64,000 nucleotides of DNA from Loigolactobacillus bifermentans DSM 20003 (GTDB taxonomy: Bacteria > Bacillota > Bacilli > Lactobacillales > Lactobacillaceae): the NCBI RefSeq assembly GCF_001434575.1, contig NZ_AZDA01000093.1, positions 89,469 through 153,468 of the forward strand. Reading direction: 5' to 3'. The notes below the pieces were generated by a model that ran no database searches, was not told the origin of the DNA, and worked only from the letters and a program-made list of their open reading frames with translations. The position numbers and the translations under genes were made by a program. How positions within the stretch are numbered: position 1 is the first letter of the stretch; every line of letters starts with the position of its first letter. Below, in pieces: positions 1 to 64,000 of this stretch.

Positions 1-2
1 GC

Positions 3-362
3 GATATTGGGAGCTTTTTGGCAGCGATGTGCTTCACCCTGCCAGTTTATTACTTCTTTAAGCGCAAAACACCAAATGGGTTACCAAGCTTAAAGAACCG
101 GCTATTAGGTTTCACAACTGGGATTTTATTGATGATCGTCTTCATGTCATTGGCCAATGTCTTTGTGTTATTACCAATGTACCTGAAATTCTCCGGTTTC
201 CAAATTAATGGAACGGTTTTGAAAATGGTCTTCACCATGATCGTGCCCTTTAACTTGATCAAAGGGATTCTCGTCAGTATTGTGTTCTCGATTGCTTACG
301 CGAAGTTACTGCCATGGTTATCGCGCAAGGTACTCCCTAAGCAAACCAAGCACGTTTATTAA
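3..362 (+). CDS. ribU: RibU-like ECF transporter S component, 5' end cut off by the window
   Basis: The window opens inside this gene; the frame is open from base 3, so the first methionine-like codons seen are internal. The 119 visible residues are the C-terminal part of a small, very hydrophobic membrane protein: a segment ending PVYYFFKR, a long helix containing MSLANVFVLLPMY, and a last segment with PFNLIKGILVS followed by a basic tail. The PFNLIKG motif and the MSLAN...PMY helix are those I know from RibU/YpaA, the riboflavin-binding membrane subunit that works with the shared EcfA-EcfA'-EcfT module. No ecf genes lie in the window. A different vitamin S component is possible because the N-terminus is missing. 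Confidence 0.7.
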   Translation, partial: DIGSFLAAMCFTLPVYYFFKRKTPNGLPSLKNRLLGFTTGILLMIVFMSLANVFVLLPMYLKFSGFQINGTVLKMVFTMIVPFNLIKGILVSIVFSIAYAKLLPWLSRKVLPKQTKHVY

Positions 363-380
363 TTAAAAACAAATCGTTAG

Positions 381-415
381 CCGTCGCAATGCCCAGTGCA
401 TGCGGCGGTTTTTAT
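381..415 (+). terminator. Rho-independent terminator after the RibU-like gene
   Basis: CCGTCGCA and TGCGGCGG pair (one G-U) around a 12-nt loop and are followed by a short T run. It separates the transporter gene from the MATE gene. Confidence 0.6.
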
Positions 416-436
416 CTGATTTGATGTCATAAAAAC

Positions 437-465
437 ATGACACGAAAGTGAAACCGCGGTAAGAT
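437..465 (+). promoter_or_regulatory. Likely promoter of the MATE gene
   Basis: ATGACA (437-442), a 17-bp spacer and TAAGAT (460-465). Transcription would begin near 472, which argues against the upstream TTG at 474 as the translation start. Confidence 0.5.
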
Positions 466-497
466 AGTCGCAGTTGTTTGACTTTTTTGGCGTCGAA

Positions 498-1865
498 ATG
501 AGGGGTATTTTGCATTCACTTACAACCGGGAGTCCAATTAAACGGGTGGTTTTGTTTACCATCCCGTTATTGATTGGTAATCTTTTTCAGCAACTTTATA
601 GTTTCATGGATGCTTTGATCGTTGGCCGAACCATTGGTAAGAATGCGTTGGCAGCTGTTGGGGCAACGGGGAGTATTAATTTCTTGATTATTGGATTTGC
701 GCAAGGAATTACCACAGGCTTATCTGTTTTAACGGCACAGGCATATGGTGCACGAGATGAACGTGGGGTGCGTAAAAGTTTTGGGACCAGTGTCTGGATC
801 AGTTTAGGCCTAACCGTGGTTTTAACAGTGGTTTCTGTTGCCATGACGCGACCGTTATTAACGTTGATGCAAACACCACCAGCAATCATTGATCAGTCTG
901 TGGCATTTGTTCGTGTGATTTTTATTGGGGTTGCTGCTGCAATGGCTTTTAATTTGTTAAGCAATATGATGCGGGCCTTGGGGGATTCGCGCACGCCTTT
1001 ATTCTTTTTGATCATTGCAACGATTTTAAATATTATTTTGGAATTGATTTTTATTCTTGTTTTTCATTGGGGCGTTGCCGGCGCTGGTTGGGCGACTGTA
1101 ACCGCACAATTTTGTTCGGCCATTTTATGTTGGCTTTATATTAAGCGGCATATTCCGATGCTGGTCTTACGCCGGCAGGATATGGGTCTGGATTGGGCGG
1201 CGATTCGGCGCCATATCAATGTTGGGCTGCCAATGGGGTTTTCAATGTCGATTATTGCTATTGGTGCTGTGATTTTACAGGTGATGTTAAATACACTAGG
1301 CACCAATGCAGTGGCGGCCTATACAGCGGCTGGGCGCATTGATCAGTTGGCCACCTTGCCGGCCAGTTCATTTGGATTAGCCATGGCCACCTTTGCCGCG
1401 CAAAATTTGGGTGCACGCCAGTTTGGCCGGATTCGTAAAGGTGTCCATCAAACGTTAGTCTTAAATGTGACTGTTTCAGCAATACTTGGCCTTTTGATTA
1501 TTACGTTTGGCCAACCGTTGGTGAACTTATTTTTAGGGCCTAAACAACCTGCGGTAACGGCCTTGGCACAAACCTATTTTCATTTTAATGCCAGTATGTA
1601 CTGGCTATTAGCGATTCTGTTTACCATGCGAAACCTGTTGCAAGGATTAGGTAAAACCATGGTGCCAACGGTGGCGGGCTTGTTTGAACTGTTGATGCGG
1701 GCCTTTGCAGGCTTAGTCTTAGTGACGCATTTTGGGTTTGCAGGTGCCTCGATGGCGAACCCATTAGCCTGGCTGGGCTCGGTTTTTGTTTTGATCAACG
1801 TGTATTTTCATACGATGAAACAGATTCGTCAGCGTGAAGCTGCGCAGCAACAGCGGTCCGATTGA
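498..1865 (+). CDS. MATE family multidrug/cation antiporter
   Basis: Predicted inner-membrane exporter of the MATE (NorM/DinF) superfamily, which moves drugs or metabolites out in exchange for Na+ or H+. About 455 residues and roughly 12 membrane segments in two related halves fit the family. The first helices carry the typical LIGNLFQQLYSFMDALIVGRTIG signature region (GN..QQ.Y...D..IVGR), and MMRALGDSRTPLFF ends the sixth helix region, as in other MATE proteins. The start is uncertain: ATG 498 has no clear ribosome binding site, while TTG 510 follows AGGGG at a short distance. It appears to be a single-gene unit, with a promoter before it and a strong bidirectional terminator after it. Substrate cannot be told. 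Confidence 0.85.
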   Translation: MRGILHSLTTGSPIKRVVLFTIPLLIGNLFQQLYSFMDALIVGRTIGKNALAAVGATGSINFLIIGFAQGITTGLSVLTAQAYGARDERGVRKSFGTSVWISLGLTVVLTVVSVAMTRPLLTLMQTPPAIIDQSVAFVRVIFIGVAAAMAFNLLSNMMRALGDSRTPLFFLIIATILNIILELIFILVFHWGVAGAGWATVTAQFCSAILCWLYIKRHIPMLVLRRQDMGLDWAAIRRHINVGLPMGFSMSIIAIGAVILQVMLNTLGTNAVAAYTAAGRIDQLATLPASSFGLAMATFAAQNLGARQFGRIRKGVHQTLVLNVTVSAILGLLIITFGQPLVNLFLGPKQPAVTALAQTYFHFNASMYWLLAILFTMRNLLQGLGKTMVPTVAGLFELLMRAFAGLVLVTHFGFAGASMANPLAWLGSVFVLINVYFHTMKQIRQREAAQQQRSD

Positions 1866-1943
1866 TTAAAAAAGGGGTACTGCTGGGCCAATAGGCTACT
1901 GAAAAATAAAATAATCGCATTTTAAAGCAGGATAGCAACTGTA

Positions 1944-1992
1944 AAATAACCATCAAAGTGGGCTTATTTCACCACTTTGATGGTTATTTTTT
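1944..1992. terminator. Strong bidirectional terminator between the MATE gene and nifS-like gene
   Basis: An 18-bp perfect stem (1944-1961 with 1972-1989) has A-rich left and T-rich right flanks. It sits between two convergent genes and can serve both. Confidence 0.85.
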
Positions 1993-2067
1993 GTGACTTA
2001 TTGGAAATTGTTGCTAAGTTTGTCCGCAATTCATGCCGTGATGCCAATCAATGCCCTTTTTTGCAGT

Positions 2068-3147
2068 TTAAAATGGTTGTAATGCTTGGGCCAATTGTTG
2101 GATTTCTGTAGCGGTGGTCGTCGCACCTAACGAAATTCGAATGAAATGTTGTGCTTGGGCTTTGGTAAAGCCTAGGGCCAATAAACTGGGATCCACCTCA
2201 CCTTGACTATTGCAGGCTGAGGTGGTGGCAATACAAATCGCTTGTGCCGCTAAAGCTGCTAATACAGTTGTCCCAAGTGCATGCGGGGCTAACAGGCCGA
2301 TAATACCAGGATAGGTCGTGTTGGTCACTGCTGGTTGCCAGTGCGGTAGTGCTTGTTGTAATTGTTGTTTCAGGTTTTCAAATTGTGACCATTGTACCGT
2401 TTGGTGCGCTAGGCTGGCGAGGGCCGCTGTGGTAAAGCTAGCAATCCCTGGCACATCAACGGTTCCTGGACGGAAACCATGTTCCTGGCTAACGTGGGGT
2501 AATAAGGGGGTAAAAGGAACGGTTGGCGCCAAATATAAAAGACCACAGCTTTTAGGCCCGCCTAATTTATGGCCAGCACAACTCCAACTGGTGACCTGTT
2601 GGGGGAGCGGGACCTTGCCGAAGCTTTGTACACAGTCACAATGAAAATAGCTACCATTTGCGCGGGCCAACTGGGCTAGTGGCGTAATGGGTTGAATGAG
2701 TCCAGTAATCGAATGGACTTGCTGAATAATGACGAGACCTGTGGCAGGTGTTAAGGCGCGGGCTAAAATGGCTGGCGTTACTTGGCCGTGATTCAGTGGC
2801 AAGGTTTTGATAGTCAGTTCTGGGTAGGTTGCTAGCTCGTGGGCAAAGCTACTATGTTCTAAAGGGCTAATCAGCACGTCACGGCGGTTTGGCGGCAGTT
2901 GGCGAACCGTTAATGCAATTGCCAAATGGTTCGCTTCAGTGCCGCCAGAGGTGAAAATCAGGCTTTCGGCAGGCACTGCTAATTGTGTGGCTAATTGTTG
3001 ACGGCAATGAGCTAATAAGGCAGCCGCTTTCTCACCGATTGGATGTGGGCTGTTAGGATTCCCAAAAAATTGTTGGGCGGTTTGTAAGTATGTTTTAAGG
3101 GCTGCCGGCGTCATCGGTGTCGTTGCAGCAAAGTCAAAATAGGGCAT
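2068..3147 (-). CDS. nifS: NifS/IscS-type cysteine desulfurase linked to NAD synthesis
   Basis: PLP-dependent cysteine desulfurase, class V aminotransferase fold, 359 residues. Visible features: SGGTEANHLAI near residues 67-77, His98 in PLEHSS (ring stacking), the PLP lysine Lys194 in AGHKLGGPK, and a catalytic cysteine Cys312 in TSACNSQGE. Start ATG at 3147 is chosen because AGGAG precedes it; a longer reading would run through the promoter. It is divergent from nadB, the same arrangement as nifS/nadB in Bacillus subtilis, where NifS serves the Fe-S cluster of quinolinate synthase. That role is inferred here. It is not the housekeeping SufS type: there are no suf genes nearby. Promoter on the minus strand is at 3179-3207. 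Confidence 0.85.
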   Translation of the reverse strand: MPYFDFAATTPMTPAALKTYLQTAQQFFGNPNSPHPIGEKAAALLAHCRQQLATQLAVPAESLIFTSGGTEANHLAIALTVRQLPPNRRDVLISPLEHSSFAHELATYPELTIKTLPLNHGQVTPAILARALTPATGLVIIQQVHSITGLIQPITPLAQLARANGSYFHCDCVQSFGKVPLPQQVTSWSCAGHKLGGPKSCGLLYLAPTVPFTPLLPHVSQEHGFRPGTVDVPGIASFTTAALASLAHQTVQWSQFENLKQQLQQALPHWQPAVTNTTYPGIIGLLAPHALGTTVLAALAAQAICIATTSACNSQGEVDPSLLALGFTKAQAQHFIRISLGATTTATEIQQLAQALQPF

Positions 3148-3165
3148 TTGTTTTTCTCCTGGATA

Positions 3166-3218
3166 TGTCTTGACACCTATGCTAAAATAAGGACACTTAT
3201 ATGTCAAGACACTAGACT
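3166..3218. promoter_or_regulatory. Shared nifS/nadB promoter-operator region, probable NiaR-type operators
   Basis: Two 10-bp copies of one element lie in opposite orientation: TGTCTTGACA at 3166-3175 and TGTCAAGACA at 3202-3211, each itself a TGTC/GACA inverted repeat. For nifS (minus strand) -35 TTGACA is 3202-3207 and -10 TAGCAT is 3179-3184, 17 bp apart. For nadB (plus) a weaker pair is AGGACA 3190-3195 and TAGACT 3213-3218, also 17 bp apart. The second copy covers the nifS -35 and lies between the nadB hexamers, so a bound protein would block both. In Bacillus the niacin-responsive repressor NiaR (YrxA) controls this divergon; assigning it here is inference, and no niaR gene is in the window. 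Confidence 0.65.
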
Positions 3219-3243
3219 ACTTGTAGAGAAAAGAGTTTTCAAC

Positions 3244-4689
3244 ATGAAAAAAGTTATTATCATCGGTGCCGGCCTTGCTGGCAGTCAGGCCGCGTACTAC
3301 TTACAACAGGCGTGTCAGGTGGTGATCTACACAAAGCGAAAACGTGAGAATTGTAATTCGATGCTGGCTCAAGGCGGTATTGCGGCAGCCATTGATCCTG
3401 GCGATACTTGGCAATCTCATTACGATGACACTTTGAAAGCCGGGGTCCAGCATAATGATCCAACCGCTACTAAAGTATTGGTTCAGGATGGTATCACGGA
3501 TATGCAGGCCCTGATTCAAAACGGGATGCAATTTGATCGGGATGCGGCCGGTCATTTTGAGTATGGCTTGGAAGGGGCCCATGCACGGCCACGAATTCTG
3601 CACTGTCATGGGGATCAAACTGGGAAATATGTGACACTTTTTATGCACCAACAATTACAACAAGTGACTTGGCGAGAGGATTGTATGGTAACAGCGCTCC
3701 TAAAGACGGCATCCGGGTGTGTCGGTATTCAGTACCTCGACCCACAAGGTCACTTACAAACGGATACGGCAGATGCGGTGGTGTTGGCAGCTGGTGGCTT
3801 AGGTCGTATTTACCCGTTAACAACGAATGATATTACGGTAACTGGTGATGGGATGGCATTGGCCCGACGCGCTGGCGTTGCCTTAGCAGATATGGAGTTT
3901 GTGCAATTTCATCCCACATTGCTGACGATTAAGGGGAAATGCTATGGCTTGATTTCTGAGGCAGTCCGCGGTGCCGGTGGGTATTTGATTGACGAAAATC
4001 GGCACCGGTTAATGGCGGCCTATCCGCAACAAGATCTTTCACCACGGGATGTGGTAGCACGTGTGTTAACACAAGCTTATCAAGCAGGACACCAAGTCTT
4101 TTTATCAATTGAAAAAATCCCGAATTTTGAAACACGTTTTCCACAGATCACTGCGAACTTAGATGCACATCAAGTGCCATTTCGTGAAAACCAATTGATT
4201 CCGGTGCGGCCTGGGGCCCATTTTATGATGGGGGGCGTTAAAACGGATACTAACGGTGCAACATCGATGCCGCATTTATATGCCGTTGGCGAAACCGCCT
4301 GCACAGGGGTGCATGGTGCGAATCGGTTGGCTAGCAATTCGCTGTTAGAATGCTTGGTTTATGGGAAGCGGGTCGCCGCTGCTATTTTAGCAGCCCCAAC
4401 GACACCGCCTACACCAGTACCCACGCCGCCGGAAACAACGACATTTAAGCTACCAGAACGCACGCAGCTGCAAGAAAAGGCTTGGGCATTACTGGGCATT
4501 CAACGCAGTGGTGCGGGGTTAACGGATTTTCTAGCGTGGTTACAGCATTATCAGTATTGGCAATTGCCTGCTGACTATACAGCTGAGGCGGTGGAGCAGG
4601 CTAATTTATGTCTTGCAGCCGAAGCCATCGCTCAGGCGGCACTAAAACGGCCTAAAAGTTTAGGGGCGCATGCGAGAAAGGATGCTTAA
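3244..4689 (+). CDS. nadB: L-aspartate oxidase, first step of de novo NAD synthesis
   Basis: FAD-dependent cytosolic flavoprotein that oxidises L-aspartate to iminoaspartate, which NadA then condenses with dihydroxyacetone phosphate. It has the N-terminal dinucleotide fold VIIIGAGLAGSQAA (residues 4-17), the SMLAQGGIAAA segment, HARPRILHCHGDQTG, RGAGGYLID, HFMMGGVKTD and the C-terminal flavin motif GANRLASNSLLECLVYG, all standard for NadB rather than fumarate reductase. ATG 3244 is the first start that begins directly at the flavin-binding strand; the ribosome binding site is weak. At 481 residues it is shorter than typical NadB (about 510-540), the loss being in the C-terminal helical domain after a Pro/Thr-rich linker. 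First gene of nadB-nadC-nadA. Confidence 0.93.
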   Translation: MKKVIIIGAGLAGSQAAYYLQQACQVVIYTKRKRENCNSMLAQGGIAAAIDPGDTWQSHYDDTLKAGVQHNDPTATKVLVQDGITDMQALIQNGMQFDRDAAGHFEYGLEGAHARPRILHCHGDQTGKYVTLFMHQQLQQVTWREDCMVTALLKTASGCVGIQYLDPQGHLQTDTADAVVLAAGGLGRIYPLTTNDITVTGDGMALARRAGVALADMEFVQFHPTLLTIKGKCYGLISEAVRGAGGYLIDENRHRLMAAYPQQDLSPRDVVARVLTQAYQAGHQVFLSIEKIPNFETRFPQITANLDAHQVPFRENQLIPVRPGAHFMMGGVKTDTNGATSMPHLYAVGETACTGVHGANRLASNSLLECLVYGKRVAAAILAAPTTPPTPVPTPPETTTFKLPERTQLQEKAWALLGIQRSGAGLTDFLAWLQHYQYWQLPADYTAEAVEQANLCLAAEAIAQAALKRPKSLGAHARKDA

Positions 4690-4691
4690 GG

Positions 4692-5537
4692 ATGATCAAT
4701 CAAATGCAAGCGAAAGCCGATTTACAACGTTTTTTAAATGAAGATATTGGCCGGGGAGATGCCAGTAGCGATAGCATTTTTGACGCAACCGTTTGTAGCG
4801 GCGGCACTTTCTTATTAAAGGCTGATGGGGTGGTGTGTGGTTTATGGATCGCGCCACTGGTGTATCAGTTGTTAGGCGGTGAGGTCACATTTACACCGTT
4901 GGTCACTGAAGGCAGTTATCAAGTTGCAGGTACACATTTAGCCAAGGTGACCGGTCCGATTCGGACGCTATTAACAGGGGAACGGCTGATCTTAAATTTA
5001 TGGCAACGCATGGGTGGCATTGCCACCGCCACTTATCAGGCGGTTCAAACGCTGGCAGATCCAACGATTCGGATTTGTGATACGCGCAAAACAGCGCCAG
5101 GATTACGGCTGTTTGATAAATACGCCGTGACCCAAGGCGGCGGCTTTAATCATCGCATGGGGTTGGATGACGGCATCATGTTGAAAGATAATCATATCGC
5201 TTTTGCAGGTGGGATTACGGCTGCCATTAAAACAGCACGCCAACATAATGGCCATATGATCAAAATTGAAGTTGAAATTGAATCTTTGGCTCAGTTTAAG
5301 GAAGCCGTCGCTGCGCAGCCTGATGTGATTATGTTAGATAACTTAGCACCTGATCAGATTCAGACTTACCTACCTTACAATCAAGGGATTCTAACCGAAG
5401 CTTCCGGCGGGATTTCGCCGGCTAATTTAGCGACGTTTAAAGGTTGTGGCGTGGACTATATTTCACTCGGCTATTTAACGCATTCAGTACAAGCGCTGGA
5501 TATTAGCTTTAATAGCATTAAAGGAGACAAGGCATGA
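4692..5537 (+). CDS. nadC: Quinolinate phosphoribosyltransferase
   Basis: Decarboxylating enzyme that joins quinolinate and PRPP to give nicotinate mononucleotide. 281 residues, the normal length. Signature stretches: NEDIGRGDASSD near the N-terminus, ERLILNLWQRMGGIAT, the quinolinate-binding block DTRKTAPGLRLFDKYAV followed by GGGFNHRMGLDDGIMLKDNH, and the C-terminal barrel residues EVEIESL, VIMLDN and EASGGI. It begins 2 bases after the nadB stop with AAGGA upstream, so it is translationally tied to nadB. Between nadB and nadA, it completes the set of three de novo enzymes. Confidence 0.95.
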   Translation: MINQMQAKADLQRFLNEDIGRGDASSDSIFDATVCSGGTFLLKADGVVCGLWIAPLVYQLLGGEVTFTPLVTEGSYQVAGTHLAKVTGPIRTLLTGERLILNLWQRMGGIATATYQAVQTLADPTIRICDTRKTAPGLRLFDKYAVTQGGGFNHRMGLDDGIMLKDNHIAFAGGITAAIKTARQHNGHMIKIEVEIESLAQFKEAVAAQPDVIMLDNLAPDQIQTYLPYNQGILTEASGGISPANLATFKGCGVDYISLGYLTHSVQALDISFNSIKGDKA

Positions 5538-6628
5538 CACTTTTATCTGAATTTCAACAAACGCAATTGCCAGCAAGCTATGCAAATCTTGATCCGGCAA
5601 CTTTAACACAGCATATTCAAGCTGCCAAAGCACAACTCGGTTCAAAATTATTATTATTAGCCCATCATTATCAAAAAGATGAGATCGTTGCCCAGGCCGA
5701 TTTTGTGGGGGACTCATTACAGCTGGCCCAATTAGCGGCTAAAAACCATCAGGCAGATTACATCGTCTTTTGCGGTGTTCATTTTATGGCTGAAACAGCA
5801 GACATGTTAACGGCGGCCGATCAACAGGTGATCTTACCCGATTTAAATGCCGGTTGTTCAATGGCTGACATGGCGAATATGTATCAGGTAACAGCTGCTT
5901 GGCAAGCGATTCAAGCACGTTATCCTGATGAAGTGATGCCAGTGACCTACGTTAATTCAAGTGCAGCGGTTAAAGCTTTTGTTGGGGAACACGGTGGTGT
6001 GATCGTCACCTCTGGGAATGCGGAAAAGGTATTGCAATGGGCGTTCACCCAAAAACAACGGCTCTTCTTTTTGCCAGATCAGCACTTAGGCCGTAATACA
6101 GCCTATCAATTAGGCGTTCCTCTTGAACAAATGGTGCTATGGGATCCGACCCAAGGCCAGTTTAAAGGGCAAGCAGACCAAGCCACACGGATTATTTTGT
6201 GGGAGGGTTGGTGTGCGGTTCATCAGCAGTTTAACGTTGCGCAAATTAAAGCATTACGCGTGCAGGACCCAGCCATTAAAATTATTGTGCATCCGGAATG
6301 TGCTTATGAGGTGGTTCAAGCCGCAGATGTGGTTGGCTCCACACATAAGATCATGACGACGGTCCAACAATCACCACAAGCGACGCATTGGGCTGTAGGC
6401 ACGGATCACAATTTAGTTCAGCGTATGCAAGCCACACTGCCACAAAAAATTGATTTTATTAATCCAATCGCCTGTGCCTGTATGACGATGAATCGCATCA
6501 AACTGCCACATTTAGCATGGTGCCTCGATCAATTAGTGGCAGGACAAGTGCCGAATCAGATCAAAGTCGATCCGGAAACCACTGAAAAGTCACTGTCGGC
6601 GTTACAACGGATGTTAATGTTAAGCTAG
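5534..6628 (+). CDS. nadA: Quinolinate synthase (4Fe-4S), NadA
   Basis: Oxygen-sensitive iron-sulfur enzyme condensing iminoaspartate with dihydroxyacetone phosphate to quinolinate. 364 residues, the long Bacillus-type form. Candidate cluster ligands by position and context are Cys108 (NAGCSMADM), Cys226 (WEGWCAVH) and one of Cys313/Cys315 (ACACMTMNR). Other family marks are LLAHHYQKDEI, FCGVHFMAETA, HPECAYEV and VGTDHNLV. ATG overlaps the nadC stop by 4 bases (ATGA) with AAAGGAG upstream, giving tight coupling. A terminator follows directly, so the operon ends here. The need for an Fe-S cluster explains the linked cysteine desulfurase. Confidence 0.95.
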   Translation: MTLLSEFQQTQLPASYANLDPATLTQHIQAAKAQLGSKLLLLAHHYQKDEIVAQADFVGDSLQLAQLAAKNHQADYIVFCGVHFMAETADMLTAADQQVILPDLNAGCSMADMANMYQVTAAWQAIQARYPDEVMPVTYVNSSAAVKAFVGEHGGVIVTSGNAEKVLQWAFTQKQRLFFLPDQHLGRNTAYQLGVPLEQMVLWDPTQGQFKGQADQATRIILWEGWCAVHQQFNVAQIKALRVQDPAIKIIVHPECAYEVVQAADVVGSTHKIMTTVQQSPQATHWAVGTDHNLVQRMQATLPQKIDFINPIACACMTMNRIKLPHLAWCLDQLVAGQVPNQIKVDPETTEKSLSALQRMLMLS

Positions 6629-6632
6629 GCCT

Positions 6633-6660
6633 AAAAAGATGTCGGTTGACATCTTTTTTT
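6633..6660 (+). terminator. Terminator of the nadBCA operon
   Basis: AAAAAGATGTC (6633-6643) pairs with GACATCTTTTT (6648-6658) around a 4-nt loop, ending in a T run. Confidence 0.85.
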
Positions 6661-6733
6661 GTGAGGCGGTAGTTGTCTTTGAAATGGCATTCAATTAGAA
6701 TAAGACTATTATCTGTTGGAGGATTTTGACATT

Positions 6734-7831
6734 TTGAAAATTAAGAAAAAGGCAATTATTGCGAGTGTGTTATTGTTGCTACTGCCGATGGTTTTAACGG
6801 CCTGTGCGCCTAAAAAACAGGCGTCAGACAAAATACTGAAGCAGCCTTATACCAAAAGTGAGTTTATTTTAGGCACGATTTGTACACTGACAATTTACAA
6901 TCGAGGGAAAAAGGCTGCGCTTGCGAAAGGTTTTGCGCGCATTCATCGTTCAGATAATGAGGCGAGCACGACCAAGGCCAAGTCGGAATTAAATCGGGTC
7001 AATCGTTACGCCGGCATTCGCCCCGTGAAGGTTAGCGCAGATATGTGGCCAATGATGGAAAAGGCGCTGTATTACAGTCAAGACTCAGACGCCGCATTTG
7101 ATATGGCGATTGGTGCCATCACCAATTTATGGAAAATCGGTTTACCTGGTGCACGTGTTCCAGCGCAGTCTGAAATTGATCAGGCGTTACCGTTAGTCAA
7201 TTATCAGGATGTTGTCTTAAATGCGCAGAATCGAACCGTTTTCCTGAAGAAAAAAGGGATGCGGTTGGACTTTGGGGGAATTGCAAAAGGCTATATTGCA
7301 GATCAAGTGCGAACTGTCTTTCGACAAAACGGGGTTAAAAATGCCATTATTAATTTAGGCGGTAATATTATTGTAATGGGGCATTCACCATTAGGCAAAA
7401 CTCGACCATGGACAGTGGGCATTCAGGATCCTGTGAAATCACGTGGGAAAACCTTAGGTTCGATTCCAGCAGTTGATCAGTCGATTGTAACAGCTGGTAT
7501 TTACGAGCAGTATTTGAAGAAGAATGGGCACACGTATATTTACTTAATGAACCATAAAACAGGGTACCCTTATGACAATAATTTAGCAGGGGTCACCATT
7601 GTCTCACCAAATTCAGTAGACGGGGATGCGTTGTCAAACGCTGCCTTTAACAAAGGGGTGAAGGCCGGCTTGGCGTATATTAATGCCAAACACGACCAAA
7701 AAATCCAGGCCATCTTTGTCACGAAGGATAAAAAGATTTATTTAAGCAATGGCTTAAAGCATAAATTTAAATTGAATCAAAAAACAAACTATCAGTTAGG
7801 AGATCCCAGCAAATTAACCGCAACTGAATAG
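6734..7831 (+). CDS. apbE: ApbE lipoprotein, FAD:protein FMN transferase
   Basis: Membrane-anchored enzyme that attaches FMN covalently to threonines of exported or membrane flavoproteins. TTG 6734 lies 11 bases after GGAGG and gives a clean lipoprotein signal peptide: MKIKKKA, a hydrophobic stretch, then the lipobox LTAC. Family motifs are SEFILGTICTL, the flavin-binding block MRLDFGGIAKGYIAD, INLGGNIIVMG, SIVTAGIYEQYL, and the metal and flavin end block NHKTGYPYDNNLAGVTIVSP ... DGDALSNAAF. 365 residues. In related Gram-positives ApbE modifies extracellular electron-transfer flavoproteins; no such partner is in the window. It is monocistronic, flanked by terminators. Confidence 0.92.
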   Translation: MKIKKKAIIASVLLLLLPMVLTACAPKKQASDKILKQPYTKSEFILGTICTLTIYNRGKKAALAKGFARIHRSDNEASTTKAKSELNRVNRYAGIRPVKVSADMWPMMEKALYYSQDSDAAFDMAIGAITNLWKIGLPGARVPAQSEIDQALPLVNYQDVVLNAQNRTVFLKKKGMRLDFGGIAKGYIADQVRTVFRQNGVKNAIINLGGNIIVMGHSPLGKTRPWTVGIQDPVKSRGKTLGSIPAVDQSIVTAGIYEQYLKKNGHTYIYLMNHKTGYPYDNNLAGVTIVSPNSVDGDALSNAAFNKGVKAGLAYINAKHDQKIQAIFVTKDKKIYLSNGLKHKFKLNQKTNYQLGDPSKLTATE

Positions 7832-7848
7832 TATGTGCTAAAAAAGAG

Positions 7849-7878
7849 GCAACCTATCGCTTTGATAGGCTGTTTTTT
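7849..7878 (+). terminator. Terminator after apbE
   Basis: CCTATC and GATAGG with flanking pairs form a short stem followed by seven T. Confidence 0.7.
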
Positions 7879-7979
7879 TGTGCCAAGTTGCAGCTTGTAC
7901 CTGCCGTGGGTAATTTCAGAATATAAAGAAGCATCGAAATTGTTGTTGACATAAATTAAATTATGTAAATCAAAAGAAT

Positions 7980-8013
7980 GTATATTATGCATTTTTAAAA
8001 ATGCATAATATAC
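7980..8013. repeat. 34-bp perfect palindrome between apbE and pckA
   Basis: The half-site GTATATTATGCATTTTT is followed at once by its exact reverse complement, with no spacer. It lies in AT-rich sequence between two convergent genes, just beyond the pckA terminator. As RNA it would fold into a long AU-rich hairpin; as DNA it could be a protein site. It has no T run of its own in the plus direction, so it is not a typical terminator. Confidence 0.85.
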
Positions 8014-8040
8014 AAAAAAGCACCCATTATGAAATGAGTG
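8012..8040 (-). terminator. Terminator of pckA
   Basis: On the minus strand GCACTCATT pairs with AATGGGTGC (one G-U) across a TCAT loop and runs into six T. Confidence 0.8.
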
Positions 8041-8055
8041 CGCCTTCATGCAAGG

Positions 8056-9699
8056 TTAAAGGTGGTGTTGCAGCGTTGCCAAACTGGCTGCTAATTCAGT
8101 TGGCAAAGAATCAGTTGATTGTGTTTGATAATCGGTAAGCCAATCTAAGCGAAACTGTAAATGCTGCTGAAGTTGTTGTTTTGCCTGGGCCGACAGTGTA
8201 TGCAGTGGAAATTCAGGGAGTTGCGCCCAACTTAACTGGGCTTGTGAATCAATGGGTTGCCAGGTGATTTGCCGTTGAACGATTTGTTCCAGACCAGCAA
8301 GTGTCACTTCTTTCGGGATATCTTGACCTTGAAATTGACCGGTATTTAAAATGTAGCAGGCCACTTGCTGTTGCTCAAATAGCTGTTTGAAATCTGCATA
8401 GTCTTCGGATAGTGGGTAAACTCGAAACGGATTGGCAAACGGTTCAATGACCAAAGCAGTTCGATCAACATTGCCAACCAAATTTTCAGCGGAGGAGCGT
8501 TTGGTCGCCAAGGTTGCCCCAAAGGCAGCTGCCAGGGTCGGGTCATTGACTTTGACAATTGGGGGTAAGGCGTCATCTTTCATGATCCAGCAAATGGCAT
8601 TGATCTTACTAGGCTCTTCATCGACACGGTTGGTAGAGGCAAAGCGTGATTTAACCGTGCGGCCATTGCCATTACGCAGGTCTTCTGTAACCAGCACTTT
8701 TTGTTGTTGCTGATTGACCGTGACCCCCACATTCATGAGTGTCATGAAATATTTGGTTTCAGGCGTTCCACTTGGGTAGTCGTTTGTTTTATCGAAATAG
8801 GCCGGTTCGAGTGCCACAGAATGACCATCAGTTTTGGAAATAACAAAGGCGTCATCGTGTAAAACGGTAATATCAAAGTGGCCTTGGTGTTTGGCATGGG
8901 TTAAGGTTGATTTGCCGGAGCCTGATAGCCCAAACATAGCAAAGACTTGATCAGATCGGTTTTTAAAATGAAAGGCTTTTTCACCACCATGACAAGCAAC
9001 AAAACCGTTGCGGTGTGCTAAAGCCCAAGCCAATGTTAACGTTGCTTTTTTTAATTCACCGAAGTAGCGCAACCCTAGGATGGCAGCGCAATTGTGGACT
9101 GGATCAAATAAGGTTAAGCCGTTCGGATAGTCTGGATGGTGAAAATTGGGATCCGCATAGAGATACAGATCACCTTCTGGATAAGCCTGTGAGGTGGCGT
9201 ATTGGATAGCATAATCGGTTGTGAACACTTGGAAATTTAAAAGGTACGAAAGCAAGTTTGCTTCAAAGCCTTTTGGCAGGGCAAGGTGGGCCTTTACCAT
9301 AAAGCTTGGCGCAAGCCCGACCACGACCTCAGTTTGATAAAAGGCTTGTGAATGGCCTTGATAAATTGCTTCACGTAATAGCTTTACGAAAGGGGCATTA
9401 ACGTCATTCGGTGCCGTTAAAATATGACGTGCAGCAGCTGTTCGACCGACAACAGCACCATGATTGTCGACTAGCATTTTGGCGTCAGCCGGTAATCCTA
9501 ATTTAGCGGCTTGATAAATTGGTAAATCAGTGACAATGGTATTGGGTGCGTGCGCGGCAAGTTGATAGGCCGTTGTCAGATCTTGCACAGCAGTCATATT
9601 ATTTTGGTAAAAAGCAGTTTCAATGGTCGTTCGGGTTGCTGAAAATAGTGGATTATGACGTCGAATTTGAGCTTCTGAGAAAAATTGTTGTGTGGTCAT
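8056..9699 (-). CDS. pckA: Phosphoenolpyruvate carboxykinase (ATP)
   Basis: Cytosolic enzyme interconverting oxaloacetate plus ATP with PEP, CO2 and ADP. 547 residues, normal for the ATP class. The nucleotide loop GLSGSGKS is at residues 257-264 and the metal-binding VLHDDAF at 279-285; ALRYFGELKKATLT-type and the C-terminal IEPFANPFRVYPLSEDY segments also fit. ATG 9699 follows AGGAGG. A single-gene unit on the minus strand, between a terminator and a cre box at 9769-9784, so carbon catabolite control by CcpA is likely. In lactobacilli it may run toward oxaloacetate/aspartate supply rather than sugar synthesis; direction cannot be read from sequence. Confidence 0.95.
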   Translation of the reverse strand: MTTQQFFSEAQIRRHNPLFSATRTTIETAFYQNNMTAVQDLTTAYQLAAHAPNTIVTDLPIYQAAKLGLPADAKMLVDNHGAVVGRTAAARHILTAPNDVNAPFVKLLREAIYQGHSQAFYQTEVVVGLAPSFMVKAHLALPKGFEANLLSYLLNFQVFTTDYAIQYATSQAYPEGDLYLYADPNFHHPDYPNGLTLFDPVHNCAAILGLRYFGELKKATLTLAWALAHRNGFVACHGGEKAFHFKNRSDQVFAMFGLSGSGKSTLTHAKHQGHFDITVLHDDAFVISKTDGHSVALEPAYFDKTNDYPSGTPETKYFMTLMNVGVTVNQQQQKVLVTEDLRNGNGRTVKSRFASTNRVDEEPSKINAICWIMKDDALPPIVKVNDPTLAAAFGATLATKRSSAENLVGNVDRTALVIEPFANPFRVYPLSEDYADFKQLFEQQQVACYILNTGQFQGQDIPKEVTLAGLEQIVQRQITWQPIDSQAQLSWAQLPEFPLHTLSAQAKQQLQQHLQFRLDWLTDYQTQSTDSLPTELAASLATLQHHL

Positions 9700-9768
9700 A
9701 GGCGATTCCTCCTGATAGGCAGTTTTTGAGAATGGATGTAGGTGCTGGTTTATGGCGATTTTTTATTT

Positions 9769-9784
9769 AAGAATTCGCTTACAT
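9769..9784 (-). promoter_or_regulatory. cre box (CcpA site) upstream of pckA
   Basis: On the minus strand ATGTAAGCGAATTCTT matches the cre consensus WTGNAARCGNWWWCAW at 15 of 16 positions. It sits about 70 bp before the pckA start and next to a weak promoter (TTGTTT, 16 bp, TAATGT on the minus strand), where CcpA would repress. Confidence 0.65.
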
Positions 9785-9957
9785 TAATTTTAACATGATT
9801 TTAAACAACTAGCCGGTTTAACAGCTGACGGTTAAGGCTGATTTAAGCTAAAATCGTTAAACTATTATCCGGTAATCGCGACGACTAAGACTGGTTGCAC
9901 TGGCATGAATATGGCATAATAAGATTATTCAGTAATTTTAGTGAAAGAGGTGGGCCT

Positions 9958-10338
9958 GTGGCTCAAGTTGAGACTTGGCATCTATTTTTTGATGCAACTA
10001 AATTTAGCCAAACCGATGTGGCGGCCTTTACAAAAGGAATTTTGGCAGATGGTGATTTTGGTGGTTATCCCATTCAACGATTAGATTTTGATCATGCAAC
10101 ATCTGAGTTGTTGTTTTTAACCTTTGTCTTTACCGCACCTGCGCCACCTAAACGTGCGTTGCGGGAACAAATGGCCAAATACTTGTATGCGCGGATGCTA
10201 CATCCAGAAAAGTTGGATACCAAACAATATTATGATGTACTTAATCAGTCGATCGAAGACCTAGGAATTGAATTTTATGAGTATCCAGATGATACACTAG
10301 ACATTATGTATTGGGGTCAAGCAACTCATGGCAACTAG
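9958..10338 (+). CDS. Small acidic protein of unknown function
   Basis: 126 residues from GTG 9958, chosen because AAAGAGGTG lies just upstream. I do not recognise the family. The protein is soluble-looking, rich in Phe, Tyr and Asp, with no signal peptide or membrane helix: WHLFFDATKF near the start, a central FLTFVFTAPAPPKRALREQM, and a C-terminal IEFYEYPDDTLDIMYWG. Its stop overlaps the start of the following 3-methyladenine glycosylase gene by 11 bp, so the two are co-translated and precede prmA and rsmE. This suggests a housekeeping rather than mobile context, but gives no function. A weak extended -10 (TGG-CATAAT, 9912-9920) lies upstream. Confidence 0.75.
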   Translation: MAQVETWHLFFDATKFSQTDVAAFTKGILADGDFGGYPIQRLDFDHATSELLFLTFVFTAPAPPKRALREQMAKYLYARMLHPEKLDTKQYYDVLNQSIEDLGIEFYEYPDDTLDIMYWGQATHGN

Positions 10339-11005
10339 TCAAACGGCGCTGAAACAATTTTTAGCACGCGATACCGTAACAGTTGCCCGTGATTTATTAG
10401 GCTGTCAGTTGCGTTACCAAACGGCACAAGGTGTGTTAGCAGGCTATATTGTGGAAACTGAAGCCTATTTAGGCCAACAGGACCAAGCAGCGCATGCTTA
10501 TGCCGGTCGGCGAACAAAATCAAATCAGGCCCTTTATGCAGCAGCGGGGACGATTTACATTTATTCGATATATGGTCAGTTTTTATTAAACGTGATCACG
10601 CAAGCTGTCAATGTGCCACAGGGTGTTTTGATTCGTGGGTTAGAGCCGTGTTTCGGACAAAACATCATGGCAGCGCATCGTGGTCTAACTGCAACAACAC
10701 CGCAGCTGACCAATGGACCGGGCAAACTGATGCAGGCACTAGGCATTCAAGACTTGACGTTAAATGAGACCTTGTATAATACCGGAACGTTAAGTTTGGA
10801 TTGTCAACAACGACGTTGGCCCCAACGGATTGCAACTTCTGGTCGCATCGGTGTGCCACATAAGGCCAAATGGACGACAGCGCCGCTACGCTTTTATGTG
10901 GCAGGCAATGCCTATGTGTCAAAAATAGCAAAACGCGATTGTCAATCAAATCAAGGTTGGCGTCAGGATGATATGAAGAATGAGGGACAGTATGGAATGG
11001 ACTGA
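10328..11005 (+). CDS. DNA-3-methyladenine glycosylase, MPG/AAG family
   Basis: Base-excision repair glycosylase that removes alkylated purines, of the mammalian-MPG-like fold found in many Bacillota. Family marks: [66 protein letters not shown], and [13 protein letters not shown]. Glu in VETEAYLG is the expected catalytic residue. 225 residues, slightly longer at the C-terminus than usual (about 200). It overlaps the preceding small gene by 11 bp and the following prmA by 14 bp, so all three form one operon with rsmE. Confidence 0.9.
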
Positions 11006-11864
11006 AATTAAGGTGGCCACCACTAATGAAGCTAGCGAGGCGGTCACAAATATTTTAATGGAAGCTGGTGCCAGTGGTGTGGCATTAGATGCAACGGATG
11101 CAGGCAAAATCACTGCTTACTATCCAGAAACAATTTTTGTACCAGAATTATTACCACAAATTCAGCAACGGATTCAAGCTTTACCACAATATGGACTTGC
11201 GATTGGGGCGGCAACAGTAACCACCGCAGCAGTCGATAATCACAGCTGGGCAACTGCTTGGCAAAAATATTATCACCCTGTTCGGCTGACCCGTTATTTA
11301 ACGGTGGCGCCTAGTTGGGAAGCCTATCAGCCGCAACAGGCGCAGGAGCAGGTGATTCGGCTCGATCCGGGTCAGGCCTTTGGAACGGGCACTCATCCGA
11401 CGACCAAACTGGCCTTGGCGGCTTTGGAAATGCAGGTGCGTGGCGGTGAAACCATGTTAGATGTGGGGACTGGCTCAGGGGTACTCAGTATTGCAGCCAA
11501 ACAATTTGGGGTCGGTCCTGTTTATGCCTATGATGTCGATGAGGTTGCAGTTGCATCTGCGCAAACCAACTTTGCATTAAATCCAATTGCCCAAGCGATT
11601 TCAGTTCAGGCCAATGATTTGTTGGCGGGTATTCAACAACCGGCTGATTTGATTGTTGCTAATATTTTGGCAGAGCTTATTGTGCCATTGATTCCACAGG
11701 CAGTGCCATTGTTAAAGCCGAATGGCCATTTGATCTTATCCGGCATTATTGCGGATAAGGTCGATTTGATTAAGGCGACTTTAGCGAAGCACCAGTTAAA
11801 GGTCGTGACAACTTTAAATACAGGTGATTGGTTTGCCTTAATTGCCACTCAGGAGGAAAATTAA
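10992..11864 (+). CDS. prmA: Ribosomal protein L11 methyltransferase
   Basis: SAM-dependent enzyme that trimethylates ribosomal protein L11. 290 residues from ATG 10992 (GAGGGA upstream; begins MEWTEIKV as in the family). The N-terminal recognition domain precedes the methyltransferase core: [22 protein letters not shown] loop [15 protein letters not shown], acidic YAYDVDEVA and the catalytic-region motif [13 protein letters not shown]. Next to rsmE, a frequent pairing in Bacillota; rsmE begins at the base after its stop codon. Confidence 0.95.
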
Positions 11865-12641
11865 ATGCAGCGGTATTTTATTGATACAGCCATGACCGCT
11901 GCGCCAGGCACCACTGTGACGTTAACGGGGGAGATCGCGCATCATATTGTGCGTGTGATGCGGATGGCACCAAAGGACAAAGTAGAATTGGTTTTTCCAC
12001 ACCAACAAGCCTATGTCGCTGAATTAACGCAAACCACACCAACTGTTGCAGCGCGGTTGATCGCACAGCTTTCGTTTAACAGTGAGCTACCAGTTGCGGT
12101 TACCATCGCCTGCGGCTTGTCCAAAAAAGACAAAGCGGATTGGATCGTTCAGAAAGGCACAGAACTAGGGGCACAAGCCTTTGTGTTCTTTGCAAGCACG
12201 TATGCCATTGCCAAATGGGACCCGAAAAAACAGGTTAAAAAATTAGAACGTCTTCAAAAAATTGCCCGTGATGCGGCCCGACAATCACATCGATTAGTGG
12301 TGCCCGAAGTCAGGTATCAAAAGAATGTGACGGCCTTGTGCCAGTTGCCAAAGGATCAGGGTGTGGTAGCCTATGAAGAAGCTGCCAAGGCTGGTGAAAC
12401 GGCCCAACTGGTGCAAGTGACCCAGCAATTAAAGCCGGGGCAGCGTGTGATTGGGGTTTTTGGTCCCGAAGGTGGTTTTGCACCACAGGAAGTCACGCAG
12501 TTAAATGCTGCTGGCTTTACAACCGTTGGACTAGGCCCGCGTATCTTACGAGCCGAAACAGCACCAATGTACTATTTAAGTGCGCTGTCAACCATTTTGG
12601 AATTACAAACACCCGTGGTACAATCAGCATATTCAGAATAA
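11865..12641 (+). CDS. rsmE: 16S rRNA (uracil-1498-N3)-methyltransferase
   Basis: SPOUT-class enzyme methylating U1498 of 16S rRNA. 258 residues, normal length. N-terminal PUA-like domain (HHIVRVMRMAPKDKVEL), then the knotted domain with QKGTELGA, RLQKIARDAARQSHR, and the SAM-binding VIGVFGPEGGFAPQEV and LGPRILRAETAPMYYLSAL. AGGAGG lies directly before the ATG, inside the end of prmA. Last well-known gene of the small unknown-mpg-prmA-rsmE unit. Confidence 0.95.
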   Translation: MQRYFIDTAMTAAPGTTVTLTGEIAHHIVRVMRMAPKDKVELVFPHQQAYVAELTQTTPTVAARLIAQLSFNSELPVAVTIACGLSKKDKADWIVQKGTELGAQAFVFFASTYAIAKWDPKKQVKKLERLQKIARDAARQSHRLVVPEVRYQKNVTALCQLPKDQGVVAYEEAAKAGETAQLVQVTQQLKPGQRVIGVFGPEGGFAPQEVTQLNAAGFTTVGLGPRILRAETAPMYYLSALSTILELQTPVVQSAYSE

Positions 12642-12668
12642 AGAAATAAATTTGTGAGGCGTCGGTCT

Positions 12669-13013
12669 TTGAAAAAATTACGATACTTTTTAGCGCGACC
12701 CAGCGTCAAATACGGTTTGATCAGTCTTTTATTAGCGTTTATTTTACCTTATTTATCACGTACGATTGGCATTAGTCATGTGGTGCGGATTATCTGGTTA
12801 TTTATTGTGATCAATATGATTACTGCCGTGACGATTGGCTATTTAGTTGCACGAAAGCGTCAACCAGTTTGGTTGATTTTGATTTTTCCAGTGCTCTTTA
12901 CACTAGGCGTATACGTCTTTTACGGTCACTATGCTTACTGGTTCGCACCGATTTACCTGTGTCTCAGCTATTTAAGCTACGGTTTGCGCAAGCCAGCACC
13001 GGTTGCAAAATAG
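12669..13013 (+). CDS. Small integral membrane protein, unknown function
   Basis: About 114 residues, three or four hydrophobic helices (GLISLLLAFILPYL, IIWLFIVINMITAVTIGYLV, WLILIFPVLFTLGVYVFY, and a Tyr-rich YWFAPIYLCLSYLSYG), with basic residues at the cytoplasmic ends. I do not recognise a named family. TTG 12669 is preferred since GAGG lies 9 bases before it; GTG 12654 would add five residues (MRRRS) but lacks a binding site. It follows rsmE by 27 bases and may be co-transcribed. A good promoter (13003-13030) overlaps its 3' end. Confidence 0.7.
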   Translation: MKKLRYFLARPSVKYGLISLLLAFILPYLSRTIGISHVVRIIWLFIVINMITAVTIGYLVARKRQPVWLILIFPVLFTLGVYVFYGHYAYWFAPIYLCLSYLSYGLRKPAPVAK

Positions 13014-13030
13014 CGTGGGTTCAGTATAAT
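13003..13030 (+). promoter_or_regulatory. Promoter of rel
   Basis: TTGCAA (13003-13008), 16 bp, TATAAT (13025-13030). The -35 lies within the last codons of the preceding gene. Start of transcription would be near 13037. Confidence 0.6.
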
Positions 13031-13049
13031 TTTAAGTAGATTAGAAACA

Positions 13050-13086
13050 AGCACGTTTACGTTTGTGACGTTATCGTGCTATTTTT
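13050..13086 (+). terminator. Hairpin with T run in the rel leader
   Basis: AGCACG pairs with CGTGCT, and inside it ACGT pairs with ACGT, followed by ATTTTTAT. It could terminate the upstream operon or, being downstream of the predicted rel promoter, act as an attenuator. Confidence 0.5.
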
Positions 13087-13142
13087 ATAAAGTCAGAATT
13101 GTGGGTGAATGCCTACATTAATTGATTAAAGGGTGTGGGGAA

Positions 13143-15383
13143 ATGCCTGACGATAAAATTTATTCGGCAGTTGATATTATGGAATTGGTGCAGACGTACA
13201 TGAATCAAGAACATGTTGCGTTTGTTAAACGTGCACTGGATTTTGCAACCTACGTGCATCGTAATCAATTCCGCCAATCGGGTGAGCCTTACATTATTCA
13301 TCCGATTCAGGTGGCAGCGATTTTAGCAGAGTTGAAAATGGATCCTGAGACGGTGGCCTCAGGCTTTTTGCATGATGTGGTAGAAGATACCAATATTACG
13401 TTAGGCGACTTAAATGAGCTGTTTGGGAAAGATGTTGCGGTGATCGTGGATGGCGTGACTAAATTAAGCAAGATCCAGTACGTCGCACACAAAGACGAAC
13501 TGGCTGAAAACCATCGGAAGATGATTTTAGCCATGGCAAAGGATTTGCGTGTGGTGATGGTTAAGTTAGCCGATCGGTTGCACAATATGCGTACGCTGAA
13601 ACACCTACGGCCTGAAAAGCAACGGCGGATCGCAAACGAAACTTTGGAGATTTACGCCCCGTTGGCGGATCGATTAGGGATCAGTCAATTTAAATGGGAA
13701 CTTGAAGATATTGCGTTACGTTATTTAAACCCACAACAATATTATCGGATCGTTCATTTAATGAACTCGAAACGGACCCAACGGCAAGCGTACATTAATG
13801 AAGCAATCGATAAAATTGAAGTGGCACTTAAGGAATTTCATATTAAATATGAGATCTATGGTCGCCCAAAGCATATTTACTCTATTTATAAAAAAATGCG
13901 TGATAAGCATAAGCAATTTGAAGAAATTTATGACTTGCTTGCCATTCGTGTGATCGTAGATTCAATTAAGGATTGTTACGCCGTTTTAGGGGCGATCCAT
14001 ACCAAATGGAAGCCAATGCCAGGCCGGTTTAAAGACTATATTGCGATGCCTAAAGCCAATATGTACCAATCGTTGCATACCACTGTGATTGGACCCCAAG
14101 GGCGGCCGTTGGAAATTCAGATTCGAACGGAAGAAATGCATCAAGTGGCTGAATATGGGGTTGCCGCACATTGGGCCTACAAAGAAGGCAAACGGGATGA
14201 AGTGAAGTATGACTCGAATGGACATAAAATCGACATGTTCCGAGAAATTTTGGAATTAGGGGATGAAACGTCTAACGCAGCCGACTTTATGGAAGGCGTT
14301 AAAGGCGACATTTTTTCAGACCGGGTTTATGTGTTCACCCCTAAAGGCGATGTTTACGAGTTATCCAAAGGTTCTGGACCACTTGATTTTGCCTATACCA
14401 TTCATACAGAGGTCGGTAATAAAACGGTGGGTGCCAAGGTCAATGGCAAAATTGTGCCTTTAAATTATCAGCTTAAAAATGGTGATATTGTTGATATTTT
14501 AACGTCACCGAATTCAACCCCTAGCCGTGATTGGATCAATTTAGTAAATACCAGCAAAGCGCGTAATAAGATCAAACGCTTCTTTAAACAGGCGGATCGC
14601 GAACAAAATATTGAAAAAGGCCGCGATATGTTAGAGCGTCAGTTAACGGACATGGGCTTTTTACCAAAAGACTTTTTAAGTCGCAATGTGTTACAAAAAT
14701 CTTTAAATCGTTTTAATTTTAATACTGAAGAAGAGCTGTTAGCGGCGGTGGGCTATGGTGAATTGTCACCACTGATTGTCAGCAATCGGTTGACTGAAAA
14801 GGCGCGTAAAGAACGTGAAAAAGCGGCACAAGCGCAACAGGCCAAAGAAGTGCTGGTTGAAAAAACCACCACGCCTGTTAAAGCCAAGAATCACCCTAAG
14901 GAAGCTCCTGCACCGTTAAAAATCAAACATGAAGGCGGCGTGGTGATTCAGGGTGTTGATAATTTACTGGTCCATTTAAGCAAATGTTGTAATCCAGTAC
15001 CTGGTGATAAAATTGTCGGTTATGTGACCAAAGGTCGTGGGGTATCCATTCATCGTGCTGATTGTCCGAATGTGTTAGGCGCCAGTGATACTGTGAACCG
15101 GCTCATTGATGTGGCTTGGGAAGATACCGCTAATCGTGGAACAAGTTATGATACTGACTTAGAAATTTACGGTTATAATCGTTCGAGCCTCTTGACAGAC
15201 GTGTTACAGACGTTAAATGCACAAACAAAAAATTTAACGTCTGTTAGTGGTAAAGTGGATCACGATAATATGGCGACTATTCACGTTACCGTTGCGATTT
15301 TAAACTTAAGCCACTTAACCCGCTTGATCGATAGTATTAAAAATATTCCAGATGTTTATAGTGTTAAACGGGCTGGGGAATAA
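13143..15383 (+). CDS. rel: Bifunctional (p)ppGpp synthetase/hydrolase Rel
   Basis: Stringent-response enzyme making and degrading (p)ppGpp on ribosomes sensing uncharged tRNA. 746 residues from ATG 13143 (GTGGGGA upstream). Domains in order: hydrolase HD domain with His77-Asp78 in FLHDVVED; synthetase with YGRPKHIYSIYKKM and EIQIRTEEMHQVAEYGVAAHWAYKEG; TGS (VFTPKGDVYELSKGSGPLDFAY); a zinc-finger region with SKCCNPVPGD near residue 620; C-terminal ACT domain. Both active sites look intact, as expected for the long Rel of Gram-positives. dtd follows 13 bases later, the usual rel-dtd operon. Confidence 0.96.
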   Translation: MPDDKIYSAVDIMELVQTYMNQEHVAFVKRALDFATYVHRNQFRQSGEPYIIHPIQVAAILAELKMDPETVASGFLHDVVEDTNITLGDLNELFGKDVAVIVDGVTKLSKIQYVAHKDELAENHRKMILAMAKDLRVVMVKLADRLHNMRTLKHLRPEKQRRIANETLEIYAPLADRLGISQFKWELEDIALRYLNPQQYYRIVHLMNSKRTQRQAYINEAIDKIEVALKEFHIKYEIYGRPKHIYSIYKKMRDKHKQFEEIYDLLAIRVIVDSIKDCYAVLGAIHTKWKPMPGRFKDYIAMPKANMYQSLHTTVIGPQGRPLEIQIRTEEMHQVAEYGVAAHWAYKEGKRDEVKYDSNGHKIDMFREILELGDETSNAADFMEGVKGDIFSDRVYVFTPKGDVYELSKGSGPLDFAYTIHTEVGNKTVGAKVNGKIVPLNYQLKNGDIVDILTSPNSTPSRDWINLVNTSKARNKIKRFFKQADREQNIEKGRDMLERQLTDMGFLPKDFLSRNVLQKSLNRFNFNTEEELLAAVGYGELSPLIVSNRLTEKARKEREKAAQAQQAKEVLVEKTTTPVKAKNHPKEAPAPLKIKHEGGVVIQGVDNLLVHLSKCCNPVPGDKIVGYVTKGRGVSIHRADCPNVLGASDTVNRLIDVAWEDTANRGTSYDTDLEIYGYNRSSLLTDVLQTLNAQTKNLTSVSGKVDHDNMATIHVTVAILNLSHLTRLIDSIKNIPDVYSVKRAGE

Positions 15384-15396
15384 GGGAGTCTTTTAA

Positions 15397-15843
15397 ATGC
15401 GAGTGGTATTACAACGTGTTGCTGCTGCCCAAGTCGCAATTGACCATCAAATCGTCGGTCAAATTAAAAAAGGGTATTTGTTGCTGGTGGCATTTGCGGA
15501 TCAGGATACTGAAGCTGATTTAGATTTTTATGTTCATAAAATCGCTAATTTGCGGGTATTTGAAGATGAAAATGGCAAAATGAACTTAAACATTCAACAA
15601 GTATCCGGTGCCATCTTATCGGTATCACAGTTTACGCTGTATGCGGATACACAACACGGTAATCGCCCTGGTTTTAGCCAAGCAGGGGCGCCTGCTTTTG
15701 CAGAACAATGTTACCAAAGCTTTAATCAAAAACTTGCTGCCACTGGATTACCGGTTGCAACTGGTCATTTTGGTGCTGATATGCAAGTTAGTCTGGTCAA
15801 TGATGGACCTGTGACGATTATTTTTGATTCTGCACAACGTTAG
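15397..15843 (+). CDS. dtd: D-aminoacyl-tRNA deacylase
   Basis: Frees tRNA mischarged with D-amino acids or glycine. 148 residues, standard length. Both signature motifs are present: [10 protein letters not shown] and the GP-containing end [11 protein letters not shown], where Gly-Pro forms the chiral selection site. The stretch [15 protein letters not shown] at the start is typical. ATG follows GGGAG. Co-transcribed with rel. Confidence 0.96.
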
Positions 15844-15934
15844 AAAATGATTTACAGAGTTTTCAAAAAACGGTATGCTTAAAAGTGCGCAGTGTCGCAA
15901 TGAATTATGTTTTTGAAAAGGAAGTGGCAAGTAC

Positions 15935-16567
15935 GTGTATTTAGGTGTGGTCTGGGATTTTGATGGAACGTTGTATGATACTTATACGGCCATTATGAAA
16001 GCTTTAACGCAAACATTACAAGAGATCAATGTCACCTTTGATCGACAAGAACTTTATCGAACAATCAAAGAAGGGTCAGTGCATGGTGTATTGGAAAAAT
16101 ACGCTGCACAGCAACAACTTGCTGCACCAGCATTAGTTGCACATTATCACGACATAGAGCAACAATATCAAAGCGCACCACAACCATTACCCAGTGCGCT
16201 TGAGGCATGTCAAGCTGTTGTGGCAGCTGGCGGCCAAAATTTCTTGCTGACCCATCGCGACCGGTCAGCGCTTGCTTATTTAAAAAATGATGGCTTATTG
16301 GATTTATTTACGGACTTTGTAACGAGTGATCAGGCGTTTAAACGTAAACCGGATCCAGAATCATTAAATTATTTAGTCGATAAGTATGATTTGCCTCGCG
16401 CCCAAACGCTAATGGTTGGGGATCGTTTGCTTGATGTACAAGCAGGCATTAATGCCGGGGTCAAAACCTGTTTTTATGATATTGATGGGTTCCATAATGT
16501 GTCACAGGCAACCATTACAATTCAGCAGCTTTCTGATTTAATTCCTTATTTTCAGAATACAAAATAA
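15935..16567 (+). CDS. HAD-superfamily phosphatase, phosphoglycolate phosphatase-like
   Basis: 210 residues from GTG 15935 with AAAAGGAAG upstream. Haloacid dehalogenase motifs: WDFDGTLYDT (nucleophile Asp8, acid Asp10), LLTHRDRS (motif II), KRKPDPES (motif III Lys) and MVGDRLLDVQAG (motif IV). A helical cap lies between motifs I and II, so subfamily IA. Such enzymes remove phosphate from small sugar phosphates or nucleotides; the substrate cannot be told. About 90 bases after dtd with no clear terminator. Confidence 0.8.
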   Translation: MYLGVVWDFDGTLYDTYTAIMKALTQTLQEINVTFDRQELYRTIKEGSVHGVLEKYAAQQQLAAPALVAHYHDIEQQYQSAPQPLPSALEACQAVVAAGGQNFLLTHRDRSALAYLKNDGLLDLFTDFVTSDQAFKRKPDPESLNYLVDKYDLPRAQTLMVGDRLLDVQAGINAGVKTCFYDIDGFHNVSQATITIQQLSDLIPYFQNTK

Positions 16568-16590
16568 GATTACGAAACAATCAATAAGAT

Positions 16591-16599
16591 ATGTTATAA
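16591..16599 (+). promoter_or_regulatory. Extended -10 promoter of azlCD
   Basis: TGT-TATAAT, an extended -10 element, about 40 bases before azlC. No convincing -35 at 17 bp. Confidence 0.5.
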
Positions 16600-16638
16600 T
16601 CACAAGGGTTTTGTTTGCTAATATCTGGAGGCATTCTT

Positions 16639-17412
16639 TTGGAAAAAGAAAATAAGGCTTGGCTTGATGTCTTGAAAATTGCGATGCCGCTGTGTTTAAG
16701 CTATATTCCGATTGGGTTAGCTTGTGGGATTTTATTGCATACATCTGGCTTTAATATTTTATTAACGGGACTTGTTTCGATTTTAGTCTTTTCTGGTGGG
16801 GCACAATTTTTGCTAGCGTCAATGCTAGCAATTCACGCACCAATGTTACAGGTGCTGATTATGTTGTTATTCCTGGAATTGCGGTATGCGCTTTTATCGG
16901 CGAGTTTATCACCATACCTACGTAAAGAACCGTTAGGATTTTTAATTTATTTTGCAAGTTCAATGAATGACGAAAACTATGCGATCAATTATTTAAAATT
17001 TGCAACTGATAAAAAGTGGAATGGCCATAAAGCCGTTATGGTGAACCATTATTCGCTGTTGTTTTGGACGGTTAGTAATATGGTGGGGTCAACGATCGGT
17101 AACTTGATTCATTTTAATGTCAGTATCGTCAACTTTACGCTTGCTGCGTTGTTTGGCTACATGTTGGTCATGCAGATCAAAAACTGGTTATCTGTACTGG
17201 TATCATTGGGATCCGGTATTTTAGCTGTTATTTTGATGTTGCTGTTAAAGAGCACCATGGGCTTAGTCATTGCAACCTTGGTTGCGTCATTTGCCGGCTT
17301 TTTGGTTGAACACGCCTTAGAGGGGAAAAAGAAGCCATTCTTACTCACGAGTATTCGACTGCGACGTCGGGGACAAATGAAGGGAATGGCGAAGGAGGAT
17401 GATCAGGATTAA
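16639..17412 (+). CDS. azlC: AzlC, large subunit of branched-chain amino acid exporter
   Basis: Inner-membrane protein of the AzlC/YgaZ family; with AzlD it exports branched-chain amino acids or analogues. 257 residues from TTG 16639, preceded by TGGAGG. Typical features are the N-terminal PLCLSYIPIGLACGIL, VFSGGAQFLLASML, and LFLELRYALLSASLSPYL. Several membrane helices follow, with a basic C-terminus. Its stop overlaps the azlD start (TAATG). Confidence 0.9.
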   Translation: MEKENKAWLDVLKIAMPLCLSYIPIGLACGILLHTSGFNILLTGLVSILVFSGGAQFLLASMLAIHAPMLQVLIMLLFLELRYALLSASLSPYLRKEPLGFLIYFASSMNDENYAINYLKFATDKKWNGHKAVMVNHYSLLFWTVSNMVGSTIGNLIHFNVSIVNFTLAALFGYMLVMQIKNWLSVLVSLGSGILAVILMLLLKSTMGLVIATLVASFAGFLVEHALEGKKKPFLLTSIRLRRRGQMKGMAKEDDQD

Positions 17413-17738
17413 TGTCGACCACTAAGGATTATATCATTCTGATTATCCTCGCGGCGCTGGTTGCCTTTACACCGCGTGTGATTCCATTACTTTATTTCTC
17501 AAAGCGTCAGATTCCAAAATGGTTTGATGAATGGATGAAGTATATTCCAGCGGCACTATTTACCGCTTTGATTGCGAAAGATGTTTTTATTACATCAAAA
17601 AGCACTTACAATTTTGACAATCAGCCAGAAATCATTTCAACAATTATTGTATTTTTCGTTGCGGCGAAAACAAAATCAATGGGGGTTACGGTGGTTGCTG
17701 GGTTAATTTCAATTTTAACACTGGCCTATTTATTTTAG
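17412..17738 (+). CDS. azlD: AzlD, small subunit of branched-chain amino acid exporter
   Basis: 108 residues, three or four membrane helices, with the family feature TPRVIPLLYF after the first helix and FDEWMKYIPAALFTALIAKDVF. Overlaps azlC by one base and has an AGGAGG-like site inside the end of azlC, so the two subunits are made together. A terminator follows. Confidence 0.9.
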   Translation: MSTTKDYIILIILAALVAFTPRVIPLLYFSKRQIPKWFDEWMKYIPAALFTALIAKDVFITSKSTYNFDNQPEIISTIIVFFVAAKTKSMGVTVVAGLISILTLAYLF

Positions 17739-17747
17739 GCATTCCAG

Positions 17748-17777
17748 AAGGACAGCAGATTGCTAGTCCTTTTTTTG
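17748..17777 (+). terminator. Terminator of azlCD
   Basis: AAGGACAGCA pairs with TGCTAGTCCTT (one bulge), followed by a run of T. Confidence 0.75.
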
Positions 17778-17787
17778 GTGGCCGCAA

Positions 17788-17816
17788 AAAAAACGCCTTG
17801 ATGATCAGGCGTTTCA
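17788..17816 (-). terminator. Terminator of the amidase gene
   Basis: On the minus strand AAACGCCT pairs with AGGCGTTT around an 8-nt loop, followed by a run of T. Confidence 0.8.
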
Positions 17817-17822
17817 GAAAGC

Positions 17823-19112
17823 TTATTTGAAATAGCTTGCTAAGCCGGTGTAAACCGCATTTGCTACTTTGGTACGATAGGCTTGACTCTTAATATAGTG
17901 ATAATCTTGATTATCGTTAATGTAGCCTAATTCTAGTAAAACAGCTGGCCGCTTGTTGGTACGAATGACTTGGAAGTTGCCAAATTCAACGCCACGGCGC
18001 TTGATCGGTAATGATTTTAAAGCGCGGTTGATATTTTTAGCCAGTTTCAAATCGCGACTCTTATGGTAGTAATAGGTGGTGACGCCACTTGCCTCATTGT
18101 CTTGATTGCTTGAATCAAAATGAAGACTAATAAAAGCGTCAGCCTTGACTTTTTGTGCTAATTTCGGTCGTGCTTTTAAGCTGACGTAGCGGTCACGAGA
18201 ACGGGTTAGAATGACCCGCGCCCCAGCTTTGCGTAACCGCTTCGCAATGGCATTGGCCATTTTTAAAGTGTATGTTTTTTCATAGGTCTTTTTATTGGAA
18301 ATGGCGCCAGAATCATTACCACCATGCCCAGGATCGAGGACAATTGTGGCTTCAGCAATGCTGGTGATCTTTTTTTGTTGTGCCGTTTGGTTTGTGAGGT
18401 CAACGACCCAATTGGCAATGTAACCCGTGGTACCGTTTTGAGATTTTACTTTATACCAATTACCGTGGGTCGCCAGGTAGGTAAGCTTTGCCCCATTTTT
18501 AAGCTTTTCAGCAATTGTACCGCTGACAGAAGGGGTATCACGTAAATTAGCTTTTTCGGAAGCCACGGTCATTTCTTTGATGGTTGAATCAACCACATCT
18601 TGGGTATTCGCCACGGTTTGATCAATTGTAATGGTGTTACTTGGGACCCAAGCTACCGTTTTTTTAAACAAGACCTGCGACCAGCCGCCTTGCTGGTAAA
18701 CAATGGTGACAGCGTCACCAGCCGTTAAGGTTCCCAGTGTTTGGCTATTACGACGTGGATTGAGGTAGGCATAGATGGTTTCATGCATCGTGCCTTTTTG
18801 ATTGGTGGATGTTCCAATTTCAGTATTGTGTAATAACCAGCTGGCCACCCAACCGATTTTGTCATTGTCTAAGCGAACTTGATACCAGTCATTTTTACTG
18901 GTGATCACGTGAATCTTTTCGCCACGTTTTAATTGTGCCATCGTATCGTAAGAAAGGCCAGGACCCATCCGGACATTGACCACATTGGATTCGATCGTAA
19001 TTGTTTTAGTGGATGTTGCAGCTTGTGCTGAGGGGCTGACCAAGATCAAACTGATCAAAAGAAGCCCGATAAGGATTAATTGAGATTGCCATTGGCTGTA
19101 TTTTTGCGCCAC
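17823..19112 (-). CDS. Secreted N-acetylmuramoyl-L-alanine amidase with three SH3 domains
   Basis: Cell-wall hydrolase that cuts the bond between muramic acid and the stem peptide. 429 residues from GTG 19112: GGAG lies 8 bases before it, and the only good promoter (-10 at 19146-19151) would start transcription after the alternative ATG at 19145. Order: signal peptide (hydrophobic core LILIGLLLISLILV, cleavage after SAQA); three bacterial SH3 domains (VVNVRMGPGLSYD; YAYLNPRRNSQ; KANLRDTPSVSG); C-terminal Amidase_3 domain with zinc and catalytic marks VLDPGHGGNDSGA, YEKTYTL, FISLHFDSS and LLELGYI. SH3 domains probably bind peptidoglycan. Single-gene unit facing hisS. Confidence 0.92.
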   Translation of the reverse strand: MAQKYSQWQSQLILIGLLLISLILVSPSAQAATSTKTITIESNVVNVRMGPGLSYDTMAQLKRGEKIHVITSKNDWYQVRLDNDKIGWVASWLLHNTEIGTSTNQKGTMHETIYAYLNPRRNSQTLGTLTAGDAVTIVYQQGGWSQVLFKKTVAWVPSNTITIDQTVANTQDVVDSTIKEMTVASEKANLRDTPSVSGTIAEKLKNGAKLTYLATHGNWYKVKSQNGTTGYIANWVVDLTNQTAQQKKITSIAEATIVLDPGHGGNDSGAISNKKTYEKTYTLKMANAIAKRLRKAGARVILTRSRDRYVSLKARPKLAQKVKADAFISLHFDSSNQDNEASGVTTYYYHKSRDLKLAKNINRALKSLPIKRRGVEFGNFQVIRTNKRPAVLLELGYINDNQDYHYIKSQAYRTKVANAVYTGLASYFK

Positions 19113-19145
19113 GTTTGTCACTCCATCTGTTCTAGGTAAATTCAT

Positions 19146-19154
19146 TATAGCAAA
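19146..19154 (-). promoter_or_regulatory. Extended -10 promoter of the amidase gene
   Basis: On the minus strand TGC-TATAAT, a full extended -10. It decides the start: transcription begins inside the stretch preceding GTG 19112. Confidence 0.6.
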
Positions 19155-19179
19155 TTCACGCTTTGAATGGGTGGAATCC

Positions 19180-19208
19180 TTGTGAAGAGACTTGACTTTC
19201 AATATAAT
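19180..19208 (+). promoter_or_regulatory. Promoter of the hisS-aspS operon
   Basis: TTGTGA (19180-19185), 17 bp, TATAAT (19203-19208), directly before the T-box leader. It is back to back with the amidase promoter. Confidence 0.6.
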
Positions 19209-19214
19209 TTTCGG

Positions 19215-19432
19215 TAACGTTAAAACCGAACTCAATAGGAACTGTAGGGAAGTATTTGATCAACGAGAATTGCAAAGAGAGGCAGGCTGCTGAAAACTGC
19301 TCAAGGACGTTGATCAAGCGACACTTCTTTAGGTTAGGCATTTGCCTCGCAATCCAGCGTTAGCGGTTGAGTTATATATTAAGGTGGTACCGTGCAATTT
19401 GCGCCCTTGTCGTTTGACAGGGGCTTTTTTTC
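19215..19432 (+). ncRNA. T-box leader of hisS-aspS with overlapping GAC/CAC specifier
   Basis: tRNA-sensing leader RNA. The conserved T-box sequence AAGGTGGTACCGTGC is at 19381-19395, and the competing terminator GCCCTTGTC/GACAGGGGC (19403-19411 with 19416-19424) runs into seven T. In Stem I, TGATCAACG (19257-19265) pairs exactly with CGTTGATCA (19308-19316); the AGTA box is 19251-19254; GAAG (19249-19252) can pair CTTC (19324-19327). The specifier loop opposite AGTA reads AGCGACAC. It contains GAC (Asp, 19320-19322), followed by the usual A, overlapping CAC (His, 19322-19324). The operon encodes HisRS then AspRS. Confidence 0.88.
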
Positions 19433-19457
19433 TTGACCACTGAAGGGAGATTGAAAG

Positions 19458-20753
19458 ATGGCTTACCAACGGCCAAAAGGAACTGCAGATATTTTACCAG
19501 GAGAATCTGAAAAGTGGCAGTATGTTGAAGCAACAGCTCGTAACGTTTTTAAGAGCTATCACTTTAGCGAAGTCCGCACACCAATGTTTGAAAACTTTGA
19601 TGTTTTTTCACGTTCTGTTGGCGATACGTCTGATATTGTCACAAAAGAAATGTATGATTTTCACGATAAAGGGGATCGCCACATTGTGTTGCGTCCTGAA
19701 GGAACGGCAGGTGTCGTTCGTGCTTACGTGGAAAATAAACTGTATGGTCCAGAACATCCAAAACCAGTTAAAGTCTACTATATGGGCCCAATGTTCCGGT
19801 ATGAACGGCCACAATCAGGCCGCATGCGTGAATTCCATCAAATTGGGGTTGAGGTCTTTGGTAGTGAACAGGCTGCGGTTGATGTTGAAACAATTGCCAT
19901 GGCCATGGACTTCTTAAAGCACTGTGGGTTACAAGATTTAAAATTAGTCATTAATAGTTTGGGGAATATTGCCAGTCGGCAAGCTTACCGGCAAGCGTTG
20001 ATTGATTTCTTGGAACCACATTTTGCTGAATTAAGTCACGATTCACAAGAACGTCTGCACAAAAATCCATTACGGGTTTTGGACAGTAAAGACGAAAAAG
20101 ATCAAGCCATTGTTGCAGATGCACCTTCGATTTTGGATTATCTAGATGAAGAATCAACGGCACATTTTACAGCTGTGAAACAATTGTTAGGCGATTTAGA
20201 CATTCCTTATGAAATTGATGCCAACATGGTACGTGGCTTAGATTACTATAATCATACGATTTTTGAGATCATGTCAAACTCGAAGGCCTTTGGCGGCCAA
20301 TACATGACTGTTTGTGGCGGCGGACGTTACAACGGCTTGGCCAGCGAATTAGGCGGCCCTGAAACACCAGGCTTTGGTTTTGCCATGGGGGTTGAGCGGT
20401 TACTGTTGATTATGGACGCTGACAAAGTGGCCATGCCAATTGATCATGCCTTAGACGTTTACTTGGTCAGCATTGGTGATGCTGCGCAACGGGCAAACCT
20501 TAAGCTGATCCAGGCAATTCGGCAGGCTGGTTTTACAGCCGAGCGGGATTATTTAGATCGCAAGGCGAAAGGGCAGTTTAAAACGGCAAATCGGTTAAAC
20601 GCCAAGGTCGTCTTGACCTTAGGGGATAGCGAAGTAGAAAGTGCCACGGCACATCTGAAAAACATGGCCACTGGGGCAGAAATCTCAGTGCCATTTGCGC
20701 AGATCACAACAGACTTTAAAGCAGTTTATGAAACGGTATTAGCTGCAGAATAG
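19458..20753 (+). CDS. hisS: Histidyl-tRNA synthetase
   Basis: Class II synthetase charging tRNA-His, 431 residues. It begins [16 protein letters not shown], carries motif 2 in [25 protein letters not shown], the histidine-binding loop [12 protein letters not shown], and motif 3 [15 protein letters not shown]; the C-terminal anticodon-binding domain follows. GAAGGGAG precedes the ATG. aspS starts 12 bases after its stop, the usual Bacillota hisS-aspS operon. Controlled by the T-box leader just upstream. Confidence 0.98.
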
Positions 20754-20765
20754 AGGAGTAGACAA

Positions 20766-22544
20766 ATGGAAATACGGACAACATATGCTGGCTTAGTTGA
20801 CGAAAAATACGTCGGCCAAGAAGTCACTTTAATGGGCTGGGTTCAAAAACGCCGGAATTTAGGCAATTTGATTTTTATCGACCTCCGCGATCGTGAAGGC
20901 ATTGTTCAATTGGTCTTCAGTCAAGAATTTGGTCATGATGCGTGGGCAGTTGCGGATTCCATGCGGTCTGAATATGTGATTCAGGCGAAAGGGAAAGTTG
21001 CTTTACGGGATGCTGATGCAATCAACCCTAAAATGGCAACTGGTAAAATCGAAGTTGAAATTCACGATGCCGTTATCTTAAATAAGGCGAAAACACCACC
21101 ATTTTATATTGAAGATGACATTAATGTATCGGCTGACCTACGGATGAAGTATCGTTATTTAGACTTGCGTCGGCCAGAAATGTTAAATGGCTTGCTGATC
21201 CGGAATAAGATCACCCAAGCGGCCCATCGTTATTTAGATGAAAATGGTTTTATTGACGTTGAAACGCCGGATTTAACAGCGTCAACGCCTGAAGGTGCAC
21301 GCGATTACTTAGTACCTTCTCGTGTTTATCCAGGCCATTTTTACGCGTTACCACAATCCCCACAATTGTTTAAGCAGTTGTTAATGGGGGCGGGCTTAGA
21401 TCGTTATTATCAAATTGCCCGTTGCTTCCGTGATGAAGATTTACGTGGTGATCGCCAACCTGAATTTACCCAAATTGATTTGGAAACCAGCTTCTTATCG
21501 GCTGAAGAAATCCAAACGTTAACCGAAGGCTTGTTGAAAGCTGTTATGAAGCAAGCGAAAGGTGTTGACATTACCACACCAATTCCGCGTATTTCTTGGC
21601 AAGAAGCACAGGATCGTTTTGGTTCTGATAAGCCAGATATTCGTTTCGGGATGGAATTAACCGACTTATCCGACTTAATGAAGGAGACTGAATTTAAAGT
21701 CTTCAGCAAGGCCATTGCGGATGGCGGTCAAGTCAAAGGAATTTGTGTGCCTGGTGCGGCTGAGAAGTATTCGCGTAAGGATATTGATAAGATCCAAGAT
21801 TATGTCACGCGTTTTGGCGCTAAAGGCTTAGCTTGGTTGAAGATGACGGATGACGGTTATACCGGTCCAATTGCCAAGTTCTTCAAAGGTCAAGAAGACG
21901 TCCTAAATGAACGTTTAGGCGCTAAAAGTGGCGATCTGTTGTTATTCGCAGCTGACCGGCGTAAAGTCGTTGCGGATACCTTAGGTTACTTACGTAAGTT
22001 CTTTGCGAAAGAATTAGACCTGATCGATCAATCTAAATTTGCCTTTATTTGGGTCGTTGATTGGCCATTATTTGAATACGATGAAGGGATTCATCGCTGG
22101 ACTGCGGCGCATCATCCATTTACCATGCCAAACGAAGAAGATGTCCATTACTTAGACGAAGGCGAAGATCCACACCAAGCCCATGCGCAAAGCTATGACA
22201 TCGTCTTAAATGGCTATGAATTAGGTGGCGGTTCGATTCGGATTCATAATCGTGATACCCAAGAAAAGATGTTACGTGCGTTGAACATTACACCAGAGCA
22301 GGCAAAACAACGTTTTGGTTGGTTATTAGATGCCTTAGACTTCGGTTTCCCACCACATGGTGGTTTGGCCTTAGGGTTAGATCGCTTTGCCATGTTATTA
22401 GCAGGGCGTGATAATATTCGTGATGTCATTGCCTTCCCTAAGAATTCCAAGGCAGGCGATCCATTAACGGATGCCCCAACACGGGTTTCTAACAAACAAT
22501 TATTAGACCTTGATTTAACAGTTTACAACCCAGATCAAGCATAG
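20766..22544 (+). CDS. aspS: Aspartyl-tRNA synthetase
   Basis: Class IIb synthetase, 592 residues, of the bacterial type with the GAD insertion. N-terminal OB fold for anticodon ([26 protein letters not shown]), motif 2 [20 protein letters not shown], the large insertion between motifs 2 and 3, and motif 3 [15 protein letters not shown] followed by [15 protein letters not shown] precedes the ATG. tRNA-Asn charging specificity cannot be judged from this alone. Second gene after hisS, ended by a strong terminator. Confidence 0.98.
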
Positions 22545-22550
22545 TTTGTG

Positions 22551-22585
22551 CGAAAAAGTCACCTTTAACAGGTGGCTTTTTCGTT
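22551..22585 (+). terminator. Terminator of hisS-aspS
   Basis: A 14-bp stem (22551-22564 with 22570-22583, one G-U) with TTTTTC in the right arm. Confidence 0.85.
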
Positions 22586-22661
22586 CGCACAACAAAAAAG
22601 ATGCAATTTCACCAAATTATCGTAAAATGAAGCTATCACTGAAATAAGGGGGAATTTAATC

Positions 22662-23177
22662 ATGGAAACAGCAATTTTTGCAGGCGGCTGTTTTTGGTGT
22701 ATGGTGAAGCCGTTTGATACACAACCAGGAATTGAAAAGGTGGTTTCAGGTTATACCGGTGGCCATGTGCCTAACCCAACCTATGAACAAGTTTGCAGCC
22801 ATACTACTGGTCATACCGAAGCCGTTCAAATCACGTTTGATCCCGTGATAATGCCTTATGAAAAATTAGTCAGTATTTATTGGCAAGTGGCCGATCCAAC
22901 GGATGCCATGGGCCAATTTCAAGATCGCGGTGATAACTACCGACCGGTGATTTTTGTGAAAGATGAACAGCAACGGAAAATTGCGGAAGCTTCCAAAAAG
23001 GCATTAATTGCCAGTGGTCGTTTTGATAAACCAATTGTGACGCAAATTGAGGCGGTAAAGCCATTTTATCCAGCTGAAGCAGCCCATCAAGATTTCTACA
23101 AAAAGCAGCCCGAACGCTTTGCAATGGAAGAAGCGGCTGGTCGAGCAGCGTTTATTAAAAAACACTGGGATGAATAA
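22662..23177 (+). CDS. msrA: Peptide methionine (S)-S-oxide reductase MsrA
   Basis: Repairs oxidised methionine (S epimer) in proteins. 171 residues, with the catalytic motif GGCFWCM at residues 8-14 (nucleophilic Cys10, a second Cys at 13) and the family segments [17 protein letters not shown] and [22 protein letters not shown] rather than GCFWC.E.. is common in the Lactobacillales branch. GGGGG precedes the ATG. No MsrB fusion, and no msrB nearby. Confidence 0.95.
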
Positions 23178-23212
23178 GGATTTACTTAAAGTCACTTTCA
23201 GAAAGCGAGTCT

Positions 23213-23222
23213 GTGCTATGAT
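23213..23222 (+). promoter_or_regulatory. Extended -10 upstream of the YitT gene
   Basis: TGTGC-TATGAT, an extended -10 element about 35 bases before the start; the -35 is poor. Confidence 0.4.
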
Positions 23223-23254
23223 AAAAGGACTATTAATGAAAGAGGCTAACAATC

Positions 23255-24130
23255 ATGGATGAATTCCAGCAAATTGCGCGACGACATCAACTGGCCACCC
23301 GGGCTTCCACAGCCTTTTTGTATTCAATTTGTGTGTCAGTGGCAATGAACTTTTTCTGGGAACCAGGTAAGATCTATGCATCTGGTATTACTGGTTTTGC
23401 GCAGTTACTTGCGACGATCACCAAGCGCTTTTTACCGTTTACGCTGTCAACGCCAATTCTGTTGTTCCTGTTAAATTTGCCACTTTTTGTGTTAGCGTGG
23501 CGCCAAATTGGCAAACGATTTACTTTTTTTACGTTTTTAGCCGTTATTTTCTCAAGTATCATGATGAAAGTGATGCCAATCACTGAGTTAACCTTTGACC
23601 CGATTATTTGTGCCATCTTTGGTGGTGTGGTCAATGGTTTTGGGACTGGTTTTGCGCTTAAAAATGGCATCTCGACTGGTGGCTTGGACATCATTGGGTT
23701 AGTGTTACGCAAAAAAACAGGGCGGAGTATTGGGACGATCAATATCACGTTTAACGTCTTTATTGTCCTGGCAGCCGGCTTTGTTTTTGGTTGGCCGCAT
23801 GCGTTTTATAGTGCGTTGAGTATCTTTGTAAATGGCAAGGTCATGGATATGGTTTATACGCGGCAACAAAAAATGCAGGTGATGATTGTCACTGACCAAC
23901 CACGAAATGTGATCGATCACATTCAAAATCGAATGCGCCGCGGTATTACCATTGTGCACGATGCCGAAGGTGCTTACCAACATGATGCTAAGACCATTTT
24001 ATTTACGGTGATCTCACGTTATGAAATGCATGACTTACAGGTGGCGATGCAAGAATCGGACCCACGCGCGTTTGTTAGCATTTCAGATACGATCAAAATT
24101 TTAGGCCATTTTTATGAGCCAACAGTTTAA
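23255..24130 (+). CDS. YitT family membrane protein
   Basis: 291 residues: five or six membrane helices (the YitT_membrane or DUF161 part) then a soluble C-terminal DUF2179-type domain (about residues 205-290, [31 protein letters not shown] region). The repeated [29 protein letters not shown] segment is the signature of the family. Function is not established for most members. AAAGAGG before ATG 23255. Its stop overlaps the upstream part of the nfo region, suggesting co-transcription with nfo. Confidence 0.88.
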
Positions 24131-24152
24131 AGAAATACAAGGAAGTGATGAG

Positions 24153-25043
24153 ATGCTCATTGGGTCACACGTGGGGATGAAAGCACCTAAAATGTTTTTA
24201 GGATCGGCGGAAGAAGCTGCTAGCTATGGTGAAAATGTATTTAGCATTTATACTGGCGCCCCTCAAAATACCCGCCGCAAGCCCATTGAAGCTTTAATGA
24301 TTGCTGCGGGACAAGCCTACATGGCGGAACACGGGTTACAGGCTTTGGTGATCCATGCCCCGTATATCATTAATTTAGGCAATACCAAACGGCCAGATCA
24401 TTTTGAGTTTGCCGTTGAATTTTTGAAAAAAGAAGTGCTGCGTGCTGAGGCGTTAGGCGCTAAACAGATCGTCTTGCATCCTGGTGCCCATGTTGGCGCC
24501 GGTGCAGATGCGGCCATTGCGAATATTGCCAAAGGTTTAAATCAAGTCTTGCGACCGGACCAAACGGTTCAGATCGCTTTGGAAACCATGGCCGGCAAAG
24601 GCACTGAAGTCGGGCGCACCTTTGAAGAACTGGCCGCGATTCGGGCACAAGTGGACCTTGTGGATAAACTCAGTGTTTGTTTTGACACTTGCCATGTCAG
24701 TGATGCAGGGTATGCAGTGAAGGATGATTTTCAAGGCGTCTTAGCGGAATTTGATCAGACAATTGGCCTGGAACATTTAAAAGTCGTGCACCTCAATGAC
24801 TCCAAAAATCCGCAAGGAAGTCATAAGGATCGTCACGCTATTTTAGGCCTTGGAACGCTAGGCTTTGATTGTTTAAATGCGGTGGCACATGATAAACAGC
24901 TAGCGACAATTCCCAAAATCATGGAAACGCCCTGGTTGACTGCTGATTCAGGTGAAAAATATCCCGTTTATGGAGAAGAAATTAAAATGCTCCAGGCACA
25001 ACAATTTATGCCAGACTTGTTACAAGCCGTTCGAGAACGTTAA
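24153..25043 (+). CDS. nfo: Endonuclease IV (AP endonuclease)
   Basis: Zinc-dependent base-excision repair enzyme that nicks 5' to abasic sites. 296 residues from ATG 24153 (AAGGAAG upstream, and the protein then begins [15 protein letters not shown] as in the family). TIM-barrel metal ligands are visible: [50 protein letters not shown], and ETPW at the end. It follows the YitT gene by 22 bases and ends at a strong two-way terminator. Confidence 0.95.
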
Positions 25044-25084
25044 AAAAAGGCCGCCAAATCAATGTGTGATTTGGCGGCCTTTTT
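25044..25084. terminator. Bidirectional terminator between nfo and the PPDK-regulator gene
   Basis: A long GC-containing stem AAAAAGGCCGCCAAATCA (25044-25061) with TGATTTGGCGGCCTTTT (25067 onward), A-rich on the left and T-rich on the right, serves both converging genes. Confidence 0.88.
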
Positions 25085-25089
25085 GAACG

Positions 25090-25917
25090 CTAGGCTTTAC
25101 TATAATTGTCCAGTCCTAAATGTTCCAGGATCAAAGTGGCGGTTTCTTCAATTGAACGATGCGCGGTGTTGATTACATAACAGCCTAATTTAGCATACAA
25201 ATCATTGGCAAAGCTTAATTCAGCTGTGATCTGTTGTGTATCAGAGTAGGCAGTATCGGGATTTAGGCCATAAGCAATCATGCGTTCACGGCGGAAGTTG
25301 TTCAAGACGGAAACGTCAGTGGTCAGCCCAATAATTTTTTGTGGGTCAACTTGCCATAATTGTTCTGGGATATGTGCTGCAGGCACCAAAGGTAAGTTTG
25401 CAACTTTTAAATTACGATTGGCCAAGAATAATGACAACGGTGTTTTAGAAGTACGAGAAACACCTAAAAGGACGATGTCAGCTTCTAAGAAGCCTTTTGG
25501 GTCTTTCCCATCATCATACATCACCGCAAACTCCATCGCTGAAATACGGTCGAAATAACGGTCATTTAAGCGATGAATGGCACCGGCCTCACCACGGGGC
25601 TTTTCTTGTGTTCGTTTTGTAATTTCATCCATAATTGGATTTAACAAGTCGAAACAAGTTAAGTTGTTATCGCTGGCGAATTGGTTGATCTTTTTGGAAA
25701 GATCTCCTGTGACCAGGGTATGAATCAAAATCGGTTGTTCGGTCAAGGCTTGTTTCAGCACACTTTCCAGACGTTGATCTGTATTGGTAAAAGGAAAACG
25801 ATAATAGATTGGATCAACATTCGCATATTGGGCCAAAGCGGCCTTGGTTAAGTTCAATGCAGTTTCGCCAACGGAATCCGAAATAATAAAGAATTTGATT
25901 TCTTGTTTAACAGGCAT
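25090..25917 (-). CDS. yqfL: Pyruvate, phosphate dikinase regulatory protein (DUF299/YqfL family)
   Basis: Family of bifunctional ADP-dependent kinase/phosphate-dependent pyrophosphorylases that switch PPDK (or PEP synthase) off and on by phosphorylating a threonine. 275 residues from ATG 25917, with GAGAGGATGAG upstream; two alternative in-frame starts lie 12 and 36 bases further upstream. N-terminal FFIISDSVGETALNLTKAAL and the P-loop-like GVSRTSKTPLSLFLA are the two family signatures. No PPDK gene is in the window, so the target is unknown. B. subtilis YqfL instead influences carbon-catabolite genes, another possible role. Divergent from rpsU. Confidence 0.9.
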   Translation of the reverse strand: MPVKQEIKFFIISDSVGETALNLTKAALAQYANVDPIYYRFPFTNTDQRLESVLKQALTEQPILIHTLVTGDLSKKINQFASDNNLTCFDLLNPIMDEITKRTQEKPRGEAGAIHRLNDRYFDRISAMEFAVMYDDGKDPKGFLEADIVLLGVSRTSKTPLSLFLANRNLKVANLPLVPAAHIPEQLWQVDPQKIIGLTTDVSVLNNFRRERMIAYGLNPDTAYSDTQQITAELSFANDLYAKLGCYVINTAHRSIEETATLILEHLGLDNYSKA

Positions 25918-25948
25918 AAGACTCATCCTCTCAGAAGCAATTTTACTT

Positions 25949-25957
25949 ATCATAGCA
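25949..25957 (-). promoter_or_regulatory. Extended -10 promoter of the PPDK-regulator gene
   Basis: On the minus strand TGC-TATGAT about 32 bases before the start codon. Confidence 0.45.
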
Positions 25958-26016
25958 GAATATCAATAGAAATCCTTGAAAAAAATATTTTTTAATAAGA
26001 ATATTCAAAATCGATA

Positions 26017-26045
26017 TTGACGCTAGGGAAATGGTTTTGTATAAT
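26017..26045 (+). promoter_or_regulatory. Strong promoter of rpsU
   Basis: TTGACG (26017-26022), 17 bp, TATAAT (26040-26045), close to the sigma-A consensus. Confidence 0.8.
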
Positions 26046-26120
26046 AAACCTCGAATTGTTTTTGTGTGGAGAAATCTTGCAAAGCGGTTCCATTTTTGAG
26101 CTCGGAAGGAGGGATATCAT

Positions 26121-26297
26121 ATGGCAAAGACAGTCGTTCGCAAAAACGAGTCTCTTGATGATGCTCTTCGGCGCTTCCGACGCACTGTGTCCAGAAGTGG
26201 TACATTGCAAGAATACCGTAAACGTGAATTTTACGAAAAACCAAGCGTCAAACGTAAGTTGAAATCTGAAGCAGCACGGAAACGTAAAAAGTTCTAA
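26121..26297 (+). CDS. rpsU: 30S ribosomal protein S21
   Basis: 58 residues, read directly from the sequence: [20 protein letters not shown] at the start, a tyrosine-containing [16 protein letters not shown] core and a basic AARKRKKF end. This is the S21 pattern. The ATG is preceded by GGAAGGAGGG at good distance, and the strong promoter lies 75 bases upstream. yqeY follows after 27 bases, the known rpsU-yqeY pairing of Bacillota. Several longer open frames in the other phases here are by-products. Confidence 0.97.
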
Positions 26298-26324
26298 TTC
26301 TGCTAAAAGGATCTGAAAATCAAC

Positions 26325-26771
26325 ATGAGTCTGCTTGAAACCTTAAATACTGATTTAAAGACGGCTATGAAAAATCGTGATAAGGCAACTTTAGCAACCG
26401 TTCGGATGTTAAAGGCTGCTGTTACCAATGAGCGCATTAAACTTGGCCATGACTTATCAGAACAGGATGAGCTTGCGGTATTAGCCACTGAATTGAAGCA
26501 ACGTAAAGAATCATTAGTTGAGTTTGAAAAAGCTGATCGTGAGGATTTAGTTGCTGATTTGCAGGGCGAGATTGCAATTGTCCAACATTACTTACCACAA
26601 CCGTTGAGTGAAGCTGAAGTTCAGGACTTGGTCAACCAAGTCGTTGCTGATACTGGGGCACAATCAACAAAAGATTTTGGTAAAGTGATGAAGGCGCTCA
26701 TGCCACAGGTTAAGGGTCGCGCTGATGGTTCCTTAGTGAACCGATTAGTAAAAGCTGCTTTAACGAAGTAA
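26325..26771 (+). CDS. yqeY: GatB/YqeY domain protein
   Basis: 148 residues, helical, with the family features LLETLNTDLKTAMKNRDKATLATVRMLKAA, IVQHYLPQPLSEAEV and the tail GKVMKALMPQVKGRADGSLVNRLVK. Related to the tail domain of the GatB subunit of tRNA amidotransferase; a role in tRNA handling is guessed, not shown. Transcribed with rpsU and ended by a strong terminator. Confidence 0.93.
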   Translation: MSLLETLNTDLKTAMKNRDKATLATVRMLKAAVTNERIKLGHDLSEQDELAVLATELKQRKESLVEFEKADREDLVADLQGEIAIVQHYLPQPLSEAEVQDLVNQVVADTGAQSTKDFGKVMKALMPQVKGRADGSLVNRLVKAALTK

Positions 26772-26811
26772 AAATAGTGTTGTCTGATTCATTCAGACAA
26801 CACTATTTTTA
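26771..26811 (+). terminator. Terminator of rpsU-yqeY
   Basis: A 17-bp stem (26771-26787 with 26793-26809) around a 5-nt loop, A-rich left and T-rich right; could act on both strands. Confidence 0.88.
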
Positions 26812-26887
26812 TGCGCTTGATTGTGACCAGCACCCTGCATAAATTTTAAGGCTGGCTAAGCCGAAAGCTGTTTTTTTGTGAGGGTTG

Positions 26888-26896
26888 TGCTATTAT
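26888..26896 (+). promoter_or_regulatory. Extended -10 promoter of the phoH operon
   Basis: TGC-TATTAT, extended -10, 56 bases before the phoH start. A small hairpin CTGAC/GTCAG lies between them in the leader. Confidence 0.45.
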
Positions 26897-26951
26897 TTTT
26901 AAGTAGTGACTGACATGATCGTCAGCAGAAAACGGTAAAGGGGTCTCATAT

Positions 26952-27926
26952 TTGACTGAAGGACAAGTAACGAAAGAATTTCGCGTCAGTAATCCTGATG
27001 AAGCAATTAATTTAATGGGGAACCAAGACAGCTTTCTTACGCTGCTAGAAGACGGGTTCCATGTCACGTTAAACGCATTTGGTGACGTGATCAAAATTAC
27101 GGGTTTGTCAGAAGCGGCGAGCCAAGTTTACGCGATTTTACAAAATTTATTACAACTTGATCATCAAGGCATTAAAATTAGCCAAGCAGATGTTGTGAGT
27201 GCCATTAAAATGGCACAACGCGGCACATTAGAGTATTACCAAGAACTGTATCGTACGGAATTGATCAAAGACCGTAAAGGCCGACCAATTCGGGTCAAAA
27301 ATTTTGGCCAACGGCAATATGTAACGCAAGTGCGTCAAAACGACATTACATTTGGCATTGGCCCAGCTGGTACTGGGAAAACCTTCTTAGCAGTTGTGAT
27401 GGCGGTTGCGGCCTTAAAACAAGGCAGTGTTGAAAAAATAATTTTAACGCGGCCAGCGGTTGAGGCGGGGGAAAGCTTAGGCTTTTTACCAGGGGATCTT
27501 AAAGAAAAGGTTGATCCCTATTTACGGCCGATCTATGATGCGCTGTATGCAGTGTTAGGTGCAGAACATACCACTCGATTAATGGAACGCGAGGTTATTG
27601 AAATTGCCCCATTAGCGTATATGCGTGGTCGGACTTTGGAGAACGCTTTTGTGATTCTAGATGAAGCACAAAATACCACACCGGCACAAATGAAAATGTT
27701 TTTGACGCGGTTAGGTTTTGGGTCAAAAATGATCGTTAACGGTGACATTACACAAATTGATTTACCACGCCATGCGAATAGTGGGTTGGTGCAGGCCAAA
27801 CGTATTTTGACGAATGTGAAGCAAGTTGCGTTTGTGGAGTTCTCAGCAAATGATGTGGTTCGACATCCAGTGGTTGCCCGGATCATCGCGGCCTATGAAG
27901 ATGCAGAAGTTCAGCCTAAGGCTTAA
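26952..27926 (+). CDS. phoH: PhoH-like ATPase
   Basis: 324 residues. N-terminal nucleic-acid-binding region, then the ATPase core: Walker A IGPAGTGKTFLAV, LTRPAVEAGESLGFLPGD, Walker B AFVILDEAQNTTPAQMKMFLTRLG, and VNGDITQIDLP. Superfamily-1-like ATPase, often considered an RNA helicase partner of YbeY in ribosome quality control. TTG 26952 follows AAAGGGG. First gene of phoH-ybeY-dgkA-era-recO, a conserved Bacillota block. Confidence 0.94.
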   Translation: MTEGQVTKEFRVSNPDEAINLMGNQDSFLTLLEDGFHVTLNAFGDVIKITGLSEAASQVYAILQNLLQLDHQGIKISQADVVSAIKMAQRGTLEYYQELYRTELIKDRKGRPIRVKNFGQRQYVTQVRQNDITFGIGPAGTGKTFLAVVMAVAALKQGSVEKIILTRPAVEAGESLGFLPGDLKEKVDPYLRPIYDALYAVLGAEHTTRLMEREVIEIAPLAYMRGRTLENAFVILDEAQNTTPAQMKMFLTRLGFGSKMIVNGDITQIDLPRHANSGLVQAKRILTNVKQVAFVEFSANDVVRHPVVARIIAAYEDAEVQPKA

Positions 27927-27941
27927 ATTTGGAGGAAAAAT

Positions 27942-28418
27942 TTGGATTTAGAAATTATCGATGAAACGCAAACGGTTTCAGAAGCACACTTAGAATTGGT
28001 TCGAAAGATCATTGATTTTTGTGGGGAATATTTAAAATTGGCCCCTAACACCGAAATGTCAGTGACGTTTATGCATAACGATGAGATCCAAAAAATCAAT
28101 CGTGACTACCGCCAAACAGATCGGCCAACTGATGTGATCAGTTTTGCCATTGAAGAAGACCCAGAGGATCAAGATGTGATCATTTTACCAGACGATGCTG
28201 ATATTCCACGCAATATTGGTGACTTAATGGTCTCTGTGGATAAAGTTGCGGAGCAAGCAGACGAATACGGCCATTCTTTTGAACGTGAATTAGGCTATAC
28301 CATGGTCCATGGCTTTTTGCATTTAAATGGGTATGATCACATGCGTTCTGCTGCTGCTGAGAAAGAAATGTTTGATTTGCAGCGCAAAATTTTAGATGAA
28401 TATGGGCTTAAACGGTAA
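27942..28418 (+). CDS. ybeY: Endoribonuclease YbeY (rRNA maturation)
   Basis: 158 residues. Zinc-dependent single-strand RNase for 16S rRNA 3' end maturation and ribosome quality control. The metal motif HGFLHLNGYDH is present near residue 125, with TDVISFAIEE earlier. TTG 27942 follows TTGGAGG at normal distance. Its 3' end overlaps the dgkA start by 23 bases. Confidence 0.95.
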   Translation: MDLEIIDETQTVSEAHLELVRKIIDFCGEYLKLAPNTEMSVTFMHNDEIQKINRDYRQTDRPTDVISFAIEEDPEDQDVIILPDDADIPRNIGDLMVSVDKVAEQADEYGHSFERELGYTMVHGFLHLNGYDHMRSAAAEKEMFDLQRKILDEYGLKR

Positions 28419-28797
28419 ACAAACGCAAAAAAATCGCCATTTTGGTCAAAGCTTACGGCATGCGGTGCAAGGCTTGCGGGCTGTTTTACAGGCTGAGCGT
28501 AATTTTCGTTTTCATCTATTGGCGAGCCTATTGGTGATTGCTGCAGGTATTTGGGTCACCCTCAGTCGCTGGGAATGGCTGGCGTTGTGCATTGCGATTT
28601 TTGGGGTGTTGCAAAGTGAGCTGTTAAATACAGTGGTTGAGTCGTTAGTGGACTTGTTAACGGTGAAGCATTATATGGTGGCGGCTAAGTATGCGAAAGA
28701 TGTGGCAGCTGGTGCTGTTTTAGTGGCTGCAGTGTTTGCTTTAGTGGTAGGGCTATTGATTTTTGGCCCACATTTTATAGACTGGATAAAGAGGTAA
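28396..28797 (+). CDS. dgkA: Undecaprenol/diacylglycerol kinase
   Basis: Small integral-membrane kinase, 133 residues and three helices, phosphorylating undecaprenol in Gram-positives. Family block QAERNFRFHLLASLLVIAAG, then ESELLNT-type region LQSELLNTVVESLVDL and AAKYAKDVAAGAVL carry the active-site residues. Start ATG 28396 lies inside the end of ybeY, with a second ATG 6 bases on; neither has a strong binding site, pointing to coupled translation. era starts 3 bases after the stop. Confidence 0.92.
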   Translation: MNMGLNGKQTQKNRHFGQSLRHAVQGLRAVLQAERNFRFHLLASLLVIAAGIWVTLSRWEWLALCIAIFGVLQSELLNTVVESLVDLLTVKHYMVAAKYAKDVAAGAVLVAAVFALVVGLLIFGPHFIDWIKR

Positions 28798-28800
28798 ATT

Positions 28801-29715
28801 ATGGATCAACTTCAACAAAAAGATTTTCACTCCGGCTTTGTGGCCATTGTTGGGCGGCCTAACGTTGGAAAATCAACATTTTTAAACCGAATCATTGGTG
28901 AGAAAGTGGCAATTATGTCCAATAAGGCGCAAACCACTCGGAATAAGATTCAAGGGATCTACACAACAACACAAGCACAGATCGTGTTTATTGATACACC
29001 TGGGATTCATAAACCAGCTAATAAGTTGGATGAATTCATGCTGAACGCAGCGACTTCTTCTTTAAAAGAAGTGGATGCCGTGCTCTTTATGGTCAGTGCC
29101 AATGATAAAAAGGGACCTGGTGATCAATTTATTTTAGAGCAATTACGGGCGGTTAAACAACCCGTTTACTTGGTCGTTAACAAAATTGATACGGTGCATC
29201 CAAATGATCTGGAACCATTTGTCGCTGGCTATCAGCAGGAAATGGATTTTGCTGGGGTTTACCCGATTTCAGCCTTACAAGGCAACAATGTAGATCAATT
29301 GCTGCAGACCCTTGAAAAACAACTCCCCCAAGGCCCACAGTATTACCCAGCTGACCAAATGACCGATCATCCGGAATACTTTGTGGTAGCGGAATTAATT
29401 CGAGAAAAGATTTTACAGTTAACGCGGGATGAAGTCCCGCATTCTGTGGCTGTGATGGTGGAACGCATGCGTCCCGATAACAAAGGCCTATTGAGAATTG
29501 AAGCGACGATTATTGTTGAACGCGCAGGGCAAAAAGGCATTATCATCGGTAAGGGCGGTAAAATGCTCAAAGAAATCGGGACCCGTGCGCGGCATGATAT
29601 TGAAAACTTACTAGGTGATCAGGTTTTCTTGCAGTTATGGGTGAAAATCGATAAAGGTTGGCGTGACAACCAACGTTATTTAGATGAATTAGGTTATCGG
29701 AAGAAAGATTATTAA
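28801..29715 (+). CDS. era: GTPase Era
   Basis: 304 residues. Essential GTPase that binds 16S rRNA 3' end and helps 30S assembly. G motifs: [12 protein letters not shown] (G1), QTTRNKIQG (G2), [10 protein letters not shown] (G3), VNKID (G4), SALQGNN (G5). C-terminal KH domain with the RNA-binding loop [13 protein letters not shown]. Next to ybeY and dgkA as usual. Confidence 0.98.
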
Positions 29716-29736
29716 ACTTGAGTGAGTTGATCAAAA

Positions 29737-30510
29737 ATGGCGCGTGAAATTGCGACGTTTGATGGCCTGGTGTTAATGCGCAAAGACTATCGCGAACGGG
29801 ATATGTTGGTAAAGCTCTTAACGGATACGTATGGTAAGCATATGTTTTTTATTCGTGGTGCGCGTAAGCGTGGGTTTCGTTTAGCTGCGGCTATTTTGCC
29901 ATTTACCAGTGGTCGTTATACTGGTTCGATTTCGGAGGAAGGCCTGTCGTTTATTAACAGTGCCCAGGAATACCGACAGTTTCAAAGTATTAGTCAGGAT
30001 ATTCAGCTAAATGCATATGCGACTTACATTTTGAATTTGATCGATGTGGCCTTTCCAGACGGACAGGCCATTCCCAAATGGTACCAGCAAGCGCAGTGGG
30101 CGCTGAAATTAATTGATGATGGGTTTGACCCAGAAATTATTACAAACATCAATGAAATTCAACTGTTAACCGTGTTTGGTGTGGCCCCTTATTGGGAAAG
30201 CTGTGTCGTCTGTCAGCGCACGGATCTACCATTTGATTACTCTGAAAAATATGGGGGGTTACTGTGCCAGCAACACTGGCAACTTGACCCCTATCGGTTT
30301 CATGCCAGTCAACGGGCGATTTATTTTTTGCGGCAGTTTTCAATTGTCGACTTGCCTAAATTACATTCGATTCAATTGAAGCCTGCTACTAAAAAAGAAT
30401 TGCGGCGCATCATTGATCAGATTTACCGGGATACAGTCGGTGTGTCTTTAAAAAGTAAAAAATTTATCGATCACATGGCAGATTGGGACCAAATTCTTAA
30501 ACCGGATTGA
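29737..30510 (+). CDS. recO: DNA repair protein RecO
   Basis: 257 residues: N-terminal OB fold (GLVLMRKDYRERDMLVKLLTD, GARKRGFRLAAAILPF), helical domain, and a zinc-like CVVC ... CQQH site near residues 158-185. Helps RecA load onto SSB-coated DNA with RecF and RecR. Follows era by 21 bases. The glyQS promoter -35 overlaps its last codons. Confidence 0.93.
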   Translation: MAREIATFDGLVLMRKDYRERDMLVKLLTDTYGKHMFFIRGARKRGFRLAAAILPFTSGRYTGSISEEGLSFINSAQEYRQFQSISQDIQLNAYATYILNLIDVAFPDGQAIPKWYQQAQWALKLIDDGFDPEIITNINEIQLLTVFGVAPYWESCVVCQRTDLPFDYSEKYGGLLCQQHWQLDPYRFHASQRAIYFLRQFSIVDLPKLHSIQLKPATKKELRRIIDQIYRDTVGVSLKSKKFIDHMADWDQILKPD

Positions 30511-30535
30511 CAATTTTATGAAAAGTCAGTAGAAT
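30507..30535 (+). promoter_or_regulatory. Strong promoter of glyQS
   Basis: TTGACA (30507-30512), 17 bp, TAGAAT (30530-30535). Starts transcription just upstream of the T-box leader. Confidence 0.8.
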
Positions 30536-30540
30536 GACAA

Positions 30541-30743
30541 CGTATTTAGCAATGATGAGACAGAAGTTTTGAGGGACTGTTAACAGCGACTCTAGATCAG
30601 TGTAAGCTAGAGAACAGACACAAAGCAGGGCATTCTCGGAGCGTTAATGAAATAAAAAAGTGTCAGTGAAAACTGGAACTAGGGTGGAACCGCGAATAAT
30701 TCGTCCCTATGTAGATCATATTTGATTTACATAGGGATTTTTA
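30541..30743 (+). ncRNA. Glycine T-box leader of glyQS
   Basis: The canonical T-box AGGGTGGAACCGCG is at 30681-30694, followed by the terminator TCCCTATGTA/TACATAGGGA (30704-30713 with 30728-30737) and T5. The likely specifier is GGC (Gly, 30629-30631), followed by A, in AAGCAGGGCATT. The leader is about 200 nt, short like other glyQS T-boxes. Uncharged tRNA-Gly should favour readthrough. Confidence 0.9.
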
Positions 30744-30787
30744 ATTGCCGTGAAAACCTAGCCAAGCACGCAGAAAGGGGATCCAAA

Positions 30788-31684
30788 ATGGATCATAAGT
30801 TGAATGTTCAAGAAATGATTTTGACGTTACAGCGCTTTTGGGGCGAACAAGGTTGTATGTTAATGCAAGCCTACGATACAGAAAAAGGGGCCGGGACCAT
30901 GAGTCCGTATACGTTTTTACGGGCGATTGGGCCAGAACCTTGGAATGCGGCTTACGTTGAGCCTTCACGCCGACCTGCAGACGGGCGTTACGGGGACAAC
31001 CCGAATCGGTTATACCAACATCATCAGTTCCAAGTTGTGATGAAACCTTCACCAGATGATATTCAAGAACGCTATTTAAACAGTTTACGGGCTTTAGGGA
31101 TTGAACCGTTGGAACATGATATTCGTTTCGTTGAAGACAACTGGGAAAACCCATCGATGGGCTGCGCCGGTGTGGGTTGGGAAGTTTGGTTAGACGGTAT
31201 GGAAGTCAGCCAGTTTACTTACTTCCAAGTCGTTGGTGGTTTAAATGTAAAGCCTGTTACTTCTGAAATCACGTATGGGATCGAACGCTTAGCGTCTTAC
31301 ATCCAAGATGTGAACAGTGTCTTTGACCTTGAATGGGGCGATGGCGTTAAATACGGCGAAATTTTCAAAGAACCTGAATATGAAAATTCAAAATATTCTT
31401 TTGAAGAAAGCAATCAAGACATGTTGTTACAATTGTTTGACATGTATGAAAAAGAAGCAAAGAAACAAATTAAAAACGGTTTGGTGCATCCAGCCTATGA
31501 TTACATTTTAAAATGTAGCCATACGTTTAACTTATTAGATGCACGCGGTGCCGTCAGTGTTACGGAACGGGCAGGTTACCTGTCACGGATCCGGAATATG
31601 GCGCGTTCAGTGGCCCGGGCGTTTGTCAGTGAACGGGAAGAACTGGGTTTCCCATTGTTAAAAGACAAACCGGCTCAGGCATAA
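30788..31684 (+). CDS. glyQ: Glycyl-tRNA synthetase alpha subunit
   Basis: 298 residues from ATG 30788 (AAAGGGG upstream); a longer reading would start inside the T-box terminator. Class II catalytic subunit, with the characteristic [27 protein letters not shown] start, [30 protein letters not shown] and [14 protein letters not shown] blocks. Works as a tetramer with GlyS, which starts 21 bases later. Confidence 0.98.
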
Positions 31685-31705
31685 ATCGTAAAGGGGGATA
31701 AAATT

Positions 31706-33787
31706 GTGGCACATACATTTTTAATGGAAATTGGATTAGAAGAAATGCCTGCTCACGTGGTAACGCCTAGCCGGTTACAATTGGTGAAACGCACGCAGGA
31801 ATTTTTAAAAGAAAATCGCTTGGATTATACCGATATTGTTTCATACGCAACACCACGGCGTTTAACCGTGCAGGTCAACGGCGTTGCCGATCAACAAACC
31901 GATGTTAAAAAAGAAGTGCGCGGACCAGCGAAGCGGATTGCCCAAAATGATGCTGGTGAATGGACCAAGGCCGCACAAGGGTTTGTTCGTGGCCAAGGCA
32001 TGACCACGGATGACATTACCTTTAAAGAACAAAAAGGAGAGGAATATGTTTTCTTAAACAAATTTATTCCAGGGCAACCTGCCGCAGATGTGTTAACGGG
32101 GATGAAAGACGTTGTCATAGCGATGACGTTCCCAACGAATATGCATTGGGGTGCCAATGATTTTGAATATATTCGGCCGATTCATTGGCTAGTGGCGTTA
32201 CTTGATGATCAAGTGGTACCATTTAAGATCTTAAAAATCGCAACAGGTCGGGAAACACAAGGCCATCGTTTCTTAGGACAACCTGTGACATTAGCACAAG
32301 CCACTGATTATGTGCAGGCTTTAGCCGCGCAATTTGTGATTGTGGAACCAGCCGTTCGCCAGGCTAAAATTGAAGCACAGATCAAAGCGATTGCAACCGC
32401 ACATGATTGGCAAGTGGACTTGGATCCAGATTTGTTGGAGGAAGTTGTCAATTTAGTCGAATATCCAACTGCTTTTAGTGGTCAATTCGATCCAAAATAT
32501 TTGGAAATGCCAGATGAAGTCTTGATCACCTCCATGAAGGACCATCAACGTTATTTCTATGCCCGGAATCAAGCAGGTCAGTTATTACCAATTTTTATTT
32601 CTGTTCGTAATGGGAATGACCAATACTTGGAAAATGTCATTGCTGGGAATGAAAAAGTCTTGACCGCACGGTTAGAAGATGCAGCGTTTTTCTACCATGA
32701 AGATCAAAAACAAACCATTGCAGATGATGTTGAACGGTTGAAGTCGGTGACGTTCCATGACAAGATCGGCTCCGTTTATGAAAAGATGCAGCGGGTCCAA
32801 CTGATTGCCCAAGCATTTGGGAAACAAGTTCATTTAACGGACACTGAATTAGCTGATTTACAACGGGCAAGTGAAATCTATAAATTTGATCTCGTTACCG
32901 GAATGGTCGGGGAATTCTCTGAATTACAAGGGATCATGGGTGAAAAGTACGCCTTATTACAAGGTGAGACACCAGCCGTTGCCACGGCAATTCGCGAACA
33001 TTACATGCCGATTTCTGCTGATGGCGCTTTACCAGCGACCAAAGTAGGCGCTGTGTTGGCGATTGCAGATAAATTTGACAGCATGATGAGCTTCTTTGCA
33101 GTTGGTATGATCCCAACGGGTTCAAACGACCCTTATGCGTTGCGGCGTCAAGCTTTTGGTATTGTACGTATCTTGCACGAACGTAAATGGCATTTTGCGA
33201 CTGGGAAGTTCCAACAAGAAATGAAGCAAGTTTTAACCGAACATCAAGCCACTTTTAATTTAGACTTCAGCAAAACGGCCGATGAATTACGTCAATTCGT
33301 TGCAGACCGTGTTCGGCAGTGGTTTGGCAATCATCAGATGCGTTATGATATTGTGGATACCGTTTTGGCGAACCGCGATGGCGACATTGAAAAAATGTTT
33401 GAGGCTGCCCAAGCAATCGATCAACATAAAGATGATGCCAACTTCAAAGAAAATATTGAAGCATTGACGCGGGTGATGCGTTTGGCCACGAAAGCCGACT
33501 TTACAGCGGATGAAGTGGTTGCCGTTAATCCTGATTTATTTGAAAATGACGCCGAACAACAATTGTATGATGCCGTCAATGCCGTTGCTGCGGAGGCAGA
33601 TAATCGCAGTATTGCTGAAAACTTTACGGCGTTGCGTAACTTGGAACCAGCAATTGATGCTTATTTTGAAGCAACGATGGTAATGGTTGATGACACCGCT
33701 GTGCGGCAAAATCGGTTGGCACAATTAACACAATTAGCCCGTTTGATTTTCCAAGTGGGTGATCTAAAGCAGTTGATCGTGAAGTAA
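31706..33787 (+). CDS. glyS: Glycyl-tRNA synthetase beta subunit
   Basis: 693 residues from GTG 31706 with AAAGGGGG upstream. tRNA-binding subunit; begins [18 protein letters not shown] and contains FPTNMHWG, an HD-type region near [14 protein letters not shown], and an anticodon-binding helical C-terminus. Full length for the family. Second gene of the T-box controlled glyQS operon. Confidence 0.98.
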
Positions 33788-33936
33788 GCTTTCTTTTAAA
33801 TCGGGATTATGCTAAACTAGGACTACTGTTTGACGAAAAATTATATAATAGGTTTATTCTAAGCAAAATTATTGTACCAAGCTTTATTTTATGTTAAAGT
33901 AGAATAGTATTTTTGCGTATGATAATCTAGCAAAGG

Positions 33937-33966
33937 TCGCACTTTTTAACGAGGGTGCGGTTTTTA
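33937..33966 (+). terminator. Terminator-like hairpin between glyS and dnaG
   Basis: TCGCAC (33937-33942) pairs with GTGCGG (33955-33960) and runs into T5. It is the only candidate terminator after glyS. A second hairpin, GGGCT/AGCCC near 33974-33993, follows just before the dnaG ribosome binding site. Confidence 0.55.
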
Positions 33967-34023
33967 ACGCTTGGGGCTGTTTTTTGAAAGCCCAGGGATG
34001 ATGTTTGGGCGGAGGTGAAACGT

Positions 34024-35856
34024 TTGGCGACTCGAATTCCAGAGGCAGTTATTGATCAAATTCGTGACTCGGTGAATATTACCGATATTGTCGGCCAATA
34101 TGTAACACTTAAAAAATCTGGCAAAAACCTTTTTGGGCTATGTCCTTTTCAAGAGGAAAAGACACCTTCTTTCTCAGTGGCGGAGGATAAGCAGATTTTT
34201 AATTGTTTTAGTTGTCACCGTGGCGGCAATGTGTTTCGATTTATCATGGAAATTGAACAAATTGATTTTCCGGCGGCTGTTTTAAAGGTTGCGGAATTGG
34301 GTCAAGTTGACGTTGACCTTAGCGCTTTTCAAGAAACACGCCCACAGCCTAAAGCAGATCCAATTAAAACGGAATTATTGCAGCTTTACCAAGCTGCCGC
34401 AACACTCTTTCAACATGTGTTGTTAAATACAGAAGCCGGTGAGGAAGCGCTGGCCTACGCACAGCAACGTCAGTTAGACGAGACGCAATTAAAAACGTTT
34501 CAAGTCGGCTATGCGCCTGATCAGGATAATTTGTTGCTTCGCTTCTTTCAAGAGAAAAAAGTTGACTTTCAACTCTTAAGACAATCTGGTTTATTTTCAG
34601 AGCGTGAGGACGGGTCTTTATTTGATCGTTTTCGGGATCGATTAATGTTTCCGATTCGGGATGCCAGAGGCCAGGTGATTGCTTTTTCGGGGCGCTTGCT
34701 ACATCCAATTGCGCAGTTGCCGAAGTATTTAAATAGTCCGGAAACCAAATTATTTAATAAACGGGATGTCCTTTTTAACTTAGACCTTGCCCGTCCTGAA
34801 ATCAGGCGGCATAAGCAAGTCGTGCTATTTGAAGGATTTATGGATGTGATTGCGGCTTATCGGGCCGGTATTCAGTATGGTGTGGCGTCTATGGGCACCA
34901 GTTTGACGAATGAACAGTTACACCAACTGCAGCGTTTAACGGGCCATTTGATTGTCTGTTATGATGGCGATCTACCAGGACTGACGGCCACTAACCGGGT
35001 GATCACACTACTACGGCAAGATCAGCGTTTTCAGCTGAGTATTGTCACCTTACCAGAACAGTTGGACCCAGATGAGTACATTCAAAAATATCAAGCGGAA
35101 AGCTTTCGTAAAAAAATCGAAGAAAGTCAGTTAACTGCAACTGCTTTTCGGTTGAATTATTTGCGTCAAGGCAAGAAGTTAGATCATGAACAAGATAAAA
35201 TTGCTTATACGGAAGCGGCATTGCAGGAGTTGCTAACGGTTCATTCAACAATCGAGCGTGATGTTTATCTTCATCAGTTAAGTCAAACGTTGAATTTATC
35301 GTATGACGTGTTGGTGGGACAATTACAGCGCTTATTGGCCAATGCCACCCGTCAGCGTGATCAAACATTACAAACGCAATTAACGACGGTACCCACCGTG
35401 CAGCAACCAACACAGGTTCATTTAAATCGTGTTGAACGAGCAGAACGCGATTTGCTACATCTATTTTGGTATGACCGTCAGGCACGTGACAAATTAATGC
35501 AACAAACTGATTTTGTCATGGTACATGACCCGTATCAAATGTTGTATACGCTCAGCCAAACTTATTTTGTAACAAACGAAACGTTTAACGCTGCCGCTTT
35601 TTCGGATTATGCGAAGTCAGATGACTTGCAAAGTTTAGCGGCCGAGATTGATCAAATGCCCTTTGATGAAACCACTGGTTTAGCGCAATTAGCGGATGAT
35701 CTGATGACCATTCAGCGCTTTAAGTTGGAAACCAAGCTAAAACAGGCGCAGCAACAAGCGCATGAGGCAAATCAAATGGGTGACGATGAACAGGCACTGC
35801 GACTTTTTCAACAACTATTGACTTTGAAAAAGCAGATCGAGGCGTTATCGGCCTAA
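34024..35856 (+). CDS. dnaG: DNA primase DnaG
   Basis: Makes RNA primers at the replication fork. 610 residues from TTG 34024, 8 bases after GGAGG (a GTG at 34015 overlaps the binding site). N-terminal zinc domain [15 protein letters not shown] ... [14 protein letters not shown] core with [21 protein letters not shown] and [10 protein letters not shown], and the C-terminal helicase-interaction part. Oddity: canonical zinc ligands at positions 40, 43, 61, 64 are Cys, His, Cys, Cys; here residue 43 is Gln, with a His at 65 right after Cys64. Followed by rpoD, as in the macromolecular-synthesis operon. Confidence 0.96.
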
Positions 35857-35879
35857 GGGTGTATAGGGAGGATAATGAA

Positions 35880-36986
35880 ATGACTAAAAAAACAACAACG
35901 ACTAAATATGATGATGCCGTTAAAAAAGTTATCAAAGACTATAAGACTGACAAACAGATCACCGAAAAGGATTTGATGGACAAGATTGTGACACCATTTG
36001 CTTTAGATGCTTCTGGAATTGATAAATTATTCCAAAAAGTTGAAGATCAGGGCATCAGTGTTGTTGATGAAAAAGGTGAACCTTCTGAACGGAGCTTGAA
36101 AAAGGAAAAGGCCGTTAAGAAAAAGGAGCTTCAAAACTTATCCGCACCTTCAGGTATTAAGATCAATGACCCTGTTCGGATGTATTTAAAAGAAATTGGG
36201 CGGGTATCGCTGTTAACAGCGGATCAAGAAGTTGCTTTGGCCTTGAAAATCGAACAAGGTGATGAAGTTGCCAAACAACGGTTAGCAGAAGCTAACTTAC
36301 GGTTAGTGGTTTCAATTGCCAAACGTTATGTTGGGCGTGGTATGCAGTTTTTAGATTTGATTCAAGAAGGTAACATGGGTCTGATGAAGGCTGTTGAAAA
36401 GTTTGATTACCGCAAAGGGTTTAAGTTTTCAACTTACGCCACTTGGTGGATTCGTCAGGCCATTACCCGTGCCATTGCCGATCAGGCACGGACGATTCGG
36501 ATTCCGGTGCATATGGTCGAAACCATTAACAAGTTGATTCGAATCCAACGGCAGTTATTACAAGACCTTGGCCGGGAACCAACTCCTGAAGAAATTGGGG
36601 CTGAAATGGATATGCCAACCGAAAAAGTTCGGGAGATCTTGAAAATTGCGCAAGAACCTGTTTCATTGGAAACACCAATTGGTGAAGAGGATGATTCTCA
36701 TTTAGGCGACTTTATTGAAGACCAAGATGCCACCAGCCCTGCTGATCATGCGGCTTACGAATTGTTAAAAGAACAATTGGAAAGCGTTTTGGATACTTTA
36801 ACAGATCGCGAAGAAAATGTATTACGGTTACGCTTTGGATTAGATGATGGGCGTACTCGGACCTTGGAAGAAGTTGGGAAAGTTTTCGGTGTGACCCGTG
36901 AACGGATTCGTCAGATCGAAGCCAAAGCATTACGGAAATTACGTCACCCAAGTCGTTCGAAGCAGTTAAAAGATTTCTTAGAATAA
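35880..36986 (+). CDS. rpoD: RNA polymerase primary sigma factor (sigma-70/RpoD)
   Basis: 368 residues from ATG 35880, 8 bases after AGGGAGG. Region 1.1, then region 1.2-2 ([67 protein letters not shown]), region 3, and region 4 with the helix-turn-helix [31 protein letters not shown] Lys-rich N-terminal stretch is typical of the Bacillota housekeeping sigma A. It reads the near-consensus -35/-10 pairs seen in this window. Confidence 0.98.
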
Positions 36987-36996
36987 CGCGATTTTT

Positions 36997-37034
36997 AAAA
37001 CACCGTCTCGGCACTTGGCCAGGCGGTGTTTTTT
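36997..37034 (+). terminator. Terminator after rpoD
   Basis: AAAACACCG (36997-37005) pairs with CGGTGTTTT (37024-37032) and inner GC pairs extend the stem. Confidence 0.75.
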
Positions 37035-37112
37035 AATGGGATTCCTTTGTTAAATCAGGCGCTTATTTGATACAATAAAGACAAAATGTAAAGTTAGGTT
37101 AAGGTGACAAAT

Positions 37113-37811
37113 TTGCAACCAGTTCATTTAACAAAAAGATTAACAGCAATTGCACAACAAGTGCCACAGGGCAGTCGCTTGGCAGATATTGGTTCCGATC
37201 ACGCATTGGTGCCGGTTCATTTAGTGCAAACCGGTCAAATTCAATTTGCGATTGCCGGTGAGGTAATTCCGGGACCGTTAAGCCGAGCGAAACAGGCGAT
37301 TGAGGCTGCCGGTTTGACTCAGCAGATCCAACCACGGTTGGCAAACGGTTTAGCTGCAATTCGGCCTGCAGACCAGGTGGATACAGTGGTGATTGCAGGA
37401 ATGGGCGGGCAGTTGATCTGTGATATTTTAACAGCCGGTCAACCGCATGAAACTGGCATTCAACGCTTGATTTTGGAACCGAATATCCAAGAAGATCTGG
37501 TCCGTCAGTGGCTAGGCGCGCATCGGTACCAGATTAAAGCTGAAACAATCGTGGCTGAAGAGCAACACGTTTATGAAATCATTGTGGCAGAATTGGCTGA
37601 ACAGGCCATTCAGTATTCGCCACAGGCCTTAAAATTTGGGCCTTATTTAATGCAAGAAAAAAGTCCAGTTTTCCGTGCTAAGTGGCGTCATCGCTATGAT
37701 ACAAACGAAAAAATTATGGCGAATTTACGGCACAATGCGCGCGGCGATCAATCCCAAAAATTAGCGGCACTAACAGTAGAAAATAAAATGATTCAGGGGG
37801 TTTGGCAATGA
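37113..37811 (+). CDS. trmK: tRNA (adenine-22-N1)-methyltransferase TrmK
   Basis: 232 residues from TTG 37113 (AAGGTG 6 bases before). Class I SAM methyltransferase that makes m1A22 in tRNA-Ser, restricted to Bacillota and relatives. Marks: RLADIGSDHALVPVHL (SAM loop), AGEVIPGPLSRAKQA, VVIAGMGGQLICDIL and RLILEPNIQ. Always found before nif3, as here, with which it overlaps by 4 bases (ATGA). Confidence 0.95.
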   Translation: MQPVHLTKRLTAIAQQVPQGSRLADIGSDHALVPVHLVQTGQIQFAIAGEVIPGPLSRAKQAIEAAGLTQQIQPRLANGLAAIRPADQVDTVVIAGMGGQLICDILTAGQPHETGIQRLILEPNIQEDLVRQWLGAHRYQIKAETIVAEEQHVYEIIVAELAEQAIQYSPQALKFGPYLMQEKSPVFRAKWRHRYDTNEKIMANLRHNARGDQSQKLAALTVENKMIQGVWQ

Positions 37812-38938
37812 CACCAACAGTGGCACAGTTTATTCAACGATTTGAACAGTTTGCACCTCAATGGCTCGCGATGAAAGGCGATCCAGTTGGCATGCAGTTA
37901 GGCTCCACACAACAGTCGATCCATCGGGTTTTAGTGACATTAGATGTGCGCCCGGAAGTGGTAGAAGAGGCGATTGCGAAACAAGTGGACTTTATTTTTG
38001 CCCATCATCCGGCCGTTTTTCGGCCTGCACGTAATTTGGTGACAGACAACCCACAAAATGCCATGTATGCTAAATTGTTAGCGAATCACATTGCTGTTTA
38101 TGCGGCGCACACTAATTTAGATATGGCTGCAGGAGGCATGAATGACTGGTTAGCCGATCAATTACAGCTACGTGATGTTACTTTGTTACAGCCCCAACAT
38201 TTTCAAACCAAATTTAAGTTAGTCATTTTTGTGCCGACCACACATGAAGAAGCGGTTCGCCAAGCGTTGACACAAGCCAAAATTGGTCAAATTGGTGCCT
38301 ATCAAGGGACTAGCTTTGGGATAAATGGCACCGGATATTTCACACCGGAAGTCACGGCCAATCCATATTTAGGTCAGCCTGGTCAGGCAGAGGCAGCTGC
38401 TGAAACGCGATTAGAAGTGATTTTAGATCAAACACAAATTGATCAAGCACTGGATTTGATTCATAAAGTCCATCCTTATGAAGAACCGGTTTATGACTTA
38501 TACCCATTGGCGCGTGAAACGGGACCAGCTTATGGCATTGGTCGTATTGGTCGACCACATACGGAAATGACGGTGCAAGATTATGCGCATTTTGTCCGGC
38601 AAGCATTTCAAATTGATGGCTTACGCCTTGTGACACAAAACCCAACAGAACTGGTGAAACGGGTGGCCGTTATCGGTGGTGATGGCGGTAAATTCTATCC
38701 GGCTGTTTTGGCACAAGGTGCGAATGTATTTGTAACGGGTGATGTGTACTACCATACGGCACATGATATGTTGGCCAGTGGGCTATCTGTCATGGATCCT
38801 GGGCATCATGTGGAACAAATTGTCAAGGCCCGTTTAGTCCCGTTATTTGAAAATTGGGCGCAAGCTGAGGATTGGCAAGGGGTTCAATTTATTCCGTCAC
38901 AATTATCGACAGATCCATTTTCGTTTGTGACTGATTAA
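37808..38938 (+). CDS. Nif3-like dinuclear metal protein (YqfO type)
   Basis: 376 residues from ATG 37808 with AGGGGG upstream. NIF3/DUF34 family with metal ligands in [25 protein letters not shown] and the C-terminal [27 protein letters not shown] CutA/PII-like domain is inserted (about residues 135-240, [18 protein letters not shown] ... [13 protein letters not shown]), the form seen in Bacillus YqfO. Often labelled GTP cyclohydrolase I type 2 homolog; real function is unsettled. Coupled to trmK. Confidence 0.93.
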
Positions 38939-38954
38939 TCAGAAGAAAGAAGCG

Positions 38955-40202
38955 ATGACAATGGCTTATGAAACACTAATTCCACGGTTTTTGCGCTATG
39001 TAAAGGTTAATACACGTTCTGATCCAAATGCGACAACGATCCCGTCAACACCACAATTAGCAGCATTTGCGCAACAATTAGGGGATGAAATGCGCACGAT
39101 TGGGTTACAAGACGTGCATTATTTAGCTAAAAATGGGTATGTGGTTGGGACACTGCCTAGTAATCTCGACCAAAAGGTGCCGACGATTGGGTTTATTGCA
39201 CATCTTGATACTGCGGATTTTAATGCAGAAGGTGTCAATCCGCAAATTGTGGCCCATTACGATGGTCATAGCACGATTCCGCTGGATCCAGACGGTCAGT
39301 ACACGTTAAATACCAAGGATTTTCCGTTTTTAAAAGCGTATCAAGGGCACACTTTGATCACCACTGACGGTCGCACATTACTAGGTGGTGACGATAAAGC
39401 AGGGGTTGCCGAAATTATGACGGCGATGGCTTATTTAGGGCAACATCCTGAGATCAAACATGGTACGATTCGCGTTGCTTTCGGACCAGATGAGGAAATT
39501 GGAACTGGTGCCGATCACTTTGATGTGGCGGATTTTAATGCGGCATTTGCGTATACCGTTGATGGTGGTACAGAGGGACAGTTGGAGTATGAGACGTTTA
39601 ACGCAGCAGCGCTGACCGTTGAAATTCAAGGTAAAAATGTCCACACTGCAACTGCAAAGGATACAATGGTGAATGCTTTACAGTTAGCTGTTGATTTTCA
39701 AAATGCACTGCCTGCTGCTGAAGTCCCTGAAAAAACGGCTGGTCGGCAAGGCTTTTTCCATTTAGACCAGTTAACGGGAACGGTTGAATCCGCTAAAATG
39801 TCCTATATCATTCGTGATTTTGAACGGGATGGTTTGGCACAACGGAAAGCGCTAGCGCAGGCAATCGCAGCGCGTTTAAATGCCCGTTATGACACGCCAC
39901 GGGTGACAATCACGCTATGGGATCAGTATGCCAACATGCGCGAAATTTTGGAACAAGATATGCGCCCGGTTGAATTAGCACGGCAAGCGATGGAAAACTT
40001 ACACATTACGCCTTTAACCGAAGCGGTGCGCGGCGGTACAGATGGTTCGAAACTTTCTTTTATGGGCTTGCCAACGCCGAATTTATTTGCAGGGCCTGAA
40101 AACATGCATGGTCGTTATGAATTTGTGTCACAGCAGGTCATGGCGCACGCAGTGGATGTGATTATTGAAATTAGTCGGCTAAATGGCACAAATCCGGCTT
40201 AA
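38955..40202 (+). CDS. pepT: Peptidase T, tripeptidase
   Basis: M20B zinc aminotripeptidase, 415 residues, cytosolic. Metal and catalytic regions: [12 protein letters not shown] (His-X-Asp), [28 protein letters not shown] (general base Glu pair), and the C-terminal [33 protein letters not shown]. Starts at ATG 38955 or the second ATG 6 bases later; neither site is strong. Serves peptide use, typical of lactic acid bacteria. A hairpin terminator follows. Confidence 0.95.
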
Positions 40203-40248
40203 GTTGGATGCAAATTTCATGCATGCTAGGTAAATTAAAGTTACACTG

Positions 40249-40275
40249 AAATCGACAAGTGATTGTCGATTTTTT
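40249..40275 (+). terminator. Terminator after pepT, in front of clpB
   Basis: AAATCGACA (40249-40257) pairs with TGTCGATTT (40264-40272) and ends in T6. It lies only about 25 bases before the clpB start. Confidence 0.75.
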
Positions 40276-40299
40276 AGATGATGAGAAAGGATGATAACT

Positions 40300-42891
40300 A
40301 TGGATCCAGAGAAAATGACTCAGGCGGTACAAGACGCCCTTGCTGAGGCCCAACAAATCGCGGAACATCGCCATCAGCAAGCCATTGCAATCCCACACTT
40401 GTTTAAATTTTTGATTCAACCGGGACAATTGGCACGTCAGATTTATGAACAAGCAGGCGTTGCCATTGACGCGTTTGAGCAGGCTGTTGATCAGCAGTTG
40501 GCGGCCTTACCAACCGTTGAAGGCAGTCAAGTGCAGTATGGACAAACCATGAGCCAAGATCTTTATCAACTTTTTCAAGCGGCTGAAAAAATCAGCGCAG
40601 ATTTCAAGGATGATTATGTTGCCACTGAAAGTATTGTGCTGGCGCTGATGACCTTATCACAACAGCCGTTAACACAATATTTACAGCAACAACAAGTGAC
40701 AACTGCTAAATTACAAAAAATAATAAACGATATGCGAGCAGGTGAACGCGTGACCTCTAAAAATCAGGAAGCACAATATCAAGCATTAGAAAAATATGGT
40801 ACAGATTTGGTACAAGCCGTCCGAAAAGGCGATCAAGACCCGATTATCGGTCGGGATGACGAAATTTTAGATGTGATTCGGATCTTATCCCGTAAAACGA
40901 AAAATAATCCGGTATTGATCGGTGAGCCTGGTGTTGGGAAAACTGCGATTGTGGAAGGCTTGGCCCAACGAATCGTCAAAAAAGATGTGCCAGATAACTT
41001 AAAAAATAAAACCATCTTTAGTTTGGATATGGGTGCCTTAATTGCTGGGGCAAAATATCGCGGTGAATTTGAAGAACGGCTAAAAGGCGTTTTAAAAGCC
41101 GTCAAAAAAAGTGAAGGTCAAATTATTTTATTTATTGACGAAATTCATAATATTGTCGGCGCTGGTAAAACCGAAGGTAGTATGGATGCCGGCAACTTAT
41201 TAAAGCCGATGTTGGCCCGTGGTGAGTTGCATTTGATTGGTGCGACGACACTGGATGAATACCGGCAGTACATGGAAAAAGATAAAGCACTTGAACGGCG
41301 GTTTCAGCGTGTGTTGGTAAAAGAACCTTCTGTTGCAGATACCATTAGTATTTTGCGTGGTTTAAAAGAGCGATTTGAGATCTACCATGGTGTCCGGATT
41401 CATGATAATGCGCTGGTAGCAGCTGCAACGTTGTCAGATCGGTATATTACGGATCGTTTTTTACCTGATAAAGCGATTGATTTAGTGGATGAAGCCAGTG
41501 CGAACATCAATGTGGAAATGAATTCAATGCCCACCGAGTTGGATCAAGTGACCCGACGGTTAATGCAATTGGAAATTGAAGAAGCTGCGTTAAAAAAGGA
41601 AACCGATGCGCTTTCCCAAGAACGGTTAACAAAATTACAAACCCAATTAGCTGATTTGCGTGAAGAAGCCAATCAAATGAAATTACGCTGGCAATCGGAA
41701 AAAAAGGATATTGCGGCATTAAACGATAAAAAAAGCCAATTGGACCAAGCAAAACGTGAACTGCAAGATGCACAAAATAATTATGACTTGGAAAAAGCCG
41801 CGCGCTTACAGCATGGGACGATTCCAGAACTTGAAAAAGCACTCCAAGATTCTGAAGCCGAAGAACGGCCGGATGATTGGTTAGTGCAAGAGTCGGTGAC
41901 GGAAGATGAAATTGCTGGGGTCGTCAGTCGTGAAACTGGGATTCCTGTGACGAAGTTAGTACAAGGCGAACGAGAAAAGCTACTGCATTTGGCAGATCAC
42001 TTACATGAACGGGTGGTCGGTCAAGATGAGGCGGTGACGGCCGTTACCAATGCTGTTTTACGGTCACGTGCAGGGTTACAAGATCCAGCACGGCCACTGG
42101 GGTCTTTCTTATTCTTAGGGCCTACCGGGGTCGGAAAAACGGAATTAGCCAAGGCGCTGGCCGAAGATTTATTTGATGCAGAAGACCATATGGTGCGTAT
42201 TGATATGAGCGAATATATGGAAAAGTATGCTGTTTCACGGTTGGTTGGTGCAGCACCAGGCTATGTGGGCTATGAAGAAGGCGGACAGTTAACAGAAGCT
42301 GTGCGGCGGAACCCTTATTCGATCGTTTTGCTAGATGAAATCGAAAAAGCGCATCCCGATGTGTTTAACTTGTTATTACAAGTCTTAGATGACGGGCGGT
42401 TGACGGATAGTCAAGGCCGGACAGTGGATTTTAAAAATACACTGATCATTATGACATCTAATTTAGGTTCCGAAATTTTGTTAGACGGTGTCGATCAAGA
42501 CGGGCGAATTACGCCAGCGGCCCATCAGCAAGTCCAACAATTGATCCAAACCAAATTTAAACCAGAATTTTTAAACCGCATTGATGATGTCATCACCTTT
42601 ACCCCTTTAAGCTTAGTCGATGTGCAAGCAATTGTGGTGAAAATGTTGGCACAATTATCGAATCGACTGGCCGATCAGGCGATTACGTTAACGATTTCTA
42701 ATTCTGCTAAAAAATGGATTGCCGAAAAAGGGTATGATCCTGCTTTTGGCGCACGCCCATTACGGCGCTTTATTACCCGTGAAGTGGAGACACCATTAGC
42801 CAAAGAAATCATTGCCGGGCGAGTCGCACCCCACACAACGGTTCGAATCAATTTATTACAGGACCATTTAATTTTTGAAAACCAAGCCTAA
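40300..42891 (+). CDS. clpB: ATP-dependent disaggregase ClpB
   Basis: Hsp100 chaperone that pulls apart protein aggregates with DnaK. 863 residues from ATG 40300 (AAAGGA at right distance; ATG 40291 is too close). N domain, first AAA+ module ([23 protein letters not shown]), the long coiled-coil middle domain (about residues 400-530, rich in Gln, Lys and Glu), second AAA+ module ([30 protein letters not shown]), C-terminal domain. No CtsR heptad repeats or CIRCE element are seen upstream; the leader instead contains a terminator hairpin. Confidence 0.97.
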
Positions 42892-42899
42892 CAGCATGC

Positions 42900-42933
42900 A
42901 AAAACGCCCTACCAAATTTGGTAGGGCGTTTTA
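42900..42933. terminator. Bidirectional terminator between clpB and the DUF2929 gene
   Basis: AAAACGCCCTACCAAA directly followed by TTTGGTAGGGCGTTTT, a perfect palindromic terminator usable on both strands. Confidence 0.88.
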
Positions 42934-42941
42934 GTTACGGC

Positions 42942-43115
42942 TTATTTTTGGTCAGTTGACATTGCCTTTGGTACGAGCCAAAGAATAACGGCAAAGACAA
43001 CGGAGATCATTGCAGCCATCGCGGCACTGTATGGCCGCCCAACAACGGCAGAGCCAATATAGCCCACGAGCTGACCGTAGATCAATGCCCAAATAAGAGT
43101 AAATACTTGTTTCAC
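42942..43115 (-). CDS. DUF2929 family small membrane protein (YjzD-like)
   Basis: 57 residues read from the minus strand, start GTG 43115 with AAGAGGTG upstream. Sequence begins MKQVFTLIWALIYGQLVGYI and has two hydrophobic helices with a Gly-Arg-Pro-Tyr turn between them, ending VPKAMSTDQK. Size and layout match the YjzD/DUF2929 proteins of Bacillota, whose function is unknown. It sits alone between clpB and dnaE, convergent with clpB and divergent from dnaE. AT-rich promoter-like TAAAAT lies upstream on the minus strand. Confidence 0.82.
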   Translation of the reverse strand: MKQVFTLIWALIYGQLVGYIGSAVVGRPYSAAMAAMISVVFAVILWLVPKAMSTDQK

Positions 43116-43202
43116 GATGACACCTCTTTTCGCTATTTATTTATTTTAGCATAGCTGATTTAAAAACAAAAGTCTGCTTCGCAACAGTGCTGGTTTGAAA
43201 TT

Positions 43203-43211
43203 TGGTATAAT
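43203..43211 (+). promoter_or_regulatory. Extended -10 promoter of dnaE
   Basis: TGG-TATAAT about 35 bases before the start; no good -35. Confidence 0.5.
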
Positions 43212-43245
43212 TGAAGGAACAGAATAACCGAAAGGGGATGCGGCG

Positions 43246-46200
43246 ATGACATTTGTTCAGCTACAGACGATCAGTGCCAATAGTCTGTTAAAAAGTCCGT
43301 TAACCGTGACACAATACGTACAAGCCGCTAAAGAACGCGGTTATCAGGCAATTGCTTTAACAGATGAGCAAGTGACTTCTGGCTGGCTAAGTTTCTACCA
43401 GGCTTGTCAAACGGCGCAGTTACAGGCAATTTTCGGCTTGACGATTGCCACCCAAGGGCTTGTGTTAACGGATCAAGCGTGGCCACTGTTGTGCTTTGCC
43501 AAAAATGAACAGGGGTACCGCAACCTACTGAAATTATCCAGTCATTTAATGACGCATGACACACCACCGACGCTGGCGACGCTGCAAGCTTATCTCGATG
43601 ATGTTGCGGTTGTTGTACCTGCAGAAGCCAGTGAATTAACGCTATTATTGGAACAGGATCCCAGTCAGGCACAACATTATGTGACAATGCTACAGCAACA
43701 GTGTGCGTCATTATTTGGATTAGGGGTGACGCTACAACCAGCTGGACAGGCGAATCGGACGGCTTTACAAGCATTAAGCCATGCTTGCCAAGTGCCATTA
43801 ATTGCTTTAGAAGTTGTGCGTTATTTAAATACGACGGATGCGTTTAGCGCCACTGTATTACAGCATATTGGCACAGGAACGCCTTTGTCAAATGAGGCCA
43901 AACAGCAAGTCAATCAAGCCGGATTGCATTATTTAGCACCGGCCGCTGAAGTGACCGAACGCTACCAACAAGCTGATTTAGCCGCTGCTGTTGCAGCAAC
44001 AGAACAATTGGCGCAGGTCTGTCAAGTGACGTTGACCTTGCATCAAGATCTATTGCCACGCTTTCCAGTGCCAGGTGAAAACACCAGTGAAGCGTATCTG
44101 AAACAGGTCGCGCAACAAGGCTTAGCACGGCGTTTTCCGGATCAGACTATACCGTCTACTTATCAGCAACGATTGGATTATGAATTACAAGTCATCACAA
44201 AAATGGGTTTTGCAGACTATTTTTTGATTATTTGGGACGTCATGCACCACGCCCATCAGGTGGGAATTATTACGGGACCTGGTCGTGGTTCAGCTGCAGG
44301 CTCACTGGTGGCGTATGCACTGACGATTACAGAAGTGGACCCATTGGCCTATCAACTACTATTTGAGCGTTTCTTAAACCCAGAACGTCGCAATTTGCCT
44401 GATATTGATTTGGATATTCCAGATAATCGGCGGGAAGAGTTGTTGCATTATGTGTATAACAAATATGGTCAAACCCATATGGCCCAAATTATGACGTATG
44501 GCACACTGGCCGCAAAACAGGCGCTCCGCGATGTTGGCCGGGTGTTAGGTTTGTCGCAGGTGGCATTGAATCGTTGGTCTAAAGCAGTACCCAATACCTT
44601 GCACATTGATTTGAAAACGGCCTATGATACGTCATTGAAGTTGCGTAATTTGGTGAGTGACAGCGAGCACAATCAGTTGTTATTCAAGATCGCACAACAA
44701 TTAGAAGGCTTGCCGCGGCACTATTCTACTCACGCAGCAGGCATTATTTTAAGCAATCACAATCTCACAGATTATTTAGCGCTTCAGTCAGGCAGTAACG
44801 GCATTGAATTGACGCAGTTTGCTATGGGCGATGTGGCCACCATTGGTTTGGTGAAAATGGACTTTTTAGGCCTGCGTAATTTAAGCATTTTAGCCAATAC
44901 ACTGGCACTGGTGACGCAACAGTTAGGACGGTCTTTTGACGTTACTGAGATCCCACTAAATGATCCGGAAACACTGACACTTTTTCAAAAAGGAGATACC
45001 AATGGTGTCTTTCAATTTGAGTCAGCAGGCATTAAACGGGTGCTGCAAACACTGAAACCGACTGATTTTGAAGATATTGTGGCGGTGAATGCCTTGTATC
45101 GACCGGGACCGATGGCCAATATTCCAATTTTTATTAAGCGAAAACATGCCCAGCAACATGGGCATTATCCCGATGCCAAAATCGAGGCTATTTTGGCGCC
45201 AACTTATGGTATCTTGGTTTATCAAGAACAAGTCATGCAAGTTGCCGCACAAATGGGTGGCTTTACGTTAGGGGAAGCCGACAGTTTGCGGCGTGCCATG
45301 AGTAAGAAGCAAAAAAGCGTGATTGACGCGCAGCAAACAGCGTTTCTAAAAGGCGCCCAGCAACGTGGCTATGATGCGACTGACGCTCAGAAAATGTATC
45401 AGTATATTGAGCGTTTTGCCAATTATGGGTTTAATCGCTCTCACGCCGTGGCATACAGCATGATTGCCTTTCAACTCGCCTATTTAAAGGCCCATTATCC
45501 AGCGGCTTTTTTTGCGGCTTTGTTAAATGCAACCGGTAATCAAGGCCAGAAGACCAAGCGCTATTTGTTGGAAGCACGTCAGCGTCACCTTAAGATCTTG
45601 GCACCTAACGTGAATCAAAGTGAATTGGATTTTACGGTGCAGCAACAAACCATCCAGTTTGGGTTAAATAGCATTCATGGGTTGCGAAAAGATTATGTTC
45701 AAGCGATTTTGCAAGCACGTGCAACTGGCGGAAAATTCCATTCTTTAGCCGATTATTTACGCCGTTTAGGTGATAAATGGTTAAAAATAGCTGATTTAGA
45801 ACCTTTGATCTACACCAATGCACTACGCGATTTTAATCCCAATCGTAAGGCATTATTGAATCAAGCACCTGAATTGATTGCGGCTTTGAAACTGAGCGGT
45901 ACCAACCAGGAACTGTTAAGTGAATTAGCGCCAAAGCCCAAGCAAATGTTTGATTTTAGTTTAAAAGAAAAACTTAATTTTGAAGCACAATATTTAGGTG
46001 CGTATCTGTCAGGGCATCCAGTTGAAAAATATGCTGCCTTAAGTCAACATGAGACGTTTACCAATGTTCCTGATCTTGTTCCGGATCAAACAGTACAAAT
46101 GCTCGTTTTGATCAAACGGGTGAAGGTGATCCGTACAAAACGAGGGCAGGAAATGGCTTTTGTTACCGGTGAGGATGCAACGGCAGAGTTAGACATCACG

Positions 46201-46578
46201 TGTTTCCCAGAGGTGTATCGCCAAACGGTGGACCTACTAGTGGTGGATCAAGTATTGTGGGTGACAGGCAAAGTAACAGCAGATCGCGGTCAAATTCAAT
46301 TGATTGCCCGTCGTTTTCAGTCAGCAGATGACTTGTTGCAAGCAGCGCAAACCAGGCTGTTTTTAAAGATTCCCGCTACATCGCCGTTGCGACAAACCAT
46401 TCCCGATTTGCTCAAGCGGTCACCTGGACGCAGTGGGGTTGTGATTTTTGAACCGGATACTGGGCAAAAGATTCTGCTTCATCGCCATTTTGATGTTCAT
46501 TTAACCGAATCATTTGTGCAGCAATTGAAAGAAATACTTGGAAAAGACAATGTTGCTTTGCAAAGAAAAGCTAAATAA
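43246..46578 (+). CDS. dnaE: DNA polymerase III alpha subunit DnaE
   Basis: 1110 residues, ATG 43246 after AAAGGGG. In Bacillota DnaE extends RNA primers before PolC takes over. C-family polymerase core: GPGRGSAAGSLVAYAL, NLPDIDLDIPDNRREELL (two catalytic Asp), VKMDFLGLRNL (third Asp), YNKYGQTHMAQIMTYG; helix-hairpin-helix and an OB fold (MLVLIKRVKVIRTKRGQEMAFVTGED) toward the C-terminus. The N-terminal PHP domain has lost its metal residues: FVQLQTISANS and LTDEQVTSG replace the His-X-His and TDH forms, so no proofreading is expected from it. Confidence 0.96.
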   Translation: MTFVQLQTISANSLLKSPLTVTQYVQAAKERGYQAIALTDEQVTSGWLSFYQACQTAQLQAIFGLTIATQGLVLTDQAWPLLCFAKNEQGYRNLLKLSSHLMTHDTPPTLATLQAYLDDVAVVVPAEASELTLLLEQDPSQAQHYVTMLQQQCASLFGLGVTLQPAGQANRTALQALSHACQVPLIALEVVRYLNTTDAFSATVLQHIGTGTPLSNEAKQQVNQAGLHYLAPAAEVTERYQQADLAAAVAATEQLAQVCQVTLTLHQDLLPRFPVPGENTSEAYLKQVAQQGLARRFPDQTIPSTYQQRLDYELQVITKMGFADYFLIIWDVMHHAHQVGIITGPGRGSAAGSLVAYALTITEVDPLAYQLLFERFLNPERRNLPDIDLDIPDNRREELLHYVYNKYGQTHMAQIMTYGTLAAKQALRDVGRVLGLSQVALNRWSKAVPNTLHIDLKTAYDTSLKLRNLVSDSEHNQLLFKIAQQLEGLPRHYSTHAAGIILSNHNLTDYLALQSGSNGIELTQFAMGDVATIGLVKMDFLGLRNLSILANTLALVTQQLGRSFDVTEIPLNDPETLTLFQKGDTNGVFQFESAGIKRVLQTLKPTDFEDIVAVNALYRPGPMANIPIFIKRKHAQQHGHYPDAKIEAILAPTYGILVYQEQVMQVAAQMGGFTLGEADSLRRAMSKKQKSVIDAQQTAFLKGAQQRGYDATDAQKMYQYIERFANYGFNRSHAVAYSMIAFQLAYLKAHYPAAFFAALLNATGNQGQKTKRYLLEARQRHLKILAPNVNQSELDFTVQQQTIQFGLNSIHGLRKDYVQAILQARATGGKFHSLADYLRRLGDKWLKIADLEPLIYTNALRDFNPNRKALLNQAPELIAALKLSGTNQELLSELAPKPKQMFDFSLKEKLNFEAQYLGAYLSGHPVEKYAALSQHETFTNVPDLVPDQTVQMLVLIKRVKVIRTKRGQEMAFVTGEDATAELDITCFPEVYRQTVDLLVVDQVLWVTGKVTADRGQIQLIARRFQSADDLLQAAQTRLFLKIPATSPLRQTIPDLLKRSPGRSGVVIFEPDTGQKILLHRHFDVHLTESFVQQLKEILGKDNVALQRKAK

Positions 46579-46599
46579 TATGATTAAACCGCTTTTTTC

Positions 46600-46633
46600 C
46601 TGAAAATAGTTAATTTCAAGAGACATATTTTCA
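46600..46633. repeat. Inverted repeat between dnaE and pfkA
   Basis: CTGAAAATA (46600-46608) and TATTTTCAG (46625-46633) are exact reverse complements, 16 bases apart. It may end dnaE transcription weakly or mark a regulator site beside the pfkA promoter. Confidence 0.5.
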
Positions 46634-46648
46634 GAAAAGTGTTAAAAT
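46620..46648 (+). promoter_or_regulatory. Likely promoter of pfkA-pyk
   Basis: GAGACA (46620-46625), 17 bp, TAAAAT (46643-46648). The -35 touches the inverted repeat at 46600-46633. An alternative is TTGACA at 46683-46688 with a poor TAACAA at -10. Confidence 0.45.
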
Positions 46649-46680
46649 GATTTCTGGGTTCGAGGATAAGACAGATAATT

Positions 46681-46704
46681 GGTTTGACACGCGTTTGTCT
46701 AACC
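46681..46704. promoter_or_regulatory. Palindromic element in the pfkA leader
   Basis: GGTTTGACA and TGTCTAACC form an 8-of-9 inverted repeat about a CGCGTT centre. It lies about 35 bases before the pfkA start, where a bound protein would block transcription. It is not a cre match on either strand. The regulator is unknown. Confidence 0.45.
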
Positions 46705-46729
46705 TCTAACAAATAAGATAAATGCCTGA

Positions 46730-47698
<969 letters not shown>

Positions 47699-47753
47699 CT
47701 CGTTTTAGTCGTAACGTTACTTTTATACAAACATTAAGGGAGAGATTCTACTT

Positions 47754-49514
47754 ATGAAGAAAACCAAGATCGTAAGTACACTTGGTCCAGCTAGCTCAGA
47801 TGAAGCAACGATTCAAAAATTAATTGAATCTGGTGCAAATGTTTTTCGTTTCAACTTTTCACATGGTGACCATCCAGAACATGCTGATCGGATGGCAAAG
47901 GCCTTAGCAGCTGTTAAAGCAACCGGCAAAATGGTTGCCTTCATGCTTGATACTAAAGGTGCTGAGATCCGGACAACAGTTGAAAAAGAAGGCAAAATTG
48001 CATTTACAACTGGCGATGTAACGCGTATTTCAATGGACGCTTCAATCGAAGGAACCAAAGAAAAAATCGCCGTTACTTACCCAGGCTTATATGATGATGT
48101 TCATGTTGGCGGCCATGTACTTTTCGACGATGGCTTGATTGATATGAAGATCACTGAAAAGGACGATGCGAACAAGGAACTTGTTGTTGAAGTTCAAAAT
48201 GATGGCCTTTTAGGTTCACGTAAGGGTGTTAACGCACCTGGTGTTGCGATTAACTTGCCAGGGATCACTGAAAAAGATGCAAGTGATATTCGTTTTGGTT
48301 TAGACCATGACATTGATTATATTGCTGCAAGTTTTGTCCGTAAGGCACAAGACGTTTTAGATATCCGTGAATTGTTAGAAGAAAAGCACATGGAACATGT
48401 TCAAATCTTCCCTAAGATCGAATCTCAAGAAGGTATTGATAACATTGATGAAATCCTAAAAGTCTGCGACGGCTTGATGGTTGCACGTGGTGACATGGGT
48501 GTCGAGATCCCAGTTGAAAACGTGCCAATTATTCAAAAACGTTTGATCAAGAAGTGTAACGCTTTAGGTATGCCTGTTATCACTGCAACACAAATGTTAG
48601 ACTCAATGCAAGAAAACCCACGTCCTACACGTGCTGAAGCAACTGACGTTGCCAACGCTATTTTTGACGGAACTGATGCAACAATGCTTTCAGGTGAAAG
48701 TGCCAATGGTAAATACCCTGTTGAATCTGTTGCAACAATGGCTAAAATTGCAGAACGCGCTGAAAAAGCAATGATCGACCAAGATTCGTTTGCTTTGAAA
48801 GAATTCAGCAAAACAGACGTTACAGAATCAATCGGCCAATCAGTTGCCCACACTGCCCGTAATTTAGGCATCCGGACAATTGTTGCAGCTACTGAGTCTG
48901 GTTTTACAGCTCGGATGATCTCCAAGTATCGTCCAAAGGCTGACATTTTAGCAATTACATTTGATGAACGCACACGTCGCGGTTTAGCCGTTAACTGGGG
49001 TGTTTATCCAATCGTTGCTGAAAAGCCAAGCTCAACAGATGAAATGTTTAACTTAGCCGCTGAAAAAGCACAAAGCTTAGGCTTCGCTAAGGAAGGCGAC
49101 TTGATTATCATCACTGCTGGTGTACCAGTTGGCGAACGTGGCACAACGAACGTTATGAAGATCCAATTAATTGGGTCTAAGTTAGTTGCAGGCCAAGGTG
49201 TTGGCGACCAAACTGTTATTGGGAAAGCTGTTATCGCAACAAGCGCTGAAGAAGCTAACCAAAAAGCAGTTGAAGGTGGCATCTTAGTTGTGAAGACAAC
49301 TGATAAAGATTATTTACCAGCCATTGAAAAATCAAGTGCCTTAGTTGTCGAAGCTGGTGGCTTAACCAGTCATGCAGCTGTTGTTGGTATCGCAATGGGG
49401 ATTCCTGTCGTTGTTGGTGCTGAAAACGCAACTGAAAAGATTGCTGACGAAGAAGTTGTTACGGTTGACTCACGTCGTGGGATTATCTACCGTGGTGCTT
49501 CTAACGCTATGTAA
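47754..49514 (+). CDS. pyk: Pyruvate kinase with C-terminal PEP-utiliser domain
   Basis: 586 residues: barrel core (TKIVSTLGPAS, FRFNFSHGDH, DTKGAEIRT, IFPKIESQEGIDN, LMVARGDMGVEIP, TATQMLDSMQENPRPTRAEATDVANAI) and an extra C-terminal domain with the phosphohistidine-like loop VEAGGLTSHAAVVGIAMGIPVVVG. That extension is standard for Bacillota pyruvate kinases. It follows pfkA by 55 bases, with GGGAG before the ATG, so both are made from one message. Confidence 0.98.
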   Translation: MKKTKIVSTLGPASSDEATIQKLIESGANVFRFNFSHGDHPEHADRMAKALAAVKATGKMVAFMLDTKGAEIRTTVEKEGKIAFTTGDVTRISMDASIEGTKEKIAVTYPGLYDDVHVGGHVLFDDGLIDMKITEKDDANKELVVEVQNDGLLGSRKGVNAPGVAINLPGITEKDASDIRFGLDHDIDYIAASFVRKAQDVLDIRELLEEKHMEHVQIFPKIESQEGIDNIDEILKVCDGLMVARGDMGVEIPVENVPIIQKRLIKKCNALGMPVITATQMLDSMQENPRPTRAEATDVANAIFDGTDATMLSGESANGKYPVESVATMAKIAERAEKAMIDQDSFALKEFSKTDVTESIGQSVAHTARNLGIRTIVAATESGFTARMISKYRPKADILAITFDERTRRGLAVNWGVYPIVAEKPSSTDEMFNLAAEKAQSLGFAKEGDLIIITAGVPVGERGTTNVMKIQLIGSKLVAGQGVGDQTVIGKAVIATSAEEANQKAVEGGILVVKTTDKDYLPAIEKSSALVVEAGGLTSHAAVVGIAMGIPVVVGAENATEKIADEEVVTVDSRRGIIYRGASNAM

Positions 49515-49536
49515 GCTTTATCCGCTTAAACTTTTA

Positions 49537-49566
49537 AAGTCACTGCGTGAGCAGTGGCTTTTTTTG
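49537..49566 (+). terminator. Terminator of pfkA-pyk
   Basis: AAGTCACTGC (49537-49546) pairs with GCAGTGGCTT (49551-49560, one G-U), then T5. Confidence 0.85.
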
Positions 49567-49618
49567 TTGGGAATATGGTAAGCTTAGTAAGCTGAATAAA
49601 CGGACGGAGGTTTTTATT

Positions 49619-50077
49619 TTGGAAAGTTGGTTGTTTCTGCTGATTATTTTAGCAGTCTCATATTTCGGGAAAAATCAATCATTGTTAATTGCCACAGGTG
49701 TCGTACTGGCCTTAAAGCTCATTCCGAACACCGCTAAATTATTAAACACGATTCAGGCTAAGGGGATTAATTGGGGGGTGACGGTGATTTCCGTTGCGAT
49801 CCTAGTGCCGATTGCAACGGGCCAAATTGGCTTCCGCGACTTATTAAATGCGTTTAAGTCACCTGTGGGCTATGTTGCAGTGACTTGTGGCGTGCTCGTT
49901 GCAGTGTTATCAGCTAAAGGGGTTGGATTGTTATCTCAAAGTCCTGAAATTACAGTTGCATTGGTATTTGGCACCATTATGGGTGTTGTATTATTACGCG
50001 GTATTGCAGCTGGCCCAGTGATTGCATCAGGGATGACGTATGTGATTTTACAATTGCTCCAGCCGATATTAAAGTGA
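49619..50077 (+). CDS. UPF0756 (DUF441) membrane protein
   Basis: 152 residues from TTG 49619, 8 bases after GGAGG. Four hydrophobic helices beginning [22 protein letters not shown], with [13 protein letters not shown] and a C-terminal [18 protein letters not shown]. These are the conserved parts of UPF0756, function unknown. Followed after 10 bases by cvfB. No promoter is obvious; it lies after the pyk terminator. Confidence 0.88.
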
Positions 50078-50087
50078 GGTAAAAAAT

Positions 50088-50963
50088 TTGGATAAAGTAG
50101 ATTATTTAGGTAAAAAAGTCACCATGACGATGACAGATGAAAATGACCGTTATTATTTTGGTCAGTTAGAAGACGGCTTGACGTTTCGCGTTGCGAAATC
50201 AGAATTCGATCAGCCCCATGTGGTAACGGATGCCATTACAGGGTTTGCTTATGAAAATACGGAACATGTCTTGTCATTAACCACTAAAATGCCAACGGTG
50301 CGTTTAAATCAATTCGGTTGGGCCACAGTGGTTAGTAGCCGCCGTGATCTAGGTGTTTTTGTCTCGATCGGGTTGCCCGATAAGGATATTGTGGTGTCGC
50401 TGGATGAATTACCAACGATCCATCACTTATGGCCTGAAAAAGGCGATCAGTTATTCGTGAAGCTAGCGGTTGATGTAAAGGGTCGGATGTGGGGCCATTT
50501 AGCCGATATGCCGGAATTTGAGGCCCGTTCACGCCGCGCTTTACCGACGATGAAAAACCATGATATTACGGGTACGATCTATCGCTTGAAATTAGTAGGC
50601 AGCTACTTGTTTACTGACGAACGTAATATTGGTTTCATTCATCCAAGTGAACGTGACGGTGAACCCCGTTTAGGGCAACGCATCAAGGCTCGGGTGATCG
50701 GTGTTCGGCCAGATGGAACCATGAATTTATCGATGCGACCACGCGCTTACCAGGCCATCTCTGCAGATGCTGAGATGATCTTAGCGGTATTACAACATCA
50801 GCCGGGTGGGGTAATGGCCTATACTGATAAAAGTGAACCTGAGGCGATCAAAACCTTCTTTGGCATTAGTAAAGGTCAATTTAAACGAGCTTTAGGGCAT
50901 TTAATGAAGGCCGATCTGATTGAACAACGTGAGGGAAAGACCTACCTTAAGCAGAAGAACTAG
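50088..50963 (+). CDS. cvfB: S1-domain RNA-binding protein CvfB
   Basis: 291 residues from TTG 50088, GAGG upstream. YitL/CvfB family: three S1-type OB folds (around residues 60-120, 130-200 and earlier N-terminal part) and a C-terminal winged helix (IKTFFGISKGQFKRALGHLMKADLIE). In Staphylococcus CvfB affects virulence and RNA; here simply an RNA-binding regulator. Co-transcribed with the UPF0756 gene by spacing. Confidence 0.9.
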   Translation: MDKVDYLGKKVTMTMTDENDRYYFGQLEDGLTFRVAKSEFDQPHVVTDAITGFAYENTEHVLSLTTKMPTVRLNQFGWATVVSSRRDLGVFVSIGLPDKDIVVSLDELPTIHHLWPEKGDQLFVKLAVDVKGRMWGHLADMPEFEARSRRALPTMKNHDITGTIYRLKLVGSYLFTDERNIGFIHPSERDGEPRLGQRIKARVIGVRPDGTMNLSMRPRAYQAISADAEMILAVLQHQPGGVMAYTDKSEPEAIKTFFGISKGQFKRALGHLMKADLIEQREGKTYLKQKN

Positions 50964-50971
50964 GCGGTCCA

Positions 50972-51000
50972 TTGCAATTCTCTCCCGCTAGGATTATGAT
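50972..51000 (+). promoter_or_regulatory. Promoter of fur
   Basis: TTGCAA (50972-50977), 17 bp, TATGAT (50995-51000). Transcription start near 51007, 34 bases before the ATG. Confidence 0.65.
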
Positions 51001-51040
51001 AGTAGCAAGATTGGTTTCGCTATCAATGGGAGGCTTTAAA

Positions 51041-51511
51041 ATGGACGAACAGTACTTAAAGAGCATTCAGCAGCAATTACATCAAGCTGGTTTTAAGCTA
51101 ACACCACAACGTGAGGCCACTGTTTGTTCATTAATTGAAAATGAAGAAGGCCACCTGAGTGCCGAAGAAGTTTACATGCGTGTTAAGGAAAAGTCACCAG
51201 ATATTGGTTTGGCGACTGTTTACCGCACACTTGAAATTTTAAGTGAATTGAAGATCTTAGACAAAGTTAGTTTTACAGATGGTTTGATTCGCTATGATCT
51301 ACGGCGTGAAGGTAGTCAGCATCATTTTCATCATCATTTACTCTGCACGCAATGTGGCAAAATACAAGAAGTTCATGAGGATCTTTTATTAGATGTTGAG
51401 CGTGTGGTGGAACAGCAGTTTCATTTTCAAGTCACGGATCATAAACTGACGTTTCAGGGGATTTGCATGGATTGTCAGCGTAAAAATCGAGAGCAGCAAC
51501 AAAAACAATAA
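51041..51511 (+). CDS. fur: Fur family metalloregulator
   Basis: 156 residues from ATG 51041 with GGGAGG upstream. N-terminal winged helix (HQAGFKLTPQREATVCSLIE, GLATVYRTLEIL recognition helix), then HHFHHHLLCTQCGK and a second CMDCQRK pair forming the structural Cys4 zinc site. Sits immediately before xerD, as fur does in B. subtilis, so Fur (iron) is favoured over PerR or Zur, but the metal cannot be read from sequence. Single-gene unit with its own promoter and terminator. Confidence 0.85.
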   Translation: MDEQYLKSIQQQLHQAGFKLTPQREATVCSLIENEEGHLSAEEVYMRVKEKSPDIGLATVYRTLEILSELKILDKVSFTDGLIRYDLRREGSQHHFHHHLLCTQCGKIQEVHEDLLLDVERVVEQQFHFQVTDHKLTFQGICMDCQRKNREQQQKQ

Positions 51512-51555
51512 AAATAAGGATGACTTATCGTAGGATGGGTGATCCTTATTTTTGT
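51510..51555 (+). terminator. Terminator after fur
   Basis: AAAAATAAGGAT pairs with ATCCTTATTTTT around a larger loop (51510-51521 with 51542-51553). Confidence 0.75.
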
Positions 51556-51708
51556 GGCAGTAGGGCTTGGACAGGCAGGGTGGCTTTTTCTAGCAAAATA
51601 GCTTATAATAAATAAAGTTATGTTAATTAGAACAAATATCAACATTAACCACTAACCAATTAAAAAAACAACTTCAACAATAACCACGTACACATCAGGA
51701 GGACAAAC

Positions 51709-52605
51709 ATGGAAAAATTAGAGACGATCGTTGCGGATTTTCGTCACTATTTAATTGTTGAAAAAGGGCTATCTGAGAATACCGTTGAAAACTATACCCG
51801 TGATATTCGTCGGTACACAGCCTTTTTGAAAGCACAGCAAGCCAGTACATTTGCGCAAGACCGTTTTATGGTGCTTAATTTTTTAGCTGATCTCAAAACA
51901 GCTGGGTTGGCAGCAAATAGTGTGATTCGGATTGTTTCAAGCTTACGTAAGTTTTACCGCTTTTTATGGGAGAATCAGTTGATCAAAATTGATCCAATGC
52001 AACAAATCGATTCACCTAAGCGTGAGCAGCATTTACCGCAAGTGTTATCTCAAAGTGAGGTCAGTCGTTTGTTAGCTACACCTGATACTACAACGCCATT
52101 AGGATTGCGTGATCGTACGATTTTAGAAGTGATGTATGCCACCGGATTACGTGTCAGTGAGTTAACGCATTTAAAATTAGATGAGCTGCATCTGAGTTTA
52201 GGGTTGATCCAAACCATTGGGAAAGGGGACAAAGAACGCTTGATTCCCATTGGTGATGTTGCGATTAAATGGATCAAACGTTATTTAGCAGATGTACGTC
52301 CAACTTTTATTCGGCCAGGGCAACATCCAAACGAACTGTTTTTAAACCATTATGGGCGGCCGTTTACACGCCAAGGAATTTGGAAGAATCTCAAACAAGT
52401 GGTTCGTGATGCAGGAATTGATAAAGATGTGACCCCGCACACACTTCGGCATTCATTTGCCACACACTTGTTAGAAAATGGTGCAGACTTACGAGTGGTG
52501 CAGGAGTTATTAGGGCATTCTGATATTTCAACGACACAGATCTATACCCATGTGAGTCAAAAGCATTTACGACAGGTTTATGACCGTTATCACCCGCGCG
52601 CCTAG
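51709..52605 (+). CDS. xerD: Tyrosine recombinase XerD
   Basis: 298 residues. Chromosome dimer resolution at dif with XerC (or XerS). N-terminal SAM-like domain (LIVEKGLSENTVENYTRDIRRY), catalytic residues in ATGLRVSEL (Arg), GKGDKERLIP (Lys), HTLRHSFATHLL (His-X-X-Arg), LGHSDISTTQIYTHV (His, nucleophile Tyr). AGGAGG before ATG 51709. A TATAAT (51604-51609) lies in the 150-bp AT-rich leader. A core gene next to fur, not a phage integrase. Confidence 0.95.
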   Translation: MEKLETIVADFRHYLIVEKGLSENTVENYTRDIRRYTAFLKAQQASTFAQDRFMVLNFLADLKTAGLAANSVIRIVSSLRKFYRFLWENQLIKIDPMQQIDSPKREQHLPQVLSQSEVSRLLATPDTTTPLGLRDRTILEVMYATGLRVSELTHLKLDELHLSLGLIQTIGKGDKERLIPIGDVAIKWIKRYLADVRPTFIRPGQHPNELFLNHYGRPFTRQGIWKNLKQVVRDAGIDKDVTPHTLRHSFATHLLENGADLRVVQELLGHSDISTTQIYTHVSQKHLRQVYDRYHPRA

Positions 52606-52669
52606 TTGTATTTGTTGTGTGATTATGGTATTTTTAAACTGATTAAGATTCAATGGCTAGGGGGCTATC

Positions 52670-53023
52670 ATGCTTTTTAAGTATAAAACGAATTACGAAA
52701 AAATTGCGATGGGGTTATTGTCCTTTGTACCTGACTTAGAGGATGTGGCACATTTGCAAGATGAATTGGCATGGTATCAGGCTGACGACCAACATGTACT
52801 TTATTTATGGAAGAATACCACTGGTGATTTTGCAGGCGTGATTGGTATTGAGATCACAACAGACTATGTGATCGTCCGACACATTGCATTAAGCCCATCT
52901 GATCGCAATCAAGGTAACGCTTTTAAGATGCTGACAGAATTGACCCAGTTATTCCCAGAGCAAAAATTAATGGGTACCTTATCAACAACGGCAATCGTTG
53001 CAGATTGGGAACAACAGCATTAG
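52670..53023 (+). CDS. ribT: RibT-like GNAT acetyltransferase
   Basis: 117 residues, small GNAT fold: VIGIEITTDYVIVRHIALSPSDRNQGNAFKMLTEL carries the acetyl-CoA-binding loop (RNQGNA). In B. subtilis ribT ends the riboflavin operon next to scpAB; here it keeps the scpAB neighbourhood without rib genes. Substrate unknown. GGGGG before ATG 52670. scpA follows 10 bases after its stop. Confidence 0.72.
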   Translation: MLFKYKTNYEKIAMGLLSFVPDLEDVAHLQDELAWYQADDQHVLYLWKNTTGDFAGVIGIEITTDYVIVRHIALSPSDRNQGNAFKMLTELTQLFPEQKLMGTLSTTAIVADWEQQH

Positions 53024-53033
53024 AGGTGAGCGT

Positions 53034-53774
53034 GTGGTATTAACGGTTAAGTTACCAGAATTTGAAGGCCCGCTGGATTTGTTGCTGCATCTCATTCAGG
53101 CTGCAAAAATGAATATTTACGATATTCCAATCGTCGCGATTACTTCGCAGTATTTAGCGTATCTGCAACAGATGCAGACTAATCAACTGGAAGTGGCCGG
53201 CGATTATTTTGTGATGGCGGCTACTTTGATGCGCATTAAAAGTCAGATGCTATTACCAAAAGCACCGGTCCAAGCGCCTGAACAAGATGACATGACAGAA
53301 CAGGATCCGCGGGCAGAACTTGTGGGACAGTTGATCAGCTATCAATTGTATAAACAGGCTGCTAAGCAGTTGCAAACACGTGAATTAGCACGTAAAGATA
53401 GCTTTAGTAAAGCGCCCAATTTTGCACCACAAATGGAACGGATCCCGATGCCTGAGCCGCCAGTGCAATTGACGATTTTGACCCAAGCGCTGACACAGTT
53501 GTTACAGCAGGCGGAACCACCACAAAAAACGGCTGTGGTTGGTGAGAAAGTGACCATTACCAAAATGATCCAGCAAATCAAGGATCAATTGCAACAAAAT
53601 AAACCACAAGAATTTAGTCATTTATTACCGCGACATGCGACGACTGAGGTCACTGTGACAACCTTTTTAGCCGTCCTTGAACTCATGCGGGCTGGTGATG
53701 TGGTTTGTCAGCAAGCAGATGATTTGGCGCCTTTATTATTAAAGCGCCAGGCACAGCCAGTGAAGGAGGCCTAA
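53034..53774 (+). CDS. scpA: Segregation and condensation protein ScpA
   Basis: 246 residues from GTG 53034 (GAGGTG upstream; product begins MVLTVKLPEFEGPLDLLLHLI as in the family). Kleisin subunit of the SMC-ScpAB condensin; the helical N-terminus binds the SMC neck and the C-terminal winged helix (TEVTVTTFLAVLELMRAGDV) binds the SMC cap. scpB begins 7 bases after its stop. Confidence 0.95.
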   Translation: MVLTVKLPEFEGPLDLLLHLIQAAKMNIYDIPIVAITSQYLAYLQQMQTNQLEVAGDYFVMAATLMRIKSQMLLPKAPVQAPEQDDMTEQDPRAELVGQLISYQLYKQAAKQLQTRELARKDSFSKAPNFAPQMERIPMPEPPVQLTILTQALTQLLQQAEPPQKTAVVGEKVTITKMIQQIKDQLQQNKPQEFSHLLPRHATTEVTVTTFLAVLELMRAGDVVCQQADDLAPLLLKRQAQPVKEA

Positions 53775-53781
53775 TCTAGGT

Positions 53782-54378
53782 GTGAATTTAAATGCAACAA
53801 TCGAAGGGCTATTGTTTGTGGCCGGTGATGAAGGACTCAGCTTAGATCAATTGGATGAACTGTTACCAGAAAATCCAGCGACGATCAGTCATGCTTTAAC
53901 GCGCTTAAAACAAGACTTACAAGCAGATCACCAACGTGGTTTAGTGTTGCTCCAATTTGGTGAGCATTTTAAATTGGCGACTAAAAAAGAGCTTGCACCA
54001 GTGATCAAACAGTATTTTTCAGCACCACTTTCAACCAATCTCGGACAAGCAACCTTAGAGACCTTGGCGATTATTGCCTATCAGCAGCCCGTCACACGGG
54101 TAGATATTGATGAAATTAGAGGGGTTCAAAGTAGTGGTGCCATTCAAAAGCTGGTGTTGCGGCAATTAGTTGAGGCTAAAGGGCGCAAAGAGGCGCCTGG
54201 CCGGCCTATTTTATATGGTACAAGTGACTTTTTCTTAGATTATTTTGAACTGAAAGACCTGACGCAGCTACCACCATTACCTGAACCAGAGGAATTAGCA
54301 GCACCTGAAACGAATGATTTATTTGCAACCTTTCAGGCACAATTAAATCAGGATGAAACAAAAAAAGACGAGGATTGA
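53782..54378 (+). CDS. scpB: Segregation and condensation protein ScpB
   Basis: 198 residues from GTG 53782, with AAGGAGG upstream at the end of scpA. Two winged-helix domains: IEGLLFVAGDEGLSLDQL and the conserved ETLAIIAYQQPVTRVDIDEIRGVQSSGAIQKL, GRPILYGTSDFFLDYF. Partner of ScpA and SMC. The C-terminal tail is acidic. rluB follows after 7 bases. Confidence 0.95.
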   Translation: MNLNATIEGLLFVAGDEGLSLDQLDELLPENPATISHALTRLKQDLQADHQRGLVLLQFGEHFKLATKKELAPVIKQYFSAPLSTNLGQATLETLAIIAYQQPVTRVDIDEIRGVQSSGAIQKLVLRQLVEAKGRKEAPGRPILYGTSDFFLDYFELKDLTQLPPLPEPEELAAPETNDLFATFQAQLNQDETKKDED

Positions 54379-54385
54379 TAAAACG

Positions 54386-55120
54386 ATGGCAGAACGATTA
54401 CAAAAAGTCATTGCAGCTGCAGGTGTGGCGTCACGCCGCAAAGCAGAAGCACTGATTCAAGCGGGCCGTGTGACGGTCAACCAACAAACCGTGACGACTT
54501 TAGGCACCAAAGTAGAACCTAGTGACCATGTCGAAGTGAATGGCGTGCCGTTGACGAAAGAAAAAAAACAGTATTTCTTATTGGACAAACCACGTGGTGT
54601 CGTTACAACGGCGCATGATGATAAGGGGCGTAAAACGGTTGTCGACTTCTTTCCTGAAGTTCATGAACGTTTATTTCCAGTTGGTCGATTAGACTACGCA
54701 ACGTCTGGTTTGTTGATCATGACCAATGATGGTGAATTAACGAATTTATTGACTCACCCTAAATATCAAGTTGAAAAAGTCTATTTAGCCAAAGTCAAGG
54801 GCATTCCAACCGTTGATGCTTTGAAGCAATTACGTGCCGGTGTCCGTTTGGAAAAACGCAAAACAGCACCTGCTAAAGCGAAACTTGTTTCCAGTGACCA
54901 AAAGCAGCAAACCGCTTTGGTCAGTTTAACCATTCATGAAGGGATGAATCACGAAGTGCGGGATATGTTGGCCCATGTGGGTTATCCGGTGATCAAATTA
55001 AGCCGTCAACAATATGCCTTTTTAACCACAGATCGGTTAGTTCCAGGCCAATCACGGCCTTTACAACACGAAGAAGTGGCACAGCTAAAGCGACTGGCTC
55101 GAACAGGGAAACGTTTCTAA
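54386..55120 (+). CDS. rluB: 23S rRNA pseudouridine-2605 synthase family (RluB)
   Basis: 244 residues from ATG 54386. N-terminal S4 domain (ERLQKVIAAAGVASRRKAEALIQAGRVTVN) and catalytic domain with the active Asp in FPVGRLDYATSGLLIMTNDGEL. RluB/RsuA family; linkage to scpAB is the usual Bacillota order, favouring RluB. A strong terminator follows. Confidence 0.93.
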   Translation: MAERLQKVIAAAGVASRRKAEALIQAGRVTVNQQTVTTLGTKVEPSDHVEVNGVPLTKEKKQYFLLDKPRGVVTTAHDDKGRKTVVDFFPEVHERLFPVGRLDYATSGLLIMTNDGELTNLLTHPKYQVEKVYLAKVKGIPTVDALKQLRAGVRLEKRKTAPAKAKLVSSDQKQQTALVSLTIHEGMNHEVRDMLAHVGYPVIKLSRQQYAFLTTDRLVPGQSRPLQHEEVAQLKRLARTGKRF

Positions 55121-55123
55121 ATA

Positions 55124-55162
55124 AAAATGCTTGAAACCGTTCAGGCTTCAAGCATTTTTATT
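55124..55162. terminator. Bidirectional terminator between rluB and fer
   Basis: AAAAATGCTTGAA (55124-55136) pairs with TTCAAGCATTTTT (55148-55160); A-rich left, T-rich right. It also overlaps the 3' end of the ferredoxin gene on the minus strand. Confidence 0.85.
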
Positions 55163-55396
55163 CGTATTGCAAATCTGAAAAGGGCCCTTTTGATGTTGAA
55201 TGGCATGGGTGGGGCATTGTTGATAGGCCGCTTTAAAAGCAGTACGTTCACTGTCAGGAATTGGCGTTACACTTTGATTATGATCGGGCTTAAAGTAAGC
55301 AATGCCTTCAGCGTCATAATCAAATAAATGAGGTGCTTTGAGCTGGCACAGCCCGCAAGCAATACAATTTTCTTGTTGTACACGACTATAATCCAA
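55148..55396 (-). CDS. fer: 4Fe-4S ferredoxin
   Basis: 82 residues from TTG 55396 (minus strand), with AAGGAG before it; the same length as B. subtilis Fer. Cluster ligands in [16 protein letters not shown] and the distant QCPTHAI, i.e. Cys-X2-Cys-X2-Cys and a later Cys-Pro. Acidic body. Divergent from ypbB-recQ with only about 30 bases between the two starts, exactly the B. subtilis fer/ypbB arrangement. An electron carrier; the physiological partner is not visible. Confidence 0.93.
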
Positions 55397-55425
55397 AAAA
55401 TCACTCCTTAGAAGGAAGCATGACA

Positions 55426-56457
55426 ATGCCAAATATTGCACCAGAATATTTATTATTATTATTCTCACAACAGCAATGGCGTCGACCGTTAGCAATTTAT
55501 TACATTTTGCAGGGAAAACGGACGGTGTCGAATTTATATGCAGGTTTGGCGTATCAGTTACTTTCATTATATCAGTTTTTACCACAACTTCAGCTGGCAG
55601 ATTACCAACGGCAATTAAAAGTGCTTGTTCAGCGAGGCTGGTTAGTGGCACAAGATAAAAAAATGAAAAAAACGGTTCAAGGCCAGCAGCACGAACAAGA
55701 ATGGCGCCAGCAGCAGTTGCTGCCAACCGGCATTGATAGTTTGCATTTTCCTAAGGCGAACCATTATACAGCCCGTTTGTTTTTAGCGACTCAAGTGATC
55801 TCTGAGCTAGGTTATCAAAATCGCCAGTATTATCCCTTAATGGTACCTGAGCGTGATCGGATTGCTGTGAAACAATGGTTATTTGGACAAAACAAAGCGA
55901 CCTTGGTGGCCACCTTTGCACAAGATTGGCAGCATTTTTTGACACAATTAGCGCCACAAGATGCAACCTTTATGAGCTTTTTTCTCAGTGGTCACGCGGT
56001 TGATCGGCTCACCATTGAACAAGTCGCTATCCGGCAACAAACCACTTCATTTGCTATTTTCTTACGGCAGCAGGCTTTGATTTATCGGCTTTTAAGGCAG
56101 GCCGCGCAACTACCAATGTTTGCGTCACTGTGGCAGCCGATGGCACCTACTTCAATTTTAAGTCATAGTGCCGCCCAAACGTATCAAGCTGTTTTACAAG
56201 GCACGTCGCTTCAAGCCCTACAGCAACGCCGGCATTTAAAGGCCAGTACGTTAACTGAGCATTTATTAGAAGCGGCGATTTTAATGCCTGATTTTCCATT
56301 TGATGCTTTTTTTAGTGTCGATCAGCAGCAAGTATTAGCCGATCAGTTTCAGAATTGTCCGATTGATCAATGGCAATTTCAGCAATTGGGACAGTCATTA
56401 CCGTTTTTTCAGTTTCGATTGTATCAGATCCAGCAAAGAAGGCGACAGCATGGATAA
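55426..56457 (+). CDS. ypbB: YpbB-like helix-turn-helix protein
   Basis: 343 residues from ATG 55426 with AAGGAAG upstream. A Gln-rich, helical protein; N-terminal part [35 protein letters not shown] resembles the family beginning, and the C-terminal part (about 255-340, [22 protein letters not shown]) is the helicase-associated helix-turn-helix. It overlaps recQ by 8 bases, the conserved B. subtilis order, and probably serves RecQ-type unwinding. Function not established. Confidence 0.82.
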
Positions 56458-57892
56458 ATTGACGCAGACATTGCAACAGCATTTTGGCTACTCGGATTTT
56501 CGACCAGGCCAGCGAAAGATCATCGAGGCTGTTGTCGCACAAAAAGATGTTCTCGCCGTTTTACCAACCGGAACTGGCAAGTCGTTGTGTTATCAATTAC
56601 CAGGTTATTTGCTGCCAGGCACAGTGCTGATTATTTCACCTTTGATTTCACTGATTCAAGACCAAGTGGCTTCTTTAAATTACTTAGGTGAAAAAAGTGT
56701 GTTGGCGTTGACTTCTGGCTTGGCGCCAGCTGAAAAGGCCAGCCTATTACAGCATCTGGATCAATACCATTTTATTTTTATGGCACCTGAAATGGCGATG
56801 CAACCTGCAGTACAACAGCGATTAGCAGCAATGCAAATTGCACTTCTCGTGGTCGATGAGGCGCATTGTATTTCACAGTGGGGACTTGATTTTCGTCCAG
56901 ACTATTTAGCGCTAGGCCAGTTACGTCAGTTGATTCAACCGCGCAGTACCTTAGCACTGACAGCAACGGCCACGCAAAAAGTACGGCAGGATATTTTGGA
57001 CAAGCTGGATTTGATACCAGCACAAACGACGCAGTTGGTGTATTCGGTTGATCGGCCAAATATCTATTTAGATGTGCAACGCTTTCAAAATGATGCTGAA
57101 AAGGACACTGCGCTGTTACAGGCGTGCACGACATTAACAGGACCAGGGATTATTTACTTTTCAAGTAAACAAAAGGCTGAAGCAATGGCTACTCAGATCC
57201 AGCAAAAAACACAGATTGCCACAGGCTTTTATCATGGCGATCTCAATCGTGAAGATCGGTTTACGATCCAACAGCAATTTATGACAGGTACCCTGCAAAT
57301 CATTTGTGCCACGACGGCGTTTGGAATGGGGATCAATAAGGCCAATATTCGGTTTGTGATCCATTATCATCTGGCAGCTGATCTTGGCAGCTATTTACAG
57401 GAAATTGGACGCGCTGGCCGGGACGGTCAGCAAAGTATTGCCATTTTGTACTATCAGCCTGGTGATTTTCAATTGCAGGCGAGTTTGGTGACGAAAAGCA
57501 TTCCGGCTGCGGCGTTGATCAGGCAGTATTATGCAGCACCGGCTCACTTTGATCAATATGATTTCCCGGAAGTCCAATTGCTACGTTATTATCATCAGCA
57601 ACAGTATTCGGAAGCCGAGGTCAGCAGTCTTTTCGTGAAACGTCAGGCTGAAAAACTAGCCGCTTTGCGCACCATGTTGCAGTATATTGAGACAGAAAGC
57701 TGCAAACGCGCGTTTATTTTAAATGATTTTGAAGAGCCGGCAGGTGATCATGATAAACAGTGTTGTTGTTGGCAGCAATCAGCTGACTACTTGACGCAGT
57801 TAGCGCTTGATCATGGTTCGCCGCAAATGCAACCTTTATTAAACTGGCAGGAAAAATTAACGCGGCTTTTTCCAACAGTCGATAGAGATTAG
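56450..57892 (+). CDS. recQ: ATP-dependent DNA helicase RecQ (short form)
   Basis: 480 residues from ATG 56450 (product [21 protein letters not shown]). Superfamily-2 helicase: Q motif FRPGQ, Walker A LPTGTGKSLCYQLP, DEAH box VVDEAHCISQWG, LTATATQKVR, GRAGRDGQQS. A RecQ zinc-like segment CKRAF ... QCCCW near the C-terminus is present, but the RQC winged helix and HRDC domains are missing, like the short B. subtilis RecQ. Coupled to ypbB. Confidence 0.93.
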   Translation: MDKLTQTLQQHFGYSDFRPGQRKIIEAVVAQKDVLAVLPTGTGKSLCYQLPGYLLPGTVLIISPLISLIQDQVASLNYLGEKSVLALTSGLAPAEKASLLQHLDQYHFIFMAPEMAMQPAVQQRLAAMQIALLVVDEAHCISQWGLDFRPDYLALGQLRQLIQPRSTLALTATATQKVRQDILDKLDLIPAQTTQLVYSVDRPNIYLDVQRFQNDAEKDTALLQACTTLTGPGIIYFSSKQKAEAMATQIQQKTQIATGFYHGDLNREDRFTIQQQFMTGTLQIICATTAFGMGINKANIRFVIHYHLAADLGSYLQEIGRAGRDGQQSIAILYYQPGDFQLQASLVTKSIPAAALIRQYYAAPAHFDQYDFPEVQLLRYYHQQQYSEAEVSSLFVKRQAEKLAALRTMLQYIETESCKRAFILNDFEEPAGDHDKQCCCWQQSADYLTQLALDHGSPQMQPLLNWQEKLTRLFPTVDRD

Positions 57893-57930
57893 GAAATTAA
57901 CGGAAATATACAGAATTTAAAAAAAGAGTA

Positions 57931-57939
57931 TGTTACAAT
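57931..57939 (+). promoter_or_regulatory. Extended -10 promoter of the LysM gene
   Basis: TGT-TACAAT about 80 bases before the start of the LysM protein gene. Confidence 0.45.
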
Positions 57940-57963
57940 GTTTTTGAGTGAAGTAAAAGTGCG

Positions 57964-57995
57964 GCGACGTCGCATTAAGCGAATCATCGCTTAAT
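57964..57995. repeat. Two adjacent palindromes in the LysM gene leader
   Basis: A perfect GCGACGTCGC (57964-57973) is followed directly by ATTAAGCG/CGCTTAAT (57974-57981 with 57988-57995). The second ends 5 bases before the AAGGAGGG ribosome binding site, so the RNA could hide or present it. Confidence 0.6.
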
Positions 57996-58016
57996 TCATA
58001 AGGAGGGCAAACCTTC

Positions 58017-58634
58017 ATGAGTGGAAAAAGTAATAACCATGGTGAGAAGCCATGGAATGCACAATTCGATAGTGAGCGAAATGCAAAGGGTGAAGTATCA
58101 CGTTCTGCAACGCGTAAAAAAGAAAAGGGCAATGCCGCATTTGTCACCTTTTTAACCATTGCATTGTTAGTCTTAGCTGCATTACCAGTTGGGGCTTGGT
58201 CGATCGTGCAGAGTCAAATGAACAAACCGGTGACCTCACAACAAGCAACAACTAGCAAAAAGAAAACCAAAAAGGTCGCAACGGCTACAAAACATAAAGC
58301 AAAAGCAAGTTCAAAAAAAGCAACGAAAAAGGCCAGCAGTTCAAAAGCTAGTCACTCAGAAGCTAGCAGTTCATCGAGCGTTGCTAGTAGCGTCAGCAGT
58401 AGTTCTGTGGCAGCTAGCAGCAGTAGCAGTGTGGCCAGTAGCCAATCAACTGCTAGCTCAAGTAGTGCCAGTAGCAGTAGTAGTGCTGGTAAAAAATATG
58501 TAACTGTCGGTGCTGGTCAAGGGCTATACCGCGTTGCTGTTAATAATGGGTTAACAGTTTCTGAATTACTCCAAATGAATGGGTTGTCCAGTGCTTCTAA
58601 ATTAAGCCCAGGGCAGCAGTTAAGAGTCAAATAG
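58017..58634 (+). CDS. Membrane-anchored LysM protein (YpbE-like)
   Basis: 205 residues from ATG 58017 after AAGGAGGG. Layout: a charged cytoplasmic N-terminus (about 40 residues), one membrane helix (FVTFLTIALLVLAALPVGAW), a Lys-rich then Ser-rich low-complexity linker of about 80 residues, and a C-terminal LysM domain (YVTVGAGQGLYRVAVNNGL ... GQQLRVK) that binds peptidoglycan. B. subtilis YpbE has the same layout and also lies next to recQ. No catalytic domain, so a wall-binding or scaffolding role is inferred. Confidence 0.85.
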   Translation: MSGKSNNHGEKPWNAQFDSERNAKGEVSRSATRKKEKGNAAFVTFLTIALLVLAALPVGAWSIVQSQMNKPVTSQQATTSKKKTKKVATATKHKAKASSKKATKKASSSKASHSEASSSSSVASSVSSSSVAASSSSSVASSQSTASSSSASSSSSAGKKYVTVGAGQGLYRVAVNNGLTVSELLQMNGLSSASKLSPGQQLRVK

Positions 58635-58731
58635 TTTTAAGCTTAATGCAGTTAAGTTAGAGCCGTTTGTTGACCATAACTTGACTGTATTTTTGACGGC
58701 ATAATCTCTTGAAAAGAAGGATTGTTGATTA

Positions 58732-59415
58732 ATGAGTAAAGGTTTACAGATTGCAATTGATGGGCCTGCTTCGGCAGGTAAAAGTACGGTAGCAAAATTA
58801 GTTGCTAAAAAGTTACATTATGTGTATTGTGATACCGGTGCAATGTACCGTGCAGTGACTTGGCAGGCCATGCAATTAGGCTTGGATCTAACCGATGAAC
58901 CGCAAATTTTAAACGTGGTTGAAACCTATCCAATTCGTTTTGTGGCGGCTGACCCTGTGCAACAAGTTTTCATTGGTGAACACGATATCACAACAGCGAT
59001 TCGTCAGCCCAATGTTACCAACAACGTCTCAACTGTTGCGGCATTAGGGACGGTACGGGCTGCACTAGTCAAACAGCAACGCGCTATTGCGGCTCAAGGC
59101 GGTATTGTAATGGATGGCCGCGATATTGGGACCACTGTTTTACCACATGCCCAAGTTAAAATTTTCTTAGTTGCAAGTGTTGCGGAACGTGCGCGTCGGC
59201 GTTATGCAGAAAACTTAACAAAAGGGATCGATACGCCACTGGCGACTTTGGAACATGAAATCGAAGTGCGGGATCATAAAGATTCAACGCGTCGAGTTTC
59301 ACCATTGACGCAGGCAAAAGATGCGACCCGGTTAGATACAACGCCACTTTCAATTGATGAAGTGGTGGCTAAAATATATGAAACTGCTAAGAAAAAAGAG
59401 AAAGATGAGAATTAA
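58732..59415 (+). CDS. cmk: Cytidylate kinase
   Basis: 227 residues, standard length. Makes CDP and dCDP. P-loop DGPASAGKSTVAK, CDTGAMYRAVTW, NVSTVAALGTVR, MDGRDIGTTVLP, RVSPLTQAKDAT. Start ATG 58732 has AAGAAGGA upstream. rpsA follows; cmk-rpsA-der is the usual Bacillota order. Confidence 0.97.
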   Translation: MSKGLQIAIDGPASAGKSTVAKLVAKKLHYVYCDTGAMYRAVTWQAMQLGLDLTDEPQILNVVETYPIRFVAADPVQQVFIGEHDITTAIRQPNVTNNVSTVAALGTVRAALVKQQRAIAAQGGIVMDGRDIGTTVLPHAQVKIFLVASVAERARRRYAENLTKGIDTPLATLEHEIEVRDHKDSTRRVSPLTQAKDATRLDTTPLSIDEVVAKIYETAKKKEKDEN

Positions 59416-59497
59416 TATAACGTTTTTCTAGCATTTCAAGGTGTTTTACTATAAAATAGGACTTGTAGTTTCAAGCTGTTGAAGGAGGATTTTTGGC

Positions 59498-60709
59498 ATG
59501 AACGAAGATAACATCACAAATGAGAACCAAAATGCCATGGAAGACGCTTTAAATAGCGTCCACGACGTCAAAGTCGGTGACATTGTAAAAGGGGAGGTTC
59601 TAGCAATTGATGACGACAAACAATTAATTGTCGGCATTCAAGGAACTGGCGTCGAAGGCGTTGTTCCAATGAAAGAACTTTCAAGTCAGCATATTGATGA
59701 TATTAATGATGCTGCCAAGATTGGCGATGTACTTGACCTTGTGGTTATTTCAACCATTGGTAAGGATAAAGAAAACGGGAGTTATTTATTATCCAAGCGG
59801 CGTTTAGAAGCACGCAAAGTTTGGACTGAAATTCAAGAAAAATTTGAAGCAGGCGAATCAATCGACGCCCCTGTTACAGAAGTGGTTAAGGGTGGTTTAG
59901 TCGTTGATGCCGGTGTACGTGGCTTCATTCCCGCTTCAATGATTGAGGATCATTTCGTTGATGACTTATCTCAGTATAAGGGTCAAACCCTCAAACTTAA
60001 AATCATTGAAATCGAACCTAGCGAAAATCGTTTAATCTTATCACATCGTGCAATTGCTGAAGCTGAAAAAGCTGAACAAAAAGAAAAAATCTTGGCAACG
60101 CTTAAAGCAGGCGACGTTGTTGAAGGTACTGTTGCACGTTTAACCAACTTTGGTGCTTTTGTTGACCTTGGTGGTATTGATGGGTTAGTTCACGTATCTG
60201 AAATCTCTTATGACCGTGTTGACAAGCCATCTGATGTCTTAAAGGTTGGCGAAACGGTTAAGGTTGCTGTTTTATCAGTTGATACTGATAAAGAACGGAT
60301 CTCGTTATCCATTAAAGCAACTTTGCCAGAACCATGGACGGATATTGAAGACAAAGCACCAGTTGGCAGTGTCCTTGAAGGAACTGTTAAACGTTTAACC
60401 ACGTTTGGTGCCTTTGTTGAAGTCTTCCCTGGCGTTGAAGGCTTAGTTCACATTTCACAAATTTCACATGAACACATTGCAACACCTAATGATGTGCTTT
60501 CTGAAGGTGAAACTGTGAAAGTGAAAGTCTTAGACGTTAAGCCAGATGCACACCGTTTAGCCCTTTCAATTAAGGCTTTAGCACCAAAACCAAATGGTGA
60601 GACTGAAAAGCCCGTTGCAACGCCTGTTGATACCAGCAAGTACCAAAGCGACGATGATGAAGGCGGCTTTACCTTAGGCGACATCATTGGTAAAGACTTA
60701 AAAGGTTAA
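59498..60709 (+). CDS. rpsA: Ribosomal protein S1 homolog, four S1 domains
   Basis: 403 residues after GAAGGAGG. Four S1 repeats of about 70 residues each (VGDIVKGEVLAIDDDKQLIV; SIDAPVTEVVKGGLVVDAG; AGDVVEGTVARLTNFGAFVDLG; VGSVLEGTVKRLTTFGAFVEV), and a Gly/Asp-rich tail. Gram-positive form, shorter than the six-domain E. coli S1. RNA-binding translation factor. A terminator stands before der. Confidence 0.95.
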   Translation: MNEDNITNENQNAMEDALNSVHDVKVGDIVKGEVLAIDDDKQLIVGIQGTGVEGVVPMKELSSQHIDDINDAAKIGDVLDLVVISTIGKDKENGSYLLSKRRLEARKVWTEIQEKFEAGESIDAPVTEVVKGGLVVDAGVRGFIPASMIEDHFVDDLSQYKGQTLKLKIIEIEPSENRLILSHRAIAEAEKAEQKEKILATLKAGDVVEGTVARLTNFGAFVDLGGIDGLVHVSEISYDRVDKPSDVLKVGETVKVAVLSVDTDKERISLSIKATLPEPWTDIEDKAPVGSVLEGTVKRLTTFGAFVEVFPGVEGLVHISQISHEHIATPNDVLSEGETVKVKVLDVKPDAHRLALSIKALAPKPNGETEKPVATPVDTSKYQSDDDEGGFTLGDIIGKDLKG

Positions 60710-60724
60710 TTTAAATTGTCTATG

Positions 60725-60756
60725 AAAAGAGATTGGCAATGACCAATCTCTTTTTT
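60725..60756 (+). terminator. Terminator after rpsA
   Basis: AAAAGAGATTGG (60725-60736) pairs with CCAATCTCTTTT (60743-60754) around a 6-nt loop, then more T. Confidence 0.85.
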
Positions 60757-60783
60757 GATGTAATACAGAAGGAGGGATTGTCA

Positions 60784-62094
60784 ATGGCAAATCCAGTTGT
60801 TGCAATCGTTGGACGCCCAAACGTTGGGAAGTCAACGGTTTTTAACCGAATTGCCGGTGAACGGATCTCAATTGTTGACGATATGCCAGGGGTTACCCGT
60901 GATCGGATCTATGCCCATGCGGAATGGACTGGCCGTCAATTTAATTTGATTGATACAGGTGGAATCGACCTTGGTGATGAGCCATTTTTAAAGCAGATTA
61001 CTGAACAGGCCGAAATCGCAATGGACGAAGCGGATGTGATCGTATTTGTCACCAGTATTCGTGAAGGGATGACAGACGCTGATGAACGTGTGGCGCGGAT
61101 GTTGTATCAAACGGATAAACCGGTTATTTTAGCGGTTAACAAAGTTGACAACCAAGAATTACGGCAAGATATTTATGATTATTATTCATTAGGCTTAGGC
61201 GATCCAATCGCAATTTCCGGGGTTCATGGGATTGGCACCGGGGATCTGTTAGATGCAATCGTGTCTCATTTTCCGGCTCAAACGGAAGAAGAAGACGATC
61301 AGCGAATCAAATTTAGCTTGATTGGTCGGCCAAATGTCGGAAAATCATCTTTGGTGAATGCTATTTTAGGTGAAAATCGAGTGATTGTTTCGAATATTGC
61401 TGGAACGACTCGAGACGCAATCGATACCCAGTTTGTCACTGAAGCAGGTGATGAGTTTGCCATGATCGATACAGCAGGGCTACGGAAACGTGGCAAGGCT
61501 TATGAAAATGCTGAAAGATACAGTGTGTTGCGGGCGATGTCCGCTATTGACCGAAGCGACGTGGTCTTGGTGGTCCTAAATGCTGAAGAAGGCATTCGTG
61601 AGCAAGATAAGCGAATCGCTGGTTATGCGCATGAAGCTGGCCGTGGTATCATCATTGTGGTCAACAAGTGGGATACTTTGAAAAAAGATAATCACACGTT
61701 AACGGACTTCGAAAATGCGATTCGCAGTAATTTTGCCTACTTGGATTACGCGTCGATTATTTTCGTATCTGCGAAAACCCATCAACGGTTGCCGCAGTTG
61801 CCAGCCATGATCAAACAAGTTCATGAAAACCAGCAACGACGTGTACAATCGTCTGTTTTAAACGATGTTTTAATGGATGCGATTGCCACAAACCCAACCC
61901 CATCGATGAATGGGAAGAAGTTGCGAGTATACTATGCAACACAGGTTGCGGTTGCACCACCAACATTTATTATTTTCGTCAATGACCCAGATCTGATGCA
62001 TTTTTCATATGAACGCTTTTTAGAAAATCAAATTCGTCATGCCTTTGATTTTTCTGGAACACCGGTGCATTTAATTATCCGCCGCCGGAAATAG
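60784..62094 (+). CDS. der: GTPase Der (EngA)
   Basis: 436 residues from ATG 60784 (AAGGAGGG upstream). Two tandem GTPase domains, each with GRPNVGKS: residues 8 onward ([29 protein letters not shown]) and about 182 onward ([27 protein letters not shown]), and a C-terminal KH-like domain. Needed for 50S subunit assembly. Confidence 0.98.
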
Positions 62095-62192
62095 CGCAAA
62101 GCCTGATTTGATGCAAATTCTAACCAAAAATTAAGGAAATGTCATAATTTGGCCGATTTGAGCATAAAAAGTGACGAATTATCAAAAAAACC

Positions 62193-62221
62193 TTGCTATC
62201 AAGGCGTTCCTATGATATTTT
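62193..62221 (+). promoter_or_regulatory. Likely promoter of hup
   Basis: TTGCTA (62193-62198), 17 bp, TATTTT (62216-62221). The leader then runs about 95 bases to the start. Confidence 0.45.
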
Positions 62222-62255
62222 TAGTTCAGAAATAATGATTTGGCTCATTGTTTCG

Positions 62256-62298
62256 CCAGTGTTCGTAACTGGAGCAACTCCATTAGACACTCGTCTAA
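62256..62298 (+). other. Structured hup leader with two hairpins
   Basis: CCAGT/ACTGG (62256-62260 with 62268-62272) and TTAGAC/GTCTAA (62283-62288 with 62293-62298) form two small hairpins between the promoter and GGGGAGGTG. There is no T run, so they look like leader structures, not terminators. Confidence 0.5.
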
Positions 62299-62324
62299 CT
62301 TTTAGATGGGGAGGTGAATTTATT

Positions 62325-62600
62325 ATGGCAAACAAAGCTGAATTGATCGAAAACGTAGCAAGTCAAACAGACTTGACGAAAAAGCAAGCAACAGCTGCTG
62401 TTGATGCTGTCTTTGGTTCAATCCAAGACACATTAGCAAAAGGTGAAAAGGTTCAATTAATTGGCTTCGGTAACTTTGAAGTTCGTGATCGTGCTGCTCG
62501 TAAAGGGCGTAACCCACAAACTGGTGCTGAAATTCAAATTCCAGCCAGCAAAGTACCAGCTTTTAAACCTGGTAAAGCATTGAAGGATGCGGTTAAATAA
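62325..62600 (+). CDS. hup: DNA-binding protein HU
   Basis: 91 residues from ATG 62325 after GGGGAGGTG. Histone-like nucleoid protein: [20 protein letters not shown] start, [20 protein letters not shown] beta arm with the DNA-bending Pro in GRNPQTG, and [12 protein letters not shown] end. The only HU gene in the window; position after der is the conserved one. Confidence 0.98.
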
Positions 62601-62611
62601 CCAATTTAGAG

Positions 62612-62637
62612 GGACTAGCAATTTTGCTAGTCCTTTT
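62612..62637 (+). terminator. Terminator of hup
   Basis: GGACTAGCA (62612-62620) pairs with TGCTAGTCC (62625-62633), then TTTT. Confidence 0.8.
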
Positions 62638-62687
62638 AAATTGGCGATTAAACAATTGTCTAGTTTGAATAAGAAAGGTGCAGTGTG

Positions 62688-63953
62688 ATGAGTTATTCAG
62701 AAAATATGCTGGCTGCATTAGCAGATGGCAATCTCAAACAAGCAAAAAAAGACTTTCAACGTGCATTACAGCAAGATAGTGATGATTTGTTGTATAGTCT
62801 GGCTGAAAACTTGTATGCCTTAGGTTTTTTGCCGGAAGCACGAAAAGTTTATTTAAAATTACTGGCCAAATACCCAGACGAAGATGAGTTACGAACAACT
62901 TTAGCTGATATTGCCATCAGTGATGGTAAAACCGAACAGGCCTTGGATTACTTGCAAGCCATTCAGCCGGATTCACCTGCTTATGCAGAAAGTCTATTGG
63001 TGTCGGCGGACCTTTACCAACAACAAGGACTTTATGAAGTCAGTGAACAGAAACTACTGGAAGCACGTCGCCTTTATCCTGATGAAACCGTAATCGCCTT
63101 TGCGTTGGCTGAATTTTATTTTGACAGTGGCGAATTTCAAAAGGCCATTGTCTACTATGAAGAATTAATTGCAGCTGGTGAAGTTGAAATTTCTAAGGTT
63201 AACTTGTATCAGCGTTTAGGCGTCGCTTATGCCAATAGCGGTGCGTTTGAAAAGGCTGCCGAGTACTTGGATTTGATTCCAACTGCTGAAATGAGCGCTG
63301 AAACGGCCTTTCAGGCGGGTTTTATTCAATTGCAGCTGAAAGACTACCAGGCAGCCGAAAAACTGTTATCTGAGCTACGGGAGCAAGATTCGCAATTTAG
63401 TTCGTTATACCCTTATTTAGCGACAGCCCAAGAAAAGCAAGCTAAATTGACGGATGCATTACGGACCTTGCAAGAAGGCATGGCTGTGGACGCTTATAAT
63501 GAAGTGCTCTATCAACGTGCTGCGGATCTAGCCTTTCGCTTAGATGATGAAGCCTTAGGCGAAAAATATTTGCAACACTGGCTGGCATTAGTGCCAGATG
63601 ATATGACGGCCATTGTACAGCTGAGTAATCTTTATGTGAAGCAAGGACGACATGATGAGAATATCGCATTACTCACACCAGTGGCTGATCGTGGTGATGC
63701 GGATCCACAAGCTTATTGGAATTTAGCGGTTTCTGCAGATGCGCAAGATGAGACCAAAGTAGCCCGCGAAAATTATTTGTTGGCTTATCCAACCTTTAAA
63801 AATCAACCTGATTTTTTGCATCAATTGATTTTATTCTTCCAGAGTGTCGGTCAGCGCACCGAAATGTTAACGGCCTTAAAACGATACGTTAAATTAGTGC
63901 CAACGGATGATGAAATGGCTTGGTTATTGGAATCTACTGAAGAGGACAACTAA
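62688..63953 (+). CDS. Tetratricopeptide-repeat protein (YpiA-like)
   Basis: 421 residues from ATG 62688 with AAAGGTG 7 bases before it. Entirely helical repeats of about 34 residues, acidic, with no signal peptide or membrane helix; repeats such as ADLYQQQGLYEVSEQKLLEARRLYPD and YQRLGVAYANSGAFEKAAEYLDLIP are clear TPRs. Placement after hup is that of B. subtilis ypiA. A protein-protein interaction role is expected; partners unknown. Confidence 0.9.
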   Translation: MSYSENMLAALADGNLKQAKKDFQRALQQDSDDLLYSLAENLYALGFLPEARKVYLKLLAKYPDEDELRTTLADIAISDGKTEQALDYLQAIQPDSPAYAESLLVSADLYQQQGLYEVSEQKLLEARRLYPDETVIAFALAEFYFDSGEFQKAIVYYEELIAAGEVEISKVNLYQRLGVAYANSGAFEKAAEYLDLIPTAEMSAETAFQAGFIQLQLKDYQAAEKLLSELREQDSQFSSLYPYLATAQEKQAKLTDALRTLQEGMAVDAYNEVLYQRAADLAFRLDDEALGEKYLQHWLALVPDDMTAIVQLSNLYVKQGRHDENIALLTPVADRGDADPQAYWNLAVSADAQDETKVARENYLLAYPTFKNQPDFLHQLILFFQSVGQRTEMLTALKRYVKLVPTDDEMAWLLESTEEDN

Positions 63954-64000
63954 TGGAACAAGCGCTTAAAGTAGCATTGATTGAGTCTTTTTTAGCACAA
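63953..64000 (+). CDS. Start of a gene cut by the window end
   Basis: ATG 63953 overlaps the stop of the TPR gene (TAATG) with GAGGA upstream, so it is probably co-translated. Only 16 residues are visible (MEQALKVALIESFLAQ). In B. subtilis the gene after ypiA is ypiB; this fragment is too short to confirm that. Confidence 0.6.
   Translation, partial: MEQALKVALIESFLAQ

Follow-up and report, generated by a model that had tools for sequence, protein, structure and literature searches.

The T-box leader and its genes

The window, by which we mean the whole 64,000-nucleotide stretch of DNA analysed here, carries a hisS-aspS operon preceded by a T-box leader at about 19235-19431 (Table 1). Both genes score over their NCBIfam cut-offs, which confirms the first-pass annotation that the operon encodes HisRS and AspRS and places the leader before genes of tRNA charging which, with amino-acid metabolism, is what was looked for downstream of a T-box. 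Within the leader, Stem I presents a specifier in an internal loop with a purine (A) next to it, this A being paired in the minimum-energy fold. A T-box core with a UGGN bulge, a terminator and an elbow-binding T-loop (AGAGA) are also present, and the antiterminator and terminator folds would be expected to compete.

Table 1. Positions of the leader elements and genes within the window
Feature	Position	Strand	Basis
Possible promoter (TTGACT, 17 nt, TAACGT)	19192-19220	+	Read by eye
Stem I of T-box leader	19240-19335	+	Rfam alignment (19235-19411), minimum-energy fold
Lower Stem I helix, 5' strand; pairs with 19324-19331	19245-19252	+	Minimum-energy fold, specifier caller
AGTA box; first three bases paired in minimum-energy fold	19251-19254	+	Sequence, fold
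Specifier GAC (Asp); A19323 is the usual purine after it	19320-19322	+	Rfam specifier columns
Overlapping CAC (His); last C pairs with G19252 of lower helix	19322-19324	+	Fold probabilities
Lower Stem I helix, 3' strand	19324-19331	+	Minimum-energy fold, specifier caller
T-box core AAGGTGGTACCGT region; bulge UGGU at 19385-19388	19381-19393	+	Rfam alignment, sequence
Intrinsic terminator hairpin, then U tract 19425-19431	19403-19424	+	Fold, automatic scan
hisS, histidine--tRNA ligase	19458-20753	+	TIGR00442, 509.2 bits (cut-off 286.75)
aspS, aspartate--tRNA ligase	20766-22544	+	NF001750, 846.4 bits (cut-off 443)

The stretch 19316-19327 reads AAGCGACACTTC and faces GGGAAGTA at 19247-19254, giving a specifier loop AAGC-GAC-A-CUUC. 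In the minimum-energy fold the bases CGAC lie unpaired in an internal loop, with the upper helix (19256-19265 with 19308-19317) above and the lower helix, lengthened by a U19253-A19323 pair, below. A genuine T-box precedes hisS-aspS, with GACAC in the specifier loop of its Stem I, which upholds the first annotation. Blocks of the form TTGAC...GTAAC, like the possible promoter of the window, precede the leaders of several relatives; an automatic promoter scan gave other sites (19180-19208 and 19115-19142).

The Rfam T-box model (RF00230) aligned with the leader over its full length (1-219 of 219) at 45.8 bits, with an E-value of 4e-9 for the 371 bases searched. As this is below the Rfam gathering score of 93, a scan of the whole window reported nothing here. 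Such a score, together with a kink-turn signature at the base of Stem I that is unrecognisable in the Rfam alignment, could be taken as the decay of a degenerate leader that senses no tRNA. However, the specifier, T-loop, T-box core, terminator and UGGU bulge are all in place, and low scores are common: only 18 of the 43 T-box matches in this genome lie over the cut-off and 25 below it, making a low score usual here, and a relative's hisS-aspS leader (L290) likewise falls short at 85.9. We regard degeneration as scarcely credible, the least probable of the readings considered. A second T-box match within the window, at 30543-30711 (G000:C33:120011-120179; 72.9 bits), was missed by the default scan because it too scores under the gathering score. 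Elsewhere in the genome, a match of 45.7 bits (L032; G000:C65:40925-41101, minus strand) was considered as a second hisS-aspS copy and rejected, since it stands before an amino-acid permease gene (read by eye).

Reading register of the specifier loop

As far as the excerpted sources go, both the occurrence of GACAC in hisS-aspS T-boxes and the idea of dual sensing are already in print and are not new. GACAC is described as characteristic of these leaders in work on Lactobacillus parabuchneri (PMC5313534), whose hisS-aspS T-box (RF00230) has the same operon and the same GACAC as the window and belongs to another genome without differing in kind. According to the same source, Gutierrez-Preciado et al. 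2009 suggested that GACAC interacts mainly with aspartyl tRNA, and the same review, as reported in PMC4342826, raised the question of tRNA-Asp, tRNA-His or both by proposing two alternative structures that sense tRNA-His and tRNA-Asp. The hisS-aspS specifier loop is not treated in the excerpted text of PMC2494555, and our literature search, conducted nearly all under the hyphenated spelling 'T-box', found no tRNA-binding test of hisS-aspS T-boxes.

The Rfam model is blind to the downstream gene, and it places GAC in the specifier columns of both the window leader and L290. In three His-type T-boxes (L001, L007 and L282) the same columns hold CAC with a purine next. Two of these, L007 and L001, belong to the same RNA family and the same genome as the window leader but differ from it in having CAC in the specifier columns; L007 precedes hisZ and L001 an amino-acid ABC transporter (genes read by eye). 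This comparison bears directly on the reading in which the window leader is specific for histidine and CAC alone is read, as might be suggested by hisS being the first gene, by the presence of CAC and by names such as "histidine T-box", the wording used for the MRSA hisS-aspS leader in the excerpt of PMC7927825. With GAC in the columns where the His-type T-boxes have CAC, and with leaders of the family that carry no His codon at all near the specifier (see below), we consider a His-specific leader very improbable.

The two registers also differ in their surroundings. According to the excerpt of PMC7583486, the purine next to the specifier on its 3' side makes a conserved contact; in the window GAC has A19323 at this place, whereas CAC is followed by U. 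The unpaired probabilities of G, A and C of the specifier are 0.88, 0.82 and 0.98, falling to 0.10 for A19323 and 0.02 for the last C of CAC; opening GAC with its A costs 1.80 kcal/mol against 5.13 for CAC with its U, the latter being 3.3 kcal/mol dearer. Over the 71 GACAC leaders of the window's family, mean unpaired probabilities are 0.60, 0.72 and 0.67 for GAC, 0.74 for the A and 0.28 for the last C, which usually begins the lower helix as its first paired base. Opening the shifted triplet costs more in 64 of these 71, in 88 of 104 family leaders overall, and, among other Bacilli, in 35/37 GAC and 27/27 AAC leaders; where CAC is lacking, in 33 family leaders, the contrast in pairing is weak. 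One leader from the same genus as the window (L036) has the CAC register slightly cheaper to open (1.41 versus 1.64).

The fold of the window leader leaves some room for a second register. The lower helix uses up three bases of the AGUA box in the window, and opening the top of this helix both restores AGUA and exposes CAC, a form that could correspond to the sort of alternative fold put forward in 2009. A first, freer specifier caller, which also allowed CAC and CAU, favoured the CAC register over GAC in the window (13.9 versus 12.9) because the opened helix top leaves AGUA intact in the loop. It was noisy, often placed the specifier outside Stem I, and was replaced by a second caller restricted to GAC, GAT, AAC and AAT, which excludes CAC. 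From these features a two-codon T-box can be drawn, in which a flickering lower helix offers GAC to tRNA-Asp when closed and CAC to tRNA-His when two to three pairs are open, either tRNA activating both genes. Besides the restored AGUA box and the score of the first caller, the published proposal of two structures and a frequency of GACAC in the family above the base rate (see below) speak for it; the U after CAC and the extra cost of freeing that triplet speak against. The pairing of the purine after GAC counts against a leader specific for tRNA-Asp.

One T-box with two codons in its specifier loop, like the window leader, reportedly comes from Clostridium acetobutylicum. By the title of its report (Saad et al. 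2013) that T-box binds two tRNAs, whereas in the window the second codon is unconserved and its last base is paired. The lysK T-box of Bacillus cereus, in the excerpt of PMC2916919, is also reported to respond to two tRNAs. There Lys and Asn share one mixed codon box, whereas the two codons of the window overlap in frame. These precedents lend the two-codon reading some support, and taken with the comparative data below we judge it unlikely.

Conservation of the overlapping codons among relatives

HisRS was sought in evenly drawn sets of 121 genomes from the window's family and 151 from its class, each set including the window's own genome, and we assembled 199 loci comprising all 125 family HisRS matches and 74 further loci of the class. 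A T-box core lies upstream of hisS at 170 of the 199 loci, which is more than chance; at the remaining 29 no core was matched by the search pattern, and eight of these (L075, L150, L159, L165, L170, L180, L182 and L183) have an adjoining aspS. The specifier was counted in 168 leaders, 104 from the family and 64 from other Bacilli, after leaving out L177, which exactly duplicates another leader of its genome, and L204, in which no specifier could be located, and calls were fixed by eye in 37/104 and 10/64 of them. Named Lactobacillaceae loci carry the same leader as the window's family, which is therefore probably Lactobacillaceae.

An Asp codon occupies the reading position in 104/104 family leaders (GAC in 103, GAU in one), an invariance that is partly by construction because the second caller sought only GAY and AAY and excluded CAC. 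The bases that follow are far from constant, with GACAC in 71, GACGC and GACCA in 5 each, GACAG and GACGT in 4 each, GACTG, GACAT and GACAA in 3 each, GACGA and GACTT in 2 each, and GACCC and GATGA in one each. Among the 33 family leaders without the overlapping CAC, eight keep a His triplet in the six-base span that begins with the codon (GACAT in three, GACCAT or GACCAC in five), leaving 25/104 with neither CAC nor CAU in that span, an observation that counts against a leader reading CAC alone. In other Bacilli, GAC is found in 37/64 leaders, followed so as to give GACAC in 16, GACAT in 8 and other sequences in 13. Hence the conservation of GACAC on which the first-pass annotation had staked the two-codon idea breaks down in 33/104 family leaders and in 21/37 GAC leaders of other Bacilli, CAU replacing CAC in 3 of the 33 and 8 of the 21. 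CAC does not share the constancy of the Asp codon, being present in 71/104 and 16/37 leaders, respectively. Mapped onto a HisRS tree of the 168 leaders, the presence or absence of CAC must have changed 24 times or more, the codon six times or more. Half of the family's genera (18 of 36) include one or more leaders that lack CAC, and 10 have no leader with it.

To what extent the overlap arises anyway can be judged from other T-boxes with C-ending specifiers. CAC overlaps the specifier in 9/31 such controls (read by eye), which were picked by eye from 100 T-box loci of four genomes, part of that listing being noisy, with hisS-aspS leaders excluded; the nine have Ile-, Cys-, Gly-, Phe- and Arg-type loops. 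A C-ending specifier, the usual purine A and a C paired in the lower helix together spell CAC, and the overlap is in part a by-product of T-box design for this reason. The rate of GACAC in the family (71/104) exceeds this base rate, and shared descent would be a sufficient, if unproven, explanation of the excess. Another reading, that the leader is a two-tRNA OR gate in the window's lineage in which opening of the helix top shifts the frame by two bases, the CAC-less leaders being later single-tRNA derivatives, strikes us as improbable.

The comparison offers a direct test bed for the tRNA question, above all through two genomes whose hisS and aspS are not joined and whose leaders for both genes have GAC and no adjacent His codon. 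In these genomes, G025 and G062, hisS has no adjoining aspS, which lies elsewhere in the genome; in G025 an msrB-msrA pair (read by eye) comes after hisS. The hisS leader reads GACAG in G025 and GACTG in G062, both with UGGU, and each aspS has its own T-box with GACAG and UGGU. Over a span that starts four bases ahead of the codon and runs to the sixth base counted from its first, none of these four leaders contains CAC or CAU, which counts against two-codon reading. Latilactobacillus fragifolii (L424) likewise has GACAG in its hisS leader and no aspS within 2,000 bases after hisS. A lone hisS thus retains a T-box of the Asp type. In the sister genomes G093 and G119 the two genes form one operon, and the leader reads GACTG. 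Loci of genus g26 from genomes with separate hisS and aspS were L053, L056, L445, L446 and L424, and by likeness to L424 this genus is probably Latilactobacillus.

A predicted tRNA-Asp leader and variants in other Bacilli

In a T-box the end of the uncharged tRNA base-pairs with the UGGN bulge. This bulge is UGGU in the window leader, and in the same genome tRNA-Asp has G73, while tRNA-His carries C73 facing an additional 5' G (tRNAs read by eye). The window leader combines an Asp codon in the specifier columns with a bulge able to pair with G73, and the last base of the bulge is U or C, and so able to do likewise, in 141/141 GAC or GAU leaders. From 16 loci with a His-type motif, five had no T-box core near the motif, and the 11 T-boxes that remained, three of them aligned by the Rfam model, have A in four, C in four and U in three at this base. 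UGGA as a mark of His T-boxes, as suggested by L001, L007 and L282, was ruled out by these counts, and in its excerpted text the TBDB paper makes no use of the last base of UGGN for His specificity (PMC7778990). As His-type T-boxes have A, C or U there, UGGU fits Asp yet alone cannot exclude His, and the argument from the bulge rests on the constancy of U or C over the 141 leaders, not on the UGGU of the window alone. Downstream of the His-type T-box L001 stand two T-box cores, one with UGGA and one with UGGU, separated by about 110 bases; they may reflect duplication of the antiterminator or a further leader. L458 also has two cores.

The anatomy of the leader, the register assigned by an independent model, the comparative loss of CAC and the tRNA end bases are the observations that underlie an aspartate reading, and on sequence evidence of this kind the leader in the window is very probably an ordinary T-box of the transcriptional type, with specificity for tRNA-Asp. 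When uncharged, this tRNA would pair through its GUC anticodon with the GAC specifier, A19323 serving as the conserved purine 3' of it, while its free G73-CCA end would pair with UGGU, with a G-U wobble at position 73. This pairing would hold the antiterminator, prevent the terminator at 19403-19424 and allow transcription of both hisS and aspS. Because the two genes would be transcribed together under tRNA-Asp control, HisRS would be made on an aspartate signal, and a lack of histidine would be sensed by other T-boxes of this genome, the His-type L001 and L007. From these features we infer that the leader binds tRNA, undergoes antitermination and does not respond to histidine. Most likely the His codon that overlaps GAC is incidental, a by-product of the last base of GAC, the conserved A and the first paired C of the lower helix. 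Thus, of the first-pass suggestion that the leader might answer to tRNA-Asp, tRNA-His or both, the tRNA-Asp half is favoured by the register, the conservation of GAC and the match of UGGU to G73, whereas the tRNA-His or dual half is disfavoured by the loss of CAC in 33/104 family leaders and its absence beside GAC in the split-operon leaders; dual reading of tRNA-Asp and tRNA-His appears unlikely. If tRNA-Asp alone is read, it is aspartate supply that runs histidyl-tRNA synthetase, with histidine sensed elsewhere.

Variation in both the bulge and the codon was seen outside the family. A UGGA bulge occurs in 11/11 leaders of family f6 (L082, L086, L088, L090, L194, L195, L201, L202, L208, L210 and L214) and in six named relatives, of Lysinibacillus or Caryophanaceae (L383, L384, L389, L392, L396 and L399). 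In the one genome checked (G180), UGGA pairs with none of the Asp (G73), Asn (G73) and His (C73) tRNAs.

In 27/64 hisS-aspS leaders from outside the family, AAC (Asn) replaces GAC in the reading position, as AACAC in 23, AACGC in two, and AACAT and AACAA in one each (L076-L083, L086, L088, L090, L092, L189, L194, L195, L201, L202, L208, L210, L211, L214-L216, L219, L223, L226 and L228). AAC also occurs in named Bacillaceae and Caryophanaceae leaders, read by eye (L364-L375, L383, L384, L389, L392, L396 and L399). Our literature search yielded no paper that we recognised as treating AAC in hisS-aspS leaders. The Rfam alignment agrees on AAC in the specifier columns of L244 and L270, and the AAC leaders may represent a switch from tRNA-Asp to tRNA-Asn. 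The AspRS of some bacilli also charges tRNA-Asn, and for this reason AAC in a hisS-aspS leader would make sense.
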